From Yersinia rochesterensis (lineage in GTDB: Bacteria; Pseudomonadota; Gammaproteobacteria; Enterobacterales; Enterobacteriaceae): DNA of 64,000 nucleotides. This document shows, piece after piece, positions 1 through 64,000 of this stretch (its first letter is position 1; each line of letters starts with the position of its first letter). The translations under genes and the position numbers were made by a program. The DNA lies in assembly GCF_003600645.1 (NCBI RefSeq), contig NZ_CP032482.1:1054001-1118000 (forward strand), given 5' to 3'. Under the pieces are notes generated by a model. It had not been told where the DNA came from. It saw only the letters and a list, made by a program, of their open reading frames with translations, and did not search any database.

Positions 1-239
1 CTGCGGCCGCTACAGCAGCACCAGCTGCAACCAGCACCACTGCTGCTGCTCCAGTTGCAGAAAAAGCTGCACCAGCTAAAGCAACTCATCACAAAAAACA
101 CAAAGCAACTAAACAAACTACCGAGCAAAAAGCACAAGCAGCTAAGAAACACGAGAAAAAAGCACCAGCTCAAAAAGCACAAGCCGCTAAAAAACACCAT
201 AAAGCCGCTAAAAAATCAGTAACTGCGCCAGCTGCATAA
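1..239 (+). CDS. asr: acid shock protein Asr, 3' part
   Basis: The reading frame is open from the window edge (first full codon at base 3) to TAA at 237-239; the start lies outside the window. The visible 78 residues are almost entirely Ala, Lys, Gln, His, Pro and Thr, with repeats of the type KAQAAKKH and THHKKHK. This is the hallmark of the mature part of Asr, a small periplasmic, very basic, acid-induced protein of enteric bacteria thought to protect periplasmic contents by sequestering protons. The N-terminal signal peptide would be upstream. The match is by composition and repeat pattern plus the YdgU-like gene that follows, an order also known in E. coli. Confidence 0.85.
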
Positions 240-288
240 TAACGCCGGAAGGCGGGCGATATTGCCCCGCACAGTCGAGCCAACTTTA

Positions 289-319
289 GACACCCGGTTA
301 ATACCGGGTGTCTTTTTTT
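289..319 (+). terminator. rho-independent terminator of asr
   Basis: A perfect 10-bp stem (gacacccggt / accgggtgtc) closes a 4-base loop and is followed by a run of T. Confidence 0.9.
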
Positions 320-333
320 ATAGGCTAATCATC

Positions 334-432
334 ATGATCAATCGCTATCTGTTCGAACTAATTTTCAGTGTGATCACACTGTGTGGTGTATCACTCGCCT
401 GTGCGCTGTTTCTCACCGATTCGGTCATCTAA
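334..432 (+). CDS. ydgU: YdgU-like membrane micro-protein (32 aa)
   Basis: ATG at 334 opens a 32-codon frame ending TAA at 430-432. The product starts MINRYLFELIFSVITL and is one hydrophobic segment, so a single-pass inner-membrane peptide is expected. In E. coli the gene directly after asr is ydgU, a 26-27 residue membrane peptide beginning with a similar G/N-RYRFEFI-type N-terminus followed by a hydrophobic run; position and pattern agree. The Shine-Dalgarno is weak and the gene lies just after the asr terminator, so expression would need read-through or its own promoter. Function unknown. Confidence 0.55.
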   Translation: MINRYLFELIFSVITLCGVSLACALFLTDSVI

Positions 433-597
433 CATCAAGGCAAAATATGCTGCCGATACAGATAGGTTATGATTTGCTGCACGGTTTGTTGATGCAATTT
501 TTCCCATTTCGCCGCCCAGATTCAGTGACTCATTGGGGGTAATAAAATAGTAGGCGTCAATCAATAGCAAGGGGGCGGTGCTGCATTCTCTCTGACG

Positions 598-819
598 TTG
601 TTCAGTGTCGCATTTGTCGGGATCCGGCTGTTATTCAGCAATAGTATTGACCGTCATGGTGGTTTGAAAGTGACTGTGGTTTCTTTCCTGATAGAAATCG
701 TCGGTTTGTTACTGATTTGGGGGGCGGCATTGATTGTGGCTTTCGGAGTATTGCTCATACTGCGGTTATTACAGCAACAACAGCGCCGAGATAACGCCAT
801 CCGGCTTGATGGCGTGTAG
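598..819 (+). CDS. hypothetical small membrane protein
   Basis: A 73-codon frame that must start at TTG 598 (or a nearby CTG), because a stop lies upstream at 565 and no ATG or GTG is in frame. The product has two hydrophobic stretches (about residues 3-13 and 25-57) and a polar tail with four consecutive Gln, so a small membrane protein is plausible. A G-rich stretch at 571-578 could act as a ribosome-binding site but is far from the TTG. I recognise no family. It may be spurious or the remains of a longer gene. Confidence 0.35.
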   Translation: MFSVAFVGIRLLFSNSIDRHGGLKVTVVSFLIEIVGLLLIWGAALIVAFGVLLILRLLQQQQRRDNAIRLDGV

Positions 820-916
820 ACTATTCTGAAATAGTCGGTTTGAGCCAATAAAGACGTGGTTTCCCTTATTTATTACGGTAAGGTCGCTCAATAGTAGTTA
901 AAAAAAGGGGAAACAC

Positions 917-1252
917 ATGTATTTGCGGCCAGATGAAGTGGCTAGAGTCCTGGAGAGTGCTGGCTTTATGCGGGATTATACGGTTGATCAGGCTTACGGT
1001 TATCGGAAAGCGGAGCATTACGTTTATGTCAACCGAGAAGCCCGCATGGGCAGGACAGCATTAATTATCCACCCAGCGAAAAAAGAGAAAAGTTTGTTGT
1101 TTGCCACACCCACGGCAACACTTCGTATCAGTGAGAAGTATCCCGAGTTTCCGCTTTATCTTGCTGGGGAAACCGAAGATCGCTACGGTATTGCCCACGG
1201 TTTTAGCTCAAGAGAAATGTTATTGCGCTACCTGAACAGTATGTTCCCGTAA
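917..1252 (+). CDS. conserved hypothetical protein (111 aa)
   Basis: ATG at 917 follows an AAAAAGGGGAAAC Shine-Dalgarno. The 111-residue product is soluble, with no signal peptide or membrane segment, and a mixed alpha/beta pattern ([19 protein letters not shown] in the middle, a C-terminal [11 protein letters not shown] helix). It looks like one of the small cytoplasmic DUF proteins of Enterobacterales (possibly DUF2002), but I cannot place it with certainty. Its good ribosome-binding site and regular codon use make it a likely real gene. It is monocistronic and convergent with the next gene. Confidence 0.75.
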
Positions 1253-1302
1253 ATTTTTCCTATCCTTGCCGCACTCTATTTCAGCGCGCCGTAATGCCAT
1301 CA

Positions 1303-1752
1303 TTAATGCAGCACGGCGTCGGCTTCTTGGTTAAATTGCAGATTATAATTGCGGCGAAATTGCGCTAATTCAAAGGCATCCAAATCCAACTCAGCAAAAT
1401 AGAACAAAGCCGCTTCAGTATGTTCGGCTGTTAGCATGGGGGAGATATGCGAGCGAACCAGCGTATTTCGCCATTGCATCACATTTTCGTCGGAAGGGTC
1501 TTTGATAAAGGTTTGGTAGATAAAGACCAGATAAGCCGCCTTTCTGACATCTTCGGCATAACCATTGCTGGTGGAGCGAATAAACATTTGTGTTTGACGC
1601 TGCCCCATTTCTTGCAGCATTGATTCAATATAAATTGGTTTTATCTTCAGTAAATTAGCCAGCGTATCCACGGCTTTGCGAGTATCTGAGGTCATTACAC
1701 GATAACCCACAATAAAAACCACGATTAAAACAGCAATAATTATCCACGTCAT
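1303..1752 (-). CDS. YicN-like DUF1198 membrane-anchored protein
   Basis: A 149-residue protein with an N-terminal membrane segment (MTWIIIAVLIVVFIVGYRV) and a cytoplasmic helical domain. It follows the pattern of E. coli YicN (DUF1198): the segment GYRVMTSDTRKAVDTL, then a Met-Gly-containing helix and a C-terminal FRRNYN motif. No function is known for the family. It is transcribed towards the gene at 917-1252 and lies downstream of the coiled-coil gene at 1843-2181, with a gap of about 90 bases, so the two may share a transcript. Confidence 0.8.
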   Translation of the reverse strand: MTWIIIAVLIVVFIVGYRVMTSDTRKAVDTLANLLKIKPIYIESMLQEMGQRQTQMFIRSTSNGYAEDVRKAAYLVFIYQTFIKDPSDENVMQWRNTLVRSHISPMLTAEHTEAALFYFAELDLDAFELAQFRRNYNLQFNQEADAVLH

Positions 1753-1842
1753 GTAGTGTTTCTTTGCGCCATAAAAGGTGAAATTGACAACGTAAAATTA
1801 TCTGGCTGTTAAATCGCCGTCCTCGATAAATCAACGAAATGA

Positions 1843-2181
1843 TTACTGATTATTGCCACTGAAATTATCACTATTTTTCTGCTGATTATTCAGATGGTGG
1901 TTAAACGCGGCGGCATCTTTCGCTAGCGCATCCAGGTGAGCACCCAGCATTTTGATCTGCCTGACCAGAGAATGTTGCTCGGGCAAGGTATTCGCGGTGT
2001 TAAGCTTTCTCAGTAGCATGTCATTTTTAGCACGCAATGCTGTTTCCCGCGCTTTTGACTGCTCCAGCTCATGTTGCAGCGCGTTGTAACTTGCCTGCCA
2101 TGTCTGATGTTGCTTTTCAAAAGTTGACTGCAACTCACTCATTGCATTAAGAAACTTGGTTTCAATCTCACGCATTATCAT
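1843..2181 (-). CDS. MbeD/MobD-like coiled-coil protein
   Basis: The start at 2181 is chosen because AAGGAAAAG lies six bases upstream; a longer frame to 2247 lacks a ribosome-binding site. The 112-residue product is nearly all amphipathic helix (ETKFLNAMSELQSTFEKQH, then heptads to about residue 85) and ends in an Asn/Gln-rich tail. The N-terminal helix resembles the short MbeD/MobD domain known from plasmid mobilisation and entry-exclusion proteins, which also occurs in stand-alone chromosomal proteins. No mobilisation genes are nearby, so a role in plasmid transfer is not implied. Confidence 0.6.
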   Translation of the reverse strand: MIMREIETKFLNAMSELQSTFEKQHQTWQASYNALQHELEQSKARETALRAKNDMLLRKLNTANTLPEQHSLVRQIKMLGAHLDALAKDAAAFNHHLNNQQKNSDNFSGNNQ

Positions 2182-2347
2182 TGCTTTTCCTTTATGACGG
2201 CTTCCGATTTTCAGTGGCAGTATAGCGAAATCTGAGCATAACCTCACCCGCTAGAATGTGTCTTTCATTGCAGGTATTAGCAACATAACTGTGATGTTTT
2301 ATCACAATTTTTTTTAATCTTTCATTAATCCATGAAATAAATAAGCC

Positions 2348-2564
2348 TTGCTATTAATGTCTTAGCATGCGTTAATACTTCCATCGGTTTGTGGTACAGA
2401 CCTATTTATGTAAGCCATTTAAGTAAAGCAGTTCCTAGTTAAAGCGATATTTTTAGACATCACTTCTCCGACGAATTTCCTTCTTTAGTGCCCCCATAAG
2501 TAACTCTTGATAAACAGACCTCAATTGCCACGTATTGGCACAAAATAATGAAGGAAATATCTCT
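2348..2564 (+). promoter_or_regulatory. promoter and long 5' leader of cold-shock gene
   Basis: A -35-like TTGCTA (2348-2353) and -10-like TAATAC (2373-2378) would start a leader of about 180 bases before the csp start codon. Near the predicted RNA start lies GGTACAGA (2393-2400), resembling the cold-box core GTACAGA of cspA-family leaders. AAGGAA at 2551-2556 is the ribosome-binding site. Long structured leaders that change fold with temperature are the known regulatory mode of this family. Confidence 0.5.
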
Positions 2565-2777
2565 ATGTCTACTAAAATGACTGGTTTAGTAAAATGGTTT
2601 GATGCAGGTAAAGGTTTTGGTTTTATTTCTCCAGCAGACGGCAGCAAAGATGTATTCGTACATTTCTCTGCAATCCAAGGTACTGATTACAAAACTCTTG
2701 ATGAAGGCCAGAACGTAGAGTTCAGCATCGAGCAAGGCCAGAAAGGCCCTTCAGCTGTAAACGTAATCGCACTGTAA
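2565..2777 (+). CDS. CspA-family cold-shock protein (70 aa)
   Basis: A single cold-shock domain of normal length. RNP-1 (KGFGFI) and RNP-2 (VFVHF) single-stranded nucleic-acid binding motifs are intact, and the N-terminus [12 protein letters not shown] resembles CspA. Such proteins bind RNA and single-stranded DNA in the cytoplasm and act as RNA chaperones or antiterminators. ATG 2565 is preferred over an in-frame codon at 2535 because it carries AAGGAA at the right spacing. The C-terminal half (EGQNVEF...[11 protein letters not shown]) is closer to CspC/CspE, so the exact paralogue is not assigned. Strong own terminator follows. Confidence 0.95.
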
Positions 2778-2812
2778 TTTACACTGCTGTAATACACGTT
2801 TCGCTGTAATAG

Positions 2813-2846
2813 AAAGCCACGTTCTTAGTTGAATGTGGCTTTTTTA
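2813..2846 (+). terminator. terminator of csp gene
   Basis: An 8-bp stem aaagccac / gtggcttt with a 14-base loop is followed by six T. It may also serve the convergent ftrA gene. Confidence 0.8.
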
Positions 2847-3833
2847 TTATTCCGAATATTTAAACTGCCGCCGATATACTGCGGGTGTGATCCCCACTAT
2901 TTGGCGAAATGCATTTCTAAAACCTTCAATAGTCTGAAATCCACAATGTTCGGCGATACCTGCAATATTGATTTGATCCCTTTCCAATAATTCCTTCGCT
3001 CTATGCATTCTCTCGTGTTGTAACCAAACTTTAGGGGTTTGGCCGGTTGCCAGATAAAAATGCCGTAAAAAGGTTCTTTCACTGAGCGCCAACTGTGCCG
3101 CCATCTGATTAATTGACCAATTTTCATCCAGACTTTCGCGTACTTTCTCCATCAATTTCGCCATATCGCGGTGAGTTTCTTTGACGACCGGCGTGGGAAT
3201 AAATTGCTGTTGTCCCCCCCGGCGTTGCGGGGCCATCACTAACCGCCGAGCCACCTGATTGGCGATTTGGGTACCAAAGTCACGGGTGATCAGATGTAAG
3301 CAGGCGTCGATACCGGCGCTGCTACCTGCCGAGGTAATAATTTGTCCTTCATCGACATACAGTACATTCGCATCGACACGAATATCGGGATAATGCTGCG
3401 CCAGATAGTCGGTGTAGCGCCAATGTGTAGTGGCGCTTTTATCGCGTAATAACCCCGCCGCTGCCAGCACAAAAACACCGGAACAGATAGAAATAATACG
3501 TGCGCCGCGTGCGAACGCTTGCTGTAATGCATCAATTAGCGCCGGTGAAGGATGGGCGTCAGGGCTGCGCCAGCCGGGGATCACAATGGTTTTAGCCTGT
3601 TCCAGCAAGGCTATCCCGGCATCAACTTGAATGTGTAAACGACCATTGGCCGTGGAAATATGTTTATCGACACCAACCACTTGATGCTGATACCAAGGGA
3701 AATCAAATTCTGGGCGAGCCAGACCGAATATTTCCTGCGCAATACCGAACTCAAACAAGCACAGTCCATCATAAGCCAAGGTCGCGACCAGACCGGGATC
3801 TTGTTTCACACCATGGGAAGCTAAATGATTCAT
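2847..3833 (-). CDS. ftrA: FtrA-type GATase1-like/AraC transcriptional regulator
   Basis: 328 residues with two domains. Residues about 15-190 form a DJ-1/PfpI (GlxA-like) domain with the nucleophile-elbow motif IISICSGVFVLAAAG (Cys117). Residues about 225-325 form an AraC-type DNA-binding domain (two helix-turn-helix units, with IAEHCGFQTIEGFRNAFR in the second). The family is annotated as FtrA in Yersinia and Serratia; ligand and targets are unknown. It is divergent from the rhodanese gene at 3930 with about 95 bases between, which makes that gene the obvious candidate target. The AUG at 3833 has only a poor ribosome-binding site. Confidence 0.85.
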   Translation of the reverse strand: MNHLASHGVKQDPGLVATLAYDGLCLFEFGIAQEIFGLARPEFDFPWYQHQVVGVDKHISTANGRLHIQVDAGIALLEQAKTIVIPGWRSPDAHPSPALIDALQQAFARGARIISICSGVFVLAAAGLLRDKSATTHWRYTDYLAQHYPDIRVDANVLYVDEGQIITSAGSSAGIDACLHLITRDFGTQIANQVARRLVMAPQRRGGQQQFIPTPVVKETHRDMAKLMEKVRESLDENWSINQMAAQLALSERTFLRHFYLATGQTPKVWLQHERMHRAKELLERDQINIAGIAEHCGFQTIEGFRNAFRQIVGITPAVYRRQFKYSE

Positions 3834-3929
3834 TGGCGGATCTCAGTGGTTTATTGTCATTTCTGCCACTGTAATTGGCTTATATTATTTCATAAAGTGA
3901 TGCTTCAAAATATTTAATGGAGACATCAT

Positions 3930-4367
3930 ATGAGCAGCTTAGTGAGCCAGACTCCCCCGGCCTCTCCTGACCGGGCATTGCAGCACTTTTCTCAGCGTTT
4001 GGTATTTGAAACTGATTGCTCGGATGTATACACCAGCCAGCAACAGGGGACAGTGGACTTTGTTTTGGTCGATGTGCGCAATGAGGCCGCATTTGCATCG
4101 GCACATGTGCCGGGCGCTATCAATATTCCCCACCGATTAATGGATGCAACTTTGCTTTCTCATTATCCAATAGAAACTTTATTTGTCATTTATTGCGCCG
4201 GGCCACATTGCAACGGTGTTCACCGTGCGGCGGTCAAACTTAGCCAATATGGTTATAGGGTTAAAGAGATGATCGGCGGGGTGACGGGATGGCGCGATGA
4301 GGGGCTATCTTTGAATGATTTGGCTGATAAAATCGGTGATACAGCTAGCTGTGGTTGCCATCTTTGA
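3930..4367 (+). CDS. rhodanese-like sulfurtransferase
   Basis: A 145-residue single rhodanese domain. The Asp-Val-Arg of FVLVDVRNEAAFASAHVPGA and the active-site loop IYCAGPHCNG (catalytic Cys89, second Cys94) are intact. Such proteins accept a persulfide on the loop cysteine and pass sulfur to an acceptor. The protein also ends in CGCHL, which adds a C-x-C pair five residues from the end that is not part of the core fold. No signal peptide, so cytoplasmic. GGAG lies upstream of ATG 3930. Divergent from ftrA, likely co-regulated. Confidence 0.9.
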   Translation: MSSLVSQTPPASPDRALQHFSQRLVFETDCSDVYTSQQQGTVDFVLVDVRNEAAFASAHVPGAINIPHRLMDATLLSHYPIETLFVIYCAGPHCNGVHRAAVKLSQYGYRVKEMIGGVTGWRDEGLSLNDLADKIGDTASCGCHL

Positions 4368-4476
4368 ATTTGCCTCTCTTTCTTGTGAATCGCTGTCATT
4401 ATCACTATTATTCTTGGCACTTATTATGGAGTAGCTGGTAGAGTAGTCGCGGTTTAGTTCATTTCGGTAATTCAGT

Positions 4477-4785
4477 ATGCGCTCTGTTTATCTGTGGGTG
4501 GTCGTGGTGGCAATTATCATCACTGCGTTGGTATCACAATTCAGCTTCTTTTTCATTGAGCCTCAGGCGAATGTTAATGAAGGGAAAGTTCTGGTGCTCA
4601 AACGAACTCCAAAAATGGGTTTTATTGATAGCCCTCGGGGTTATTGTCAGCGCGAATATCCCACCGAAGACTCGATACACTGCGAGTCGAGAGTTTTACC
4701 TCCACTATTGGAAAGTACCCATGCTATTTATGAACTGCCATTTAGTGATTATTTTTACGAAATGACATATCAAACTCCACAGTAA
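4477..4785 (+). CDS. hypothetical single-pass membrane protein
   Basis: 102 residues. An N-terminal hydrophobic segment (YLWVVVVAIIITALVSQFSFFFI) anchors a mostly polar domain that contains a Cys pair (YCQREY and HCESRV). The orientation could put that domain in the periplasm, where the two cysteines might form a disulfide; this is inference. The upstream sequence lacks a convincing ribosome-binding site. No recognised family; nothing in the neighbourhood suggests a role. Confidence 0.5.
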   Translation: MRSVYLWVVVVAIIITALVSQFSFFFIEPQANVNEGKVLVLKRTPKMGFIDSPRGYCQREYPTEDSIHCESRVLPPLLESTHAIYELPFSDYFYEMTYQTPQ

Positions 4786-5637
4786 ACTTTTCTATCAATA
4801 GCCCTAAACCCAATATATTCGCGCTATATTAATATTTTTAATATAAGTCACTATTAAATAGTTTCATTATGTTAATATTTATTACTAACAGATTAATCCG
4901 AGCGAAATTGGGGACTTTTCCTGTCTTTCAAATATTCATACCTCCAGAGTCAGTCTTTTGTATTCAGTTGACCGTTAGAATTCTTTTTGAGCAATTTGAT
5001 GGTTATTTTTTGTTCAATTGAGTGGAGGGGAATAAAAGATAATTGCTTTCAGATTAGGCACTAAAGACATTTCTATACTCAAGAATGTCTACTTAATCAC
5101 TCTCTTCTCATTCCGGCTATGATAACTTTCAATTAGTGGATAATCGTGTGTCGCCGGGGCTAATTTTATTATTTCGTGCTCTTGCTGATTATTTTGAATA
5201 AATGACGATAGCCAAAGGAATTGAGATGTCATTCATCACTTCGATTACCCCCCTAACTAGTAAGTAGCCTAACTAATAGGTCGAGTCTCTTGGTTTGGGG
5301 TGACTAATAGGCAAATGTTGTTGCTAATTCGCAGGAGAAAGATTATTCCTACCCTTTTGATCTCACTGTTTTTTGTGACTTTTATAGATGTAGATCAATT
5401 TTATTTATAATGCATTTTATTTCTGCCTTGGTTTTTTTTGATTTCCCTCATCTAAACCTGATATTTGTCACATAAATACTTTAATGCACCAATAAATAAG
5501 GTGAAAATTAGTCATTAATGCTAATTGTGGTGTGTATTACCCATATTAATGTTTAGTGCTACGCTTAATTACTTGTTGAATCTTTGTCTGACAGGCAATG
5601 CCCTATATTCGCTAGCTAATTTATCAAAGGATGATTC
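4786..5637. other. long intergenic region upstream of ynt
   Basis: About 850 bases, AT-rich, without a believable gene. It contains the loose repeat CTAACTA / CTAACTAATAGG / GACTAATAGG at about 5251-5310 and a good -10 hexamer TATAAT at 5406-5411 without a clear -35, so it probably holds the yntA promoter and binding sites for a metal or pH regulator. No hairpin terminator was seen after the preceding gene. Confidence 0.5.
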
Positions 5638-7215
5638 ATGTCTAAACGTCTATGGCTCCGAAATACCTTGCTGACAGCCGCTTTATTAAGTGCTTTTTCT
5701 GTTCCAGTGAGTGCCACAACTCACACACTACAATTGGCTATCGGTGATGAGCCGACCGAAGGTTTTGACCCCATGCTCGGCTGGAGCCATGGGAGTTATC
5801 TGCTGCTGCATAGCCCTTTACTCAAACAAAATGAAGATCTCAGCTGGAATAGTTTTTTGCTGAATGACTATAAAACCAGCAATGACGGCAAAACCTGGAC
5901 TCTGACACTTAAACCTGACCTCAAATTCTCCGACGGTTCACCTCTGACAGCCAAAGATGTGGTGTTTACTTACAACAATGCGGCGGCCAGCGGCGGCAAA
6001 GTTGATATGGGTAACTTCCTTGGCGCAGAAGAAATTGACCCTGTTAATGTTCGTATTCAACTGAAAGCGCCACAAAGCACTTTTGTGAATGTTTTGGGTT
6101 CACTGGGTATTGTTTCAGCGGATAAATACGACGCAAAAACCTATGCACAAAAGCCTATTGGTGCTGGCCCCTACCGCCTAGTGAGCTTCCAGCCGGGCCA
6201 ACAAATGATTGTCGAAGCGAACCCTTACTATTCGGGTAATAAAAATGATTTCGATAAGCTAATTTTTGTTTTCCTTGATGAAGACAGTGCTTTTGCAGCA
6301 GCCCAAAGTGGGCAGTTAGGTGTCGTCCGTATTCCTCCATCCATGGCGGTTGGCCCGGTTAATAATATGAAGTTATGGGTCAGGCCAAGTGTAGAAAACC
6401 GCGGCATCGTATTCCCGACCCTTCCGGCAGGTAAAAAGGATGCACAGGGTTACCCGATTGGGAATGATGTCACTGCGGATGTCGCGATTCGCCGTGCCAT
6501 TAACTATACCATCAACCGCCAACTGTTGGCCGACCAAATCATGGAGGGTCATGCAATCCCCGCCTATACCGGCGTGCAGGGTTTGCCATGGAATAATCCG
6601 GATTCTGCCATCAAAGATGGTGATATTGAAACAGCCAAACAGATATTGGAGCAAGCTGGTTGGACGCTAAACAGTGCGGGTATCAGAGAGAAAAATGGCG
6701 TCCCGGCCAAAATCACACTTTGGTATACCAGCGGGGACACCACTCGCCGCGACTTAGCGCAGGCGATACGTTCCATGCTCAAACCTATCGGTATTGAGGT
6801 TGATTTGAAATCCGGTAGTTGGGAAACCGTAGAGCGGAATATGCATGCCAATCCTACCCTGTTTGGTTGGGGAAGCCTCGACCCGATGGAGCTTTATCAT
6901 CATTACAGCAGCAAAGCGGCGGGTGTGGAATATTATAATCCTGGCTACTATCAGAACCCGGTAGTGGATAAACATCTGCAACAAGCGCTGGATGCCCCAA
7001 CCTGGCAGCAAGCCGTGCCGTTCTGGCAACAAGTGGATTGGGATGGGACGACCGGTACCGGTATTCGTGGCGATGCGGCATGGGCATGGTTACTGAATAT
7101 TCAGCATACTTATCTGGCGAATAAATGTGTCGATTTAGGTAAGGGAGCGCCGGAAATCCACGGCTCGTGGTCGCTGCTCAATAGCCTTGATAGCTGGAAA
7201 TGGACTTGTCAGTAA
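5638..7215 (+). CDS. yntA: YntA, nickel/peptide-type ABC transporter substrate-binding protein
   Basis: 525 residues, usual length for a family-5 (NikA/OppA-like) periplasmic binding protein. A signal peptide (basic MSKRLWLR, hydrophobic core, cleavage after about SVPVSA) precedes the mature protein. The family signature is visible in KPDLKFSDGSPLTAKDVVFTY. RBS AAAGGATG precedes ATG 5638. Adjacent overlapping permease and ATPase genes and the urease operon downstream match the ynt locus described as the nickel importer of Y. pseudotuberculosis. From sequence alone an oligopeptide or opine-metallophore substrate cannot be excluded; nickel is inferred from context. Confidence 0.85.
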   Translation: MSKRLWLRNTLLTAALLSAFSVPVSATTHTLQLAIGDEPTEGFDPMLGWSHGSYLLLHSPLLKQNEDLSWNSFLLNDYKTSNDGKTWTLTLKPDLKFSDGSPLTAKDVVFTYNNAAASGGKVDMGNFLGAEEIDPVNVRIQLKAPQSTFVNVLGSLGIVSADKYDAKTYAQKPIGAGPYRLVSFQPGQQMIVEANPYYSGNKNDFDKLIFVFLDEDSAFAAAQSGQLGVVRIPPSMAVGPVNNMKLWVRPSVENRGIVFPTLPAGKKDAQGYPIGNDVTADVAIRRAINYTINRQLLADQIMEGHAIPAYTGVQGLPWNNPDSAIKDGDIETAKQILEQAGWTLNSAGIREKNGVPAKITLWYTSGDTTRRDLAQAIRSMLKPIGIEVDLKSGSWETVERNMHANPTLFGWGSLDPMELYHHYSSKAAGVEYYNPGYYQNPVVDKHLQQALDAPTWQQAVPFWQQVDWDGTTGTGIRGDAAWAWLLNIQHTYLANKCVDLGKGAPEIHGSWSLLNSLDSWKWTCQ

Positions 7216-8183
7216 TGAAAGGGTTTTCGCTATTTACTCTGCGTTTAGCTTGCCTGCTGCTGGTTACGGCAGTCGGCACCTTTACGTTACTGAGTTTCTC
7301 CCCAGTTGACCCAATCCGCGCCTATATTGGTAGTGATTTGCTGCATGTTCCACCGGAGCAGTATCCACTGATTGCTGCACGTTGGGGGCTGGATTTACCT
7401 TTGTGGCAGCGTTTCCTGCACTGGTTTACTCAAGTATTACAAGGGGATTTTGGTTATTCGATGTTGTACAACGCGCCGGTTTCACAAGTCATCGGCGAGC
7501 GTTTTGCTACCTCGTTTGCATTGCTATTCTCGGCTTGGTTATTCTCTGGCATTGTCGGGCTATTGATGGGGCTGACGGCGGGGCGCTACCTTAACCGCTG
7601 GCCGGATCGTGTGATTTCTAGTTTGTCCTATTTATTAGCGTCATTACCCACTTTTTGGATTGGTTTATTACTGTTGTCATTATTTGCAGTAAAACTGAAT
7701 TGGGCGCCCATTTGCTGTGCATGGACCCCTGGGAGTAACGCGGAAACCGCCAGTTGGAGTGACAAACTGCACCATCTAATTCTGCCGATGTTGGCCTTAG
7801 GATTGTTGGGGGTTGGTAATATTGCGCTACATACCCGCGCCAAAGTGGCCGAAGTGATGAACAGTGAATTTATCCGCTATGCACAAGCGCAAGGGGATAA
7901 AGGCTGGCCCTTAGTCAATTTCCATATTTTGCGCCATGCCATTACCCCGGCGCTGTGTCTGCAATTTGCCTCGGTAGGTGAATTATTGGGCGGTTCTTTA
8001 TTAGCAGAAAAAGTCTTTGCCTACCCAGGGTTAGGGCAGGCGACCATTGATGCCGGGTTACACGGCGATATTCCGTTATTGATGGGGATTGTCATGTTTT
8101 GCGCCATCTTGGTCTTTTGTGGGAACAGCATTGCCAATGTGCTGTTACACCGCTTGAATAGAGGGGCTGCGCGGCAATTATGA
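7215..8183 (+). CDS. yntB: YntB, ABC transporter permease (NikB-like)
   Basis: About 322 residues with six hydrophobic segments and the BPD-type inner-membrane permease loop (SEFIRYAQAQG...HILRHAITPAL) that docks on the ATPase. The ATG at 7215 overlaps the yntA stop by one base (TAATG), giving an N-terminus MKGFSLFTLRLACLLL that aligns with NikB-type permeases. An alternative ATG at 7200 adds five residues. It would pair with YntC to form the transmembrane channel. Confidence 0.88.
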   Translation: MKGFSLFTLRLACLLLVTAVGTFTLLSFSPVDPIRAYIGSDLLHVPPEQYPLIAARWGLDLPLWQRFLHWFTQVLQGDFGYSMLYNAPVSQVIGERFATSFALLFSAWLFSGIVGLLMGLTAGRYLNRWPDRVISSLSYLLASLPTFWIGLLLLSLFAVKLNWAPICCAWTPGSNAETASWSDKLHHLILPMLALGLLGVGNIALHTRAKVAEVMNSEFIRYAQAQGDKGWPLVNFHILRHAITPALCLQFASVGELLGGSLLAEKVFAYPGLGQATIDAGLHGDIPLLMGIVMFCAILVFCGNSIANVLLHRLNRGAARQL

Positions 8184-8986
8184 CTTATAACCCAAATCGA
8201 GCTTTATTTCGGCTTTTTGTTTCATTAGCGCTATTAACCATTTTAATTATCTATGGCTGGGCGATATACCCTATTGAAATCCCAATGGATTTAATGGCCC
8301 GCCGCCAACCGCCGTCATTGGCCTATTGGTTTGGAACTGACAGCTTAGGCCGTGACCTGTGGCTGCGCTGTTTTCAGGGAATGACCACTAGCCTGCAAAT
8401 TGGCTTGATTGCTGCCTTTGCCAGTGGCTTGTTGGCGATGATTACTGCCAGTTTATGTTCAATAAATAAAACATTGGATTATCTGATTCGTGGGTTGGTT
8501 GACAGTATGTTGGCCCTGCCGCATTTACTGTTATTGGTGCTGATTTGCTTCACTTTAGGGGGAGGGAAGCACGGCGTTATTTTGGCGGTGGCATTAACCC
8601 ACTGGCCGAAACTGGCCTTGATTTTGCGCGCCGAGATTTTGCGTATTCGTGAAACTGACTATGTAATGCTTTCACATCGTTTAGGTAACAGTAATTTCTA
8701 CCGTTGGCGTCATCATCTGCTACCGTTATTACTGCCACAGTGGATTGTTGGCACGCTGCTGATGTTCCCCCATGCAGTGTTACACAGCGCGGCACTCAGT
8801 TTCTTGGGGTTTGGGTTGTCACCTCATGAGCCGTCGTTGGGGATTTTATTGGCCGATGCACTTCGTTATTTGAGCAGTGGTGCATGGTGGCTAGCATTTT
8901 TCCCAGGTCTGATTTTGGTCGGGTTGGTATTGATATTTGACCAGTTTGCCCGATCACTGCAACAACTCTGGGTGAGGATAGCCTGA
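8180..8986 (+). CDS. yntC: YntC, ABC transporter permease (NikC-like)
   Basis: 268 residues, second permease. It shows the N-terminal motif of NikC/DppC proteins (YWFGTDSLGRDLWLRCFQG) and the cytoplasmic loop (ETDYVMLSHRLGNS). ATG 8180 overlaps the yntB stop by four bases (ATGA), which indicates translational coupling. Confidence 0.88.
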   Translation: MTYNPNRALFRLFVSLALLTILIIYGWAIYPIEIPMDLMARRQPPSLAYWFGTDSLGRDLWLRCFQGMTTSLQIGLIAAFASGLLAMITASLCSINKTLDYLIRGLVDSMLALPHLLLLVLICFTLGGGKHGVILAVALTHWPKLALILRAEILRIRETDYVMLSHRLGNSNFYRWRHHLLPLLLPQWIVGTLLMFPHAVLHSAALSFLGFGLSPHEPSLGILLADALRYLSSGAWWLAFFPGLILVGLVLIFDQFARSLQQLWVRIA

Positions 8987-9792
8987 TGTTGAGATTTTCA
9001 AAATTTGCCATTGATGTTGCTCATTATCGTTGGCTTGGTCGAAAAAGCTGGCACCCTTTACTGAGTAATATTTCTTTGGAGGTGAACCCTGGGGAGTTAG
9101 TCGCGCTTGTCGGCGGCAGTGGTGAGGGTAAAAGTCTGCTCTTGCAAAGTGCGCTGGGGTTGTTGCCAGAAAACATGCGTTGCCGTGGCGAGATTATTCT
9201 GGATGGCGACGTTTTGTGCGCGCAAGACAAAATTGAGCGGCGCGGCAAAACATTATGTTATGTCCCTCAAGGGGTTAGTGCTTTGAACCCCCTGATAAAA
9301 GTGGGGTCGCAAATGACCCGTGCAGCACAACTCAGTGGCGTAAAACTGCGGCTGGAAGATGTCGCGATGCAACTACAAACCTATAATCTCGCACCGGGGT
9401 TGATACATGACTTTCCGCGCCAACTTTCTGGCGGCATGGCAAAACGGGTACTGACCAGTTGTGCAACCCTGACCCATGCTCGCTATATTCTGGCTGATGA
9501 AGTGACTTCATGGTTGGATGATGAGCACGCCTGCCAACTACTGACCCATTTGCGCGCTTTTTGCCAGCAAGGGCGGGGGATTTTATGGGTCACTCATGAT
9601 TTGGCGCTGGCAGCGCGGTTTGCCGATAAAATTGCGGTGTTACATAAAGGTGAATTGCACGAAACATTGAGTGCCGATGAGCTGAAAAATAACGGCGGTA
9701 GCCCGTGGTTGCAATCACTATGGGCGGCATTGCCGGAGCAGCAATTTGTCAGCCAGCCGATATCGCCAGTGGAGGTGGCAGAATATGTTTAG
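8986..9792 (+). CDS. yntD: YntD, ABC transporter ATPase (NikD-like)
   Basis: 268 residues. Walker A GGSGEGKS (about 42-49), Q-loop VPQGVS, signature LSGGMAKR, Walker B ILADEV followed by Thr instead of the usual catalytic Glu position being ILADEVTSWLD (Glu present), and switch His in VTHDLAL. The ATG overlaps the yntC stop by one base (TGATG). Energises import together with YntE in the cytoplasm. Confidence 0.88.
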   Translation: MLRFSKFAIDVAHYRWLGRKSWHPLLSNISLEVNPGELVALVGGSGEGKSLLLQSALGLLPENMRCRGEIILDGDVLCAQDKIERRGKTLCYVPQGVSALNPLIKVGSQMTRAAQLSGVKLRLEDVAMQLQTYNLAPGLIHDFPRQLSGGMAKRVLTSCATLTHARYILADEVTSWLDDEHACQLLTHLRAFCQQGRGILWVTHDLALAARFADKIAVLHKGELHETLSADELKNNGGSPWLQSLWAALPEQQFVSQPISPVEVAEYV

Positions 9793-10450
9793 TGTCGACC
9801 ACCTGACTATTGATCAAGGGGGAAAACGGCTGTGGGATTCGGTCTCATTTTCGTTGAAACCGGGAGAGCGATTGGGGATTTCAGCACCCAGTGGTTTTGG
9901 TAAAACCACCTTGGGGCGGGTGTTGGCACAATGGCAATCGGCAATATCAGGGCAAATTTTAATCAATGGCGCGCCACTGGCTAAAAAGGGTTATTGCCCT
10001 GTTCAATTAGTACCTCAGCATCCTGAACAAAGCTTCAATCCTTATCGGACAACAGGTGAGAGTTTGCATGATGCCTGGCGGCCTGATGCACAGTGGCTTG
10101 AGCGAATGGTGGTTAATCCGGTTTGGCTAAAACGGCGGCCTGATGAATTATCTGGCGGGGAATTAGCCCGCATTGCCCTGTTGAGAGCTTTGGATCCCCG
10201 AACCCGTTATTTGATTGCCGATGAAGTCACCGCGCAATTAGATGCCCATGTTCAAGCACAAATTTGGCTAGTTTTATTGGAGGAGGCCGCCCGCCGCCCG
10301 TTAGGATTAATTGTTTTCAGCCACAATAAATCCCTATTGGAGAAAGTCTGCTCACGTATATGGATACCTGAAAGAGAGCATGAAAAACCGCCTTATTCGC
10401 GGCCAGAGCTAAATCCTCATCTCGGTTTGTCCATGATAAAAACAGGCTGA
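9785..10450 (+). CDS. yntE: YntE, ABC transporter ATPase (NikE-like)
   Basis: 221 residues. Walker A APSGFGKT, signature LSGGELAR, Walker B LIADEVTAQLD and a terminal switch motif FSHNKS. Start 9785 is chosen because GGAGGTGG precedes it and because MFSVDHLTI is the normal first strand of the fold; an upstream ATG at 9746 is inside yntD without a ribosome-binding site. It overlaps yntD by eight bases and is the last gene of the ynt operon. It is shorter than NikE (about 265 aa). Confidence 0.85.
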   Translation: MFSVDHLTIDQGGKRLWDSVSFSLKPGERLGISAPSGFGKTTLGRVLAQWQSAISGQILINGAPLAKKGYCPVQLVPQHPEQSFNPYRTTGESLHDAWRPDAQWLERMVVNPVWLKRRPDELSGGELARIALLRALDPRTRYLIADEVTAQLDAHVQAQIWLVLLEEAARRPLGLIVFSHNKSLLEKVCSRIWIPEREHEKPPYSRPELNPHLGLSMIKTG

Positions 10451-11379
10451 ATTCGGTGATCATTAATGGGAGGTAAATAAAAAATCTACAATAAAGTAAT
10501 AATGGTTGACTGAATAAGTAGTTTTTATAGACATAAAATTAAAAATATCTTGACTAGGGTCATGTTATTTTTAAATAGTTAAAACTGTTATCTGCCAGAT
10601 AGGAGGAGTAACTGTTAACATAGCGGATAGATAAGGTTTTATCATTGAGATGATGTGCCGGTAAATATTCATTTGTAATGAGTGTAAACTTAATTCCAGA
10701 GTATTTCTAATGTTGGGGTGTGTTTTTATACATCATTTTACAAGGTTGATATTCCTTGTGATTTATCCTGCTTGCTTTTTATCCTAAATATTTCTTTAGC
10801 ATAAACCCTCTATTTAAATTCCATGAAAACTTCATTCGCGACAAATATAAACTAATAGAAAATTTAATATATCATATTGATTTTATACGGTTATTTTTTT
10901 GTTTCTTTGTGTTTTACACGTCAATTTTTATTAAGTTTTCAATTAGTAATGAATTTTTCAGGTTTTGGTCTATATTGGTTAGAGATGATTTTTTTATAGC
11001 AAAATATTGATTTATAGACATCTCTGCTACAAAAAAATAGACCGAAACTAGGTGTTGAATACAGGGATTTAGTAGCTATGACATTAGCTATAGAACGCAA
11101 ACGATTAATCGATTTTCCTCTGTATCTTTCACTATGGATAAAGGCAGTTATTCTTTTCTGTTTTAGTAAAAAATTATTAATGAACACTCTTTTACTATTG
11201 ATTGAGATAACTAAAAGCGGTAAAAAACACCTATCCGAACAAATCATCATACAAATAAATCTGACGGGATAACCCGACTAACACAGTTGTGATTCTCAAC
11301 TGTGCCACTGCGGTTATTGGTCGTCTTCAGTTGGTTGTTTTTCTCACTTTCACTTTTTTAACACGATACAGGAGGGCTT
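10451..11379. other. AT-rich intergenic region and urease leader
   Basis: About 930 bases between yntE and ureA. It is very AT-rich in 10451-11080 and has no gene I would support; short frames at 11078-11272 (+) and 10939-11250 (-) overlap each other and lack ribosome-binding sites. A TTGACT at about 10554 could be a -35. The 3' end carries two small dyads, CGGG-ataa-CCCG (about 11264-11275) and the 8-bp inverted repeat at 11282-11304. Urease regulation by pH, temperature or a metal regulator probably acts here. Confidence 0.5.
11282..11304. repeat. inverted repeat in ureA leader
   Basis: Perfect CACAGTTG / CAACTGTG arms with a 7-base spacer, about 75 bases before the ureA start codon. No T-run follows, so it is not a terminator; operator or mRNA hairpin. 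Confidence 0.7.
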
Positions 11380-11682
11380 ATGCAGCTCACCCCAAGAGAA
11401 GTTGAAAAGCTCATGATCTACACGCTGTCTGATGTGGCGTTCAAACGCAAAGCGCGTGGCTTGAAACTCAATTATCCGGAGGCCGTTTCTATTATCACAG
11501 TGACTGCAATGGAAGGGGCCAGAGATGGCAAATCTGTAGAAGATGTGATGAAAGAAGCCAGTAAAGTTCTCACAAAAGACGATGTGATGGACGGCGTGGC
11601 TGATTTGATTCCAAATGTTCAGGTTGAAGCAATTTTCACCGACGGTAGCCGTTTGGTCACGGTGCACGACCCCATTAAATGA
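11380..11682 (+). CDS. ureA: urease subunit gamma
   Basis: 100 residues, the usual length of UreA. It starts [20 protein letters not shown] and contains [21 protein letters not shown], both conserved in all urease gamma chains. It is the smallest structural subunit of cytoplasmic urease, which hydrolyses urea to ammonia and carbamate. In Yersinia ammonia production supports survival in acid. ATACAGGAGGGCTT gives a strong ribosome-binding site. First gene of ureABCEFGD. Confidence 0.97.
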
Positions 11683-11735
11683 ATGACGGCAGCATGCGAG
11701 TAAAACCTGAACTGAACATTGCAGAGGATTAAAGC

Positions 11736-12230
11736 ATGAGCACAAAAACAAATACCACAAAGGCAAGTACCGCAAAGGCAACGAGCACAAAGACGAACAG
11801 AGGAACGAAATCAAGTACCGCTTATTCAGAACAAAATACCCCGCTCGGTGGCTGCATTTTAGCTGATACGCCGATCACCTTTAATGAGAATAAGCCTGTT
11901 ACTAAAGTGAAGGTCCGTAACACTGGTGACCGGCCAATCCAAATTGGCTCACATTTCCACTTTTTTGAAGTTAACCGCGCTCTGGAGTTTGACCGTGCTG
12001 CGGCTTACGGAAAAAGACTGAATATCTCTTCAACAACTGCAATCCGTTTTGAACCCGGTGATGAAACCGAAGTTCCGCTGATCCCTTTCGGTGGCAAGCA
12101 AACACTGTATGGCTTTAATAACCTGGTGGATGGTTGGACCGGTGAGGGCGTGGTGCCTAATAGCGAACGCCCGGATAAGCTCGAAGCTATCCGCCGCGCG
12201 GCTGAGCGCGGTTTCAAATCGTCTAAATGA
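11736..12230 (+). CDS. ureB: urease subunit beta with long N-terminal extension
   Basis: 164 residues. The beta fold begins near residue 36 ([19 protein letters not shown]) and continues with the conserved [17 protein letters not shown] and [23 protein letters not shown]. Residues 1-35 are a Thr/Lys/Ser-rich low-complexity extension absent from the roughly 105-residue Klebsiella chain. The rest of the added length is at the C-terminus ([15 protein letters not shown]), as in other ureases with larger assemblies. GCAGAGGATTAAAGC precedes ATG 11736. Confidence 0.96.
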
Positions 12231-12327
12231 CACTTTATTTCAATAAAAATCATCGAAATTCGCATACGTGTATTTAGTTATAAAACTATTTAGCTAACAA
12301 CTACACGCACCGGAAAAGGAGCGACAG

Positions 12328-14046
12328 ATGCCTCAAATTTCTCGGCAAGAATACGCGGGTCTATTTGGCCCAACGACGGGCGATAAAATCCGTTTGGGTG
12401 ATACCAATCTGTTTATCGAAATCGAAAAAGACCTACGTGGATATGGTGAAGAGTCAGTTTACGGCGGGGGTAAGTCATTACGCGATGGGATGGGCGCCAA
12501 TAACCATCTAACCCGTGATAATGGCGTACTGGATTTAGTGATAACCAACGTCACTATTGTTGATGCCCGCTTAGGGGTGATTAAAGCTGACGTTGGCATC
12601 CGTGATGGCAAAATTGCCGGGATAGGTAAAAGCGGCAACCCAGGCGTGATGGATGGCGTGACACCTGGCATGGTGGTGGGCGTCAGCACTGATGCTATTT
12701 CCGGTGAACATTTGATTCTGACCGCCGCGGGTATTGATAGTCACATTCACTTAATCTCTCCGCAGCAGGCTTACCATGCGCTATCTAATGGCGTGGCGAC
12801 TTTCTTCGGCGGGGGTATTGGCCCAACCGATGGTACCAATGGGACGACGGTAACACCTGGCCCGTGGAACATCCGCCAGATGCTGCGCTCGGTCGAAGGC
12901 CTTCCTGTCAACATCGGTATTCTGGGTAAAGGTAATTCTTACGGCCGTGGCCCATTGATAGAACAGGCGATCGCCGGTGTTGTCGGCTATAAAGTCCACG
13001 AAGACTGGGGTGCGACAGCCAATGCGATCCGACATTCATTGCGGATGGCAGATGAGATGGATATTCAGGTTTCGGTACATACCGATAGCCTGAATGAATG
13101 TGGTTATGTTGAAGATACCATTGATGCATTCGAAGGCCGCACAATCCATACCTTCCATACTGAAGGTGCGGGTGGGGGCCATGCGCCGGATATCATTCGC
13201 GTCGCCAGCCAGCCTAACGTACTGCCAAGTTCGACTAACCCAACCCTGCCGTATGGGGTTAATAGTCAAGCCGAACTGTTCGACATGATTATGGTGTGTC
13301 ATAACCTTAACCCGAATGTGCCCGCGGACGTCTCCTTCGCCGAAAGCCGTGTGCGCCCGGAAACCATCGCGGCAGAAAACGTCCTGCACGATATGGGGGT
13401 TATCTCCATGTTCTCCAGTGACTCACAAGCCATGGGGCGTGTTGGGGAAAACTGGTTGCGTGTCATGCAAACCGCTAACGCGATGAAAGCATCTCGCGGC
13501 AAATTGCCAGAAGATGCGCCGGGCAACGATAATTTCCGCGTCCTGCGTTATGTGGCAAAAATCACTATTAACCCGGCGATTGCGCAAGGTGTTAGCCATG
13601 TCATCGGCTCTGTTGAAGTGGGCAAAATGGCCGACCTGGTGCTGTGGGACCCACGTTTCTTCGGCGCTAAACCTAAAATGGTTATCAAAGGTGGCATGAT
13701 CAACTGGGCGGCGATGGGTGACCCGAACGCATCATTGCCGACGCCACAACCGGTATTCTACCGTCCAATGTTTGGTGCCATGGGTAAAACCATGCAAGAC
13801 ACTTGCGTCACCTTCGTTTCTCAGGCTGCACTGGATGACGGTGTGAAAGAGAAAGCTGGGCTGGATCGTCAGGTTATAGCGGTTAAAAACTGCCGTACCA
13901 TTTCTAAACATGACTTGGTGCGTAATGACCAAACACCAAACATTGAAGTGGACCCTGAAACCTTTGCGGTGAAAGTGAACGGCGTACATGCCACCTGTGA
14001 GCCAATTGAGACCGCGTCAATGAACCAACGCTACTTCTTTGGTTAA
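12328..14046 (+). CDS. ureC: urease subunit alpha (catalytic)
   Basis: 572 residues, full length. All active-site residues are visible: nickel ligands His139 and His141 (GIDSHIHL), the lysine to be carbamylated Lys222 ([11 protein letters not shown]), His251 (VHTDSLNE), His277 ([13 protein letters not shown]), the flap Cys324-His325 (MVCHNLNP) and Asp365 (SSDSQAMGR). The AAAGGAGCGACAG site precedes ATG 12328. The stop codon lies inside a 16-bp tandem repeat. Nothing suggests inactivation. Confidence 0.98.
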
Positions 14047-14095
14047 TGAAAGCTTTGGTTAATGAAAGCTTTGGTTAGTAAAAGCTTTGGCTAAC
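14038..14095 (+). repeat. 16-bp tandem repeat across the ureC stop
   Basis: The unit TTTGGTTAATGAAAGC occurs at 14038-14053 and 14054-14069 exactly, at 14070-14085 with two changes, and partially at 14086-14095. The first copy includes the last two codons and TAA of ureC. Copy number may vary by slippage without changing UreC. Confidence 0.95.
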
Positions 14096-14264
14096 GGATG
14101 AGTCTGGATGTAAATCCAGTTCTTAAGTATTCAGCTTGCCCAGGGTAAGTGTCATCTGGCTCAAGGATGGGCCGCGAAAATGGCTGGGATGAGTGGCACA
14201 TAAACGGATTTTATTACTTTGGGCAACTGGCTTTTGCCAAAAATACAGGCAAGGAGTCAATAAC

Positions 14265-14951
14265 ATGATTTTGATAGAGCACATTCTTGGCAATGTGAAA
14301 AAAGATCCGATTTGGCAAGAGAAGCTCAAAGACGCCACTTTTGATCTCTTGGTTTTGGATCAACGGGAAGCACAAAAAAGCCGCTGCCGTAAACTCAGCA
14401 CTCAGGGATTAGATCTCGGTATTTCGCTCGATCGACACGTCGTCCTTGCTGATGGCGATGTGCTGGCATGGGATGAAAAAAACCGTGTCGCCGTAGTGGT
14501 GCAAATCAATTTGCGCGATGTCATGGTGATTGACTTGAGTGAACTGAAAAGTCGTTCTCCAGATGAACTGATTAAAACCTGTTTTGAGCTGGGGCATGCA
14601 CTGGGTAACCAGCACTGGAAAGCGGTAACGAAACATAATGAAGTTTATGTGCCTCTGACGGTAGCCACCACTATGATGGATTCCGTGATGAGAACCCATG
14701 GCTTCCAGCATTTACCTTTCCGTTTTGTTAAGGGGGCAGAAATTCTGCCGCTGCTCAGTAATTCTGAAGCGCGCCTGCTATTTGGCGGGGCTGAAGATAC
14801 CGATACTCATGTTCATGTCGCCAGTCCTTTGGATGAACCCCATGGTTCCGGCTTACATATTCACGCGATTCATTCCCACGGCGATGGGCATTCACATGAC
14901 CATGACCACAGTCATAGCCACGGCGATCATGACCACGACCATAAACACTGA
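14265..14951 (+). CDS. ureE: urease accessory protein UreE (nickel metallochaperone)
   Basis: 228 residues. Start 14265 follows AAGGAG at ideal spacing; an in-frame GTG at 14193 has no such site. The N-terminal peptide-binding domain is followed by the nickel-binding domain ([16 protein letters not shown], with the conserved GNxH His). The C-terminal 45 residues hold a dense His/Asp tail of alternating H-S-H-D type that can bind several nickel ions. UreE delivers nickel to the UreDFG-apo-urease complex in the cytoplasm. Confidence 0.96.
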
Positions 14952-14972
14952 TTCACGCAGGGAGGCACCGCA

Positions 14973-15659
14973 ATGAATGCATCAGACCTCATTCGTATCA
15001 TGCAATTTGGTGATTCCGTTCTGCCGGTCGGGGCCTTTACGTTTTCCAATGGTGTGGAATCTGCCATTCAAACAGGCGTCGTGCATGACGTGCAGACGTT
15101 AAAAGGCTTTGTTTTGACGGCGCTAAAGCAGGCTGCCAGCTGTGATGGAATGGGGGTTGTTGTTGCCCACCGAGCAGTGGTAGCCGACTCTCGTGACGAT
15201 ATTATCCGTGCTGATTGGGCCGTGCATAACCGTAAATTAAATGAAGAAAGCCGCTTGATGGCAACCCGTATGGGGAAAAAGCTGGCGGAGATGTCAATCC
15301 ACGTGGTGGAGCATCCGCTGATCAGCTGGTGGCTGGAGCAGATAAAAAGTGGCAATACCGCAGGGACTTATCCGGTCACTCAGGCGGTAGTCATGGCAGC
15401 ACAGGGGATAGGGCAGCGCGAAGTGGTGGTAATGCATCAATATGGCGTGGCGATGACGATATTAAGTGCGGCCATGCGGTTGATGCGCGTAACCCATTTC
15501 GACACACAACATATCTTGTTTGAATTGAACCACGACATTGAGAAGTTCTGTGATATCGCCGAAATTGGCGATATTAACCAGATGTCTTCTTATGTCCCTA
15601 TTGTGGATGTTCTGGCGGCGGTACACGTGAAAGCGCACGTCCGCTTATTTAGTAACTGA
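14973..15659 (+). CDS. ureF: urease accessory protein UreF
   Basis: 228 residues, all-helical. Conserved N-terminus ([28 protein letters not shown]) and the central YPVTQAVV segment mark UreF, which bridges UreD and UreG and gates GTP hydrolysis during nickel insertion. ATG 14973 has GGGAGGCACC upstream and follows ureE by 21 bases. Confidence 0.96.
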
Positions 15660-15759
15660 TCGGGCATTCAGTGACCGATAAAAATGAATTCTGAGTGCTG
15701 GGTTTTTTCTGCTAACCGAGTACAGAGCCAAAAACAGATTAAATTGAGAGGATGACCCC

Positions 15760-16425
15760 GTGAATAGCCATTCAACCGATAAACGCAAAAAGATTACCCG
15801 CATTGGTATTGGTGGCCCGGTAGGTTCAGGTAAAACCGCCATTATCGAAGTTATTACCCCGATTCTGATCAAACGGGGCATTAAGCCACTGATCATTACC
15901 AATGACATTGTCACCACCGAGGATGCCAAACAGGTAAAACGCACCCTGAAAGGCATTCTGGATGAAGAAAAGATCCTTGGCGTTGAAACTGGTGCCTGCC
16001 CGCATACTGCGGTGCGTGAAGACCCAAGCATGAATATTGCTGCGGTGGAGGAGATGGAAGAGCGCTTCCCTGACAGTGACTTGATTATGATTGAAAGTGG
16101 CGGTGACAACCTTACGCTAACCTTCAGCCCGGCACTGGCAGACTTCTATATCTATGTTATTGATGTGGCGGAAGGGGAAAAAATTCCGCGTAAAAATGGC
16201 CCGGGCTTGGTTCAGGCGGACATTCTGGTTATCAACAAAATTGACCTCGCCCCTTATGTTGGTGCCAGTCTGGATGTGATGGAAAGTGATACCAAAGTGG
16301 TTCGCGGCGAGCGCCCTTATATTCTGACCAACTGCAAAACGGGTCAGGGCATTGAAGAGCTGGTGGATATGATAATGCGCGATTTCTTGTTTACTCACGT
16401 ACAGCCGCAAGGAGAGCATGCATGA
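15760..16425 (+). CDS. ureG: urease accessory GTPase UreG
   Basis: 221 residues. P-loop GGPVGSGKT (18-26), the metal-binding CPH motif in [15 protein letters not shown], switch region [12 protein letters not shown] and the guanine-specificity motif NKIDL are intact. UreG couples GTP hydrolysis to nickel delivery. Translation starts at GTG 15760 after GAGAGGATG. The 100-base gap after ureF contains no gene. Confidence 0.97.
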
Positions 16426-17405
16426 CATCGCAGAGCCAGAATATCGTGGAAACTCCTTCACGGGTTCGCGCTCACGCATTAGGTGTTAACGCGCCGGAAT
16501 TAGCGGAATATCAAGATGAACCGGCGCAAATGCGTAGCGGGGCCGTAGGGAAAAGTGGCTATCTCAAGCTGAGATTTGCCAAACGTGAGCATCGCAGCAT
16601 TTTGGCAGAAATGGAGCGGCGGGTGCCGTCGATGGTGCAAAAAGCGCTGTATTGGGATGAAGAAATGCCAGAATTGCCGTGTGTCACTATGATTTCGACC
16701 TCAGGGTGCATTTTACAAGGGGACCGGCTGGCCACTGATGTGATTGTGGAGGCGGGGGCTTGTGCTCATGTCACCACACAGTCGGCGACTAAAGTCCACA
16801 TGATGAATGCGAACTATGCATCGCAGATACAAAATTTTACTGTAGAAGAAGGCGGCTATCTGGAATTTATGCCGGACCCGCTTATTCCACACCGTAATTC
16901 GCGCTTTATTACCGACACCACCATTAATATTCATCCTACGGCGACTGCGATTTATTCGGAAGTGCTGATGTCTGGGCGTAAATATCACCATGCGGACGAA
17001 CGCTTTGGTTTTGATGTTTATTCATCCCGAGTGGCGGCACACGTTTTTTTGGGTAAAGAACTGCCAGCGGGTAAAGAGCTATTTGTAGAAAAATATGTGC
17101 TGGAGCCAAAGTCAGAAAGCCTGGATGCCATCGGAGTTATGCAATCCTTTGATGCGTTTGGCAATGTGATTTTATTAACGCCCAAAGAGCATCACGATCG
17201 AATTCTGGCGAGAGTACCGGCCCATTTTGATATGAAAGGCGGCATTGCCAGTGGGGCGACGCGTCTACCGAATGATTGTGGTCTGGTGTTTAAAGCACTG
17301 GGTATCGACAGTGCTGGCGTTAAGAATGAAATCCGTGAGTTCTGGAAAATAGCTCGAGAGGAAATTCTCGGTATTACATTGCCAGAAAAATTCTTGTGGC
17401 GCTAA
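16422..17405 (+). CDS. ureD: urease accessory protein UreD
   Basis: 327 residues. The UreD beta-helix protein forms the scaffold on apo-urease. Recognisable elements are [25 protein letters not shown] and [14 protein letters not shown]. The ATG overlaps the ureG stop by four bases (ATGA), and GGAGAGCATGC precedes it. The gene order places ureD last, as in other yersiniae, rather than first as in Klebsiella. Confidence 0.95.
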
Positions 17406-17466
17406 GAGCTTAGGCCGAGTCATCGGCCTCATGCATTTACAGCTTCAAGTCAGAAGGGTAAAAATA

Positions 17467-18456
17467 ATGAATGCAAAAACAGGTCACCAATCCGGTTGGG
17501 CACAACTGAGTGCTTCGAATGTTTTCATTGAATTTATCGATACAACGTTGCGCGGCTGTGCTCAAGTCATGTTCCAGAATAACCCACTCACTGGGCTATT
17601 CTTTTTTATTGCCATATTTGTCGGAGCCTATGGCGAAGGAAACCCTGCTGTAGCCTATGGCTGTGTATTGGGTACTGTGGTTGCCACACTTACGGGGTTA
17701 ACCATGCGGGACCGTAAATCGTGGCGCTCAGGATTATACGGTTATAACGGCTGTCTGGTAGGGGCGGCACTGCCGACATTCTTGGTCGTCACGCCGGTTG
17801 TCTGGGCCTGTATTGTTTTGGGCAGTATTGTGTCGGTCATTGTCATGGTTTGTATCGCCGATATTTTAAAAACCTGGAAAGTTGCAGCATTAACCGCACC
17901 TTTTGTTCTAACCACTTGGATGATATTGCTGGCCAGCTACGCCTTTTCCGGTCTGCAAAGTAGTGGATTACCAGCACCAGCACTGCCCCATCAATTGATG
18001 TTAGAGACCAGCGCGGCGGCTGGTGGCAATATTTTCGTCAGCATGTTTAATGGTGTTTCGCAGGTATTTCTATTCAGTAGTTTAATTGGCGGCATTCTTT
18101 TTATCATTGGGCTGGCGGTGGAATCACTGTGGGCGGCAGTTTTTGCCCTTGGTGGCTCGCTATTGGCACTTTTTACCGCCATATTCCTCGGGGCAAATCC
18201 CAGCAGTATTGATGTCGGACTTTATGCATTCAGTGCGGTACTGACAGCGATTGCCTTAGGTTCGACATTTAATAAACCGAGCTGGCGTGTTTTGGCTTAT
18301 ACCATCGTCGGCGTTATTTTTACGGTTATCGTACAGGGTGCGCTAAATATCTTCCTGGCCCCGGTGGGTATTCCTACGTTGACCATGCCTTTTGTTCTCG
18401 CTTCATGGTTATTCCTGGTCCCTAATAAAGAAGTGATGCCAGCACATAGACAATAG
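17467..18456 (+). CDS. yut: urea transporter of the UT (Yut) family
   Basis: About 329 residues, ten hydrophobic segments in two repeats. The family motif NPLTGLFFFIAIFVGA sits near the N-terminus, and its counterpart LGANPSSIDVGLYAFSAVLTAIALG in the second repeat. Start 17467 is supported by AGAAGGG. UT proteins are trimeric channels that pass urea down its gradient across the inner membrane. Position right after ureD matches the Yut protein described in Y. pseudotuberculosis. It supplies substrate to urease. Confidence 0.93.
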   Translation: MNAKTGHQSGWAQLSASNVFIEFIDTTLRGCAQVMFQNNPLTGLFFFIAIFVGAYGEGNPAVAYGCVLGTVVATLTGLTMRDRKSWRSGLYGYNGCLVGAALPTFLVVTPVVWACIVLGSIVSVIVMVCIADILKTWKVAALTAPFVLTTWMILLASYAFSGLQSSGLPAPALPHQLMLETSAAAGGNIFVSMFNGVSQVFLFSSLIGGILFIIGLAVESLWAAVFALGGSLLALFTAIFLGANPSSIDVGLYAFSAVLTAIALGSTFNKPSWRVLAYTIVGVIFTVIVQGALNIFLAPVGIPTLTMPFVLASWLFLVPNKEVMPAHRQ

Positions 18457-18479
18457 TGATTTTATTCTGGAGTACTAAC

Positions 18480-19538
18480 ATGACGACTGGGATAGAGAAA
18501 CGGAGTGCTTTTGGCAATCAGCAAACTAAACGCCGCGCCATTTATTTATTAATTGGCTTACTGGTGATCAATGGGCTGGCGTGGGTTTGGGCTTTTACTG
18601 AATTTAATGATAATGCGGTGTTGATGGGGATGGCATTTCTGGCCTATAGCTTTGGTTTGCGTCATGCCGTCGATGCTGATCATATTGCTGCCATTGATAA
18701 CGTAACCCGTAAACTGATGCAACAGGGGAAGACTCCGATTGCGGTGGGAACATTTTTCTCCCTCGGCCATTCGACCATTGTTATATTAGCATCACTCGCC
18801 ATCGCTGCGACCGCGATGGCATTTAAAAACAATATGGCGTGGTTCCACGAAACCGGTGGTTTAATTGGTACACTCGTTTCCTCTCTGTTTTTATTGTTAT
18901 TTGGTTTTCTTAATTTAACTATTCTGATTTCAGTCTATAAAAAATTTAAACAGGTCAAAGCAGGGCATGTTTATAAAGATGAAGAACTTGACCTGTTGGT
19001 CACCAATAATGGAGGGTTCCTGGCCAGAGTATTCAAACGTGTATTTAACATGGTGAATAAAAGTTGGCATATGTATCCCGTTGGTTTTTTATTCGGTTTA
19101 GGGTTTGATACCGCCACTGAAATTGGGGTTTTAGGGATTTCAGCCGCCAGTGCAACTCATGGTATGAATTTATGGTCAATTATGATTTTCCCTGTTTTAT
19201 TTGCTTCTGGGATGGCCTTGATCGATTCACTTGATAATTTTGTCATGATTGGTGCTTATGGTTGGGCTTTCTCTAAACCTGTGCGGAAATTGTATTACAA
19301 CATTACCATCACGGCAGCTTCAGTGATCATTGCATTCTTCATTGGTGGGATTGAAGCATTAGGACTTATTGCAGATAAACTTAATTTAACCGGTGGGATA
19401 TGGACACCAATAAATAATATCAGTGAAAACTTAGGCGAGATAGGTTACTGGATTATTGGGATGTTTATATTGTGTTGGATTGTTTCTGCAGTTAATTACT
19501 ATATTCGCGGTTATGATAAATTAAGTATTACTCGGTAG
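18480..19538 (+). CDS. NiCoT-family nickel permease (NixA/HoxN/UreH type)
   Basis: 352 residues, eight hydrophobic segments. The NiCoT signatures are present: RHAVDADHIAAIDN (H-x4-D-H) in the second segment, FFSLGHSTIVI and LGFDTATEIGVL. ATG 18480 follows TGGAG; an upstream in-frame codon at 18456 overlaps the yut stop. This is a secondary high-affinity Ni2+ (possibly Co2+) transporter in the inner membrane. It gives the locus a second nickel route besides YntA-E. Confidence 0.93.
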   Translation: MTTGIEKRSAFGNQQTKRRAIYLLIGLLVINGLAWVWAFTEFNDNAVLMGMAFLAYSFGLRHAVDADHIAAIDNVTRKLMQQGKTPIAVGTFFSLGHSTIVILASLAIAATAMAFKNNMAWFHETGGLIGTLVSSLFLLLFGFLNLTILISVYKKFKQVKAGHVYKDEELDLLVTNNGGFLARVFKRVFNMVNKSWHMYPVGFLFGLGFDTATEIGVLGISAASATHGMNLWSIMIFPVLFASGMALIDSLDNFVMIGAYGWAFSKPVRKLYYNITITAASVIIAFFIGGIEALGLIADKLNLTGGIWTPINNISENLGEIGYWIIGMFILCWIVSAVNYYIRGYDKLSITR

Positions 19539-19550
19539 TTATAATTTAAT

Positions 19551-19579
19551 AAAAAGGCGCTTATCAAGCGCCTTTTTTA
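19551..19579. terminator. bidirectional terminator between nickel permease and hdeB
   Basis: A 12-bp stem (aaaaaggcgctt / aagcgccttttt) with a 3-base loop, A-run on one side and T-run on the other. Confidence 0.92.
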
Positions 19580-19599
19580 TAAGAAATGACACTTACAAT

Positions 19600-19932
19600 T
19601 TACATGTGTTTTTTAGCAAAACCTAAAATATCCTGTTTAATTTCAGAGAGTTTACTTTCAGGTGCCTTCTTACAAACTTCGACTACTTTCGGTGTCACGA
19701 TAGTATCAGTCTCATGCAAATCAACATAATCACCTTTCTTATATTGAGTATCATCATTTAATACCCAATAAACCACAGGAGTAAATGACTTAGGATTCAG
19801 ATCCAGGAATTCTTTGCAGGTCATATCACTCGGGGTAGTCGCTGTTGCGCTAGTGGTCGCTGCAAAGCTGGCTGCGGCAGCGGAAAGTAATAAACCAGTC
19901 AATGCAATATTACGAAGTGATTTGTAGGACAT
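19600..19932 (-). CDS. hdeB: HdeB-like periplasmic acid-stress chaperone
   Basis: 110 residues with a signal peptide (MSYKSLRNIALTGLLLSAAA, cleavage near SFA-A). The mature part has the HdeA/HdeB pattern DMTCKEFLDLNPKSFTPVVYWVLN with Cys39 and a second cysteine at 87 (VVEVCKKAP), which form the family disulfide. The spacing and MTC-x-EF-x-DLNPK motif are closer to HdeB than HdeA. These dimers unfold at low pH and prevent aggregation of periplasmic proteins. Its place beside urease makes a small acid-survival neighbourhood. Confidence 0.9.
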   Translation of the reverse strand: MSYKSLRNIALTGLLLSAAAASFAATTSATATTPSDMTCKEFLDLNPKSFTPVVYWVLNDDTQYKKGDYVDLHETDTIVTPKVVEVCKKAPESKLSEIKQDILGFAKKHM

Positions 19933-20021
19933 GCTTATTTCCTTATTTATCTGTTAAATATGATTAAATATTTAAGACACTTAAATTAAGGGTGATGGAT
20001 ATCACTCAAGTCTACGAACTT

Positions 20022-20040
20022 CGGTATATCTGATATGCCG
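20022..20040. repeat. dyad upstream of hdeB
   Basis: CGGTATATC-T-GATATGCCG is a 9-bp inverted repeat with one mismatch, about 90 bases before the hdeB start on the minus strand. It is a candidate operator; the cognate regulator is unknown. Confidence 0.5.
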
Positions 20041-20277
20041 AGGAACTCTTATATTATTAACCAAAACAGTATTAATGCCAACTGTGGATTTATTATTTTA
20101 CTCATTATTTAGTATAAATAACTTTACAGAATGTAACATAAGCTGTGTGGTGAAACTATTTATGGTGATGACCGAACAATCATTTGATTTTTGTCAAAAA
20201 TAATCATATTTGACCATGATTTTTATCATTTTTTATCTATACTTAATTTACCTATAACAATTTTAGTCACTTTATTG

Positions 20278-21453
20278 ATGAAGATACTACAGGAAATTAA
20301 GACTAAGGTGTCGATACCACTTTTGTTGGCCATTTTAGTGGCCATTAATGGGTATCTGGTGTTAAGCCCCGTGCTTTTCCGGGCGTTCTCTCATTCAACA
20401 GAGGCGATAAACAATTTCAGCACTTGGAAAGAGGCATTAAGTTTTCTTGAATTATTTGAAATTCCGAGATTTATGATCGGTCTGTTATTGATATTGATGT
20501 CATTTTCCGTCGCGATGAAAATCCGTACGGCATGGTTTCTCACGGTATTATTGTTGTTAACTATTGTTGCTATCAATATCTTTATTCTGAAAGATCAGAA
20601 TAAATTGACGACTTATTCCCTTATTGTTGTTGTCGCTTTACTATTTTATTGGCGTGAGTTTGATCATTACAGTCTCGGAAGTGCAACATTCTTTGCGATC
20701 GCGAGTATTTGTTCATTAATCGTCTATAGCATGTTGGGTACACTCTACATGGGCGATGAGTTCGCACCGGCAGTGACCGATTTACCCACTGCGTTCTATT
20801 TCGCGATTGTTTGTATGTCAACAGTGGGCTTCGGGGATATTATTCCACATACCACTGTAGCGAGAATGTTCACACTCACGGTGATTATTGCTGGTATTAC
20901 TGTCTTTGCGGCTTCGATTGCTTCGATTGCCGGCCCGATAATCAGTAATAATATTAAACGCATAGTTAAAGGTAGGATTTATCACGTGGAACGTAAAAAT
21001 CATTTTATTATTGTCGGTTCCAATTCTTTGGCACTCAATGTCTATAATGGGCTGCGTGACCGGGGTGATGATGTCACTGTTGTTTGCCCAGTTGGCAGCC
21101 AACACAATTTTCCTCCACATGCAGATATTATCGAGGGAGATCCCTCTTCGGTAGAAACACTGAAACTGGCGGGGGCCGCCAAGGCAAAATATATTATTGC
21201 ATTGTGCAACAATGATGCCGACAACACCTTTACTATTCTCGCGGCAAAAGAAATTGCTGGTGAGGGGACGAAAACATTGGCGTTAGTCAATGAAACACAG
21301 AATATGCAGAAAGTGAAACGGGTTAATCCTGATATGGTGTTCTCACTGCCATTATTAGGCAGTGAGTTGCTGGTCAGAACCTTAAATGGCGATACAATCA
21401 ATAACTCCCTCATTGCCGAAATGTTCTTTGGTAATTGCCAGAAATTAGATTAA
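20278..21453 (+). CDS. kch: Kch-like potassium channel with RCK/TrkA_N domain
   Basis: 391 residues from ATG 20278 (a TTG 20191 would add 29 residues; neither has a good ribosome-binding site). About six hydrophobic segments are followed by the pore loop with selectivity filter STVGFGDI, then a cytoplasmic RCK domain with Rossmann motif HFIIVGSNSLALNVYNGL and ALCNNDADNTF. It matches E. coli Kch in architecture and in many residues around the filter (TAFYFSIxTMSTVGxGDI-like). The filter has Phe where E. coli Kch has Tyr (GYG). It would conduct K+ across the inner membrane. Monocistronic. Confidence 0.88.
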   Translation: MKILQEIKTKVSIPLLLAILVAINGYLVLSPVLFRAFSHSTEAINNFSTWKEALSFLELFEIPRFMIGLLLILMSFSVAMKIRTAWFLTVLLLLTIVAINIFILKDQNKLTTYSLIVVVALLFYWREFDHYSLGSATFFAIASICSLIVYSMLGTLYMGDEFAPAVTDLPTAFYFAIVCMSTVGFGDIIPHTTVARMFTLTVIIAGITVFAASIASIAGPIISNNIKRIVKGRIYHVERKNHFIIVGSNSLALNVYNGLRDRGDDVTVVCPVGSQHNFPPHADIIEGDPSSVETLKLAGAAKAKYIIALCNNDADNTFTILAAKEIAGEGTKTLALVNETQNMQKVKRVNPDMVFSLPLLGSELLVRTLNGDTINNSLIAEMFFGNCQKLD

Positions 21454-21476
21454 ATCTATTGGGTTATCAGATGTAT

Positions 21477-21505
21477 AAAAACACCCTCATCATGAGGGTG
21501 TTTTT
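21477..21505. terminator. bidirectional terminator after kch
   Basis: A 14-bp perfect stem with a single-base loop around acaccctcat / atgagggtgt, flanked by A and T runs. It serves kch and the convergent crcB genes. Confidence 0.92.
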
Positions 21506-21535
21506 ATGCCTGGTAGATATTCCCCCTGTATCCTA

Positions 21536-21940
21536 TTATTCCATGGCAGTTTGTGGATCTTTAGGTTTATCTTTAGGGCCGACCATTAAACCCAATTCGA
21601 CAGCAATAAAACCGACAATCAAGCTGGCAACTAAATAACAGATTGAAACTAAAATGCCACTCGGGGTTTTCATCATTTCGACAGCACCAAATACGAAACT
21701 GGAAAATGTCGACAAGCCGCCCATGATACCGGTACCCACCATCAAGTGTACATATTGGTTAATTTTACCGTTTTTAAAGAAAGAGGTAGCTAACCCTAAT
21801 AAAAATGCGGCGATGATATTGGCGACAAAGATATCCATCGGGAAGCCATCTGCCAACCGTGGTACGGACAGCATGATAAATTCACGACACATAGCACCAA
21901 AAGCACCCCCGATAAACACTAAAATAATAAGATTTGGCAT
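21536..21940 (-). CDS. crcB: fluoride channel CrcB/Fluc, copy 1
   Basis: 134 residues, four transmembrane segments. Family residues are visible: [14 protein letters not shown] (GGxxGAxxR), the central [13 protein letters not shown] motif with conserved TFS(S/T)F, and [11 protein letters not shown] (N in the second helix). Fluc channels are dual-topology dimers that export fluoride. Start 21940 gives normal spacing to GGAG; an ATG two codons upstream (21946) is too close. It follows the second crcB gene by 15 bases, so the two are one operon. Confidence 0.9.
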
Positions 21941-21955
21941 AATCATTCTCTCCGA

Positions 21956-22336
21956 TTAATAAGCCAACCATGCACCCAATGCGGCCGCAGCTAAACCGAA
22001 TAATACAGAAATAATCAGATATCCAGCAGCAATGGCTCTGCCCCGGGTTGTCGATAGTTTTGCCGCATCTAATTGCATGCTACTAAAGGTGGTATAGCCG
22101 CCTAAAATACCAGTTAACACCGCCGCATTAATTAAATCGCCATAGCGATCGCGCCAGTCGACACTAAAAAGAATGCTTAGATAGCCAATCACAAATGCAC
22201 CCGAAATATTAATTAGAAAAGTGCCGAGGGGAAAATTCCCTTTGTATATTTTCCCAACACCTAGCCCTATCCACCATCGTAATAGCGAGCCGATCCCTCC
22301 ACCTAGCCCAACCCACATTACATCGATTGCAGTCAT
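21956..22336 (-). CDS. crcB: fluoride channel CrcB/Fluc, copy 2
   Basis: 126 residues, four transmembrane segments, with GLGGGIGSLLRWWIG, FLINISGAFVIGYL (conserved Asn) and TGILGGYTTFSSMQ. It is upstream of copy 1 in the same operon and differs clearly in sequence, which suggests a heterodimer rather than two redundant homodimers, as known for paired Fluc genes. GGAGGGC precedes the start codon. I see no fluoride riboswitch core in its leader. Confidence 0.9.
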   Translation of the reverse strand: MTAIDVMWVGLGGGIGSLLRWWIGLGVGKIYKGNFPLGTFLINISGAFVIGYLSILFSVDWRDRYGDLINAAVLTGILGGYTTFSSMQLDAAKLSTTRGRAIAAGYLIISVLFGLAAAALGAWLAY

Positions 22337-22452
22337 AAAAAGCCCTCCATCGTTATTTACTAGAGTGGTAATAATAGTAGTACAAATAGACGCTGCGAGT
22401 ATTCGGATATATGAATTATAAGGTGAGAATTTATGCAGATAGAGGGAGGTGC

Positions 22453-22480
22453 TTGCAGTGACAAGGGATAGTATTAAAAT
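22453..22480 (+). promoter_or_regulatory. probable sigma-70 promoter of yghZ
   Basis: TTGCAG at 22453-22458 and TAAAAT at 22475-22480 with a 16-base spacer, about 50 bases before the yghZ start codon. Confidence 0.45.
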
Positions 22481-22527
22481 AGGAATGCTGTTTCAAAAAA
22501 ATACAATAAACGGAGATAGAAGCTATC

Positions 22528-23562
22528 ATGCCTTACAACGCAGATCCCTCCCGATACAACCAAATGCAATATCGCTTTTGTGGAAAAAGTGGTTTGCAAC
22601 TTCCGGCACTGTCACTTGGACTTTGGCATAACTTTAGTTTTAACAATACATTAGAATCGCAGCGGACCTTACTGCGCAAAGCTTTTGACCTGGGAATTAC
22701 CCACTTCGATTTAGCCAATAACTATGGCCCACCACCGGGGTCAGCAGAACAAAATTTCGGTAAGTTATTGCAAGACGATTTTAAGCCTTATCGTGACGAG
22801 CTGATAATCTCGACTAAAGCGGGTTATAACATGTGGCCCGGCCCTTATGGTGCTGGCAGTTCACGAAAATATCTGCTTGCCAGCTTGGACCAAAGCTTAA
22901 AACGGATGGGGCTGGATTATGTGGATATTTTTTATTCCCACCGTGTTGATGAAAATACGCCGATGGAAGAAACCGCATCAGCATTAGCTCAGGCGGTACA
23001 AAGCGGTAAAGCTTTATATGTCGGGATTTCATCCTATTCATCTGAACGGACTGCCAAAATGGTGGAATTATTGCAGCAATGGAAGATTCCTCTGCTTATC
23101 CATCAGCCTTCTTATAACATTCTTAATCGCTGGGTTGAGCAAACGAATTTATTAGATACTTTGGATAAACACGGTGTTGGCTGTATCGCTTTTACACCTT
23201 TGGCACAGGGATTATTAACTGGGAAATATCTCAATGGTATCCCGGATGATTCTCGAATGAAGAAAGAGGCTGGCGGCTCGTTGAAAGAAAATATGTTGTC
23301 GGAGGAAAATCTGCTCAGCATCAAGCGGTTGAATGAATTAGCTGAACAACGTGGGCAGTCATTGGCGCAAATGGCCTTGAGCTGGCTATTGAAAGATAAC
23401 CGCGTTACGTCAGTTTTAATTGGTGCCAGCCGTCCAGAACAGCTTGAGGAAAACTGTGCAGCACTCGGTAATTTGAGCTTCAGTGCGGAAGAATTACGTG
23501 CTATTGATCAGCATGTTACTGATGGGCGACTTAATTTGTGGCAAGCTTCATCGGATCGCTAA
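22528..23562 (+). CDS. yghZ: aldo-keto reductase YghZ (L-glyceraldehyde 3-phosphate reductase)
   Basis: 344 residues. Very close in sequence to E. coli YghZ/Gpr: YRFCGKSGLQLPALSLGLWH, FDLANNYGPPPGSAEQNFG (catalytic Asp and Tyr), then the catalytic Lys in ISTKAGY and His in FYSHRVDENTP. The NADPH-binding C-terminal end VLIGASRPEQLEEN is intact. The family reduces L-glyceraldehyde 3-phosphate and other reactive aldehydes in the cytoplasm. It ends in the strong terminator that follows. Divergent from crcB. Confidence 0.93.
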   Translation: MPYNADPSRYNQMQYRFCGKSGLQLPALSLGLWHNFSFNNTLESQRTLLRKAFDLGITHFDLANNYGPPPGSAEQNFGKLLQDDFKPYRDELIISTKAGYNMWPGPYGAGSSRKYLLASLDQSLKRMGLDYVDIFYSHRVDENTPMEETASALAQAVQSGKALYVGISSYSSERTAKMVELLQQWKIPLLIHQPSYNILNRWVEQTNLLDTLDKHGVGCIAFTPLAQGLLTGKYLNGIPDDSRMKKEAGGSLKENMLSEENLLSIKRLNELAEQRGQSLAQMALSWLLKDNRVTSVLIGASRPEQLEENCAALGNLSFSAEELRAIDQHVTDGRLNLWQASSDR

Positions 23563-23595
23563 TTTGCCACGATAAATTTTGTCAGTGATAATGTG

Positions 23596-23622
23596 AAAGC
23601 CGGAAGATTTTCCGGCTTTTTT
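23596..23622 (+). terminator. terminator of yghZ
   Basis: A 10-bp stem aaagccggaa / ttccggcttt with a 4-base loop and a T-run. Confidence 0.9.
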
Positions 23623-23645
23623 AGAGTGAATTTGTTGCTCATAAA

Positions 23646-24809
23646 CTAGTTGTTAGCCGAAAGGCCTACTTTCAGTAACTTACCATCACTCTCATCCGTC
23701 AAGAGATAAACATAGCCGTCAGGCCCGATGCGCACATCGCGGATACGTTCGCCGCGATCTCCCAGCAAACGCTCTTCAGCAATCACTTTATCGCCATCCA
23801 GTTGTAAGCGAATTAACTCTTTCTGTGCCAATGCGCCGATAAACAGCGAATGTTGCCAGGTCGGGAAACGGGTAGCATTATAAAATGCCATCCCACTGAT
23901 ACCTGGTGATTTTTCCCAGTAATAGGTGGGCTGTTCAGTCCCCTCTATATGGGTACCTTTGGCTTCTGGGATGGGCAAACCTGAATAGTTCATTCCGTGT
24001 GTTGCCAATGGCCAACCATAGTTTTTCCCAGCCATAGGGATATTGATTTCATCGCCACCTTTAGGGCCATGCTCATTCTCCCACACCACGCCGGTCCAGG
24101 GATTCAGGGCTAACCCCTGCGGATTACGATGACCATAAGACCAGATTTCTGGTCTTGCCGGTGACTGATTGGTGAGGGGATTATCTTTCGGCACCTTACC
24201 GTCGAGGGTCAGGCGGACTATTTTACCTTGGTGCAAGCTCAAGTTTTGTGCTGTTAGGCGCTGATTATTTTCACCTAAGGTAATAAAAAGATGGCCTTGT
24301 TCATCAAAAGCCAGTTTGCCGCCAAAATGATTGCCGGTTGATAATTTTGGCTGTTGGCGGAAAAAGACAGTGAAGTTTTCAATGGCGGTTCCTTGCGGAT
24401 TAAGACGGCCATAGCCCACCGCAGTTCCAGCTTTTCCATCCTTCCCTTCTTCCGCGAAGCTGAGGTAAATGCGGCGATCTTGGGCAAATTTCGGTGATAA
24501 CGCCACTTCCAGTAAGCCGCCTTGCCCCTTGGCATACACCGCAGGCACCCCTTTTAATGGCTCTGACAGGTTTTTTTCTGGTTGCCATAATCTTAATTGC
24601 CCGGAACGTTCAGTGATTAAAATGCCCCCGTCATCCGGCAAAAAGGCCAGTGACCAGGGGTGATCCAGCCCATTTTGCAATTCAGTCACTGTCACTGTGG
24701 GGGTTGGGGCGGCTAGGGCCGGTAGCGGGATAAATACACTCAATAAGAGTGATTTGAATAATTGTAAACGCAGCCGAGAGGCCAGTGTTTTATTTCCCAA
24801 TAAGGTCAT
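23646..24809 (-). CDS. yliI: PQQ-dependent aldose sugar dehydrogenase YliI-like
   Basis: 387 residues. A signal peptide (to about LPALA-A) leads to a six-bladed beta-propeller of the soluble glucose dehydrogenase family. Visible landmarks are GLDHPWSLAFLPDDGG, the Asn-His of STGNHFGGKLAFDEQGHLFITLGE, SYGHRNPQGLALNP and WENEHGPKGGDEIN. It oxidises aldoses in the periplasm with PQQ and calcium; PQQ itself must be supplied by other genes or the medium. GGAGTGAG precedes the start. Monocistronic, convergent with yghZ. Confidence 0.9.
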   Translation of the reverse strand: MTLLGNKTLASRLRLQLFKSLLLSVFIPLPALAAPTPTVTVTELQNGLDHPWSLAFLPDDGGILITERSGQLRLWQPEKNLSEPLKGVPAVYAKGQGGLLEVALSPKFAQDRRIYLSFAEEGKDGKAGTAVGYGRLNPQGTAIENFTVFFRQQPKLSTGNHFGGKLAFDEQGHLFITLGENNQRLTAQNLSLHQGKIVRLTLDGKVPKDNPLTNQSPARPEIWSYGHRNPQGLALNPWTGVVWENEHGPKGGDEINIPMAGKNYGWPLATHGMNYSGLPIPEAKGTHIEGTEQPTYYWEKSPGISGMAFYNATRFPTWQHSLFIGALAQKELIRLQLDGDKVIAEERLLGDRGERIRDVRIGPDGYVYLLTDESDGKLLKVGLSANN

Positions 24810-25387
24810 TACTCACTCCATAAATAGGCAACCACCTGTTAACTTTAGAGTATTAAACAGAAATCGGCTATTTTCGGCCCTAAAAGGATGTGCGTGGAGC
24901 GAATGAGTAAGGAAGTAGTGGCGATGAACTTCGCTTCACGAATAAAGCTATCGCGTTGAACCTGGGGTAAAAGTGAGAAGGTTTGGATGAAACAATTATC
25001 AAACCAATAAGATTTCCTAATTTAACCTTTTATTGGTTTCAAGAGGTTTTATTGCCGTGCTTTGTTGTTTCATAATCTGCCAATAAAAACTAACCACATG
25101 AAATACAAATGAATTAAACTTAATTCGCCGAGCAAAAAAATAATCATTTTGCGATAACCATCACATTGTAATAGCTAAGAAATGTGAAGGCTATCAATGT
25201 GAAAAGTCAATTAGAGACGATTATTGTTATGCTTGAATTACTGGATTGTCTGTTAACTCCGTATACTGACGACAACCAGAAACAATGGAGCTGGGCAAGG
25301 GGCACGATAAAGTTCAGATAAAGGGAATTCACCATTGCACTGGCATATGAATAACTTGTGTCTTTTGAACCTCAAAAGGTGTTGGGT
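24810..25387. other. intergenic regulatory region of yliI and chbB
   Basis: About 580 bases without a gene. The right half contains a CRP-like site (25181-25200) and presumably the chbB promoter with ChbR and NagC operators, which I cannot delimit. Codon-like frames are short and random. Confidence 0.5.
25181..25200. promoter_or_regulatory. possible CRP site upstream of chbB
   Basis: TGTGA-AGGCTA-TCAAT has a perfect left half-site and a 3 of 5 right half-site with the correct 6-base spacer. A CRP site is expected for a PTS operon of this kind. Confidence 0.4.
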
Positions 25388-25705
25388 ATGGAAAAGAAAA
25401 AAATTTATCTGTTTTGCTCTGCTGGTATGTCTACCTCGCTACTGGTTTCCAAAATGAAAGTGCAAGCAGAGAAGTATGAAGTGCCAGTGACTATCAATGC
25501 TTACCCGGAAGCACTGGCCGCGCAGCATGGCACTGAAGCAGATGTGATCCTATTAGGGCCGCAAATAGCTTACATGCTGCCAGAAATCACCAAAATGTTC
25601 CCTAACAAACCTGTTGAAGTGATCGATTCTATCTTGTACGGCAAAGTTGATGGTCTAGGGGTATTAAAAGCTGCTGTTGCCGCAATAAAAAAAGCAAAAC
25701 AATAA
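25388..25705 (+). CDS. chbB: PTS chitobiose/cellobiose-specific enzyme IIB
   Basis: 105 residues, full length. The phosphorylated cysteine is Cys10 in [18 protein letters not shown], and the C-terminus [16 protein letters not shown] is the same as in E. coli ChbB. It passes phosphate from ChbA (IIA) to the sugar bound by ChbC (IIC). ATG 25388 is preferred over 25358 because the conserved MEKKKIYLF starts there. Confidence 0.95.
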
Positions 25706-25715
25706 GGGGAGCACT

Positions 25716-27077
25716 GTGAGCGCATTTATTAATTCTCTGGAAAGGGCCATATTGCCCTTCGCCATTAAAATTGGCAAACAGCAACATATTAATGCCATCA
25801 AGAATGGGTTTATTCGGCTGATGCCGTTAACCCTGACAGGTGCCATGTTTGTTCTTATTAATAACGTTTTCTTAAGTTTTGGTGAAGGGTCGTTCTTCTT
25901 CTCGATGGGTATTCGTCTGGATGCAGATACCATCACCACGCTCAATGGTTTTAAAGCGATCGGCGGTAACGTTTATAACGGTACCCTCGGGATCATGTCG
26001 TTAATGACGCCATTCTTTATCAGTATGGCCTTGGCTGAAGAGAAAAGAGTCGATCCTCTGGCTTCGGCATTGCTGGCGATTGCTGCCTTTATGACCGTAA
26101 CCCCATACAGTGTTGGCGATGCCTATGCGGTGGGTGCTAATTGGTTAGGGGGGGCGAATATTATCTCCGGTATTATTATCGGCTTGGTGGTAGCAGAAGT
26201 TTTCGCCTTTATCGTGCGCCGTAACTGGGTTATCCGCTTACCTGATAGTGTGCCGACATCAGTCTCTCGCTCTTTCTCTGCATTGATTCCTGGTTTTATT
26301 ATTCTGTCCATTATGGGTGTGATTTCCTATGCCCTTGCATTGCACGGAACTAACTTCCACCAGATCATTATGGACACCATCTCCGCTCCATTGTCTAAAA
26401 TGGGCAGTGTTGTAGGTTGGGTGTATGTGATGTGTTCCTCACTGTTGTGGTTCTTCGGGATACACGGGGCGATGGCGTTATCTGCGCTGGAAAGTGGCAT
26501 TATGATGCCATTTGCGCTAGAAAACGTGGCAACCTATACCCAATATGGCTCGGTTGCGGCGGCATTGGCTGCTGGCAAAGAATTCCACATGTGGGCTAAA
26601 CCTTTTGTTGACTCCTATATATTCCTTGGCGGAACAGGGGCAACACTTGGGCTGGTTATTGCTATCTTTATTGGTTCCCGTCGTGAAGATTATCGCCAAG
26701 TGGCAAAACTGGGCGCGCCGGCAAGTATTTTCCAGATTAACGAACCGATTCTGTTTGGTTTACCGGTTATTATGAACCCGCTGTTCTTCATTCCATTTAT
26801 TCTGGTTCAGCCGGTATTAGCCATTATTACTTCCATTGCCTATTACACCGGTTTAATTCCGCCAATTACCAATATTGCGCCGTGGACGATGCCAGTCGGG
26901 TTGGGAGCTTTCTTTAACACCAACGGCAGTATTGCTGCGATGTTATTAAGTTTGTTCAACCTTGGCATCGCAACACTGATTTATCTGCCGTTTGTGATTA
27001 TTGCCAATAAAGCGCAAACCGAGATAGATCGTGAAGTTCAAAGCGAAGAAGAAATCGCTGACAGCTTGAAATTCTAA
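25716..27077 (+). CDS. chbC: PTS chitobiose/cellobiose-specific enzyme IIC
   Basis: 453 residues, about ten membrane helices of the lactose/cellobiose IIC family. The substrate-site motif [15 protein letters not shown], the pre-motif [11 protein letters not shown] and [12 protein letters not shown] are present. It imports beta-linked disaccharides (chitobiose, cellobiose) with phosphorylation. RBS AAGGGGAG; ten bases after chbB. Confidence 0.94.
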
Positions 27078-27115
27078 TTGTAAAACCCATTTAGCGTATA
27101 AGGTTGGAGGCTGGA

Positions 27116-28501
27116 ATGAAATATCAATTTCCCGAGGATTTTTGGTGGGGTAGTGCCACTTCTGCAACCCAATTTGAAGGGGCGTCATTGCAGGATGGCA
27201 AGAGCCAGAATATCTTTGATTATTGGTATGACATTGCACCAGAACGTTTTCATGGCCAAATTGGCCCGGAAAACACCTCCACCTTTTACGATAATTATCG
27301 GCAGGATATCTTGCTGTTAAAAGCATTGGGACATAACACTTTCAGGACATCGATTTCATGGTCGAGACTGATCCCAAATGGTGACGGTGAGGTTAATCCC
27401 AAAGCCGTCGCTTTTTATAACGCCGTGATTGATTCTTTACTGGCGAACGGTATTACGCCGTTTATCAACCTCTACCATTTTGATATGCCACTGTGCATGC
27501 AAGATAAAGGGGGCTGGGAAAGCCGCGCAGTGGTGGATGCTTATGCGCGCTATGCCAAAATCTGTTTTACCTTATTTGGTGACCGAGTAAAACACTGGTT
27601 TACCTTTAACGAACCGGTGGTGCCAGTTGAAGCGGGCTACCTGAACGACTTACATTATCCTTGCGTGGTAGATTTTGGCCGCGCGGTAACTGTGGCCTAC
27701 CATAGTGTCCTGGCTCACGCCAAAGCGGTTGAAAAATATCGAGAACTTAAGCAGGGCGGTGATATTGGTATCATTTTGAACCTCACCCCGACCTATCCTC
27801 GCTCTGACAGCGCACCAGACCAGATTGCCGCCAATCGTGCTGATTTACTGCTTAACCGTAGCTTCCTCGATCCCGTCACTAAAGGTGTTTATCCTGATGA
27901 ACTGATTGCGTTGCTGCGTGAGCACGACTTATTACCGCAGATTGAATCTGATGATTGCCAGCTTATTGCTAAGGGGGTCATCGATTTATTAGGTGTTAAC
28001 TATTACCAGCCAAGACGGGTCAAAGCGAAAGATATTCCAACACCTCAGGGGCCGGCGAAAACGCCGGAAGACTTGTTTAGTTTTTATGAGATGCCGGGGC
28101 GGAAAATTAACCCGCATCGTGGTTGGGAAATTTATGAAAAAGGGCTGTATGACATTCTGACAGACCTGAAACAAAATTATGGCAACATACCTTGCTATAT
28201 CTCTGAGAATGGCATGGGTGTTGAGGGCGAAGAGCAATTTATCACCCCATCCGGTCAGGTTGATGATGAATATCGCATTGAGTTTATTCGCGAGCATCTA
28301 AAATGGTTGCATCAAGCATTGCAAGAGGGCAGTAATTGCAAAGGCTATCATCTGTGGACTTTTATTGATTGCTGGTCTTGGCTTAATGCTTATAAAAATC
28401 GTTATGGATTAGTGCGATTGAATATCGCAGATCAATCGCGAGTCATAAAGAAAAGTGGTTATTGGTTTGCGAATGTTGCAAGACAAAACGGCTTTAATTA
28501 A
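27116..28501 (+). CDS. GH1 6-phospho-beta-glucosidase
   Basis: 461 residues of the glycoside hydrolase 1 barrel. Acid/base Glu166 in WFTFNEPVVP, nucleophile Glu364 in YISENGMG, N-terminus FPEDFWWGSATSATQFEG, and the C-terminal HLWTFIDCWSWLNAYKNRYGL. It would split the phosphorylated disaccharide that ChbBC delivers. It stands where E. coli has no gene, and the operon lacks the GH4 chbF. This suggests that the operon is tuned to beta-glucosides rather than N-acetyl sugars, although chbG is kept. RBS GGAGG at 27106. Confidence 0.92.
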   Translation: MKYQFPEDFWWGSATSATQFEGASLQDGKSQNIFDYWYDIAPERFHGQIGPENTSTFYDNYRQDILLLKALGHNTFRTSISWSRLIPNGDGEVNPKAVAFYNAVIDSLLANGITPFINLYHFDMPLCMQDKGGWESRAVVDAYARYAKICFTLFGDRVKHWFTFNEPVVPVEAGYLNDLHYPCVVDFGRAVTVAYHSVLAHAKAVEKYRELKQGGDIGIILNLTPTYPRSDSAPDQIAANRADLLLNRSFLDPVTKGVYPDELIALLREHDLLPQIESDDCQLIAKGVIDLLGVNYYQPRRVKAKDIPTPQGPAKTPEDLFSFYEMPGRKINPHRGWEIYEKGLYDILTDLKQNYGNIPCYISENGMGVEGEEQFITPSGQVDDEYRIEFIREHLKWLHQALQEGSNCKGYHLWTFIDCWSWLNAYKNRYGLVRLNIADQSRVIKKSGYWFANVARQNGFN

Positions 28502-28529
28502 CAGCTTTAATTTACGGAGTAGCAACAGT

Positions 28530-28877
28530 ATGTTTGATTTAGATAAAATCGTTGATGATGTTCAACCTACTGATAAAATGGAAGATATAGTCATGGGGTT
28601 GATTATCAACGCAGGACAAGCCCGGAGTTTGGCTTATAAAGCGTTGAAGCATGCTAAAACAGGTGATTTTGCTCAAGCAGAAGAGTTAATGGCACAATCG
28701 CGCATGGCGCTGAATGAAGCACATTTGGTGCAGACTCAGCTTATTGAAGCCGATCAAGGTGAGGGGAAAACCCGAGTCACGCTAGTATTGGTGCATGCTC
28801 AGGACCATTTAATGAACGCGATGTTAGCTCGTGAGTTAATTGCAGAGTTGATCGAATTACATCAAAAGGTAAGCTGA
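28530..28877 (+). CDS. chbA: PTS chitobiose/cellobiose-specific enzyme IIA
   Basis: 115 residues of the helical lactose/cellobiose IIA family. The phosphate-accepting His89 ([13 protein letters not shown]) and the trimer helices are intact; the segment [25 protein letters not shown] is almost the E. coli ChbA one. Start 28530 has CGGAGT upstream; an in-frame codon at 28455 is inside the GH1 gene. Receives phosphate from HPr and passes it to ChbB. Confidence 0.95.
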
Positions 28878-28929
28878 GCCGCGCAAATATCTGTCCGTTT
28901 TTTCAAATAAGAGAGTGAAGGTAAATAAG

Positions 28930-29760
28930 ATGGAAGTCAGATTAGTACGTGAAAAAGACTTTTTTAACGGAAAAGAGTTCCATCTATTTATTTATAACAA
29001 AACGGAGAGTGCGACAGGTCTACATCAGCATGACTATTATGAATACACTCTGATATTAACCGGCATGTGTTATCAGGAAATTAATGGTAAACGCGTCTTT
29101 TTAGAACGTGGCGATTTTGTTTTTATCCCCATGGGATCCCATCATCAAAGTTTCTATGACTTTGGCGCGACGCGAATTCTAAATGTTGGGATCAGAAAAT
29201 CTTTCTTTGAAGAACACTATTTTCATTTGCTCTCCAGACCTATCGTTGCCTCACAAGCTTATCGGCTAAAAGGTGATTTTCTTTCTTATATTGAATCAGC
29301 GATTTCTGCGCCACACTTTAGGGAAGACGAATTAACCGAGTTGGTTGAGCTGCTGACATTTTATGTCACTAATCGCATTAGCCATTATAAAGAGACGGAG
29401 GTCAATGACGATATTCCGCTGTGGCTAAAAACCAGTATTGACAAAATGCATGACAAATCGATGTTTGGTGAAAAAGCACTGGTGAATATGATTGAGCTTT
29501 CGGGCAAAACTCAAGAGTATCTGACTCGCGCGACTCGGCGTTATTACCAAAAAACACCGATGCAGATTATTAATGAAATCAGAGTTAACTTTGCCAAAAC
29601 CCAGCTTGAAATGACGAACTACTTAGTCTCAGATATTGCCTTTGAAGCCGGTTACAGTGATACCACGTTATTTATTAAAAACTTCAAAAAACTCACTTCT
29701 TTTACGCCAGGGAACTACCGTAAAAAATTCAACTGCGTTAGAGATGGGTTATCCGATTAG
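28930..29760 (+). CDS. chbR: AraC-family regulator ChbR of the chitobiose operon
   Basis: 276 residues. An N-terminal cupin sensor ([14 protein letters not shown]...[17 protein letters not shown]) is followed by an AraC-type C-terminal domain ([33 protein letters not shown]). The order chbA-chbR-chbG is the same as in E. coli, where ChbR represses or activates the operon together with CRP and NagC. ATG 28930 has AAGG at 28918; a GTG at 28915 would add five residues. Confidence 0.92.
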
Positions 29761-29808
29761 TTTCCGGCCAGATATCTGTTATTGAAATGGCCTTACAAGG
29801 TGCTCTCA

Positions 29809-30570
29809 ATGGAAAAGCTACTTATTGTTAATGCTGATGATTTTGGTTTATGCAAAGGCCAAAGCTATGGGATTATTGAAGCATTTCGGCATGGTATTGT
29901 CTCATCAACCACCGCAATGATGAATTGTGCAGATATCTATCATGCAGCAGAACTGAGCAAGCAAAATCCTGCATTGCCAGTGGGCATGCATTTTGTGCTG
30001 ACTTATGGTCGGCCCTTAACGGCTATGCCATCCTTGATTGATGACAACGGTGAGTTGGGTAAATGGTTGTGGGCGCGGGCCGAGGCGGGCGAGTTGAATC
30101 TGGATGAAATCGCCCAAGAACTGGCAGCTCAGTTTGATACGTTCGTCACTGTGTTTGGCCGTCCCCCTACTCATATTGACAGTCATCACCATGTCCATAT
30201 GTTGCCGCAGATTTATCCGTTGATTGAATCTTTTGCTCACGAAAAATCACTGCCATTACGAATTGATCGCCAAGAGGCACAACAGCAGAACATTGTGCTC
30301 CACAAACTCCGCAGCACAGAGTGGTTTGATGCCGGTTTTTATGGCGAGAATTTGACGGAACAGTCATTTCTGCAATTGTTAGATTATGCAGACCAAAATA
30401 CAATTAACTCTGTTGAAGTGATGTGCCACCCAGCATTTATCGACAAAATCCTGATGACCAGTGGCTATTGTTATCCACGGTTGACCGAGTTGGATATTCT
30501 TACGTCACCAGCATTAAAACAAACTATTGCCGATCGTGGTTATCGTTTGGGATCGTATCTGGATTGTTAA
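29809..30570 (+). CDS. chbG: ChbG, chitooligosaccharide deacetylase (YdjC family)
   Basis: 253 residues. The metal-binding [10 protein letters not shown] near the N-terminus and the [14 protein letters not shown] motif with two histidines are those of the YdjC/ChbG family. It removes an acetyl group from N-acetylated, phosphorylated disaccharides, which in E. coli is needed for chitobiose use and for inducing ChbR. Start 29809 is backed by AAGGTG. Its retention beside a GH1 enzyme argues that the operon still handles chitobiose. Last gene of the operon. Confidence 0.92.
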
Positions 30571-30622
30571 ATTCTAGTTTGTGCGGGGTTTTGTGTTGTA
30601 TAAGTCGCCCAAAAATGAAAAT

Positions 30623-30648
30623 CCCAGACTTTTAGTCAGGTTTTTTTG
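30623..30648 (+). terminator. possible weak terminator after chbG
   Basis: A short bulged stem (CC..GACT-TTT-AGTC..GG) followed by seven T. Confidence 0.4.
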
Positions 30649-30660
30649 TTTGTGGAATGG

Positions 30661-30787
30661 GCGGCAGAAAAGTGCTGGTAACATTGCTTCTGCCATTCGC
30701 CTGTTTGGAAAGTCACAGGCGAACCAAGGCCCAAAGCGTGTGTGCACAAAGCAGGTCTGAGCCTACCAAGAAACGGTAGAATGGCTT
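30661..30787 (+). ncRNA. candidate structured RNA in mobile-element scar
   Basis: Three consecutive hairpins lie in 125 bases: GGCAGAA / TTCTGCC (30663-30669 with 30688-30694), TTCGCCTGT / ACAGGCGAA (30696-30704 with 30715-30723) and CTACC / GGTAG (30763-30767 with 30775-30779, inside AGCC...GGCT). This density, immediately upstream of the methyltransferase fragment, suggests a phage-type leader or antisense RNA. No family is assigned; the phage C4/CI-type antisense RNAs are a candidate comparison only. Confidence 0.4.
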
Positions 30788-30901
30788 ATGAAAAACACTA
30801 TTTATTTAAACAGTGATAGCGTTATTAACGCTGATTCTCTTTGTTATATCAAAACCCTGCTTAATAACTGCATTGACCTGATAGCAACTGACCCGCCTTA
30901 A
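30788..30901 (+). pseudogene. truncated DNA methyltransferase, N-terminal fragment
   Basis: ATG 30788 opens 37 codons ending in TAA. The product MKNTIYLNSDSVINADSL... ends ...CIDLIATDPP and stops exactly before the aromatic residue of the DPPY catalytic motif (motif IV) of N6-adenine/N4-cytosine methyltransferases, preceded by the typical (N/D)-x-IDLI-x-TDPP strand. Later motifs are absent in all frames downstream. The gene was cut by a deletion or element boundary. Such stand-alone methylases are common in prophages and integrative elements. Confidence 0.6.
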
Positions 30902-30966
30902 GGACCGTTTGTATGTAATTCGTCAACGGTTTCACACCACCGCCACACCAGCCAAACCCCACAAAC

Positions 30967-30998
30967 AAGAAAACCAGCCCTAATGAATTGGTTTTCTT
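30967..30998 (-). terminator. terminator-like hairpin downstream of tRNA-Pro fragment
   Basis: A 10-bp perfect stem aagaaaacca / tggttttctt with a 12-base loop, 10 bases beyond the CCA end of the tRNA fragment on the minus strand, so it probably terminated the original tRNA transcript. Confidence 0.6.
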
Positions 30999-31007
30999 TG
31001 GGATATT

Positions 31008-31057
31008 TGGTCGGCATGAAAGGATTTGAACCTTCGACCCCCGACACCCCATGACGG
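31008..31057 (-). pseudogene. 3' half of tRNA-Pro(GGG)
   Basis: Minus-strand sequence from the 5' side of the anticodon stem (CCGTC) through the anticodon loop ATGGGGT, variable loop, T-arm (AGGTTCAAATCCT) and acceptor end (ATGCCGACCA). It closely matches the 3' half of enterobacterial tRNA-Pro(GGG). There is no D-arm or 5' acceptor strand; upstream bases belong to the ssrA terminator. A 3'-half tRNA copy of about 50 bases is typical of an attachment-site duplicate left by an element that integrates in this tRNA. Confidence 0.75.
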
Positions 31058-31069
31058 CGTTCTATAGGC

Positions 31070-31103
31070 GAAAAAAAACCTCTGGGTTAGCAGAGGCTTT
31101 TTA
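31070..31103. terminator. bidirectional terminator between ssrA and scar
   Basis: CCTCTG / CAGAGG 6-bp stem with 6-base loop; an A-run on the left gives an eight-T tail on the minus strand, so it serves ssrA. Confidence 0.75.
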
Positions 31104-31229
31104 ATCTTCATAGGAGCCGCGTATTTTTTGCGTATCCTTTTTGGTCCAAACTAGGTCAGTGCTTCGTCCGGTCATTTATCATAAGTTACTGGTTTATATG
31201 ATACTGTCCGGTCACTGTCCTATCAAAAG

Positions 31230-31610
31230 TGGTGGAGCTGGGGGGATTTGAACCCCCGTCCGAAATTACTACGCCGTCGGCACTACATGCTTAGTCCAGT
31301 CATTACATTCGCCGGTTAGCTGCGGACGGACACGCCACTAACAAACTATCCTGATTGGGTTTAACGCTTTCACCCCAGGCAAGGTGTCCACGCGATCTCT
31401 TTTAGGTTTGACCTCTCTTGATCCCCGTCCTAAGAGCGGAGGCTAGGGAGAGAGGGAATCTTCAGTTTCTTAGGCTGATTAAGCTGCTAAAGCAGCAGAT
31501 TCGTATTGCGAGTCGTTTGCAATTATTTTTTTTGCGGTTTTTTACGAGGCCTCCGCACCTCGGCATGCACCTTGGGTTTCGCGAATCCCGTCGAATCCAG
31601 AATCAGCCCC
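31230..31610 (-). ncRNA. ssrA: transfer-messenger RNA (tmRNA)
   Basis: The 5' end GGGGCTGATTCTGGATTCGA (complement of 31610 downwards) and 3' end ..CCCCCCAGCTCCACCA (ending at 31230) form the tRNA-Ala-like part. The resume codon and tag reading frame occupy 31520 down to the TAA at 31479. The encoded tag is ANDSQYESAALAA (AANDSQYESAALAA with the charged Ala), three residues longer than the E. coli tag and with the conserved -ALAA end. tmRNA rescues stalled ribosomes with SmpB, encoded just upstream on the same strand. About 381 bases mature length. Confidence 0.97.
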
Positions 31611-31658
31611 AAAGAACTTCGCTAGTATAACAGAACTATGTCCTGCTAAGCCAGTCAC

Positions 31659-32141
31659 TTAACGATTTGCGTGCTTCATGATGCGCGCTTTGTCTAACTT
31701 CCACTCACGATCTTTGATATCATCGCGTTTATCGTGATCTTTCTTACCTTTAGCGACACCGATTTTAACTTTAACCCAAGCGTTTTTCCAATATACGGAA
31801 AGGGCAACAACGGTAAAACCGTCGCGATTAACTTTACCTATCAGTGAGTCCAGCTCGCGTTTGTTTAGTAGCAGTTTACGGGTACGCATTGGTTCGCAGA
31901 CAACATGCGTCGATGCCACGTTTAACGGCGTAATGGTGGCACCAAACAAAAATGCCTCACCGTTTCTAAAGGTTACGTAGCTATCACTAATGTTGGCTTT
32001 GCCAGCACGCAGAGATTTTACTTCCCAACCTTGCAGTGAAAGACCTGCCTCGAACTCTTCTTCAATGAAGTATTCATGGCGGGCGCGTTTATTTTGCGCA
32101 ATGGTTGCGGAACCGGGTTTGTATGCTTTTTTCTTTGTCAT
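31659..32141 (-). CDS. smpB: SsrA-binding protein SmpB
   Basis: 160 residues, nearly identical to E. coli SmpB ([42 protein letters not shown], terminal [10 protein letters not shown]). Start 32141 gives this standard N-terminus; four in-frame codons upstream are not conserved. SmpB binds the tRNA-like domain of tmRNA and occupies the decoding centre. It is directly upstream of ssrA on the same strand. Confidence 0.97.
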
Positions 32142-32301
32142 AGTATTGATCATTATACTGTATGCGGAGGCGAATGAAATCCTTTCCCGCAGGATGCCTA
32201 TGCATTTTGTCTCATTTGTTGTGAAGAATGCCTAGCAGATTTTTTGTCTGGCGGTGGATAAATGGTATTATCAGCGCGTTTTATGTCTCACAGGAAATGT
32301 T

Positions 32302-32736
32302 ATGCCACAAATTAGCCGCTCTGCGTTGGTTCCATTTAGCGTAGAACAGATGTATCAACTGGTTAATGATGTTCACTCTTATCCAGAATTTTTACCGGGT
32401 TGTACTGGAAGCCGGGTCCTTGATGCTACTGAAAATGAAATGACGGCTGCTGTCGATGTTGCTAAGGCCGGAATAAGTAAAACTTTCACGACACGTAATA
32501 CATTAACTGATAACCAGAGTATTGATATGCAACTGGTGGATGGACCGTTTCGTAAGTTAATGGGGGGATGGTATTTTACACCACTGAGTGCAGATGCCTG
32601 TAAAGTTGAATTACACCTTGATTTTGAGTTCACCAACAAGTTGATTGAGCTGGCTTTTGGTAAAATATTCAAGGAGTTAGCTGGTAATATGGTGCAAGCA
32701 TTCACCCAGAGGGCTAAAGAGGTTTACAGTGTCTGA
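32302..32736 (+). CDS. ratA: RatA, START-like ribosome association toxin/coenzyme Q-binding protein
   Basis: 144 residues of the Coq10/START fold: [20 protein letters not shown], then [16 protein letters not shown]. coli RatA (YfjG) was reported to block subunit joining, while eukaryotic relatives bind ubiquinone. Start 32302 has AGGAAA; the longer frame to 32254 has none. Divergent from smpB. Confidence 0.92.
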
Positions 32737-33013
32737 TCTTCGCGTTGAGGTGGTTTATGCCTTACCCGAACGCCAATATTTGCGGGTTGTTCCCCTTAAA
32801 GGAGGAAGCACCGTAGAGGAAGCTATCAGAGCTTCAGGTCTGCTTGAATTACGACCAGATATTGATCTAACAAAAAATAAAGTGGGTGTTTATAGTCGCC
32901 CGATTAAGCTTGGCGATAAGCTTAATGATGGTGATAGGGTTGAGATATATCGCCCATTAATTGCAGATCCTAAAGAATTGCGCCGGCAGCGTGCTGAACA
33001 AGCAAAAAAATAA
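32729..33013 (+). CDS. ratB: RatB/RnfH-family ubiquitin-like protein
   Basis: 94 residues with a beta-grasp RnfH domain ([41 protein letters not shown]). Starts at GTG 32729 inside ratA, overlapping by eight bases. The name comes from the operon with ratA; it has no proven antitoxin activity that I know of. The stop codon lies within the terminator stem. Confidence 0.9.
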
Positions 33014-33036
33014 GGCACAATCTGCGCCTTATTTTT
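33008..33036 (+). terminator. terminator of ratAB
   Basis: 9-bp stem aaataaggc / gccttattt with T-run; overlaps the ratB stop codon. Confidence 0.85.
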
Positions 33037-33166
33037 TGTTGCAGCCCCAGACTGCCATTGAAGAAGAATATGAACTATTGTGTGGCTGCGTAAGTATTAA
33101 TAGGCAGTGTACCCAAACTCTAATCAGTAATCCTTTCCTCAACCTGTTCTGCAATCGTCGGTTAAA

Positions 33167-33508
33167 TCAATTTCCTACTAACGTTGGTTCATTTTTGATA
33201 TCAGTTAGTACACCACTGCTATCAAAGGTCAACGTTAATGTTTGTTGTGTAACTTTTTCGTGGCCAGGTTGTTGACGGAATACATAGAACCACGTTTTAG
33301 TTCCAAACGGATCCTGCAACATTGGGGTGCCTAAGGTATATGCCACTTGTTGCTGGGTCATACCCTTATGAATTTTGGACGCATCATTAGGTGATAAATA
33401 GTTACCCTGATTAATATCAGGCCGGTAGACCACCTTCTCCAGCGTTGAACAACCCGCAGTAAGCATTGCAAGCATCACAGCGGCGGCAGTCAGCATTTTA
33501 CAGCGCAT
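33167..33508 (-). CDS. bamE: BamE, outer membrane assembly lipoprotein
   Basis: 113 residues, lipobox LTAGC after a signal peptide that starts [13 protein letters not shown]. The mature part ([56 protein letters not shown]) is almost that of E. coli BamE. It belongs to the BamABCDE complex that inserts beta-barrels into the outer membrane. Start 33508 is conserved; three codons upstream are not. Confidence 0.96.
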
Positions 33509-33621
33509 AGTAATCACATTCCTTTAGGGCGTAGGATGACGATGATAATAGACCTTGCAGCAGTTGGGAACCTTTACAGGGCACCTGTATGACCTCTAGA
33601 AAGGAAAAAAGTTAATCTTTT

Positions 33622-35283
33622 CTACGCTGCGAGTAATTCTTTTGCATTTGCCAAGGTGTTTTTCGTCACTTCACTACCGCCCAGAAGGCGCGCCAACTCT
33701 TGCAAGCGGGCTTTTTTATCTAGCCGATGCATATGGGTTTCGGTTTCAGTGCCATCAGTTTGTTTACTCACAAAGAAATGTTGATGGCCACAACCTGCAA
33801 CTTGGGGTAGATGAGTCACACACATCACCTGAGTTGATTCGCCTAACTGGCGCAATAGGCGGCCCACTATGGCGGCGGTTGGCCCACTAATACCTACATC
33901 GACTTCATCAAAGATTAGTGCGGGGGTATCCATTTTACGCGCAGTAATGACCTGAATAGCCAATGCGATGCGCGAAAGTTCACCACCTGAAGCAACCTTA
34001 GCCAGTGGTTGCAGCGGTTGACCTGGGTTAGTGGTGACACCGAATTCAATTCGAGTAGCACCTTCCGCACTCAGGTGCTCCGGTTCAAACTGGGTTTCAA
34101 TAGCGAATTTGCCGTGCGGCATAGATAGTTCGCGCATGCTTTCAGTGATCAGCCCGGCCAATTCGTCAGCATAATACTGGCGCTCTTCATGTAAGCGTTT
34201 GGCGATAGCCAATGCATGCTGATAGTGAGTATTGACTACATGGCTGAGTTGTTCGTGATCATTTTCTTGTTGTGATAGTTGTTCTTGCTCATCGAGCAAT
34301 TGCTGATGAAATTGCGGTAGCTCTTCTGGTGCAACATGGTGTTTGCGGGCCAGATTTAATTGGCGAGATAACCGCTGCTCTAGTTCATACAGACGATTCG
34401 GATCCATATCAAATTGTTCGGCATAGTGGCGTAATTCATCACTGGCTTCACTGATTTGGATAGAGGCCTCCTCCAGCATATTCAACAGATTATTAAATTG
34501 CTCATCCATTCCTGCTAGTTCTGTTAACTGATTCTTGGCTGAGTAAAGTTGGCTGAGGATATTATTCTGTTCGTCATCTGACAGTAACTGCAATGTTTGT
34601 TGACTGAGTGACAACAGCTGTCCACTGTTTGCCAGGCGTTTATATTCGATATCAATTTGTTCATATTCCCCAGCTTGTGGGGCAAATGAGTTCAGCTCTT
34701 TTAACTGATAGTGTAATAGCTCGTGACGAGCATTACGTTCCAGCGATTGTTGTTGATGCAGTGCCAACGCGCGGCAGCTTTGATGCCAAAGTTGATAAGC
34801 TGCTTTCATTTCTGCCAACAGGGTAGACTGGCCTGCGTAGGCATCCAATAATTGCTTTTGATGGTCAGATTTTAGCAACAATTGATGAGCATGCTGGCCG
34901 TGAATTTGGATCAAATGTTGGCCCAGTTCCCTCAATTGGGACAAAGGTACTGCTGTTCCGTTAATGAATCCCCTTGAGCGGCCATCAGTGCCAATAGCTC
35001 GGCGTAGCAAGCATTCATTACTGTCATCAAGGTGGTTGTTTTCCAACCACTGACGGGCTGATGGAGTATCTGCTAGTGAGAAACGAGCACAAATATCTGC
35101 ACGAGTTGCCCCTAAACGTACCATGCTGCCGTCTGAACGGCTGCCAAGGCACAGCCCTAATGCATCTATGGCTATGGATTTACCAGCCCCAGTTTCACCA
35201 GTAATTGCTGTCATTCCGGGCTGAAAATCAATCTCTAACTCACGTACAATTGCAAAATTACTGATGGTTAATTGGGCCAGCAT
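33622..35283 (-). CDS. recN: DNA repair ATPase RecN
   Basis: 553 residues of the SMC-like family. Walker [15 protein letters not shown] follows [13 protein letters not shown]; a long central coiled coil (about 180-340) separates it from signature [16 protein letters not shown] and Walker [13 protein letters not shown]. Start 35283 has AGGAG; an upstream frame to 35391 overlaps nadK. RecN acts in double-strand-break repair. Two LexA boxes lie directly upstream. Confidence 0.97.
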
Positions 35284-35311
35284 GGTAAATCTCCTGTACA
35301 TAAACACATGG

Positions 35312-35349
35312 CTGTATTTGAATACAGTATAGACTGGTTTTATATACAG
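35312..35349 (-). promoter_or_regulatory. two LexA (SOS) boxes of recN
   Basis: CTGTATTTGAATACAG (35312-35327) and CTGGTTTTATATACAG (35334-35349) fit CTGT-N8-ACAG; the first is perfect in both halves, the second has one change. Multiple boxes are also known at E. coli recN and predict tight SOS control. Confidence 0.92.
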
Positions 35350-35369
35350 TAAAGACCCTGCGGCACTTT

Positions 35370-36251
35370 TCAGAATAATTTTTTCGACCAACCTAACTTT
35401 GTACTTAATGTATTGAAATAGCTGTAGTCCTTAGGGTGAATAAGATTGAGGTGGAAATCACTGCGCCGGATTAAGACTTCTTCAGCCTCCTGAATTGGCA
35501 GTGCTATCTGACTGTCACAACTAATTTCCAGGTCACTGGTGATTTGGGAAAACTTAAGGCGAATGGTGCTGCTACTATTAATGACGAGTGGTCGAGCTGT
35601 TAGGGTGTGTGGGAACATGGGAACCAAGACGATGGCATCCAGTGTTGGTGTCAATATTGGGCCACCCGCAGAAAGTGAATAAGCGGTTGAACCAGTAGGA
35701 GTGGCGATGATCAGGCCATCAGAGCGTTGGGAAAATGCGAAGCGATCATCAATATACACTTCGAATTCGATCATATGGGCTACTTTGCCGGGGTGCAAAA
35801 CCACCTCATTGATTGCGGTACTGATACGGCTTTGCTGATCTGTTCGTGTGACTTGTGCTTCCAGCAAGAAACGTTGTTCATTGATGTATTCACCTTCCAG
35901 TACATCGGAAAGTTGTTGCAGCGCATTATCAGGGTCTAAATCAGTCAAAAAGCCCAGATTGCCTCGGTTGACGCCGATCACTTTGATATCATAACGGGCA
36001 AGTACCCGAGCGGCGCCCAGCATATTGCCATCACCGCCGACCACGACAGCTAAATCAGCTGTTTGGCCAATATCAGCCAAACTACCCGTAACGGCGTCGG
36101 TTAAATTGAGATCGTTAGCAATCTGTTGTTCAACCATAACGTCATACCCTTTGGTGTTTAACCATCGGTAGAGCATTTCATGGGTGGCAAGTGCGGCCGG
36201 GTGGCGTGGGTGACCGACAATACCAATACATTTGAATCTTTTATTATTCAT
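35370..36251 (-). CDS. nadK: NAD kinase
   Basis: 293 residues. The GGDG motif in [17 protein letters not shown], the [13 protein letters not shown] segment and [21 protein letters not shown] identify the polyphosphate/ATP NAD kinase that makes NADP. Start 36251 (MNNKRFKC) aligns with E. coli and has AGGAAAA upstream. The neighbouring order recN-nadK-grpE is ancestral in Enterobacterales. Confidence 0.96.
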
Positions 36252-36302
36252 TGCCGTGATTTTCCTCACTGGGGTGTCTTTTACCCCAGATTATGACCGG
36301 TT

Positions 36303-36333
36303 CCCTTGAATCCCCGGTTTTGATCCCCATAAT
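36303..36333 (+). promoter_or_regulatory. sigma-32 heat-shock promoter of grpE
   Basis: CCCTTGAAT (-35) and CCCCATAAT (-10) with a 13-base spacer match the sigma-32 consensus CTTGAA/CCCCATnT and the known E. coli grpE promoter layout. Confidence 0.88.
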
Positions 36334-36374
36334 AAGCCAAGTAGCGAGATTAATGCTAAAACGCGGAGATATCC

Positions 36375-36953
36375 ATGAGTAGTAAAGAACAGAAAGCACC
36401 AAACGAGCAAGTCTCGGAAGAAATGGAAAATGCAGCAGAGCAGCAAGTGGAAGCGACACAAGAGACGGGTGAAGGTATAGAACCGCGTGTTGCCGAGCTT
36501 GAAGTGCAGTTGGCTGCGGCCTTACAACGTGAGCGCGAAAGCTTGCTACGCGCTAAGGCTGAAGTTGAGAATATCCGCCGTCGTACCGAACAGGATGTTG
36601 AAAAAGCGCATAAATTTGCGTTGGAAAAATTCTCATCAGAATTATTGCCTGTGATCGACAATCTAGAACGCGCGCTGGATACTGCCGACAAAACCAATGC
36701 GGAATTGACTGCGATGATAGAAGGCGTCGAGCTGACCCTAAAATCATTGCTCGATGCCGTAGGTAAATATGGTATTCAAGTTGTCAGCGAGACAAATGTA
36801 CCGTTTAACCCTGAAGTTCATCAGGCAATGACGATGCTTGAATCTGCTGATCACGAGCCAAACCACGTCATGATGGTGATGCAGAAAGGCTATACGCTGA
36901 ATGGCCGTTTGTTACGCCCGGCGATGGTCGCGGTATCTAAAGCAAAAGATTAA
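36375..36953 (+). CDS. grpE: GrpE, nucleotide exchange factor of DnaK
   Basis: 192 residues. An acidic, disordered N-terminus (about 1-40) is followed by a long coiled coil ([37 protein letters not shown]) and the C-terminal beta domain with the conserved [13 protein letters not shown]...[20 protein letters not shown]. It releases ADP from DnaK in the cytoplasm. The sigma-32 promoter upstream predicts heat induction. Confidence 0.97.
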
Positions 36954-36969
36954 AGGTGTCCTGATAGGT

Positions 36970-36998
36970 AAAAGGCACCTTGATGGGTGCCTTTTTTA
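36970..36998 (+). terminator. terminator of grpE
   Basis: 10-bp stem aaaaggcacc / ggtgcctttt with T-run. Confidence 0.9.
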
Positions 36999-37021
36999 TT
37001 TTCTCTTTAGCCAATGACGTA

Positions 37022-37708
37022 TTATTCTGCCGTTGGCAGCTTAGGTTGCCAATCAATTGGTTGCTGACCATGCTGCTGCAATAGTTGGTTAGCGTGTGAA
37101 AAGTGTTTACAGCCAAGAAAGCCGCGATGTGCGGAGAGTGGTGATGGGTGTGGAGCTTTCAAAATAAAATGGCGCTGGGTATCAATGATTCGGCCCTTTT
37201 TCTGCGCATGTGCTCCCCACAGCATAAAAATTACACCATCACGATGTTCATTCAGCGCTGCAATAACTTTATCGGTAAAGGTTTCCCAGCCGAGGTTGGC
37301 GTGAGAGTGTGCATTACCCGCTTCGACTGTCAGCACAGTATTGAGTAGCAATACACCTTGCTCAGCCCAACTTTGTAAAAAACCATGGTTGGGGCGCTGG
37401 AAGCCGGGAATGTCAGTGGCCAGCTCTTTGTAGATGTTGACCAAAGAGGGCGGTGCGGGTACGCCGGGCAAGACGGAAAATGATAATCCATGAGCCTGAT
37501 TAGGGCCGTGGTATGGGTCTTGGCCCAAAATAACGACTTTGACCTGATCCAATTCAGTCAGACGAAAGGCATTAAAGACATCTTTTTGTGGCGGGTAGAT
37601 GGTTTTGCCAGCACTGCGCTCTGCTGCTACATAGGCCAGCGTATCTTTAAAGTAAGGTTGCTCTTTTTCGTGGCCGATCACATCGTGCCAGCTAAGGGAG
37701 GCGGACAT
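37022..37708 (-). CDS. ung: uracil-DNA glycosylase
   Basis: 228 residues. Catalytic water-activating loop [17 protein letters not shown], the [18 protein letters not shown] minor-groove loop and KLPTAE end identify family-1 UNG. It removes uracil from DNA. Start 37708 has AAGGAGAG. Convergent with grpE, divergent from grcA. Confidence 0.97.
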
Positions 37709-38060
37709 AATCACTCTCCTTGGTTTCTCTAATATATTGATATGCGCTAGCTTACCGGTTCAAACCTGTGAGTGAAACTGTTAAACCAGAGTCTGTGATG
37801 TGATGATGTTTTTTTGACCTTTGTATGCAAAAAATGTTGAAATTTTACAAAAATAATTGCTGTGAGTCAGATTGATAAAATTGATATAAAACATAAATTT
37901 GCCAGTGACGCGATTGCTGTGGAGGTTAAAAGATTGATTTATATCAAAGAAACCTAGCTGCCTGACTGGTATATAGAACAATAAGACAACAATGGTTTTA
38001 CCAAATAACCAAGATAGTTTTTTCCCCTTGGAATTTATAGCCGTATTACGGAGGCCCCAA
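37709..38060. other. ung-grcA intergenic region
   Basis: About 350 bases with a divergent promoter region. Apart from the FNR box it holds several TTGATA-like AT-rich stretches (37875-37890) that might be further FNR or ArcA sites. No further gene. Confidence 0.5.
37934..37947 (+). promoter_or_regulatory. FNR box of grcA
   Basis: TTGAT-TTAT-ATCAA is a perfect FNR consensus palindrome, about 115 bases before the grcA start codon. E. coli yfiD/grcA is a classic FNR-activated gene. Confidence 0.9.
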
Positions 38061-38444
38061 ATGATTACTGGTATTCAAATTACTAAAGCTAACAATGAAG
38101 CCTTGCTGAACTCTTTCTGGCTGTTAGATGATGAAAAATCTGAATTGCGCTGTGTTTGCGCTAAAGCTGGTTACGCAGAAGACCAAATCGTTCCGGCCAG
38201 TGAGTTAGGCCAGATCGAATATCGTGAAGTTCCGCTGGAAGTGCAGCCAACTGTACGTGTTGAAGGTGGTCAGCATTTGAACGTAAACGTTCTGCGCCGC
38301 GAAACACTGGAAGATGCCGTCAAACATCCAGAGAAATATCCTCAGTTGACGATTCGTGTATCCGGCTATGCCGTACGTTTCAACGCACTGACACCAGAAC
38401 AACAGCGTGATGTGATTACGCGTACTTTCACTGAAAGTCTGTAA
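38061..38444 (+). CDS. grcA: autonomous glycyl radical cofactor GrcA (YfiD)
   Basis: 127 residues. The C-terminal glycyl radical motif [21 protein letters not shown] carries the radical glycine. The protein substitutes for the damaged C-terminus of pyruvate formate-lyase after oxygen or acid exposure. [23 protein letters not shown] is typical. Start 38061 has CGGAGG; FNR control upstream. Confidence 0.97.
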
Positions 38445-38491
38445 TTCTTGTCATAGTAATTAATTTTCAAAACGTTAAATTTGAAAATGTT

Positions 38492-38519
38492 AAGGGAGCC
38501 TCTTCGGCTCCCTTTTTTT
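38492..38519 (+). terminator. terminator of grcA
   Basis: 9-bp stem aagggagcc / ggctccctt with T-run. Confidence 0.9.
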
Positions 38520-38935
38520 GTTCCTGTGATTTATTCGTCGGGAAGTCAGACGGTGATCACCATCTTTAGCTTATATAAATATTATCAAATCTATTTAATA
38601 ACTCATCCGATGTATCGATAGATAAAGCTATTGGGCCTGACTCAATATCAACAACCCGAAAGTTTTGCTGCCGCGATCATAGCCGGGCGCGAGATCCAGG
38701 TGTTGATCCTGAAGTGCGCAATAAGCAGGGGCGACATTGCAACAGCATTTAGCGATGATACCGCTGAATATCCAACGCGTCGAAATACAACAAAAATATC
38801 AGCAATTGAATGCCTGGCTTCGAGGTAAAAAACTTGCAGCGGTTTATCAGCAATAGTGTTCAATTTGTTAGTTTTGGGCTGAAATACTTTACTGAGAAAT
38901 GTAGTTCTGAGGATTTTATCTAGTTGATAAAAAAT

Positions 38936-38966
38936 AAAAAAGCCGCTGTTAATAAGCGGCTTTTTT
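38936..38966. terminator. bidirectional terminator at srmB 3' end
   Basis: Stem aaaaagccgct / agcggcttttt with a 7-base loop, A-run left and T-run right. Confidence 0.9.
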
Positions 38967-38980
38967 GTCAGAGTATTGAG

Positions 38981-40300
38981 TTAACTCTTAGTCTCTGGCT
39001 TGTCTTTTGGCTTACGGCGCTTACCCACATTTTTAGCGTCGCGATGACGAACTTTAACCTTCGCTTTCTCTTTGCCCGCCTCTTTTAGCTCTTTACGCTT
39101 CGCTAAAACTTTTTTAGACGGTTTGCCCGTGCTCTTTTCGCTCGGGGCCCTGCTGGTTGGCCGCAGTTCATCAATCACACGTGGCTTCAGTGGCTCTTTC
39201 AGATAACGGCCAATTCTACCCAGCAATAAGTGGTCATGTGCTTCAACCAGTGAAATAGCGACACCTTTGCGCCCTGCACGGCCAGTACGACCAATGCGGT
39301 GAAGATAGACGTCAGCAGTAAGTGGCAGATCGAAGTTGAATACATGGCTGATATCGTCAATATCCAAGCCGCGTGAAGCAATATCAGTAGCCACCAGAAC
39401 ATTAACCCGGCCATCACTTAGACGGATAACGGCTTCAGTGCGCTTGGCCTGTACCATTTCGCCCTCAAGGAACCAGGCGTTAATCCCTGCTTCACGTAAC
39501 CAACTGACCAACTGATGCACTTTTTCACGGGTACGCACGAAAATAATGGATTTCTGCACTTCCGGTTGCTTAAGCAAATGCACCAGCAAGGCCGTTTTGT
39601 GTTCAATATCGTCAGCACGGTAATACCATTGCTGAATTTTTTTACGTTCACGGCGTGATGGGTCGGCTTCCAGCTCTACCGGCTCAGTCAGGATACGCTC
39701 TGCAAATTCACGAATAGCTTCCCCTTCCAGCGTGGCTGAGAAGAGTAAGGTTTGCTTGCGCCAGCGGGTTTCTGCCGAGATCGTTTCAATATCTTGAGCG
39801 AAGCCCATATCGAGCATACGGTCAGCTTCGTCTAGAATCAGGGTTTCTACTGCCCGACAGTCAAAGTTTTCTTCTTTGATGTATTGCAGCAAGCGGCCCG
39901 TTGTCGCCACTACAATATCCTGATTCTCACTAAAGACTTCCGCGTGGTTCATATAAGCCACACCACCGGTAATCGTCGCGATATCCAGTTGAGTATGCTT
40001 AGCCAGTTCACGGGCTTGATCCGCAACCTGCATGGCTAACTCACGGGTTGGTGTCAGGATCAGAATTCGTGGTGGGCCAGATTTTTTGCGTGGGAAATCC
40101 AGCAAATGCTGCAAGGCGGGCAGCAAAAAGGCGGCAGTTTTGCCCGTACCTGTGGGCGCCGAACCCAATACATCACGCCCATCCATAGCGGGGGGAATAG
40201 CCGCAGCTTGAATGGCAGTCGGGCGCTCATAGCCTTTGTCGCGCAATGCGTCAATTAGGCGTTCATCGAGATCGAGTTCGGAAAAAGTGGTTACAGTCAT
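38981..40300 (-). CDS. srmB: ATP-dependent RNA helicase SrmB
   Basis: 439 residues. DEAD-box motifs: Q-motif near YERPTAIQ, motif I APTGTGKT, II LDEADRML, III FSATLEG, VI HRIGRTGRAG. A basic, Lys-rich tail (SKKVLAKRKELKEAGKEKAKVK) follows the helicase core. SrmB assists early 50S ribosome assembly, mainly at low temperature. The order srmB-trmN6-nadB-rpoE is conserved in enteric genomes. Start 40300 has GAGGAAGACC. Confidence 0.96.
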   Translation of the reverse strand: MTVTTFSELDLDERLIDALRDKGYERPTAIQAAAIPPAMDGRDVLGSAPTGTGKTAAFLLPALQHLLDFPRKKSGPPRILILTPTRELAMQVADQARELAKHTQLDIATITGGVAYMNHAEVFSENQDIVVATTGRLLQYIKEENFDCRAVETLILDEADRMLDMGFAQDIETISAETRWRKQTLLFSATLEGEAIREFAERILTEPVELEADPSRRERKKIQQWYYRADDIEHKTALLVHLLKQPEVQKSIIFVRTREKVHQLVSWLREAGINAWFLEGEMVQAKRTEAVIRLSDGRVNVLVATDIASRGLDIDDISHVFNFDLPLTADVYLHRIGRTGRAGRKGVAISLVEAHDHLLLGRIGRYLKEPLKPRVIDELRPTSRAPSEKSTGKPSKKVLAKRKELKEAGKEKAKVKVRHRDAKNVGKRRKPKDKPETKS

Positions 40301-40444
40301 GGTCTTCCTCTACTTGGGGCGCCGATTATAGACGGGTTAGCCGAATTCTTCACCTGTTTAAGCGGTAATGATGTCTTTTCCCTTCAATCATATTGTCCTA
40401 TGCTACGCCAGTTGTAGATTTTGATGACTAATGTGGGCGAGTAA

Positions 40445-41179
40445 TTGAAAAAAAAACTGGCGTTGCGTAGTGGTGGTTTCACGTTTAAACAATTCTTTGT
40501 GGCACATGATCGCTGCGCGATGAAAGTGGGCACAGATGGTGTCCTACTGGGTGCTTGGGCACCAGTAGAAAAAGCGCGCAAAGTGCTGGATATTGGCTGC
40601 GGCAGTGGACTTATTGCTTTGATGATAGCCCAGCGCTCGGCATCTGAGGTCATGATTGACGGTGTAGAGCTGGAATCTGAGGCGGCACAGCAAGCCAACA
40701 ACAACGCGGCGCAATCGCCGTGGGCGGATCGGGTTCGTATTTATGAGCAAGATGTACACCAGTTTGCTGAAAACCATCTTCATCAATATGACCTGATTGT
40801 CAGTAATCCACCTTATTTTGCTCCAGCAGTTGCTTGTCGCGATGAAGCTAGAGATACCGCACGTTACACCGGATCCTTAACTCACGATGCTTTGTTAAAT
40901 TGCGCTGAGAAGCTTATCACAGAGGAGGGGCTATTTTGTGTGGTTTTGCCCCACGATTTAGGTGTCGAGCTCAGCCGTCTTGCAGTACAACAAAATTGGT
41001 TTATCCGTTGCCAAGTTGATATCAGAGATCGTCCCGGTAAACCATTACATCGCATGTTGCTGATGTTATCACTTCAATCCGGCGAAACTGAATTCCAGCA
41101 ATTGGATTTGCGTCAATCGGAAGGTGTGTATTCACCGGAGTTTTGCACGTTAATCAGTGAGTTTTATCTAAAATATTAG
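40445..41179 (+). CDS. trmN6: tRNA1(Val) adenine(37)-N6-methyltransferase TrmN6
   Basis: 244 residues starting at TTG 40445, as an upstream in-frame TAA excludes an ATG. The N-terminus GGFTFKQFFVAHDRCAMKVGTDGVLLGAW is strongly conserved with E. coli YfiC. SAM-binding LDIGCGSGLIALM and catalytic NPPYF identify it. It methylates A37 of tRNA-Val. Divergent from srmB. Confidence 0.93.
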   Translation: MKKKLALRSGGFTFKQFFVAHDRCAMKVGTDGVLLGAWAPVEKARKVLDIGCGSGLIALMIAQRSASEVMIDGVELESEAAQQANNNAAQSPWADRVRIYEQDVHQFAENHLHQYDLIVSNPPYFAPAVACRDEARDTARYTGSLTHDALLNCAEKLITEEGLFCVVLPHDLGVELSRLAVQQNWFIRCQVDIRDRPGKPLHRMLLMLSLQSGETEFQQLDLRQSEGVYSPEFCTLISEFYLKY

Positions 41180-41258
41180 CAAGTTGCCAAAACCGTGGAA
41201 ATGGTGCTGGAGGGCGCGATATTCTATATTCGCAAAAAATATTGCGCCCTTAAATGTA

Positions 41259-42860
41259 TTACGGATGGAGAATAGTGGGTTTTGGATTGTCAATTTGATC
41301 AGGATAATCAAGAGTATAGTGCAACCCTCTGCTCTCTTTTCGTTCCATGGCGCAACGCACAATTAACTCGGCAACTTGTACCAGATTGCGTAATTCCAGT
41401 AAGTTATTCGAGATACGGAAATTGGCATAATATTCATCAATTTCCTGCTGCAATGTATTAATCCGGCGCAGGGCACGTTCTAAGCGTTTGGTCGTCCGAA
41501 CAATGCCGACGTAGTCCCACATAAATAAGCGTAATTCATGCCAGTTATGTTGAATGACAACGCGTTCATCGGAGTTATCAACACGACTTTCATCCCAATC
41601 AGGTAAATGCGGGGCCAGCTTAGCTGTCGGCAGACGCAAAAGAATATCCTCAGCAGCTGACCAACCATAGACAAGGCATTCTAGTAATGAATTGGATGCC
41701 ATACGGTTAGCGCCATGTAAGCCGGTATAACTGACTTCGCCAATCGCGTATAACCCATCCAAATCCGTGCGCCCGTGTTGATCGACCATCACACCGCCGC
41801 AGGTATAATGTGCGGCTGGGACGATTGGAATGGCTTCTTTGGTTAGATCGATCCCCAAAGACAGCAGTTTTTCGTAAATCATCGGGAAATGTTGCATGAC
41901 GAAATCAGTGGGTTTATGGCTGATATCGAGGTACATACAATCAGCACCAAGGCGTTTCATTTCGTGGTCAATGGCGCGCGCGACGATATCGCGTGGTGCG
42001 AGTTCACCTCGTGCGTCAAAATCGAGCATGAAACGGCTACCATCAGGGCGTTTAAGGTAAGCGCCCTCACCGCGCAAGGCTTCGGTCAGTAAAAAGTTGC
42101 GAGCTTGCGGGTGGAACAGGCAAGTAGGATGGAATTGGTTAAATTCCAGATTAGCGACCCGACAACCGGCACGCCATGCCATGGCAATTCCATCACCAGA
42201 GGAAATATCCGGATTGGTGGTGTATTGATAAACTTTAGCGGCACCGCCTGTTGCTAACACAACGGCCTTGGCCCGAAAAGTTTCAACTTTCTCTAGCTCG
42301 CGGTTCCAGATATAAGCGCCAACGACGCGTTTCGTCCCCGCCAGACCAATTTTATTGGACGTGATAAGATCGACTGCATTGCAGCGCTCTTTAACTAAAA
42401 TATTCGGATGGGTGCTTGCTTTGCCTACCAGGGTGGTCTCTACTTCTTTGCCTGTAGCATCCGCGGTATGTAATATACGCCGATGGCTGTGGCCGCCCTC
42501 ACGGGTAAGGTGATAACGTTCTTCGCCGCTGGCATTGGTCTCGGTATCAAAAAGGACACCTTGATCAATCAGCCATTGCACACAAGAACGTGCATTGCTG
42601 GCGATAAACTCGACAGCTTCTTTGTCGCAAAGCCCCGCGCCAGCAATTAGAGTGTCATCAACGTGTGAACTGATGCTGTCAGTTTCATCAAAAACGGCAG
42701 CAATACCCCCCTGAGCATAAAAAGTGGCGCCTTCATTAAGTGGCCCTTTGCTCAGAACAGTGACTTTACAATATGGTGCAAGACGCAAAGCCAATGACAA
42801 ACCGGCAGCGCCACTCCCGATGATCAATACATCGCTAACGTGTTCAGATGATGATGGCAT
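41259..42860 (-). CDS. nadB: L-aspartate oxidase NadB
   Basis: 533 residues. FAD-binding [17 protein letters not shown] near the N-terminus, substrate-site [27 protein letters not shown] and the helical C-terminal domain ending in the [13 protein letters not shown] motif. First step of NAD synthesis from aspartate. Start 42860 ([15 protein letters not shown]) gives the usual N-terminus; an ATG 12 codons upstream is also possible and neither has a clear ribosome-binding site. Divergent from rpoE. Confidence 0.95.
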
Positions 42861-42972
42861 ATCGTATGATGTGTGCAGAAGAAGAGTGAAATTCATGTTA
42901 GCCTATCTGCCAGAGCAAAAGCTATGGCTATAAGATGTCTAAAGAATATTCAGACAAATAATCTGGCATCAT

Positions 42973-43000
42973 GGAACTTTGCAAACTTTATAAACTCCAA
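42973..43000 (+). promoter_or_regulatory. sigma-E autoregulatory promoter of rpoE
   Basis: GGAACTT (42973-42979), 16-base spacer, TCCAA (42996-43000): close to the sigma-E consensus GGAACTT-N16-TCTRA. It places the RNA start near 43007 and agrees with the known autoregulated rpoE promoter. Confidence 0.75.
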
Positions 43001-43028
43001 GCGTGTGCTTGCTCAGGAAAATAAATAT

Positions 43029-43088
43029 ATGGCTGGCAGTACTCTTTTTAGCGTGGGGATAGATTTCGGGAGAGTTCACCTCGGATGA
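43029..43088 (+). CDS. short leader ORF coupled to rpoE (RseD-like)
   Basis: ATG 43029 opens a 19-codon frame (MAGSTLFSVGIDFGRVHLG) whose TGA overlaps the rpoE ATG as ATGA. It is the only in-frame ATG after the predicted sigma-E start site; AGGA lies about ten bases upstream. In E. coli the rseD leader ORF overlaps rpoE in the same way and its translation sets rpoE expression. The peptide sequence itself is not obviously conserved apart from the C-terminal R/G-x-H-L-G-type end. Confidence 0.45.
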   Translation: MAGSTLFSVGIDFGRVHLG

Positions 43089-43660
43089 GCGAGCAGTTAA
43101 CGGATCAAATGCTGGTTGAACGGGTCCAGAAAGGCGATCAGCAATCGTTCAATTTACTGGTAATTCGATACCAGCATAAGGTTGCGAGCCTCGTATCCCG
43201 CTATGTACCTCAGGGTGATGTTCCTGATGTAGTTCAAGAATCTTTTATTAAGGCCTATCGCGCCCTAGAGTCGTTCCGTGGCGACAGTGCCTTTTATACT
43301 TGGCTTTACCGTATCGCTGTTAATACAGCAAAAAACTATTTAGTCGCTCAGGGGCGGCGCCCACCATCCAGTGATGTAGATGCAAATGATGCTGAAAATT
43401 ACGAAAATGCGGGTGCATTGAAAGAAATATCGAACCCTGAGAACTTAATGTTGTCTGAAGAATTGAGGCAGATAGTTTTTAAAACCATAGAGTCACTTCC
43501 TGAAGATCTCCGGATGGCGATTACACTCAGGGAGTTAGATGGTCTAAGCTATGAAGAGATAGCCGTCATTATGGACTGTCCGGTAGGTACTGTTCGTTCC
43601 CGTATCTTCCGTGCCAGAGAGGCTATCGATAATAAAGTTCAGCCGCTGATTCAGCGATAA
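43085..43660 (+). CDS. rpoE: RNA polymerase sigma-E factor
   Basis: 191 residues, usual length. Region 2 (RYQHKVASLVSRYVPQGDVPDVVQ, SAFYTWLYRIAVNTAKNYLVAQGRR) and region 4 (ITLRELDGLSYEEIAVIMDCPVGTVRSRIFRAREAI) are near-identical to E. coli. It directs the envelope-stress response and is sequestered by RseA. First gene of rpoE-rseABC. Confidence 0.98.
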   Translation: MSEQLTDQMLVERVQKGDQQSFNLLVIRYQHKVASLVSRYVPQGDVPDVVQESFIKAYRALESFRGDSAFYTWLYRIAVNTAKNYLVAQGRRPPSSDVDANDAENYENAGALKEISNPENLMLSEELRQIVFKTIESLPEDLRMAITLRELDGLSYEEIAVIMDCPVGTVRSRIFRAREAIDNKVQPLIQR

Positions 43661-43683
43661 GCGGACACACAAAGGGTATTTGC

Positions 43684-44340
43684 ATGCAGAAAGAAAAGCT
43701 TTCCGCTCTGATGGACGGAGAAACTCTTGATAGTGAGCTGATGGGTTCTTTATCGAAAGATAAAGCATTACAGCAAAGCTGGCAGAGCTATCATTTAATC
43801 CGTGATACCCTGCGGGGGGACGTTGGTGAAGCCTTGCATCTGGATATCGCCAGTCGTGTCGCAGAGGCGCTCAAAAATGAGCCAGCTCGTTTTGTTCCTA
43901 TTGCTGTACCTGAATCTCAGCCGCAACCACATGTTTGGCAAAAAATGCCTTTCTGGCAAAAAGTTCGCCCATGGGCCAGCCAAATTACCCAAGTTGGGGT
44001 TGCTGCGTGTGTTTCTCTCGCCGTTATTGTTGGCGTTCAGCAATATAACCAACCAGCATCTGGTAATTTACAGCCAGAAGCACCTGCTTTTAATACGTTA
44101 CCGATGATGGGTAAAGCTTCACCGGTCAGTTTTGGTGTGCCAGCTGATGGTTCTTTTGGGACAACTCAACAGCATCAGGTTCAAGAGCAACGTCGTCGCG
44201 TGAATATGATGACGCAGTTGCAAGATTTTGAATTACAACGCCGTTTACCACAAACTGAGTTGTCGCAGGTGCCTTCAGCATCAACACAAGCCGCTATTCA
44301 GGTCCCTGGAACTCAGTCCTTAGGAATGCAGCAGCAGTAA
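43684..44340 (+). CDS. rseA: anti-sigma-E factor RseA
   Basis: 218 residues. The N-terminal sigma-binding part (MQKEKLSALMDGETLDSEL) is cytoplasmic, a membrane segment follows (about 97-118, VGVAACVSLAVIVGVQQYN), and the periplasmic part is rich in Gln. DegS and RseP cleavage release sigma-E. The gene overlaps rseB by one base. Confidence 0.96.
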   Translation: MQKEKLSALMDGETLDSELMGSLSKDKALQQSWQSYHLIRDTLRGDVGEALHLDIASRVAEALKNEPARFVPIAVPESQPQPHVWQKMPFWQKVRPWASQITQVGVAACVSLAVIVGVQQYNQPASGNLQPEAPAFNTLPMMGKASPVSFGVPADGSFGTTQQHQVQEQRRRVNMMTQLQDFELQRRLPQTELSQVPSASTQAAIQVPGTQSLGMQQQ

Positions 44341-45296
44341 TGAAGCAATTTTGGTTTTCCGTCTGTTTAATGGCGGGCAGCCTGTTCATGCCAGCAATTG
44401 CTTCGGCGGATACTGCGCCGATAGCAATGCTGCAGGGTATGAGCGCTGCCAGTCAATCGCTCAATTATGAGCTATCGTACATAAATGTTAACAAACAAGG
44501 GATTGATTCTCTTCGCTATCGCCATGCCATCTTGGATAAAAAAACGTTAGCGCAATTGCTGCGTATGGATGGCCCTCGTACTGAGATCATACAACGTGGT
44601 GATGAAATAAGTTATTTCGAGCCAGGATTTGACTCTTTTACGTTGAGTGGTGAGCATATTGTTGATGCTTTGCCTTCTGTGGTATTCCCCGATTTTGAAA
44701 AACTATCAAAACATTATAACTATATTGCACTCGGTCGTGCTCGTGTAGCTGATAGACCATGCCAGGTTATCAGAGTAGTCGCCCGTGACAGTACGAGATA
44801 CAGTTATATTATTTGGATGGATGAGACAACAAAACTTCCTATGCGGATAGATTTGTTAGATCGCGATGGTGAAACACTCGAGCAGTTCCGGGTGATTTCT
44901 TTTGCTGTCGGCGAGCCTATTCAGGAAATTCTGCGGGGAGTATTAAAACTATCCTTACCGCCATTGCTTGCTTTACCAGCAAAAACCAAGGTGGATTTTA
45001 GTTGGGTTCCGCGTTGGTTACCTGAGGGGGTGACTGAGGTTTCTCATAGTCGCCGTACATTACCTAATATGGATACGCCAACTGAATCACGACTCTATTC
45101 TGATGGTCTTTTTAGTTTTTCGGTGAATGTGAACCCAGCGGGTAAAGATGCGCTTTCCGAACAGTCACTGCGCCAAGGGCGTCGTACTGTCCATTCTGAA
45201 ACTCGTAATAATGTAGAAATCACCGTAGTCGGTGAGTTACCTCCATCAACGGCAAAACGTATTGCCGATAGTGTGGTTTTGGAGTCGGCTAAATGA
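44340..45296 (+). CDS. rseB: sigma-E regulator RseB
   Basis: 318 residues with a signal peptide (cleavage near AIASA-D). The mature protein carries the LolA-like fold (RYRHAILDKKTLAQLLRMDGPRTEIIQRG) and the C-terminal domain (WVPRWLPEGVTEVSHSRR). It shields RseA from DegS until lipopolysaccharide or misfolded porins displace it. Starts at the TAATG overlap with rseA. Confidence 0.96.
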   Translation: MKQFWFSVCLMAGSLFMPAIASADTAPIAMLQGMSAASQSLNYELSYINVNKQGIDSLRYRHAILDKKTLAQLLRMDGPRTEIIQRGDEISYFEPGFDSFTLSGEHIVDALPSVVFPDFEKLSKHYNYIALGRARVADRPCQVIRVVARDSTRYSYIIWMDETTKLPMRIDLLDRDGETLEQFRVISFAVGEPIQEILRGVLKLSLPPLLALPAKTKVDFSWVPRWLPEGVTEVSHSRRTLPNMDTPTESRLYSDGLFSFSVNVNPAGKDALSEQSLRQGRRTVHSETRNNVEITVVGELPPSTAKRIADSVVLESAK

Positions 45297-45754
45297 TGAA
45301 AGAATGGGCAACAGTTATCTCATGGGAAAATGGGGTGGCACTTTTACGTTGCGAACCGCATTCGGGGTGTGGGAGCTGTAATGCACGTTCAGGATGTGGC
45401 AGTCATTTATTGAATGAATTGGGGCCAGAATCTGAACATCAATTAAAAATAGCGATTTCACAACCACTCGAACCTGGGCAAAAAGTTGAGGTTGGAATCA
45501 GTGAAGGTAGCTTATTGCGTTCTGCTGCTTTGGTTTATTTGACCCCATTAGTTGGTTTAATAATGGGGGGGGCTTTGTTTCAAAATTTATTTGTCACCGA
45601 TGCTTTTACAGCGTTTGGTGCTATTTTAGGTGCGGGTTTAGGCTTTTTATTGGCCCGAGCTGTAGCTATTAATATTGAAAGAAAAAGTGATTATCAACCT
45701 ACTGTCTTGCAAATTGGTTTACCGCCAGCAGTTATGCGTATTCAACAAGAGTAA
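45293..45754 (+). CDS. rseC: RseC, SoxR-reducing system/sigma-E operon membrane protein
   Basis: 153 residues. Cysteine-rich N-terminal domain (RCEPHSGCGSCNARSGCGSHLLNELGP, four cysteines with C-x2-C and C-x4-C spacing) and two membrane helices (about 73-125). Takes part in SoxR reduction and in sigma-E control. Two adjacent ATG codons (45293, 45296); the first overlaps the rseB stop by four bases. Confidence 0.94.
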   Translation: MMKEWATVISWENGVALLRCEPHSGCGSCNARSGCGSHLLNELGPESEHQLKIAISQPLEPGQKVEVGISEGSLLRSAALVYLTPLVGLIMGGALFQNLFVTDAFTAFGAILGAGLGFLLARAVAINIERKSDYQPTVLQIGLPPAVMRIQQE

Positions 45755-45768
45755 TTCTTCGCTACCTA

Positions 45769-46605
45769 TTAGCCATAATAGGCGGGTATTCTGTTTTGTA
45801 TCATATGCTCCAGTAAGGCAATAAAAAGATCAGCACTGATAACTGATGAATAATCTATCGAAAATAGTATATTACCTTTCGCATCAAATAATCTTATCTT
45901 ATCATGATGCGCTTCACGTAAGGTTTCGATGCGCAATATATCCTCAATATTAATTGTACCTTTTTTTGTCACTAATGAGTGTGCGCTGAGTGACAGGGGG
46001 ATCGTATCCATCTGAATTCTTTTCATTTTACTGACATTAAATAGGAGTGATTTTGACCAAAAATCATTTCCTCGCACTATATCAAATGCGATTGTTTTAC
46101 CTCGCGATAATGCGTTTAAGCTTATTAATCCGACTTGCATAACTTGTTGATGAATTATCGTGTTTATGAGTGGATATGCATTGGTTATATTATTAAAGAT
46201 AATATTCCAAGGTTTGTTTTTTGTTGTGCGGAATGCCATGGCATTAATTCTACCATTAGGATTTATTCCTGTGTGATATTTATAAATATTTTCTATTTTA
46301 TTAAATGAGATAAAATAAATATTTCCATCATTATGATTAAAAACACGAATACCTTTTTCATAAAGAAAATAGGTAAATATGGGGCTTTCGTATAAACGCG
46401 AATAAATTAATAGACTTAATGATATACCGGCAATAGCAACGCATAGTATTGAAAGGATTGAAGGTGTTGAAAAGATAGATGTAGCCATTGATAAGCTAAT
46501 TACTACAAAACTCAATCCTAATATAAATACTATTATGCCAATAGTTAATGTTGAGTTTTTATTTTTCAACTCATGGCGGCTAAGTATTTTTCCTTCGTCG
46601 ATCAT
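45769..46605 (-). CDS. uncharacterised membrane protein (279 aa)
   Basis: A GGAG eight bases upstream selects ATG 46605. Two hydrophobic helices near the N-terminus (about residues 22-42 and 49-70, TIGIIVFILGLSFVVISL and SILSILCVAIAGISLSLLIYS) are followed by about 200 polar residues with beta-rich character (YFLYEKGIRVFNHNDGNIYFISFNKIENIYKY; a second, RIETLREAHHDKIRLFDAKGNILFSIDYSS), like PH-type domains. It is AT-rich compared with its neighbours and lies in reverse orientation between rseC and lepA, a pair that is contiguous in E. coli. I do not recognise the family. Confidence 0.8.
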   Translation of the reverse strand: MIDEGKILSRHELKNKNSTLTIGIIVFILGLSFVVISLSMATSIFSTPSILSILCVAIAGISLSLLIYSRLYESPIFTYFLYEKGIRVFNHNDGNIYFISFNKIENIYKYHTGINPNGRINAMAFRTTKNKPWNIIFNNITNAYPLINTIIHQQVMQVGLISLNALSRGKTIAFDIVRGNDFWSKSLLFNVSKMKRIQMDTIPLSLSAHSLVTKKGTINIEDILRIETLREAHHDKIRLFDAKGNILFSIDYSSVISADLFIALLEHMIQNRIPAYYG

Positions 46606-46970
46606 AATATACTCCATCCGGCCGCTGAGAAGATATTTCACTCGGTTATTATTGAATTACATTAATACTTTAGGCTCTTTATCAAGAGGGTAAATGAGCA
46701 TTTTCCTAAAGTGTTTTGATGAAGATTTATGGAATAGAAGGGGGATGAGTCGTTGAGTCAGGATGGCATCTTGACGATAACTGCCCATTGAGAGGTGCAG
46801 ATACATTTTAACAGCATAAATGAGATAACAAGCTAAGTGTGATGCCTTTCACGAGGCTGACTTACAGTGTAAGATGCGTGCATATTTATGTGGGTAGTTT
46901 TGGGTTTGAGTCCATCGCTGTGTCCACCAATAATTAATTAAAGACAACGACTAGAGAAAAATTCATATAA
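46606..46970. other. intergenic region upstream of lepA
   Basis: About 365 bases, no gene. It contains CTTAC-AGT-GTAAG at 46861-46873, a small perfect dyad that may be an operator for lepA or part of its promoter, and no terminator for the reverse gene. Confidence 0.45.
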
Positions 46971-48770
46971 ATGAAGCACATAAGAAACTTTTCTATTATT
47001 GCCCATATTGACCACGGTAAATCGACACTGTCGGATCGTATTATTCAGATTTGTGGCGGTTTATCTGAGCGAGAAATGGCCGCTCAAGTGCTGGATTCTA
47101 TGGATCTGGAGCGCGAGCGTGGCATTACCATCAAGGCACAAAGTGTGACACTTGATTACCACGCAAAAGATGGTCAAACCTATCAACTCAACTTTATCGA
47201 TACTCCCGGTCACGTTGACTTCTCTTATGAAGTTTCCCGCTCATTGGCGGCTTGTGAAGGGGCTTTATTGGTGGTTGATGCAGGGCAGGGCGTTGAAGCA
47301 CAAACGCTGGCAAACTGCTATACGGCGATGGAAATGAATCTGGAAGTTGTTCCAGTTCTGAATAAAATCGACTTACCTGCGGCGGATCCAGAGCGTGTTG
47401 CTGAAGAGATTGAAGACATTGTCGGCATTGATGCGACTGATGCAGTGCGTTGCTCAGCAAAAACTGGCGTAGGTGTTCCTGATATTCTTGAGCGACTGGT
47501 GCGTGATATTCCGCCGCCTCAGGGCGATCCTGATGGCCCATTACAGGCACTGATTATTGACTCCTGGTTTGATAACTATCTGGGCGTCGTATCATTAATC
47601 CGTATCAAGAATGGTTCGTTGCGTAAAGGCGATAAAGTTAAAGTTATGAGTACCGGGCAGAGCTACAACGCTGAACGCTTGGGTATCTTTACACCAAAAC
47701 GTGTTGATCGTGACGTACTAAACTGCGGTGAAGTAGGTTGGCTGGTCTGTGCGATAAAAGATATTTTGGGCGCACCGGTCGGCGATACACTGACATTGGC
47801 TCGTAACCCAGCTGAAAAATCATTACCTGGTTTTAAGAAAGTCAAACCACAGGTTTATGCGGGTCTGTTCCCGATTAGCTCCGATGACTATGAAGCTTTC
47901 CGTGATGCATTAGGCAAGCTGAGTCTTAATGACGCCTCTTTGTTCTATGAGCCAGAAAGTTCTACAGCACTGGGCTTTGGTTTCCGCTGTGGTTTCCTGG
48001 GCTTACTGCATATGGAAATCATTCAGGAACGTTTGGAGCGTGAGTACGATCTGGAGCTTATCACCACAGCACCAACGGTGGTGTATGAAGTGATTACAAC
48101 GGCTCAGGAAACGGTTTATGTCGATAGCCCTTCCAAGCTGCCAGCCTTGAATAACATTGAGGAATTGCGCGAACCTATTGCTGAATGCCATATGCTGTTG
48201 CCACAGGAATACCTAGGTAACGTCATTACATTGTGTATTGAAAAACGCGGCATGCAGACCAACATGGTTTACCACGGCAATCAAGTGGCGCTGACATATG
48301 AAATTCCGATGGCTGAAGTGGTGCTCGATTTCTTTGATCGCCTGAAATCTACATCTCGTGGTTATGCATCATTAGATTACAATTTTAAACGTTTCCAGCC
48401 TTCCGACATGGTGCGTGTTGATGTATTAATCAACAATGAGCGAGTTGATGCGCTGGCGCTCATTACTCACCGTGACAATGCGCAGTACCGCGGCCGTGAT
48501 CTGGTTGAGAAAATGAAGGAACTGATTCCACGTCAGCAATTTGATATTGCGATTCAGGCGGCTATCGGCAACCACATCATTGCTCGCTCGACGGTGAAAC
48601 AGTTACGGAAAAACGTATTGGCGAAGTGTTATGGCGGCGATGTTAGTCGTAAGAAGAAACTTCTGCAGAAACAGAAAGATGGTAAAAAACGTATGAAGCA
48701 GGTCGGTAACGTTGAATTACCGCAAGAAGCTTTCCTGGCTATTCTGCATGTCGGAAAAGACAGTAAATAA
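46971..48770 (+). CDS. lepA: elongation factor 4 (LepA)
   Basis: 599 residues. G1 AHIDHGKST (11-19), G2 RGITIKAQ, G3 DTPGHVDF, G4 NKIDLP; the LepA C-terminal domain ([63 protein letters not shown]) is complete. It binds ribosomes and promotes back-translocation or initiation. The lepA-lepB operon follows. Confidence 0.98.
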
Positions 48771-48779
48771 GGAGTTTTG

Positions 48780-49778
48780 ATGGCTAACATGTTTGCCTTG
48801 ATTTTAGCGATAGCAACGTTGGTGACTGGAGTTATCTGGTGCTTCGAGCGGTTTAAATGGGGGCCAGCCCGTCAGGCAAAAGTTGCGGCTGTTAACGCCC
48901 AAACTGCGGCTATCAAGGCGCAAACCGGGAGTGCGGTAGATAACAAGACTCTCGCGCCAGCTGCAAGACAGCCTGGTTGGATTGAGACTTGTGCTTCAGT
49001 CTTCCCGGTGTTAGCTCTGGTATTTATCGTGCGCTCGTTTATTTACGAGCCTTTCCAGATCCCATCTGGCTCGATGATGCCCACATTATTGATCGGTGAC
49101 TTCATTCTGGTAGAGAAGTTTGCTTACGGAGTTAAAGATCCTATTACGCAAACTACGCTGATCCCTACCGGGCATCCGAAGCGCGGTGATGTCGCCGTGT
49201 TTAAATATCCGCTAGACCCTCGTTTGGACTATATCAAGCGAGTGGTGGGTTTGCCGGGTGACCGGGTAAGTTACAATCCAATCAGTAAAGAAGTGACGGT
49301 TCAACCTGCTTGTAATACAGGGATTTCTTGTGACAGTGCATTGCCGATTACTTACAGTGCATCAGAACCAAGTGATTTCGTACAGACATTCCGTTATAGC
49401 GGTAATGGTGAGGCCTCTGCTGGTTTCTTCCAAATTCCGTTAAATCAGGCAGTGCCAGATGGTGGAGTTCGTCTGCGTGAGCGGACCGAAACCCTCGGCC
49501 CAGTTGCTCATCAGATCCTCACGGTGCCGGGCCGGCAAGAACAGGTTGGGGCTTATTATCAGCAACCTAATCAGCCGTTAGGCGTGTGGGTTGTGCCAGA
49601 AGGTCATTACTTTATGATGGGTGATAACCGGGATAATAGTGCCGATAGCCGCTATTGGGGCTTTGTGCCAGAACGTAATCTGGTGGGTAAAGCTACGGCT
49701 ATTTGGATGAGTTTTGAAAAGCAAGAAGGTGAATGGCCAACGGGTGTACGTTTAAGTCGTATTGGCGGAATTCATTAA
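48780..49778 (+). CDS. lepB: signal peptidase I
   Basis: 332 residues. Two N-terminal membrane segments (about 4-20 and 75-90), then the catalytic Ser98 in IPSGSMMPTLLIGD and Lys153 in DYIKRVVGLPGD. Cleaves signal peptides on the outer face of the inner membrane. ATG 48780 follows AAGGAG; a TTG at 48777 could extend it by one residue. Confidence 0.97.
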   Translation: MANMFALILAIATLVTGVIWCFERFKWGPARQAKVAAVNAQTAAIKAQTGSAVDNKTLAPAARQPGWIETCASVFPVLALVFIVRSFIYEPFQIPSGSMMPTLLIGDFILVEKFAYGVKDPITQTTLIPTGHPKRGDVAVFKYPLDPRLDYIKRVVGLPGDRVSYNPISKEVTVQPACNTGISCDSALPITYSASEPSDFVQTFRYSGNGEASAGFFQIPLNQAVPDGGVRLRERTETLGPVAHQILTVPGRQEQVGAYYQQPNQPLGVWVVPEGHYFMMGDNRDNSADSRYWGFVPERNLVGKATAIWMSFEKQEGEWPTGVRLSRIGGIH

Positions 49779-49792
49779 TCTATATTGAGTCA

Positions 49793-49830
49793 TTGAAGTG
49801 ACCGTGGGGATAAATACGCTGTCACTTCAA
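49793..49830 (+). promoter_or_regulatory. long hairpin in rnc leader
   Basis: TTGAAGTGAC (49793-49802) and GTCACTTCAA (49821-49830) form a perfect 10-bp stem, loop 18 bases, about 190 bases before the rnc start. No T-run follows. E. coli rnc mRNA also has a leader hairpin that RNase III cleaves to limit its own synthesis; the present hairpin is a good candidate for that role. Confidence 0.55.
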
Positions 49831-50012
49831 GTTCGCAGGACATTTAAACGCAGCATTATATTTCCACTCGTTGTAGAATAACCTTTCGAGCGATAACAGT
49901 TGGCTCTTTTATGGGGGCCACTGCAAACGAAACAGTTTTGTTTTGGTAATATTGGCCAATCAGACCTGTTCCGTATGCTGTAGTTTTTGACGCATTCTTG
50001 ATCTATTGGTAA

Positions 50013-51604
<1,592 letters not shown>

Positions 51605-51612
51605 GCTCGCCG

Positions 51613-52338
51613 ATGGAAGGTTGGCAACGCGCATTTGTCCTGCATGGGCGACCTTACAGTGAAACCAGTTTAATGCTGGATTTATTCACTGAGGGGGAGG
51701 GCCGCATGAGGGTGTTGGCAAAAGGTGTGCGAAGTCGCCGTTCCAATCTAAAAGGCTGCTTGCAGCCTTTTACGCCATTACTGGTTCGTTGGACTGGGCG
51801 TGGTGAAGTTAAAACGTTGCGTAGTGCCGAGCCGGTTTCACTGGCTCTCCCATTGACTGGCTCAATGTTGTACAGCGGCCTATATGTCAACGAGCTGCTC
51901 GCGCGCGTCCTCGAACACCAAACCAATTACTCCGCTCTATTCTTCGACTATCTGCATTGTTTACAATCATTGGCTGGTAGCGATGGTTCCCCTGAATATG
52001 CTTTGCGCCAGTTTGAATTGGCGATATTGGCTCATCTTGGCTATGGCGTTGATTTCCTTCATTGCGCGGGGAGTGGCCAGCCGGTGTCTGATACCATGAC
52101 TTACCGCTACCGCGAGGAAAAAGGATTTATTGCCAGTTTGGTGGTTGATCACTACAGCTTTACTGGCCGCCAATTATTGGCTCTGGCTAACCGTGAGTTT
52201 CCTGATGCTGATACGTTGCGTGCAGCCAAGCGTTTTACCCGCATTGCTCTGAAACCTTACTTGGGGGGGAAGCCCTTAAAAAGCCGCGAACTGTTCCGCC
52301 AATTTGTGATTAAACCGCCAGCAGAACCCTTGCCCTAG
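51613..52338 (+). CDS. recO: DNA repair protein RecO
   Basis: 241 residues. The N-terminal OB-fold ([39 protein letters not shown]) and helical C-terminal part are typical for RecO, which loads RecA with RecR on SSB-coated DNA. Follows era by eight bases and probably belongs to the rnc-era-recO operon. Confidence 0.97.
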
Positions 52339-52504
52339 TACCTGCAATCCATTGTTTACATTGCGGTTCACCAACTTTCCTTTACTGTGCCTATCCGCTG
52401 CCCACTGACTCGGTGTAAACTGCCAGACACTTACGCGTTTATTGGCAAGCATTCTTGCATGCCTATTAATCTATCAAAGATGCATCCATACCTGGAGGGC
52501 TGTC

Positions 52505-53236
52505 ATGGCTGATTTGTTGCTGGGCGTTAATATTGATCACATTGCGACATTACGAAATGCACGTGGGACCATTTACCCCGATCCTGTTCAGGCCGCTTTT
52601 ATTGCAGAACAAGCCGGCGCTGACGGTATTACCGTCCATTTACGCGAAGATCGCCGCCATATCACGGATCGTGACGTACGCATTCTGCGCCAAACCATCC
52701 AAACTCGCATGAATCTGGAAATGGCTGTCACCGATGAAATGGTGGGTATTGCTTGTGAGATAAGCCCACACTTTTGCTGTTTGGTACCGGAAAAACGGCA
52801 GGAAGTCACTACTGAGGGTGGGCTGGATGTTGCAGGTCAAATTGATAAAATGACTGTCGCGGTGAGACGGCTTGCTGAGGCAGGTATTCTGGTTTCACTG
52901 TTTATCGATGCTGATATGCGCCAAATTGATGCCGCTGTGACTGTCGGGGCACCTTACATTGAGATTCATACTGGCGCTTATGCTGATGCTTCTTCAGATT
53001 TAGCTCGTCAGGCTGAATTAATGCGGATCGCCAAAGCGGCGACCTATGCTGCCAGCAAAGGGCTGAAAGTTAACGCGGGTCACGGCCTGACTTATCATAA
53101 TGTCCAACCCATTGCCGCCTTACCAGAGATGCATGAGCTAAATATTGGTCATGCAATCATTGGTCAGGCCGTTATGTCGGGGCTTGCTGCTGCTGTTACC
53201 GATATGAAAGTATTGATGCGAGAAGCTCGTCGGTAA
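52505..53236 (+). CDS. pdxJ: pyridoxine 5'-phosphate synthase
   Basis: 243 residues of the TIM-barrel family. Conserved [24 protein letters not shown] at the start, HLREDRRHI and [12 protein letters not shown]. It condenses 1-deoxyxylulose 5-phosphate with 3-amino-2-oxopropyl phosphate to pyridoxine 5'-phosphate. ATG 52505 follows GGAGGGCTGTC. Confidence 0.98.
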
Positions 53237-53616
53237 TGGCTATTATTGGGTTAGGTACTGATATTGTTGAGATTTCTAGGATAGAAGCCGTGGTTGAACG
53301 CAGTGGTGATAAGCTGGCACGGCGTATTCTCAGCCCATCGGAATGGCAACATTATCAGCAGCACCAACAGCCAATCCGTTTTTTGGCCAAACGTTTTGCC
53401 GTTAAAGAAGCTGCCGCTAAAGCATTCGGCACCGGTATCCGTAATGGTTTGGCATTTAACCAGTTCGAAGTGGTTAACGATGCATTGGGCAAACCAACGC
53501 TACGTTTACATCAACGAGCGGCAGAGTTGGCGGCCGAACTCGGAGTCAAATCTTTGCATGTAACCTTGGCAGATGAACGGCGTTATGCCTGCGCCACTGT
53601 GATTATCGAAAGCTAA
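53236..53616 (+). CDS. acpS: holo-[acyl-carrier-protein] synthase
   Basis: 126 residues. [13 protein letters not shown] at the N-terminus and the [21 protein letters not shown] motif bind coenzyme A and magnesium; it transfers 4'-phosphopantetheine to apo-ACP. Overlaps pdxJ stop by one base (TAATG). Confidence 0.97.
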
Positions 53617-53655
53617 AACTCGTTATTGCCATCAAGACGCAGTGAACGGGAATGG

Positions 53656-53686
53656 AAGGGCGAGTATGAAAATACCGCCCTTTTTT
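53656..53686 (+). terminator. terminator of pdxJ-acpS
   Basis: An 11-bp stem with one bulge (aagggcg.. / ..gccctt, inner gtat/atac, loop gaaa) and T-run. Confidence 0.85.
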
Positions 53687-53713
53687 GTCTTTATTTTATC
53701 TAATTGTAAGTTC

Positions 53714-53908
53714 TCACTCCCATACCTCTTTCCAATTCTCCGTCTGAAATTTGTGCTCGTTGTACATCGCCGCCGGACGAAAACTCACCGAAATAAATCT
53801 TAATTTTGCGATCAGCCCAACAAGTTGGTTAACCAATACTTCATTTGGTCGCCCAATTGATGGTACTTGTAATACCAAATTATTGGGCGTCACAGACAGT
53901 TTGTTCAT
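53714..53908 (-). CDS. hypothetical short ORF
   Basis: 64 codons from ATG 53908, product starting MNKLSVTPNNLVLQVPSIGR and lacking hydrophobic or known motifs. No convincing ribosome-binding site was seen. It might be the tail of a decayed gene, as the region has many stops in the other frames. Weak support. Confidence 0.25.
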   Translation of the reverse strand: MNKLSVTPNNLVLQVPSIGRPNEVLVNQLVGLIAKLRFISVSFRPAAMYNEHKFQTENWKEVWE

Positions 53909-53975
53909 GCGAGTACAAAATTAAAACAGAAATAGCAGTATGACAGCGATTTTCGATCAACAAAAAATCACTAGG

Positions 53976-53990
53976 ATTGGTCTGACCAAT
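53976..53990. promoter_or_regulatory. GntR/PdhR-type operator upstream of GntP-like permease
   Basis: ATTGGTC-T-GACCAAT is a perfect 7-bp palindrome with one central base and fits ATTGGTnnnACCAAT of the FadR-subfamily of GntR regulators (PdhR, FadR-type). It lies about 57 bases before the start codon and would overlap the -35 region, so repression is likely. Confidence 0.65.
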
Positions 53991-54046
53991 ATAAGAATAG
54001 TGATACTAGAAAAAATTTGATGTTTCATAACTGGGGAAAATAAAAG

Positions 54047-55390
54047 ATGGAATGGATTAATATCCTATGGGTGGTATTGGGCATTGGCTTAATGCTAGTG
54101 CTGAATATACGCTATCAGATTAACTCAATGATTGCCTTGCTGTTAGCGGCTCTGTTAGTGGGCACTCTCGCCGGTATGGATCTGCTCAAACTTCTGCATA
54201 CCATTAAAGCGGGGTTTGGTGGGACGCTCGGTGAACTGGCAATAATTGTCGTATTTGGTGCTGTGATCGGCAAGTTGATGGTCGATTCCGGCGCTGCTCA
54301 TCAGATAGCTCAAACACTCTTACGCCAATTTGGGCTTAAGTATGTCGAGTTTGCGGTCATCATCATTGGCCTGATCTTTGGTTTGGCGATGTTCTATGAG
54401 GTTGCCTTTATTATTTTGGCACCATTGATCATTGCTATTGCCGTTGAAGCCAAGATCCCATTCCTCAAACTGGCGATCCCGGCAGTAGCTGCCGCGACCA
54501 CTGCGCATTCCCTTTTCCCACCACAGCCAGGGCCAGTTGCACTGGTTAGTGCCTATGGTGCTGATATGGGGATGGTTTATATCTATGGGGTTTTGGTTGC
54601 CATCCCTTCTGTTATTTGTGCGGGTCTGATTTTGCCGAAGTTTCTCGGTAATTTGGAACGACCAATTCCAACTTTCCTGAAAGCAGAAAATCCGCTTGAT
54701 GAAAACAACCTGCCGTCGTTCAGCACCTCGATTCTGGTGCCGTTAATCCCTGCTTTCATTATGATTTTTACCACCATTGCCAATATCTGGCTGGTGAAAG
54801 GGACGACGTCGTACACCATCCTTAACTTCTTGGGTTCATCACCCATTGCCATGTTTATCGCCATGCTGGTTGCTTTTGTACTGTTTGGCACCGGGCGCGG
54901 TCATAAAATGGAATGGGTCATGCACTCATTTGAAGGGGCGGTGAAAGGCATAGCCATGGTCATCTTGATCATTGGTGCGGGCGGGGCGCTAAAGCAGGTC
55001 ATCATTGATACTGGCATTGGCGATACCATTGGTATGTTGATGTCAGCTGGTGGGGTGTCACCTTACATCATGGCCTGGCTGATTACCGTGCTTATCCGCC
55101 TGTCAACCGGGCAGGGTGTGGTGTCGGCAATGACTGCCGCAGGTATTATTGGTGCCGCAGTTATGGACCCAGTAACACATACGATTACCTCTGTCGATCC
55201 GGCACTGTTGGTACTGGCAACGGCGGCAGGTTCTAATACTTTCACTCATATTAATGATGCTTCATTCTGGCTGTTCAAAGGGTATTTTGATCTGTCGATT
55301 AAAGACACACTGAAGACTTGGGGCTTGCTAGAGTTAACTAACTCAGTGGTGGGCTTGGCGATGGTGTTGCTGATCAGTTTGTTTATTTAA
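54047..55390 (+). CDS. GntP-family permease (gluconate-type)
   Basis: 447 residues, about twelve membrane segments. The GntP/IdnT/DsdX family is recognised from [54 protein letters not shown] and [18 protein letters not shown]. Members take up gluconate, idonate, glycerate or D-serine with protons; the substrate cannot be decided. There is no gluconate kinase or dehydratase beside it. RBS GGGGAAAA. Confidence 0.88.
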
Positions 55391-55477
55391 TGTAGTGTTG
55401 AGTTGAGTTGAGTTGATTTTATTATCAGTGCTTCTGTGGAGGCACTGATAATTGACCTCACAGGAAAGTCATAGAAA

Positions 55478-55738
55478 TTAGAGACGATCGGCGTGATGCA
55501 ATTGGACAAACTTGTCCCACAGCTGCTCGTTAGTTTCTACCCAAGCGGGATCGATAGAAATTGTATTATCAATAGGGCAGACCAACTGACAAGTTGGGGT
55601 TTCGTAATGACCGACGCATTCTGTACAGCGCATCGGGTCAATTTGATAAATTTCTGCACCCATGGAAATTGCCTCGTTAGGGCATTCCGGCTCGCACATG
55701 TCGCAATTAATACATTTACGAGTGATCAACAGGGCCAT
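55478..55738 (-). CDS. yfhL: YfhL, 4Fe-4S ferredoxin
   Basis: 86 residues. Two ferredoxin clusters: CINCDMCEPECPNEA and CTECVGHYETPTCQLVCP, the second with an insertion between second and third Cys as in the Alvin/YfhL type. Electron carrier in the cytoplasm. In E. coli it is next to acpS; here a permease intervenes. Confidence 0.95.
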   Translation of the reverse strand: MALLITRKCINCDMCEPECPNEAISMGAEIYQIDPMRCTECVGHYETPTCQLVCPIDNTISIDPAWVETNEQLWDKFVQLHHADRL

Positions 55739-55799
55739 GGTTCCTCTTACCTTAGGTCGGGTGTTCTTAACAGCGGTGGATTATACCCCTCTGGTATCC

Positions 55800-56642
55800 T
55801 TAGACCAGTTTTTTCACCAGCGCCGCACTGTACTTAATATGCTCCTGAGCACTTTCAAGGTCTTGCTGGATCATCGCCATAAATAGCAAGTCAGTCAGCG
55901 CGTATTGGGCAGTGCTCGACGAAATGGCTGCGCTGCGAATGGCTGGCTCTTCCGAAATAGTATACAAACAATGGTCAGCCCGCTGCTGCAAGCTATTTGG
56001 GGTAAAACTGGTCAGCGCCAACACCTTAGCACCGCAGCGTTGTGCTTCTTCTGCTGCCAAATTAAGCTCACGACGCTCTCCGCTAAAGGAGATCGCCAGC
56101 AGTAAGTCTTGGCTATCCAAGGTCTGTACCGCCGCCAGTTGTGCATGCATATCCGTTTCAGACACCGCCATAACGCCTATTTTCAATAGTTTATGTGCAA
56201 AATCTTTCGCCACTAAGCCCGATGCCCCCAAACCGGTCAAAATAATCCTTCGCGCCGCCCGTAGCATCGCCAGTGCTTCTGCTAAGCGTTGTTCGCTATT
56301 GATATCCAAAGTCGCTCGTAGTGCGGCAACTTTTTCAGCCAATAACTTTTCGCCCACTGTTTTTAAACTGTCGGTACTCAAAATTTGGTTGTGGAGAGTG
56401 ACCGCCTGCTCAGGAGTGGCCACAATCTCACTCAATGCTTGTTTCAGTGCCGGGAAGCCTTTATAACCTAATTTTTGGGCAAATTTGACCACCGCAGATT
56501 GGCTAACGCCAGTTTGTTGTGCCAGTTTTTGTGAGCTGAGGTGGCGTGCCAGTTCGGGGTTAGTCAGCAGGAAATCGGCTAACTTACGATCATTTTGTGC
56601 CAGCGTTGGATAGAGCTGACGAATGCGAAGAAGACTACTCAT
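55800..56642 (-). CDS. yfhH: MurR/RpiR-family regulator YfhH
   Basis: 280 residues. Winged-HTH N-terminal domain (SSLLRIRQLYPTLAQNDRKLADFLL, SQKLAQQTGVSQSAVVKFAQKLGYKGF) and a SIS sugar-phosphate domain (ILTGLGASGLVAKDFAHKL, ISFSGERREL). RpiR relatives sense phosphosugars; the nearest phosphosugar gene here is murQ, about 1.7 kb away on the other strand, so MurNAc-6-phosphate is a candidate ligand. Divergent from the accessory genes. Confidence 0.85.
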   Translation of the reverse strand: MSSLLRIRQLYPTLAQNDRKLADFLLTNPELARHLSSQKLAQQTGVSQSAVVKFAQKLGYKGFPALKQALSEIVATPEQAVTLHNQILSTDSLKTVGEKLLAEKVAALRATLDINSEQRLAEALAMLRAARRIILTGLGASGLVAKDFAHKLLKIGVMAVSETDMHAQLAAVQTLDSQDLLLAISFSGERRELNLAAEEAQRCGAKVLALTSFTPNSLQQRADHCLYTISEEPAIRSAAISSSTAQYALTDLLFMAMIQQDLESAQEHIKYSAALVKKLV

Positions 56643-56893
56643 AAATCAGTTCCTGAATATGGGAGGTTATTCTGCCAAGTTGGTTAATAATACCCATAAA
56701 AAATAAAATCAAAGGCCAAGTGCTGGAGCATAACATCTTTTTTTTGTAAGAGTCCGGTGAATAGGTCAAGAAATCATCCATTTTTATCCAGATTCAATGA
56801 CATTAAATCACTACGAATAGACAGCCCAATAAGGAAATTTAATTTACAGTTAGCTGTTGTGGTGCTGGTTGAATATTAAATTCTCTTTATAGA

Positions 56894-57610
56894 TTAGTAA
56901 TAAACGGGTTTAATCAATTGCAACTCAACAGCAAGGCTTATAGCATGCTTGGCATTTGTTACTCCTTGTTTTCTAACCGCTCTCCCCATATGGTGTTTTA
57001 CTGTGGTGGGTTGTATTCCTAAAATAAGAGCTATTTCTTGATAGGATTTACCAACACTTGCCCAATAAATAATCTCATTTTCACGCTTTGAAAAAATTTC
57101 GTTTTTATTCATTTTATAAAAATAATTAGTGCTATTAACATCGTTATAAAGTGAGGTCAGTTCTTCATGAGTATTCATTAATAGCAACTGGATATTACCT
57201 TTTTCCTGATCGAACTCTTTTTCCACATCGACATCTTTGCCTATCATCAGAGAAAGAACGACTAAGTTTGAGTTTTGATCGTGTAGGACAAAGGTATATC
57301 CATTAATAAAATCATGCTGCTTAGCCAAATCAAATAATTTGGGTGACTTTAATATAATATTTTCATCCCAAGAAAAAGGTGTAACCCGATGTGCTGCAGT
57401 AAGAAGAACCGGATCTATAAACTGAAAGTTATTCTGTATATAAAAATCAACCCATTTATCTCTATTGGAAATAGCCGTAAAATCACAAGGATTTCTCTTG
57501 TTCATGATTGCATATGCATATTTGATATTATTGTATTTTTCGAGTTTTCGTTCAAGTTGTTTCTTTATGCTAGAATTAATTAATTTGTTTTTGAAAAATA
57601 ATTTATTCAA
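56894..57610 (-). CDS. LuxR-type acyl-homoserine-lactone receptor without synthase (LuxR solo)
   Basis: 238 residues from TTG 57610 (GGAG seven bases upstream). Autoinducer-domain residues of TraR/LuxR are conserved: Trp53, Tyr57, Asp66, Pro67, Trp81 and Gly104 (KWVDFYIQ, FIDPVLL, PFSWDE, FINGYTF). The C-terminal GerE-type helix-turn-helix reads SKRENEIIYWASVGKSYQEI...TTVKHHMGRAVRKQG. No luxI-like gene is in the window, so it would respond to its own distant synthase or to foreign signals. The gene and its flanks are clearly more AT-rich than neighbours, a sign of acquisition. Confidence 0.9.
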   Translation of the reverse strand: MNKLFFKNKLINSSIKKQLERKLEKYNNIKYAYAIMNKRNPCDFTAISNRDKWVDFYIQNNFQFIDPVLLTAAHRVTPFSWDENIILKSPKLFDLAKQHDFINGYTFVLHDQNSNLVVLSLMIGKDVDVEKEFDQEKGNIQLLLMNTHEELTSLYNDVNSTNYFYKMNKNEIFSKRENEIIYWASVGKSYQEIALILGIQPTTVKHHMGRAVRKQGVTNAKHAISLAVELQLIKPVYY

Positions 57611-58005
57611 GGTCCATCTCCTTAATAAAATATATTTTTATTAAGAGATAGTATACCAAGTGGATTTATCTGTAAATAACCTATTGCTTGATGATTTATA
57701 GTAATAAATATTAAAAAAATATTTGCCATAATAATGCTTTTTAATATGCATGTATTTCATATGGAAAGTGAGTTTATAATTTTTCTAATAATAAAGTATT
57801 TATATTAATTAAAAATAACGTTACATTTTAAAGTACAGTCCTAGATTGTACCTTAGTACCATTACTATCGTTTATCTATATGCGTATAATACTCACAATA
57901 GGTTGATGGAGATATTTGGCATCAAAATTTTGGTGGCGATTTTTTATTATTAACTGTCTGTTAAATTAACTTTTGTGTATGGGGGTTATATTGAAAGGGG
58001 GTTTT
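57611..58005. other. AT-rich divergent region between luxR solo and nlp-like gene
   Basis: About 395 bases. It contains the dyad GTACCTTAGTAC (57848-57859) and long A/T runs, and no gene. The region could hold the promoters of both genes; I cannot identify a lux box with confidence. Confidence 0.45.
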
Positions 58006-58284
58006 ATGATCAAAAAAATATCAGATTGGCATCCTGCGGATATAATCGCAGCGATACATAAAAAAGGATCTTCTCTCTCCGCGATATCGCGAAGTTCGGG
58101 TTTAAGTTCAAGTACGCTTACCAATGCGCTAAAAAGACCTTGGCCTAAAGGCGAGTATATAATTGCAAGTTTCTTAGATGTTCATCCATCAGAAATATGG
58201 CCGACAAGATATTATGACCCACATTCAGGAAAGCGGATAAATAGGGAGGATAAAATAAGAAAGAAAATTAAAATTTTATTATGA
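58006..58284 (+). CDS. Ner/Nlp-like DNA-binding protein (SfsB type)
   Basis: 92 residues from ATG 58006, preceded by GAAAGGGGG; an upstream in-frame codon at 57973 lacks such a site. The sequence (DWHPADIIAAIHKKGSSLSAISRSSGLSSSTLTNALKRPWPKGEYIIASFL, then HPSEIWPTRYYDP) is the helix-turn-helix of Mu/lambdoid Ner proteins and their host relatives Nlp/SfsB. Such proteins repress phage early promoters or activate host sugar genes. Together with the adjacent LuxR solo it forms an accessory insertion between yfhH and murQ. Confidence 0.85.
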   Translation: MIKKISDWHPADIIAAIHKKGSSLSAISRSSGLSSSTLTNALKRPWPKGEYIIASFLDVHPSEIWPTRYYDPHSGKRINREDKIRKKIKILL

Positions 58285-58362
58285 TAAGTCACTATAAGGC
58301 ATATTTGTTAAATGATATGATTTTTATGTGTGCGGCTAACGCTATATTAATGAGGAAAAATC

Positions 58363-59250
58363 ATGAATTTGGGCGCTTTGATTTCTGAAAGTCGCAATCC
58401 GGCCACGATGGATTTGGATAAACTCTCCACTTTGGAGATGCTAACCCGCATTAATGATGAAGACCGTAAAGTGCCGGAGGCGATTCGTTTGGTGCTACCC
58501 AACATTGCTCGCGCGGTAGATTTAGCGGCTAAAGCTTTACAGGCCGGAGGCCGGTTGATTTATCTGGGGGCCGGCACCAGCGGGCGGCTTGGCGTTTTAG
58601 ATGCCTCGGAATGCCCGCCGACCTTCGGTGTACCTCATGGTAGGGTCATCGGCTTAATTGCTGGTGGCCCCGGCGCGCTACTCAAAGCGGTGGAGGGCGC
58701 TGAGGATGATATGTCACTCGGCGAGCGGGATTTGCAAAATTTACAGTTGACCTCGACGGATATGGTGGTCGGGCTAGCCGCCTCGGGCCGCACCCCCTAT
58801 GTCATTGGCGCGCTGCGGTATGCCCGCCAGCTTGGGTGCCCTACTGCGGCCATTTCCTGTAACCCGGATTCTCCTATCGCGCAAGAAGCGCTAATCGCGA
58901 TTTCGCCTGTCGTTGGGCCAGAGGCGCTGACCGGCTCGACCCGCATGAAATCGGGCACGGCACAAAAATTAGTGTTAAATATGTTATCGACTGGCGCGAT
59001 GGTGAAGCTCGGCAAGGTCTATCAAAATCTGATGGTGGATGTAAAAGCGACCAATATAAAATTAATCGATCGCGCATGCCGCATTGTGGTTGAAGCTACC
59101 GGAGCCAGCCGTACAGAGGCGGAAAATGCATTGTCGCAAACTGAATTTGAAGTCAAACCGGCTATATTGATGATTCTAAAAGGAGTCAGTGCGGAGCAAG
59201 CTCATCAGGATTTACAGCGGCATAATGGATATTTACGCGCCGCATTGTAA
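58363..59250 (+). CDS. murQ: N-acetylmuramic acid 6-phosphate etherase
   Basis: 295 residues. SIS domain with [30 protein letters not shown] and [15 protein letters not shown]; the conserved Glu of SECPPTF is catalytic. It removes the lactyl ether from MurNAc-6-phosphate, giving GlcNAc-6-phosphate in cell-wall recycling. In E. coli murQ is followed by murP; here no murP is next to it, so exogenous MurNAc uptake would need another gene. Confidence 0.95.
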
Positions 59251-59331
59251 GGCTGATTTGTATGGGGCGATGCCCCCCGTATTTATTGATTAGTTATTGA
59301 TTAAGTTATTGATTAAATTTACGGGATTTAA

Positions 59332-60012
59332 ATGATAAAGGTTTTGAACGCAGAGCAAACTGACACGACTGAACCGCCAGCGGAAAGTGTCAAGCGGGTT
59401 GTCTTCTTTGATTTAGACGGCACTTTGCATCAACAGGATATGTTTGGCAGCTTTTTGCGTTTTCTGCTGCGCCATTTGCCACTGAATATATTGTTGGTCA
59501 TTCCATTGCTGCCAGTTATTGGATTGGGGCTATTGGTGGGCGGGCGTTGCGCTCGTTGGCCAATAAGTTTATTGCTGTGGGCCATCACTTTTGGCCGCCC
59601 TGAAGCCCATCTGAGAGATTTAGAACTGCGCTTTGTGAATGATTTTCGCCAAAAAGTGACTGAATTTCCGGTGGTGATGATGCGCTTGCGCCAATATCTC
59701 GAGAGCAGCGATGCTCAGGTGTGGCTGATTACCGGCTCACCGCAACGGCTGGTCGAGCAGGTTTATCACGATTCAGACTTTATTCAGCATTTACGGCTGG
59801 TGGGTAGCCGCATGGCACGGCGCAATGGCGGGTGGGTATTGCCACTGCGCTGTTTAGGGCCAGAAAAAGTGCTGCAATTAGAACAGCGCTTGGGGTCGCC
59901 ACTGAAACTCCACAGCGGTTACAGTGACAGTAAGCAGGATAATCCGCTGCTGCATTTTTGTGAACACCGCTGGAGAGTCAGTAAAACCGGCGAATTACAA
60001 CAGTTAGAATAA
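59332..60012 (+). CDS. pgpC: phosphatidylglycerophosphatase C (YfhB)
   Basis: 226 residues of the HAD superfamily. Nucleophile Asp27 and acid/base Asp29 in VVFFDLDGTLHQQ, the membrane-associated segment (LNILLVIPLLPVIGLGLLVGG), and the final motif YSDSKQDNPLLHFCEH. It makes phosphatidylglycerol from its phosphate in the inner membrane. Order murQ-pgpC is separated by about 80 bases. Confidence 0.9.
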   Translation: MIKVLNAEQTDTTEPPAESVKRVVFFDLDGTLHQQDMFGSFLRFLLRHLPLNILLVIPLLPVIGLGLLVGGRCARWPISLLLWAITFGRPEAHLRDLELRFVNDFRQKVTEFPVVMMRLRQYLESSDAQVWLITGSPQRLVEQVYHDSDFIQHLRLVGSRMARRNGGWVLPLRCLGPEKVLQLEQRLGSPLKLHSGYSDSKQDNPLLHFCEHRWRVSKTGELQQLE

Positions 60013-60056
60013 GCCACCGAGTGCCAAAGCCCACTGAAGTTATTCATCACGTTTCT

Positions 60057-61805
<1,749 letters not shown>

Positions 61806-61960
61806 GCCATACTCAAAGTCATTGGGGTTGCTGGTAGGCAGCAACTGAGAGACAAATCGGTCGGGAACCGATTTGAACAGCATTTATGCTAGCCCGCAGG
61901 GTGAGCCTCAAGGATGAGGCTCATTAATACCGATGAGCTTACTCAAGTAAGAACAGTATA
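61806..61960. repeat. intergenic palindromic repeat element
   Basis: Three hairpins in 100 bases: CAAATCGGT / ACCGATTTG (61853-61875), TGAGCCTC / GAGGCTCA (61902-61923) and CTTACT / AGTAAG (61938-61951). The composite, between two convergent genes, has the look of the dispersed intergenic palindromes of Yersinia. It may also terminate tadA and mltF. Confidence 0.6.
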
Positions 61961-63421
61961 TTAGTTATTGATTGACCAGCCGGGGCCGACGACCGGATAG
62001 GCTTTACCCAGTTCGGCTTCAATCGCAGCATGTTGAGCGGCTTTTCTCTCTTTTTCCTGCAAATAACCCACCAAACTCACCTGATAGCGGCGGATGTTTT
62101 CAACGTAGTTATAGGCCTCGTGACCCCGGGCATAGCCATAGGTGGTGCTCGGGTAGTAGCTCTTCTGGCTCAACATCGGTAGGCGCATTTTTACGTCCAC
62201 CCAACTGTCTGGATTACCATTTTGTTTTTTGGTCAGCTTGCGGGCATCAAGCATATGGCCATAACCCATATTATATGACGCCAGTGCGAACCAAATTCGC
62301 TCATCTTCTGGGATGGTCTCCGGCACTTTTCGCATCAGCCGTTGTAAGTAAATCGAACCGCCTTTGATACTCTCTTCAGGATCAACTCGGTCTTTCACGC
62401 CCAAGCCACTGGCGGTGGCCCGTGTGAGCATCATCAGGCCGCGCACCCCTGTGGGTGAGGTTGCTTGCGGATTCCAATGGGATTCTTGATAGGCGATCGC
62501 GGCCAGTAATTTCCAGTCAATTTCACCGGCATGCTTTTCAAATAAGGGCTGGAAAGAGGGCAGCACATTATCAATGGCGGAGAGGAATGTTTTGGTGTCG
62601 ACATAATCAAAACTGCCGACATGGCCGAGATATTTTTCCTCCAGACGCGCCAAACTGCCGTCTTCTACCATCTCACTGTAGAAATCAAGCATCGCCGCAT
62701 ACAGGCTGTCATCATTACTTTGCTGGAAATACCAAGTCACCGGTTCTTCATCCGTGACGTCAAAAGCCACTGCTAATTGTGGGTGAATACGTTGCAGCAG
62801 AGCAATAGTGACAGAATCCCCAAGGGTATAGTCGAGCTTACCGTCAGCGACTTGCTCCAGTAATTCTTTACCGGAGCGATCAACCGATGACCCCCAGTTC
62901 AGATCTGGATATTTGGTCTTTTTAAGCTGTTTCAAGGTGGTCATATGGGCCGAGCCGGAGGCAATAATCAGCTGGCCTTTCAGGTCACTAAATGATTTAG
63001 GCCGCGGTGAACCCAAACGGTAGACTAATTGTTGCGACACGGAATAGTAGGCAGGGCCAGTACGCGCCCGATTAAGGCGTTCGCGGTTATAAATCAGCCC
63101 AGCAGCAATGAGGTCGGCATCGTCACTATCTAAAGCATCAAATAAGTCGTTGATATTATGATGGGGGGTCATCACCAGCTTAACCCCCAGATAATCAGCA
63201 AACCGTTGTGCCAGCTCATAGTCGAGGCCGGAAGATCCGTCCTTTCCGGTAGAGTAGATCAGTGGTGAACTTATTGTGCTAACTCGCAGTTCACCACGGG
63301 CTTTTATACGGTCCAGTTGCCCTTCTTGCCCATTGCGCCAAGGAATATTGGGCCACAACGCGAGAGCCAGAAGTAAGGCAACTAGCCCGATGACAAAGTA
63401 ATTTAATTTTATGCGCGTCAA
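61961..63421 (-). CDS. mltF: membrane-bound lytic murein transglycosylase F
   Basis: 486 residues from TTG 63421 (GAGAG upstream). Signal-anchor ([17 protein letters not shown]), then a substrate-binding-protein domain (residues about 45-270) and a C-terminal family-1 transglycosylase domain with catalytic Glu in [26 protein letters not shown] and the final [15 protein letters not shown]. It cleaves peptidoglycan glycan strands in the periplasm with 1,6-anhydro products. Divergent from purL. Confidence 0.95.
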
Positions 63422-63607
63422 ATAGTTATCTCTCGGCAGCGCTCTTTATATGTGTATTTTGAAGCATAATTCGACATGGTTAAATCCCCAGTGGAGCGGC
63501 ATTTTGCGTAATAATTCGTCAGTGTGCAACTTTATTGCGAGCTTATTGATCAGGTATTCGATGTATATCTCTAACAAAACTTTCTGACGCAATTATGAAT
63601 AATTGCT

Positions 63608-63623
63608 ACGCAAACGGTTTCGT
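63608..63623 (+). promoter_or_regulatory. purL: PurR box of purL
   Basis: ACGCAAACGGTTTCGT matches the PurR consensus ACGCAAACGTTTTCGT in 14 or more of 16 positions. A -10 hexamer TATAAT follows at 63641-63646, so PurR would block the -35 region. Confidence 0.9.
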
Positions 63624-63735
63624 CGGCGGCTCAGATTCACTATAATAGCGCGCGTTTTCCCCTGTTTTGCGTCAATGCATGCTGCGCCCAATGAAGTGCT
63701 GTCCCAGTCGCTTCGAAGAGAGAGAAACTTTGATT

Positions 63736-64000
63736 ATGGAAATACTGCGTGGTTCGCCCGCTTTGTCGGCTTTTCGAATTACCAAACTGCTGTCCCGCTG
63801 CCAGGATGCTCATCTGCCGGTAGATGATGTCTATGCCGAATATGTTCACTTTGCCGATGTTAGCGCCCCCTTGAGTGCTGACGAACACGCCAGACTCCAG
63901 CGGCTGCTTAAGTATGGGCCATCTCTCCCAGAACATGCGCCAGAAGGGCGTTTATTATTGGTGACGCCAAGACCGGGGACGATTTCTCCATGGTCTTCCA
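63736..64000 (+). CDS. purL: phosphoribosylformylglycinamidine synthase, 5' part
   Basis: ATG 63736 starts the 88 codons that are visible; the gene runs off the window. The N-terminus ([56 protein letters not shown]) is almost that of E. coli PurL, a 1295-residue enzyme of purine synthesis that makes FGAM from FGAR with glutamine. Confidence 0.97.

What the first reader, a model, noticed from the sequence alone, without database searches (positions are those of the whole stretch)
30600..31230. Decayed integrative-element scar beside ssrA, with a 3'-half tRNA-Pro(GGG)
Between the chbG 3' end and tmRNA lie, in about 600 bases, a structured leader, a methyltransferase cut at its DPP(Y) motif, a tRNA-Pro(GGG) 3' half with its CCA and a terminator-like hairpin, and two copies of GTCCGGTCA (31166, 31206). 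The 3' half of a tRNA starting exactly at the anticodon stem is what a tRNA-integrating element leaves as its attachment core. That it sits next to ssrA, itself a common integration target, suggests two successive integrations or a recombination between islands. Seen: fragment, its limits, neighbours. Known: tRNA 3' ends and ssrA are integrase targets. Inferred: history.
Basis: partly seen in the sequence, partly recalled or inferred. Interest (0 to 1): 0.72.

Follow-up and report, generated by a model that had tools for sequence, protein, structure and literature searches.

The report
Prophage scar holding undescribed leader RNA
The 0.66-kb stretch beside the tmRNA gene is the leftover of a bacterial virus that once sat there, and it still holds a copy of a conserved folded RNA that precedes DNA-modification genes in many other phages and matches no family in the RNA library searched.

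Summary
The interval is a deletion scar of a prophage that integrates into the 3' end of ssrA, the kind proven for Citrobacter phage PhiNP. In 14 of the 16 Yersinia genomes where chbG and ssrA lie close on one contig, 10-68 kb separate them; here 659 bp remain. The methyltransferase piece and its leader match the Y. proxima ssrA prophage in order and strand. The bases touching ssrA are its attachment arm, with GTCCGGTCA twice, 40 bp apart.
The tRNA-Pro(GGG) half is phage cargo: 6 of 10 IMG/VR contigs with this arm carry it at the same junction (a seventh by eye), as do two other Yersinia genomes. It looks like the old proL attachment core of a phage line that now uses ssrA (inferred).
The 'structured leader' proved the most interesting part: a conserved ~145-nt RNA (18 of 36 pairs with two-sided changes; 31 of 36 in a wider, structure-fitted alignment) that precedes phage DNA methyltransferase or com genes in 66 of 68 pattern-selected virus loci, with no Rfam 15 family above threshold. 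One strand can pair instead with the start-codon region, suggesting a translational switch. That mechanism is inferred, and this copy is probably dead.

The parts
29809..30570 (+). chbG (YdjC-like), host gene bordering the scar
   Evidence: Pfam YdjC; placed in 25 of 25 genus genomes
30571..30577 (.). left junction between chbG and phage-derived DNA (somewhere in these bases)
   Evidence: G019 prophage match starts at 30578
30578..30645 (+). phage DNA upstream of the leader, with decayed terminator-like hairpins
   Evidence: 85% to G019 prophage over 30578-30639
30646..30787 (+). conserved structured leader RNA (P1-P5), decayed copy
   Evidence: model R1 match 129.3 bits
30788..30901 (+). 5' end of a phage N6/N4 DNA methyltransferase gene, cut after 37 codons
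   Evidence: 91% to the G019 gene over 30795-30900; family PF01555 for the intact relatives
30902..30967 (-). proL-type phage attachment arm (TGGTGTGAAAC-type repeat), start of the late-end piece
   Evidence: 93-95% to DNA beside proL in other Yersinia over 42 bp
30968..30999 (-). terminator-like hairpin of the tRNA-Pro unit
31008..31056 (-). tRNA-Pro(GGG) 3' half with CCA: vestigial proL attachment core
31061..31108 (.). terminator-like hairpin shared with ssrA prophage ends
   Evidence: 88-98% in G006, G008, G013, G020, G022
31113..31229 (.). ssrA-phage attachment arm with GTCCGGTCA at 31166 and 31206 (arm sites for the integrase: my reading, untested)
   Evidence: 98-99% beside ssrA in G019 and G013; PhiNP match
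31230..31610 (-). ssrA (tmRNA), the integration target

Best explanation
The interval is what is left of a lambda-like prophage that integrated into the 3' end of ssrA. One large deletion joined the methyltransferase gene to the late end beside ssrA. Another removed the integrase end, the distal attachment copy and further DNA, up to within 8 bp of the chbG stop codon. The tRNA-Pro half rode in as part of the phage: its ancestors used proL, and exchange of the attachment-integrase cassette for an ssrA-type one left the old proL core and arm stranded between the late genes and the new arm. The leader is a copy of a conserved structured RNA that heads phage DNA-modification genes. Shown: shared order and sequence, att repeats in relatives, the phage-borne tRNA half, covariation of the RNA. 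Inferred: the cassette exchange, the order of the deletions, and the RNA's role, most likely control of translation by covering or freeing the start region. This copy looks dead because its gene is cut.
For: chbG-ssrA gap of 10-68 kb in 14 of 16 comparable genomes. G019 (a contig as long as that of Yersinia proxima IP37424): prophage from ssrA to a 37-bp ssrA repeat 39 kb away, integrase at that end, arm 98%, methyltransferase and leader 90-93% in the same order and strand. PhiNP carries the arm at its tail end and was shown by experiment to use the ssrA 3' end (PMC6456863, passages). tRNA half, hairpin and arm together in 6 of 10 virus contigs, in G008 and G020, and in contig G027 at the end of one prophage. 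Late-end DNA beside the half in G033 is 91-93% identical to DNA beside genuine proL in G012 and G001. RNA.
Against: No integrase and no second ssrA repeat remain in G000, so the integration here is read from relatives. No genome seen has the leader piece, the tRNA half and the arm in one intact prophage. Own proL is 91% alike, so the half cannot be dated from it. For the RNA: single-sequence folding is unremarkable; in the 34-sequence set the number of further pair types does not exceed shuffles (421 of 500 reach it); most weak matches are close relatives of one another.
Confidence: 0.8

Rival explanations
1. Two elements integrated here one after the other, one at ssrA and one bringing the proL core, and both decayed in this chromosome.
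For: Tandem insertions at ssrA do occur: in G008 and G020 later DNA lies between the block and ssrA.
Against: The junction of tRNA half and arm is the same in virus contigs and genomes with different neighbours, and in G027 it ends a single prophage.
Confidence: 0.12
2. The tRNA half is kept for a use of its own, for instance as part of a two-way transcription stop between phage late genes and ssrA.
For: Two hairpins that read as terminators in both directions flank the half, and the half is conserved in several contigs.
Against: Other ssrA prophages (G019, G005, L067, L072, L075) have an ordinary hairpin and no tRNA half there.
Confidence: 0.15
3. The conserved leader is not an RNA element but a DNA site or a small gene.
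For: Stretches are near-invariant, and some phage annotations place a small ORF across it.
Against: Paired columns change together and arms fit their own partner better than swapped ones (P5 and P3, P2). The ORF from ATGGGC runs 4-45 codons with shifting frame in the 29 of 34 sequences that have it, and substitutions fall 89, 78, 61 on codon positions 1, 2, 3 in 15 comparable pairs.
Confidence: 0.08

Closest known systems
Citrobacter rodentium phage PhiNP and its ssrA integration (PMC6456863, passages read)
   Same: Attachment arm next to the ssrA 3' end, late genes on that side, xis and an integrase-type gene toward the other
   Different: About 70% identity over 128 bp of the arm; no GTCCGGTCA repeat; no tRNA-Pro half seen there
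Prophages at tRNA genes such as proL
   Same: The half begins at the anticodon stem and carries CCA and terminator, as an attachment core should; displaced halves occur beside proL in G001, G011, G014 and G021
   Different: Here the half lies at ssrA, inside the end of another phage type
Mu com-mom translational control (PMC6483171, start of abstract seen)
   Same: A phage DNA-modification module controlled after transcription; many distant members of the RNA precede a com gene
   Different: The Mu com-mom region has no match to the RNA model; the enterobacterial members seen have no com between RNA and methyltransferase
Phage-associated promoter element (PAPE) of Pseudomonas syringae lscB/C (PMC3899960 and PMC3973379, passages read)
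   Same: A mobile phage-derived leader with com ahead of cargo genes
   Different: The lscB leader on pDC3000A has no match over its com leader, filters off

Membership tests
ssrA-integrating (PhiNP-type) prophage | Attachment arm directly next to the ssrA 3' end | tested here: met
   98-99% to the prophage ends at ssrA in G019 and G013; PhiNP match
ssrA-integrating (PhiNP-type) prophage | Second copy of the ssrA 3' end at the far side | tested here: not met
   One ssrA match in G000 at E 1e-5, while G013, G019 and G022 show a second, short one; hence a remnant, not a member
ssrA-integrating (PhiNP-type) prophage | Integrase gene of its own | tested here: not met
   No integrase-sized frame in the interval
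Complete tRNA-Pro gene | Both halves of the cloverleaf | tested here: not met
   ARAGORN finds none; fragment only
Structured cis-acting leader RNA | Helices kept by paired changes | tested here: met
   18 of 36 pairs two-sided, covariation 0 of 500 shuffles; 31 of 36 in the fitted wider set
Structured cis-acting leader RNA | Fixed place 5' of a set of related genes | tested here: met
   66 of 80 methyltransferase loci have it upstream; 66 of 68 pattern-selected matches precede a methyltransferase motif or com
Structured cis-acting leader RNA | Changes expression of the gene behind it | not testable with these tools
   Needs reporter work
Any family of Rfam 15 | Score above the family's gathering threshold | tested here: not met
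   None over the leader; sub-threshold opposite-strand overlaps only: P26 in L112 (E 0.12) and AbsR28 in L106 (E 1.7); ctRNA_pGA1 in L238 (33.5 bits, gathering 45)
Phage-associated promoter element (PAPE) | The lscB leader carries this RNA | tested here: not met
   Best match 5.8 bits, inside the gene

The most novel reading that the evidence does not exclude
The leader belongs to a widespread, undescribed class of bistable regulatory RNA that controls translation of phage DNA-modification genes (N6/N4, D12 and C5 methyltransferases, and com). One strand of hairpin P3 pairs either inside the RNA or with the start-codon region, switched by an unknown signal such as a metabolite of the methylation cycle, a Com-like protein or the stage of infection.
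Probability: 0.35. Interest if true: 0.85.

Novelty: new variant of a known kind. Interest (0 to 1): 0.6.

Why it matters
The scar shows how an attachment region can be rebuilt from two phages, with the tRNA half left as a fossil of the former target. The RNA matters more: phages must time self-modification against host restriction, and a conserved leader shared by unrelated methyltransferase families and by com would be a common control point. It can be tested directly in E. coli K-12 with reporter fusions to a coliphage leader.

Tried and rejected
P2-loop pseudoknot with the conserved AGCCTAYCAA: rejected, own pairs score below swapped ones (9.0 against 10.1, 300 of 300 shuffles reach it). 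P4 arm swap on the distant set: failed (own -1.1, swapped -1.7; segments badly cut), although P4 pairs in 92.9% of cells in the fitted alignment. P3 arm swap gave meaningless energies for very short segments and is not used; on the 34-sequence set P3 passes (0 of 2000). P5 by fixed columns pairs poorly (47.5% of cells); the alignment-free test supports it (own -8.0, swapped -6.85, 0 of 2000 as low). Leader as a coding gene: rejected. Leader as part of the PAPE: rejected. Mu com-mom as a member: no match at E 0.05. Searches of whole genomes gave few hits: by DNA 5 of 295 in the order, by model 6 of 394 in the order and 3 of 369 in the class; the tool scored only 2 (DNA) or 7-8 (model) candidates per genome, so these are not frequencies. 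Papers: nine searches listed no account of this RNA or of the proL/ssrA composite in titles and abstract starts; subscription journals and preprints are not covered, and only passages of four papers were read.

Full report
What is there. The window lies at C1:1054001-1118000 of a 4.45-Mb genome that the tool groups with 24 others of one genus. Every feature in the finding is present at the stated places.

The locus is an insertion hot spot. I placed ssrA and chbG in 25 of 25 genus genomes. In 16 they lie within 70 kb on one contig: 14 of these have 10.1-68.3 kb between them, and G000 (659 bp) and G003 (about 670 bp) are the two short ones. In two (G009, G021) they are far apart; in seven they are on different contigs. 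G003 has a small gene there (about 115 codons by eye) and no match to the scar in this interval; it is the better model of an empty site. A similar small gene stands beside chbG in G008 but not in G000, so the scar may also have lost host DNA.

Which element. In G019 a prophage runs from ssrA to a 37-bp copy of the ssrA 3' end 39 kb away, with the integrase next to that copy and late genes toward ssrA (gene names other than the integrase by eye). Its end at ssrA is 98% identical to window 31113-31229. Inside it, 25 kb from ssrA, lies the methyltransferase with its leader, 90-93% identical to window 30642-30900 and in the same order and strand; DNA upstream matches 30578-30639 at 85%. G013 has the same arm (99%) and repeat. 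Citrobacter phage PhiNP matches the arm at its tail end, with xis and a DUF3596 protein (integrase-type, from memory) toward the other end; its integration into the ssrA 3' end, with a 25-bp core, was shown by experiment (PMC6456863, passages read). GTCCGGTCA occurs twice, exactly, 40 bp apart, in 16 of 18 Yersinia-type arms compared (8 genomes, G000 included, and 10 virus contigs that were picked by a pattern containing the second copy); G006 and G008 keep one exact copy and PhiNP has none. That these are integrase arm sites is my reading, not a test.

The tRNA half. This genome has a complete proL elsewhere, 91% identical over 68 nt, so the half is not a recent copy of it. Ten IMG/VR contigs carry the ssrA arm. 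Six of them match a pattern that joins the tRNA half to the hairpin; a seventh, L069, has a variant junction seen by eye. G008 and G020 have the same block, 3.3 and 5.2 kb from chbG, with later DNA between it and ssrA. The clearest case is contig G027 (41.85 kb): an integrase and a 38-bp ssrA core near one end; a tail fibre gene, an acyltransferase gene, the tRNA half, the ssrA arm and ssrA at the other. Beyond that core lies part of a second integrase gene, outside this prophage. The G027 and G019 integrases have the same three Pfam domains.

Why a cassette exchange. Downstream of genuine proL in the genus I see three kinds of repeat (TGGTGTGAAAC, ATGGTAAAA, AGGGGAAAC), and each kind also occurs beside the half in a composite (by eye). 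In G033 the last 113-122 bp before the half are 91-93% identical to DNA beside genuine proL in G012 and G001. The half thus marks where a proL-type late end meets an ssrA-type arm, and the near-identical tRNA sequence is an easy place for further swaps: both variants of the half occur with at least two arm kinds (by eye). One exchange followed by swaps explains this more simply than repeated fusions, but I built no tree.

The leader. About 150 nt upstream of the methyltransferase start are conserved in phage or phage-like DNA of Hafnia, Shigella, Providencia, Morganella, Escherichia, Plesiomonas and Rahnella, where annotated after an antiterminator Q gene and a small ORF and, in SfV, before holin and lysin. 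Of 80 virus loci kept because they encode this methyltransferase (594 were confirmed among 600 capped stretches), 66 have it upstream: 60 near full length and 6 partial; one of the other 14 has no upstream DNA. From 66 unique leaders I dropped 4 partial ones and thinned the remaining 62 below 93% identity to 34. RNAalifold chose P2 but a different outer pairing from mine. With the structure I wrote down, 80.6% of cells pair, against 37-45% when partners are slid by 1-3 columns; 18 of 36 pairs show two-sided changes (2 of 500 shuffles reach that), and no shuffle of 500 reaches the covariation score; the count of further pair types is not above shuffles (421 of 500). Folded alone the window's leader is unremarkable (z -1.13).

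Distant members. I searched the 80 listed, and 68 match the model at E 0.01 or better: 31 above 115 bits, one cut at a contig end, 36 between 19 and 51 bits. Some of the strong ones lie in contigs that also fed the model. An alignment of 45 matches fitted to the model, which leans toward the structure, has 31 of 36 pairs with two-sided changes and covariation 0.371 against 0.137 shuffled, 0 of 500. Less dependent on the fit: in 30 thinned sequences the P2 arms bind their own partner at -15.8 kcal/mol against -7.9 when swapped, 0 of 2000 as low.

What follows it. By protein motifs that I wrote from memory, 49 of the 68 have a DNA methyltransferase within 700 nt downstream (35 N6/N4, 7 D12, 6 D12 with Com, 1 C5 with Com) and 0 of 68 upstream; random windows of the same loci give 293 of 5000. 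One more has Com alone. Of the 17 without any motif, 16 have a Com-like gene right after the RNA; the 17th (L231) has none seen, and one match ends at a contig end. So 66 of 68 precede a methyltransferase or com. Pfam confirms single examples of Com, D12, C5 and N6/N4 methylases, a lectin and a colicin M relative; a ParB-like call stays below its cut-off (7 proteins). Many of the 68 are close relatives, so these are not independent events.

How it might work. Of the 45 rows, 42 could be cut for this test and 20 remained after thinning: the P3 region pairs with the stretch that follows AGCCTANCA, up to and over the start codon, at -15.1 kcal/mol against -13.1 when swapped, 0 of 2000 as low. Examples change together: CTGCAAGCC with GGCTTTGCAG, CTGTAAACC with GGTTTGCAG, GTGAGCC with GGCTCAC, GTGAGAC with GTCTCAC. 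The same strand forms P3, so the two pairings exclude each other, as in a switch that covers or frees the start region. The signal is unknown. In the scar the gene is cut at codon 37 and the GATC that most relatives have before the start codon is lost, so this copy is probably inert.

Verdict. The scar is a remnant of a known kind of prophage with an unusual double attachment end. The RNA is the part worth following: I rate the family as very likely real and the switch model as a hypothesis. No Rfam 15 family reaches threshold over it, and nine literature searches listed no account of it.

Noticed in passing
G000:C1:3091250-3091537 (L030, L045, L193): A second copy of leader and methyltransferase start in the same genome, 84-86% identical to the scar copy; whether its gene is whole was not checked.
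   Followed up: partly
ssrA genes of the genus: Two kinds of ssrA: 97-100% identical to the window's in 19 of 25 genomes and 87-89% in 6 (G003, G006, G010, G011, G022, G024). Tags read were ANDSQYESAALAA in the first kind, ANDENYALAA (G006) and ANDQDYALAA (G022) in the second. G010 has two ssrA matches.
   Followed up: no
G006:C1:1983567-1983729: Hairpin and ssrA-type arm 830 kb away from ssrA, followed by an ssrA 3' piece that seems broken by an insertion; a rearranged or second-site remnant.
   Followed up: no
L088 (G001), L092 (G014), L093 (G011), L090-L091 (G021): Displaced tRNA-Pro halves near complete proL genes, 0.8-26 kb away; in G021 the integrase seems broken by a transposon.
   Followed up: partly
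L204, L208, L268 and similar loci: In Pseudomonas-type phage loci the RNA and com precede bacteriocin-like genes (colicin M relative in L204, B-lectin in L268; L208 by eye) instead of a methyltransferase.
   Followed up: partly
G002:C1:894601-895360: chbG is split into two frames.
   Followed up: no
window 12476-12778, minus strand: Rfam 5'_ureB_sRNA match, 58.5 bits, above threshold.
   Followed up: no
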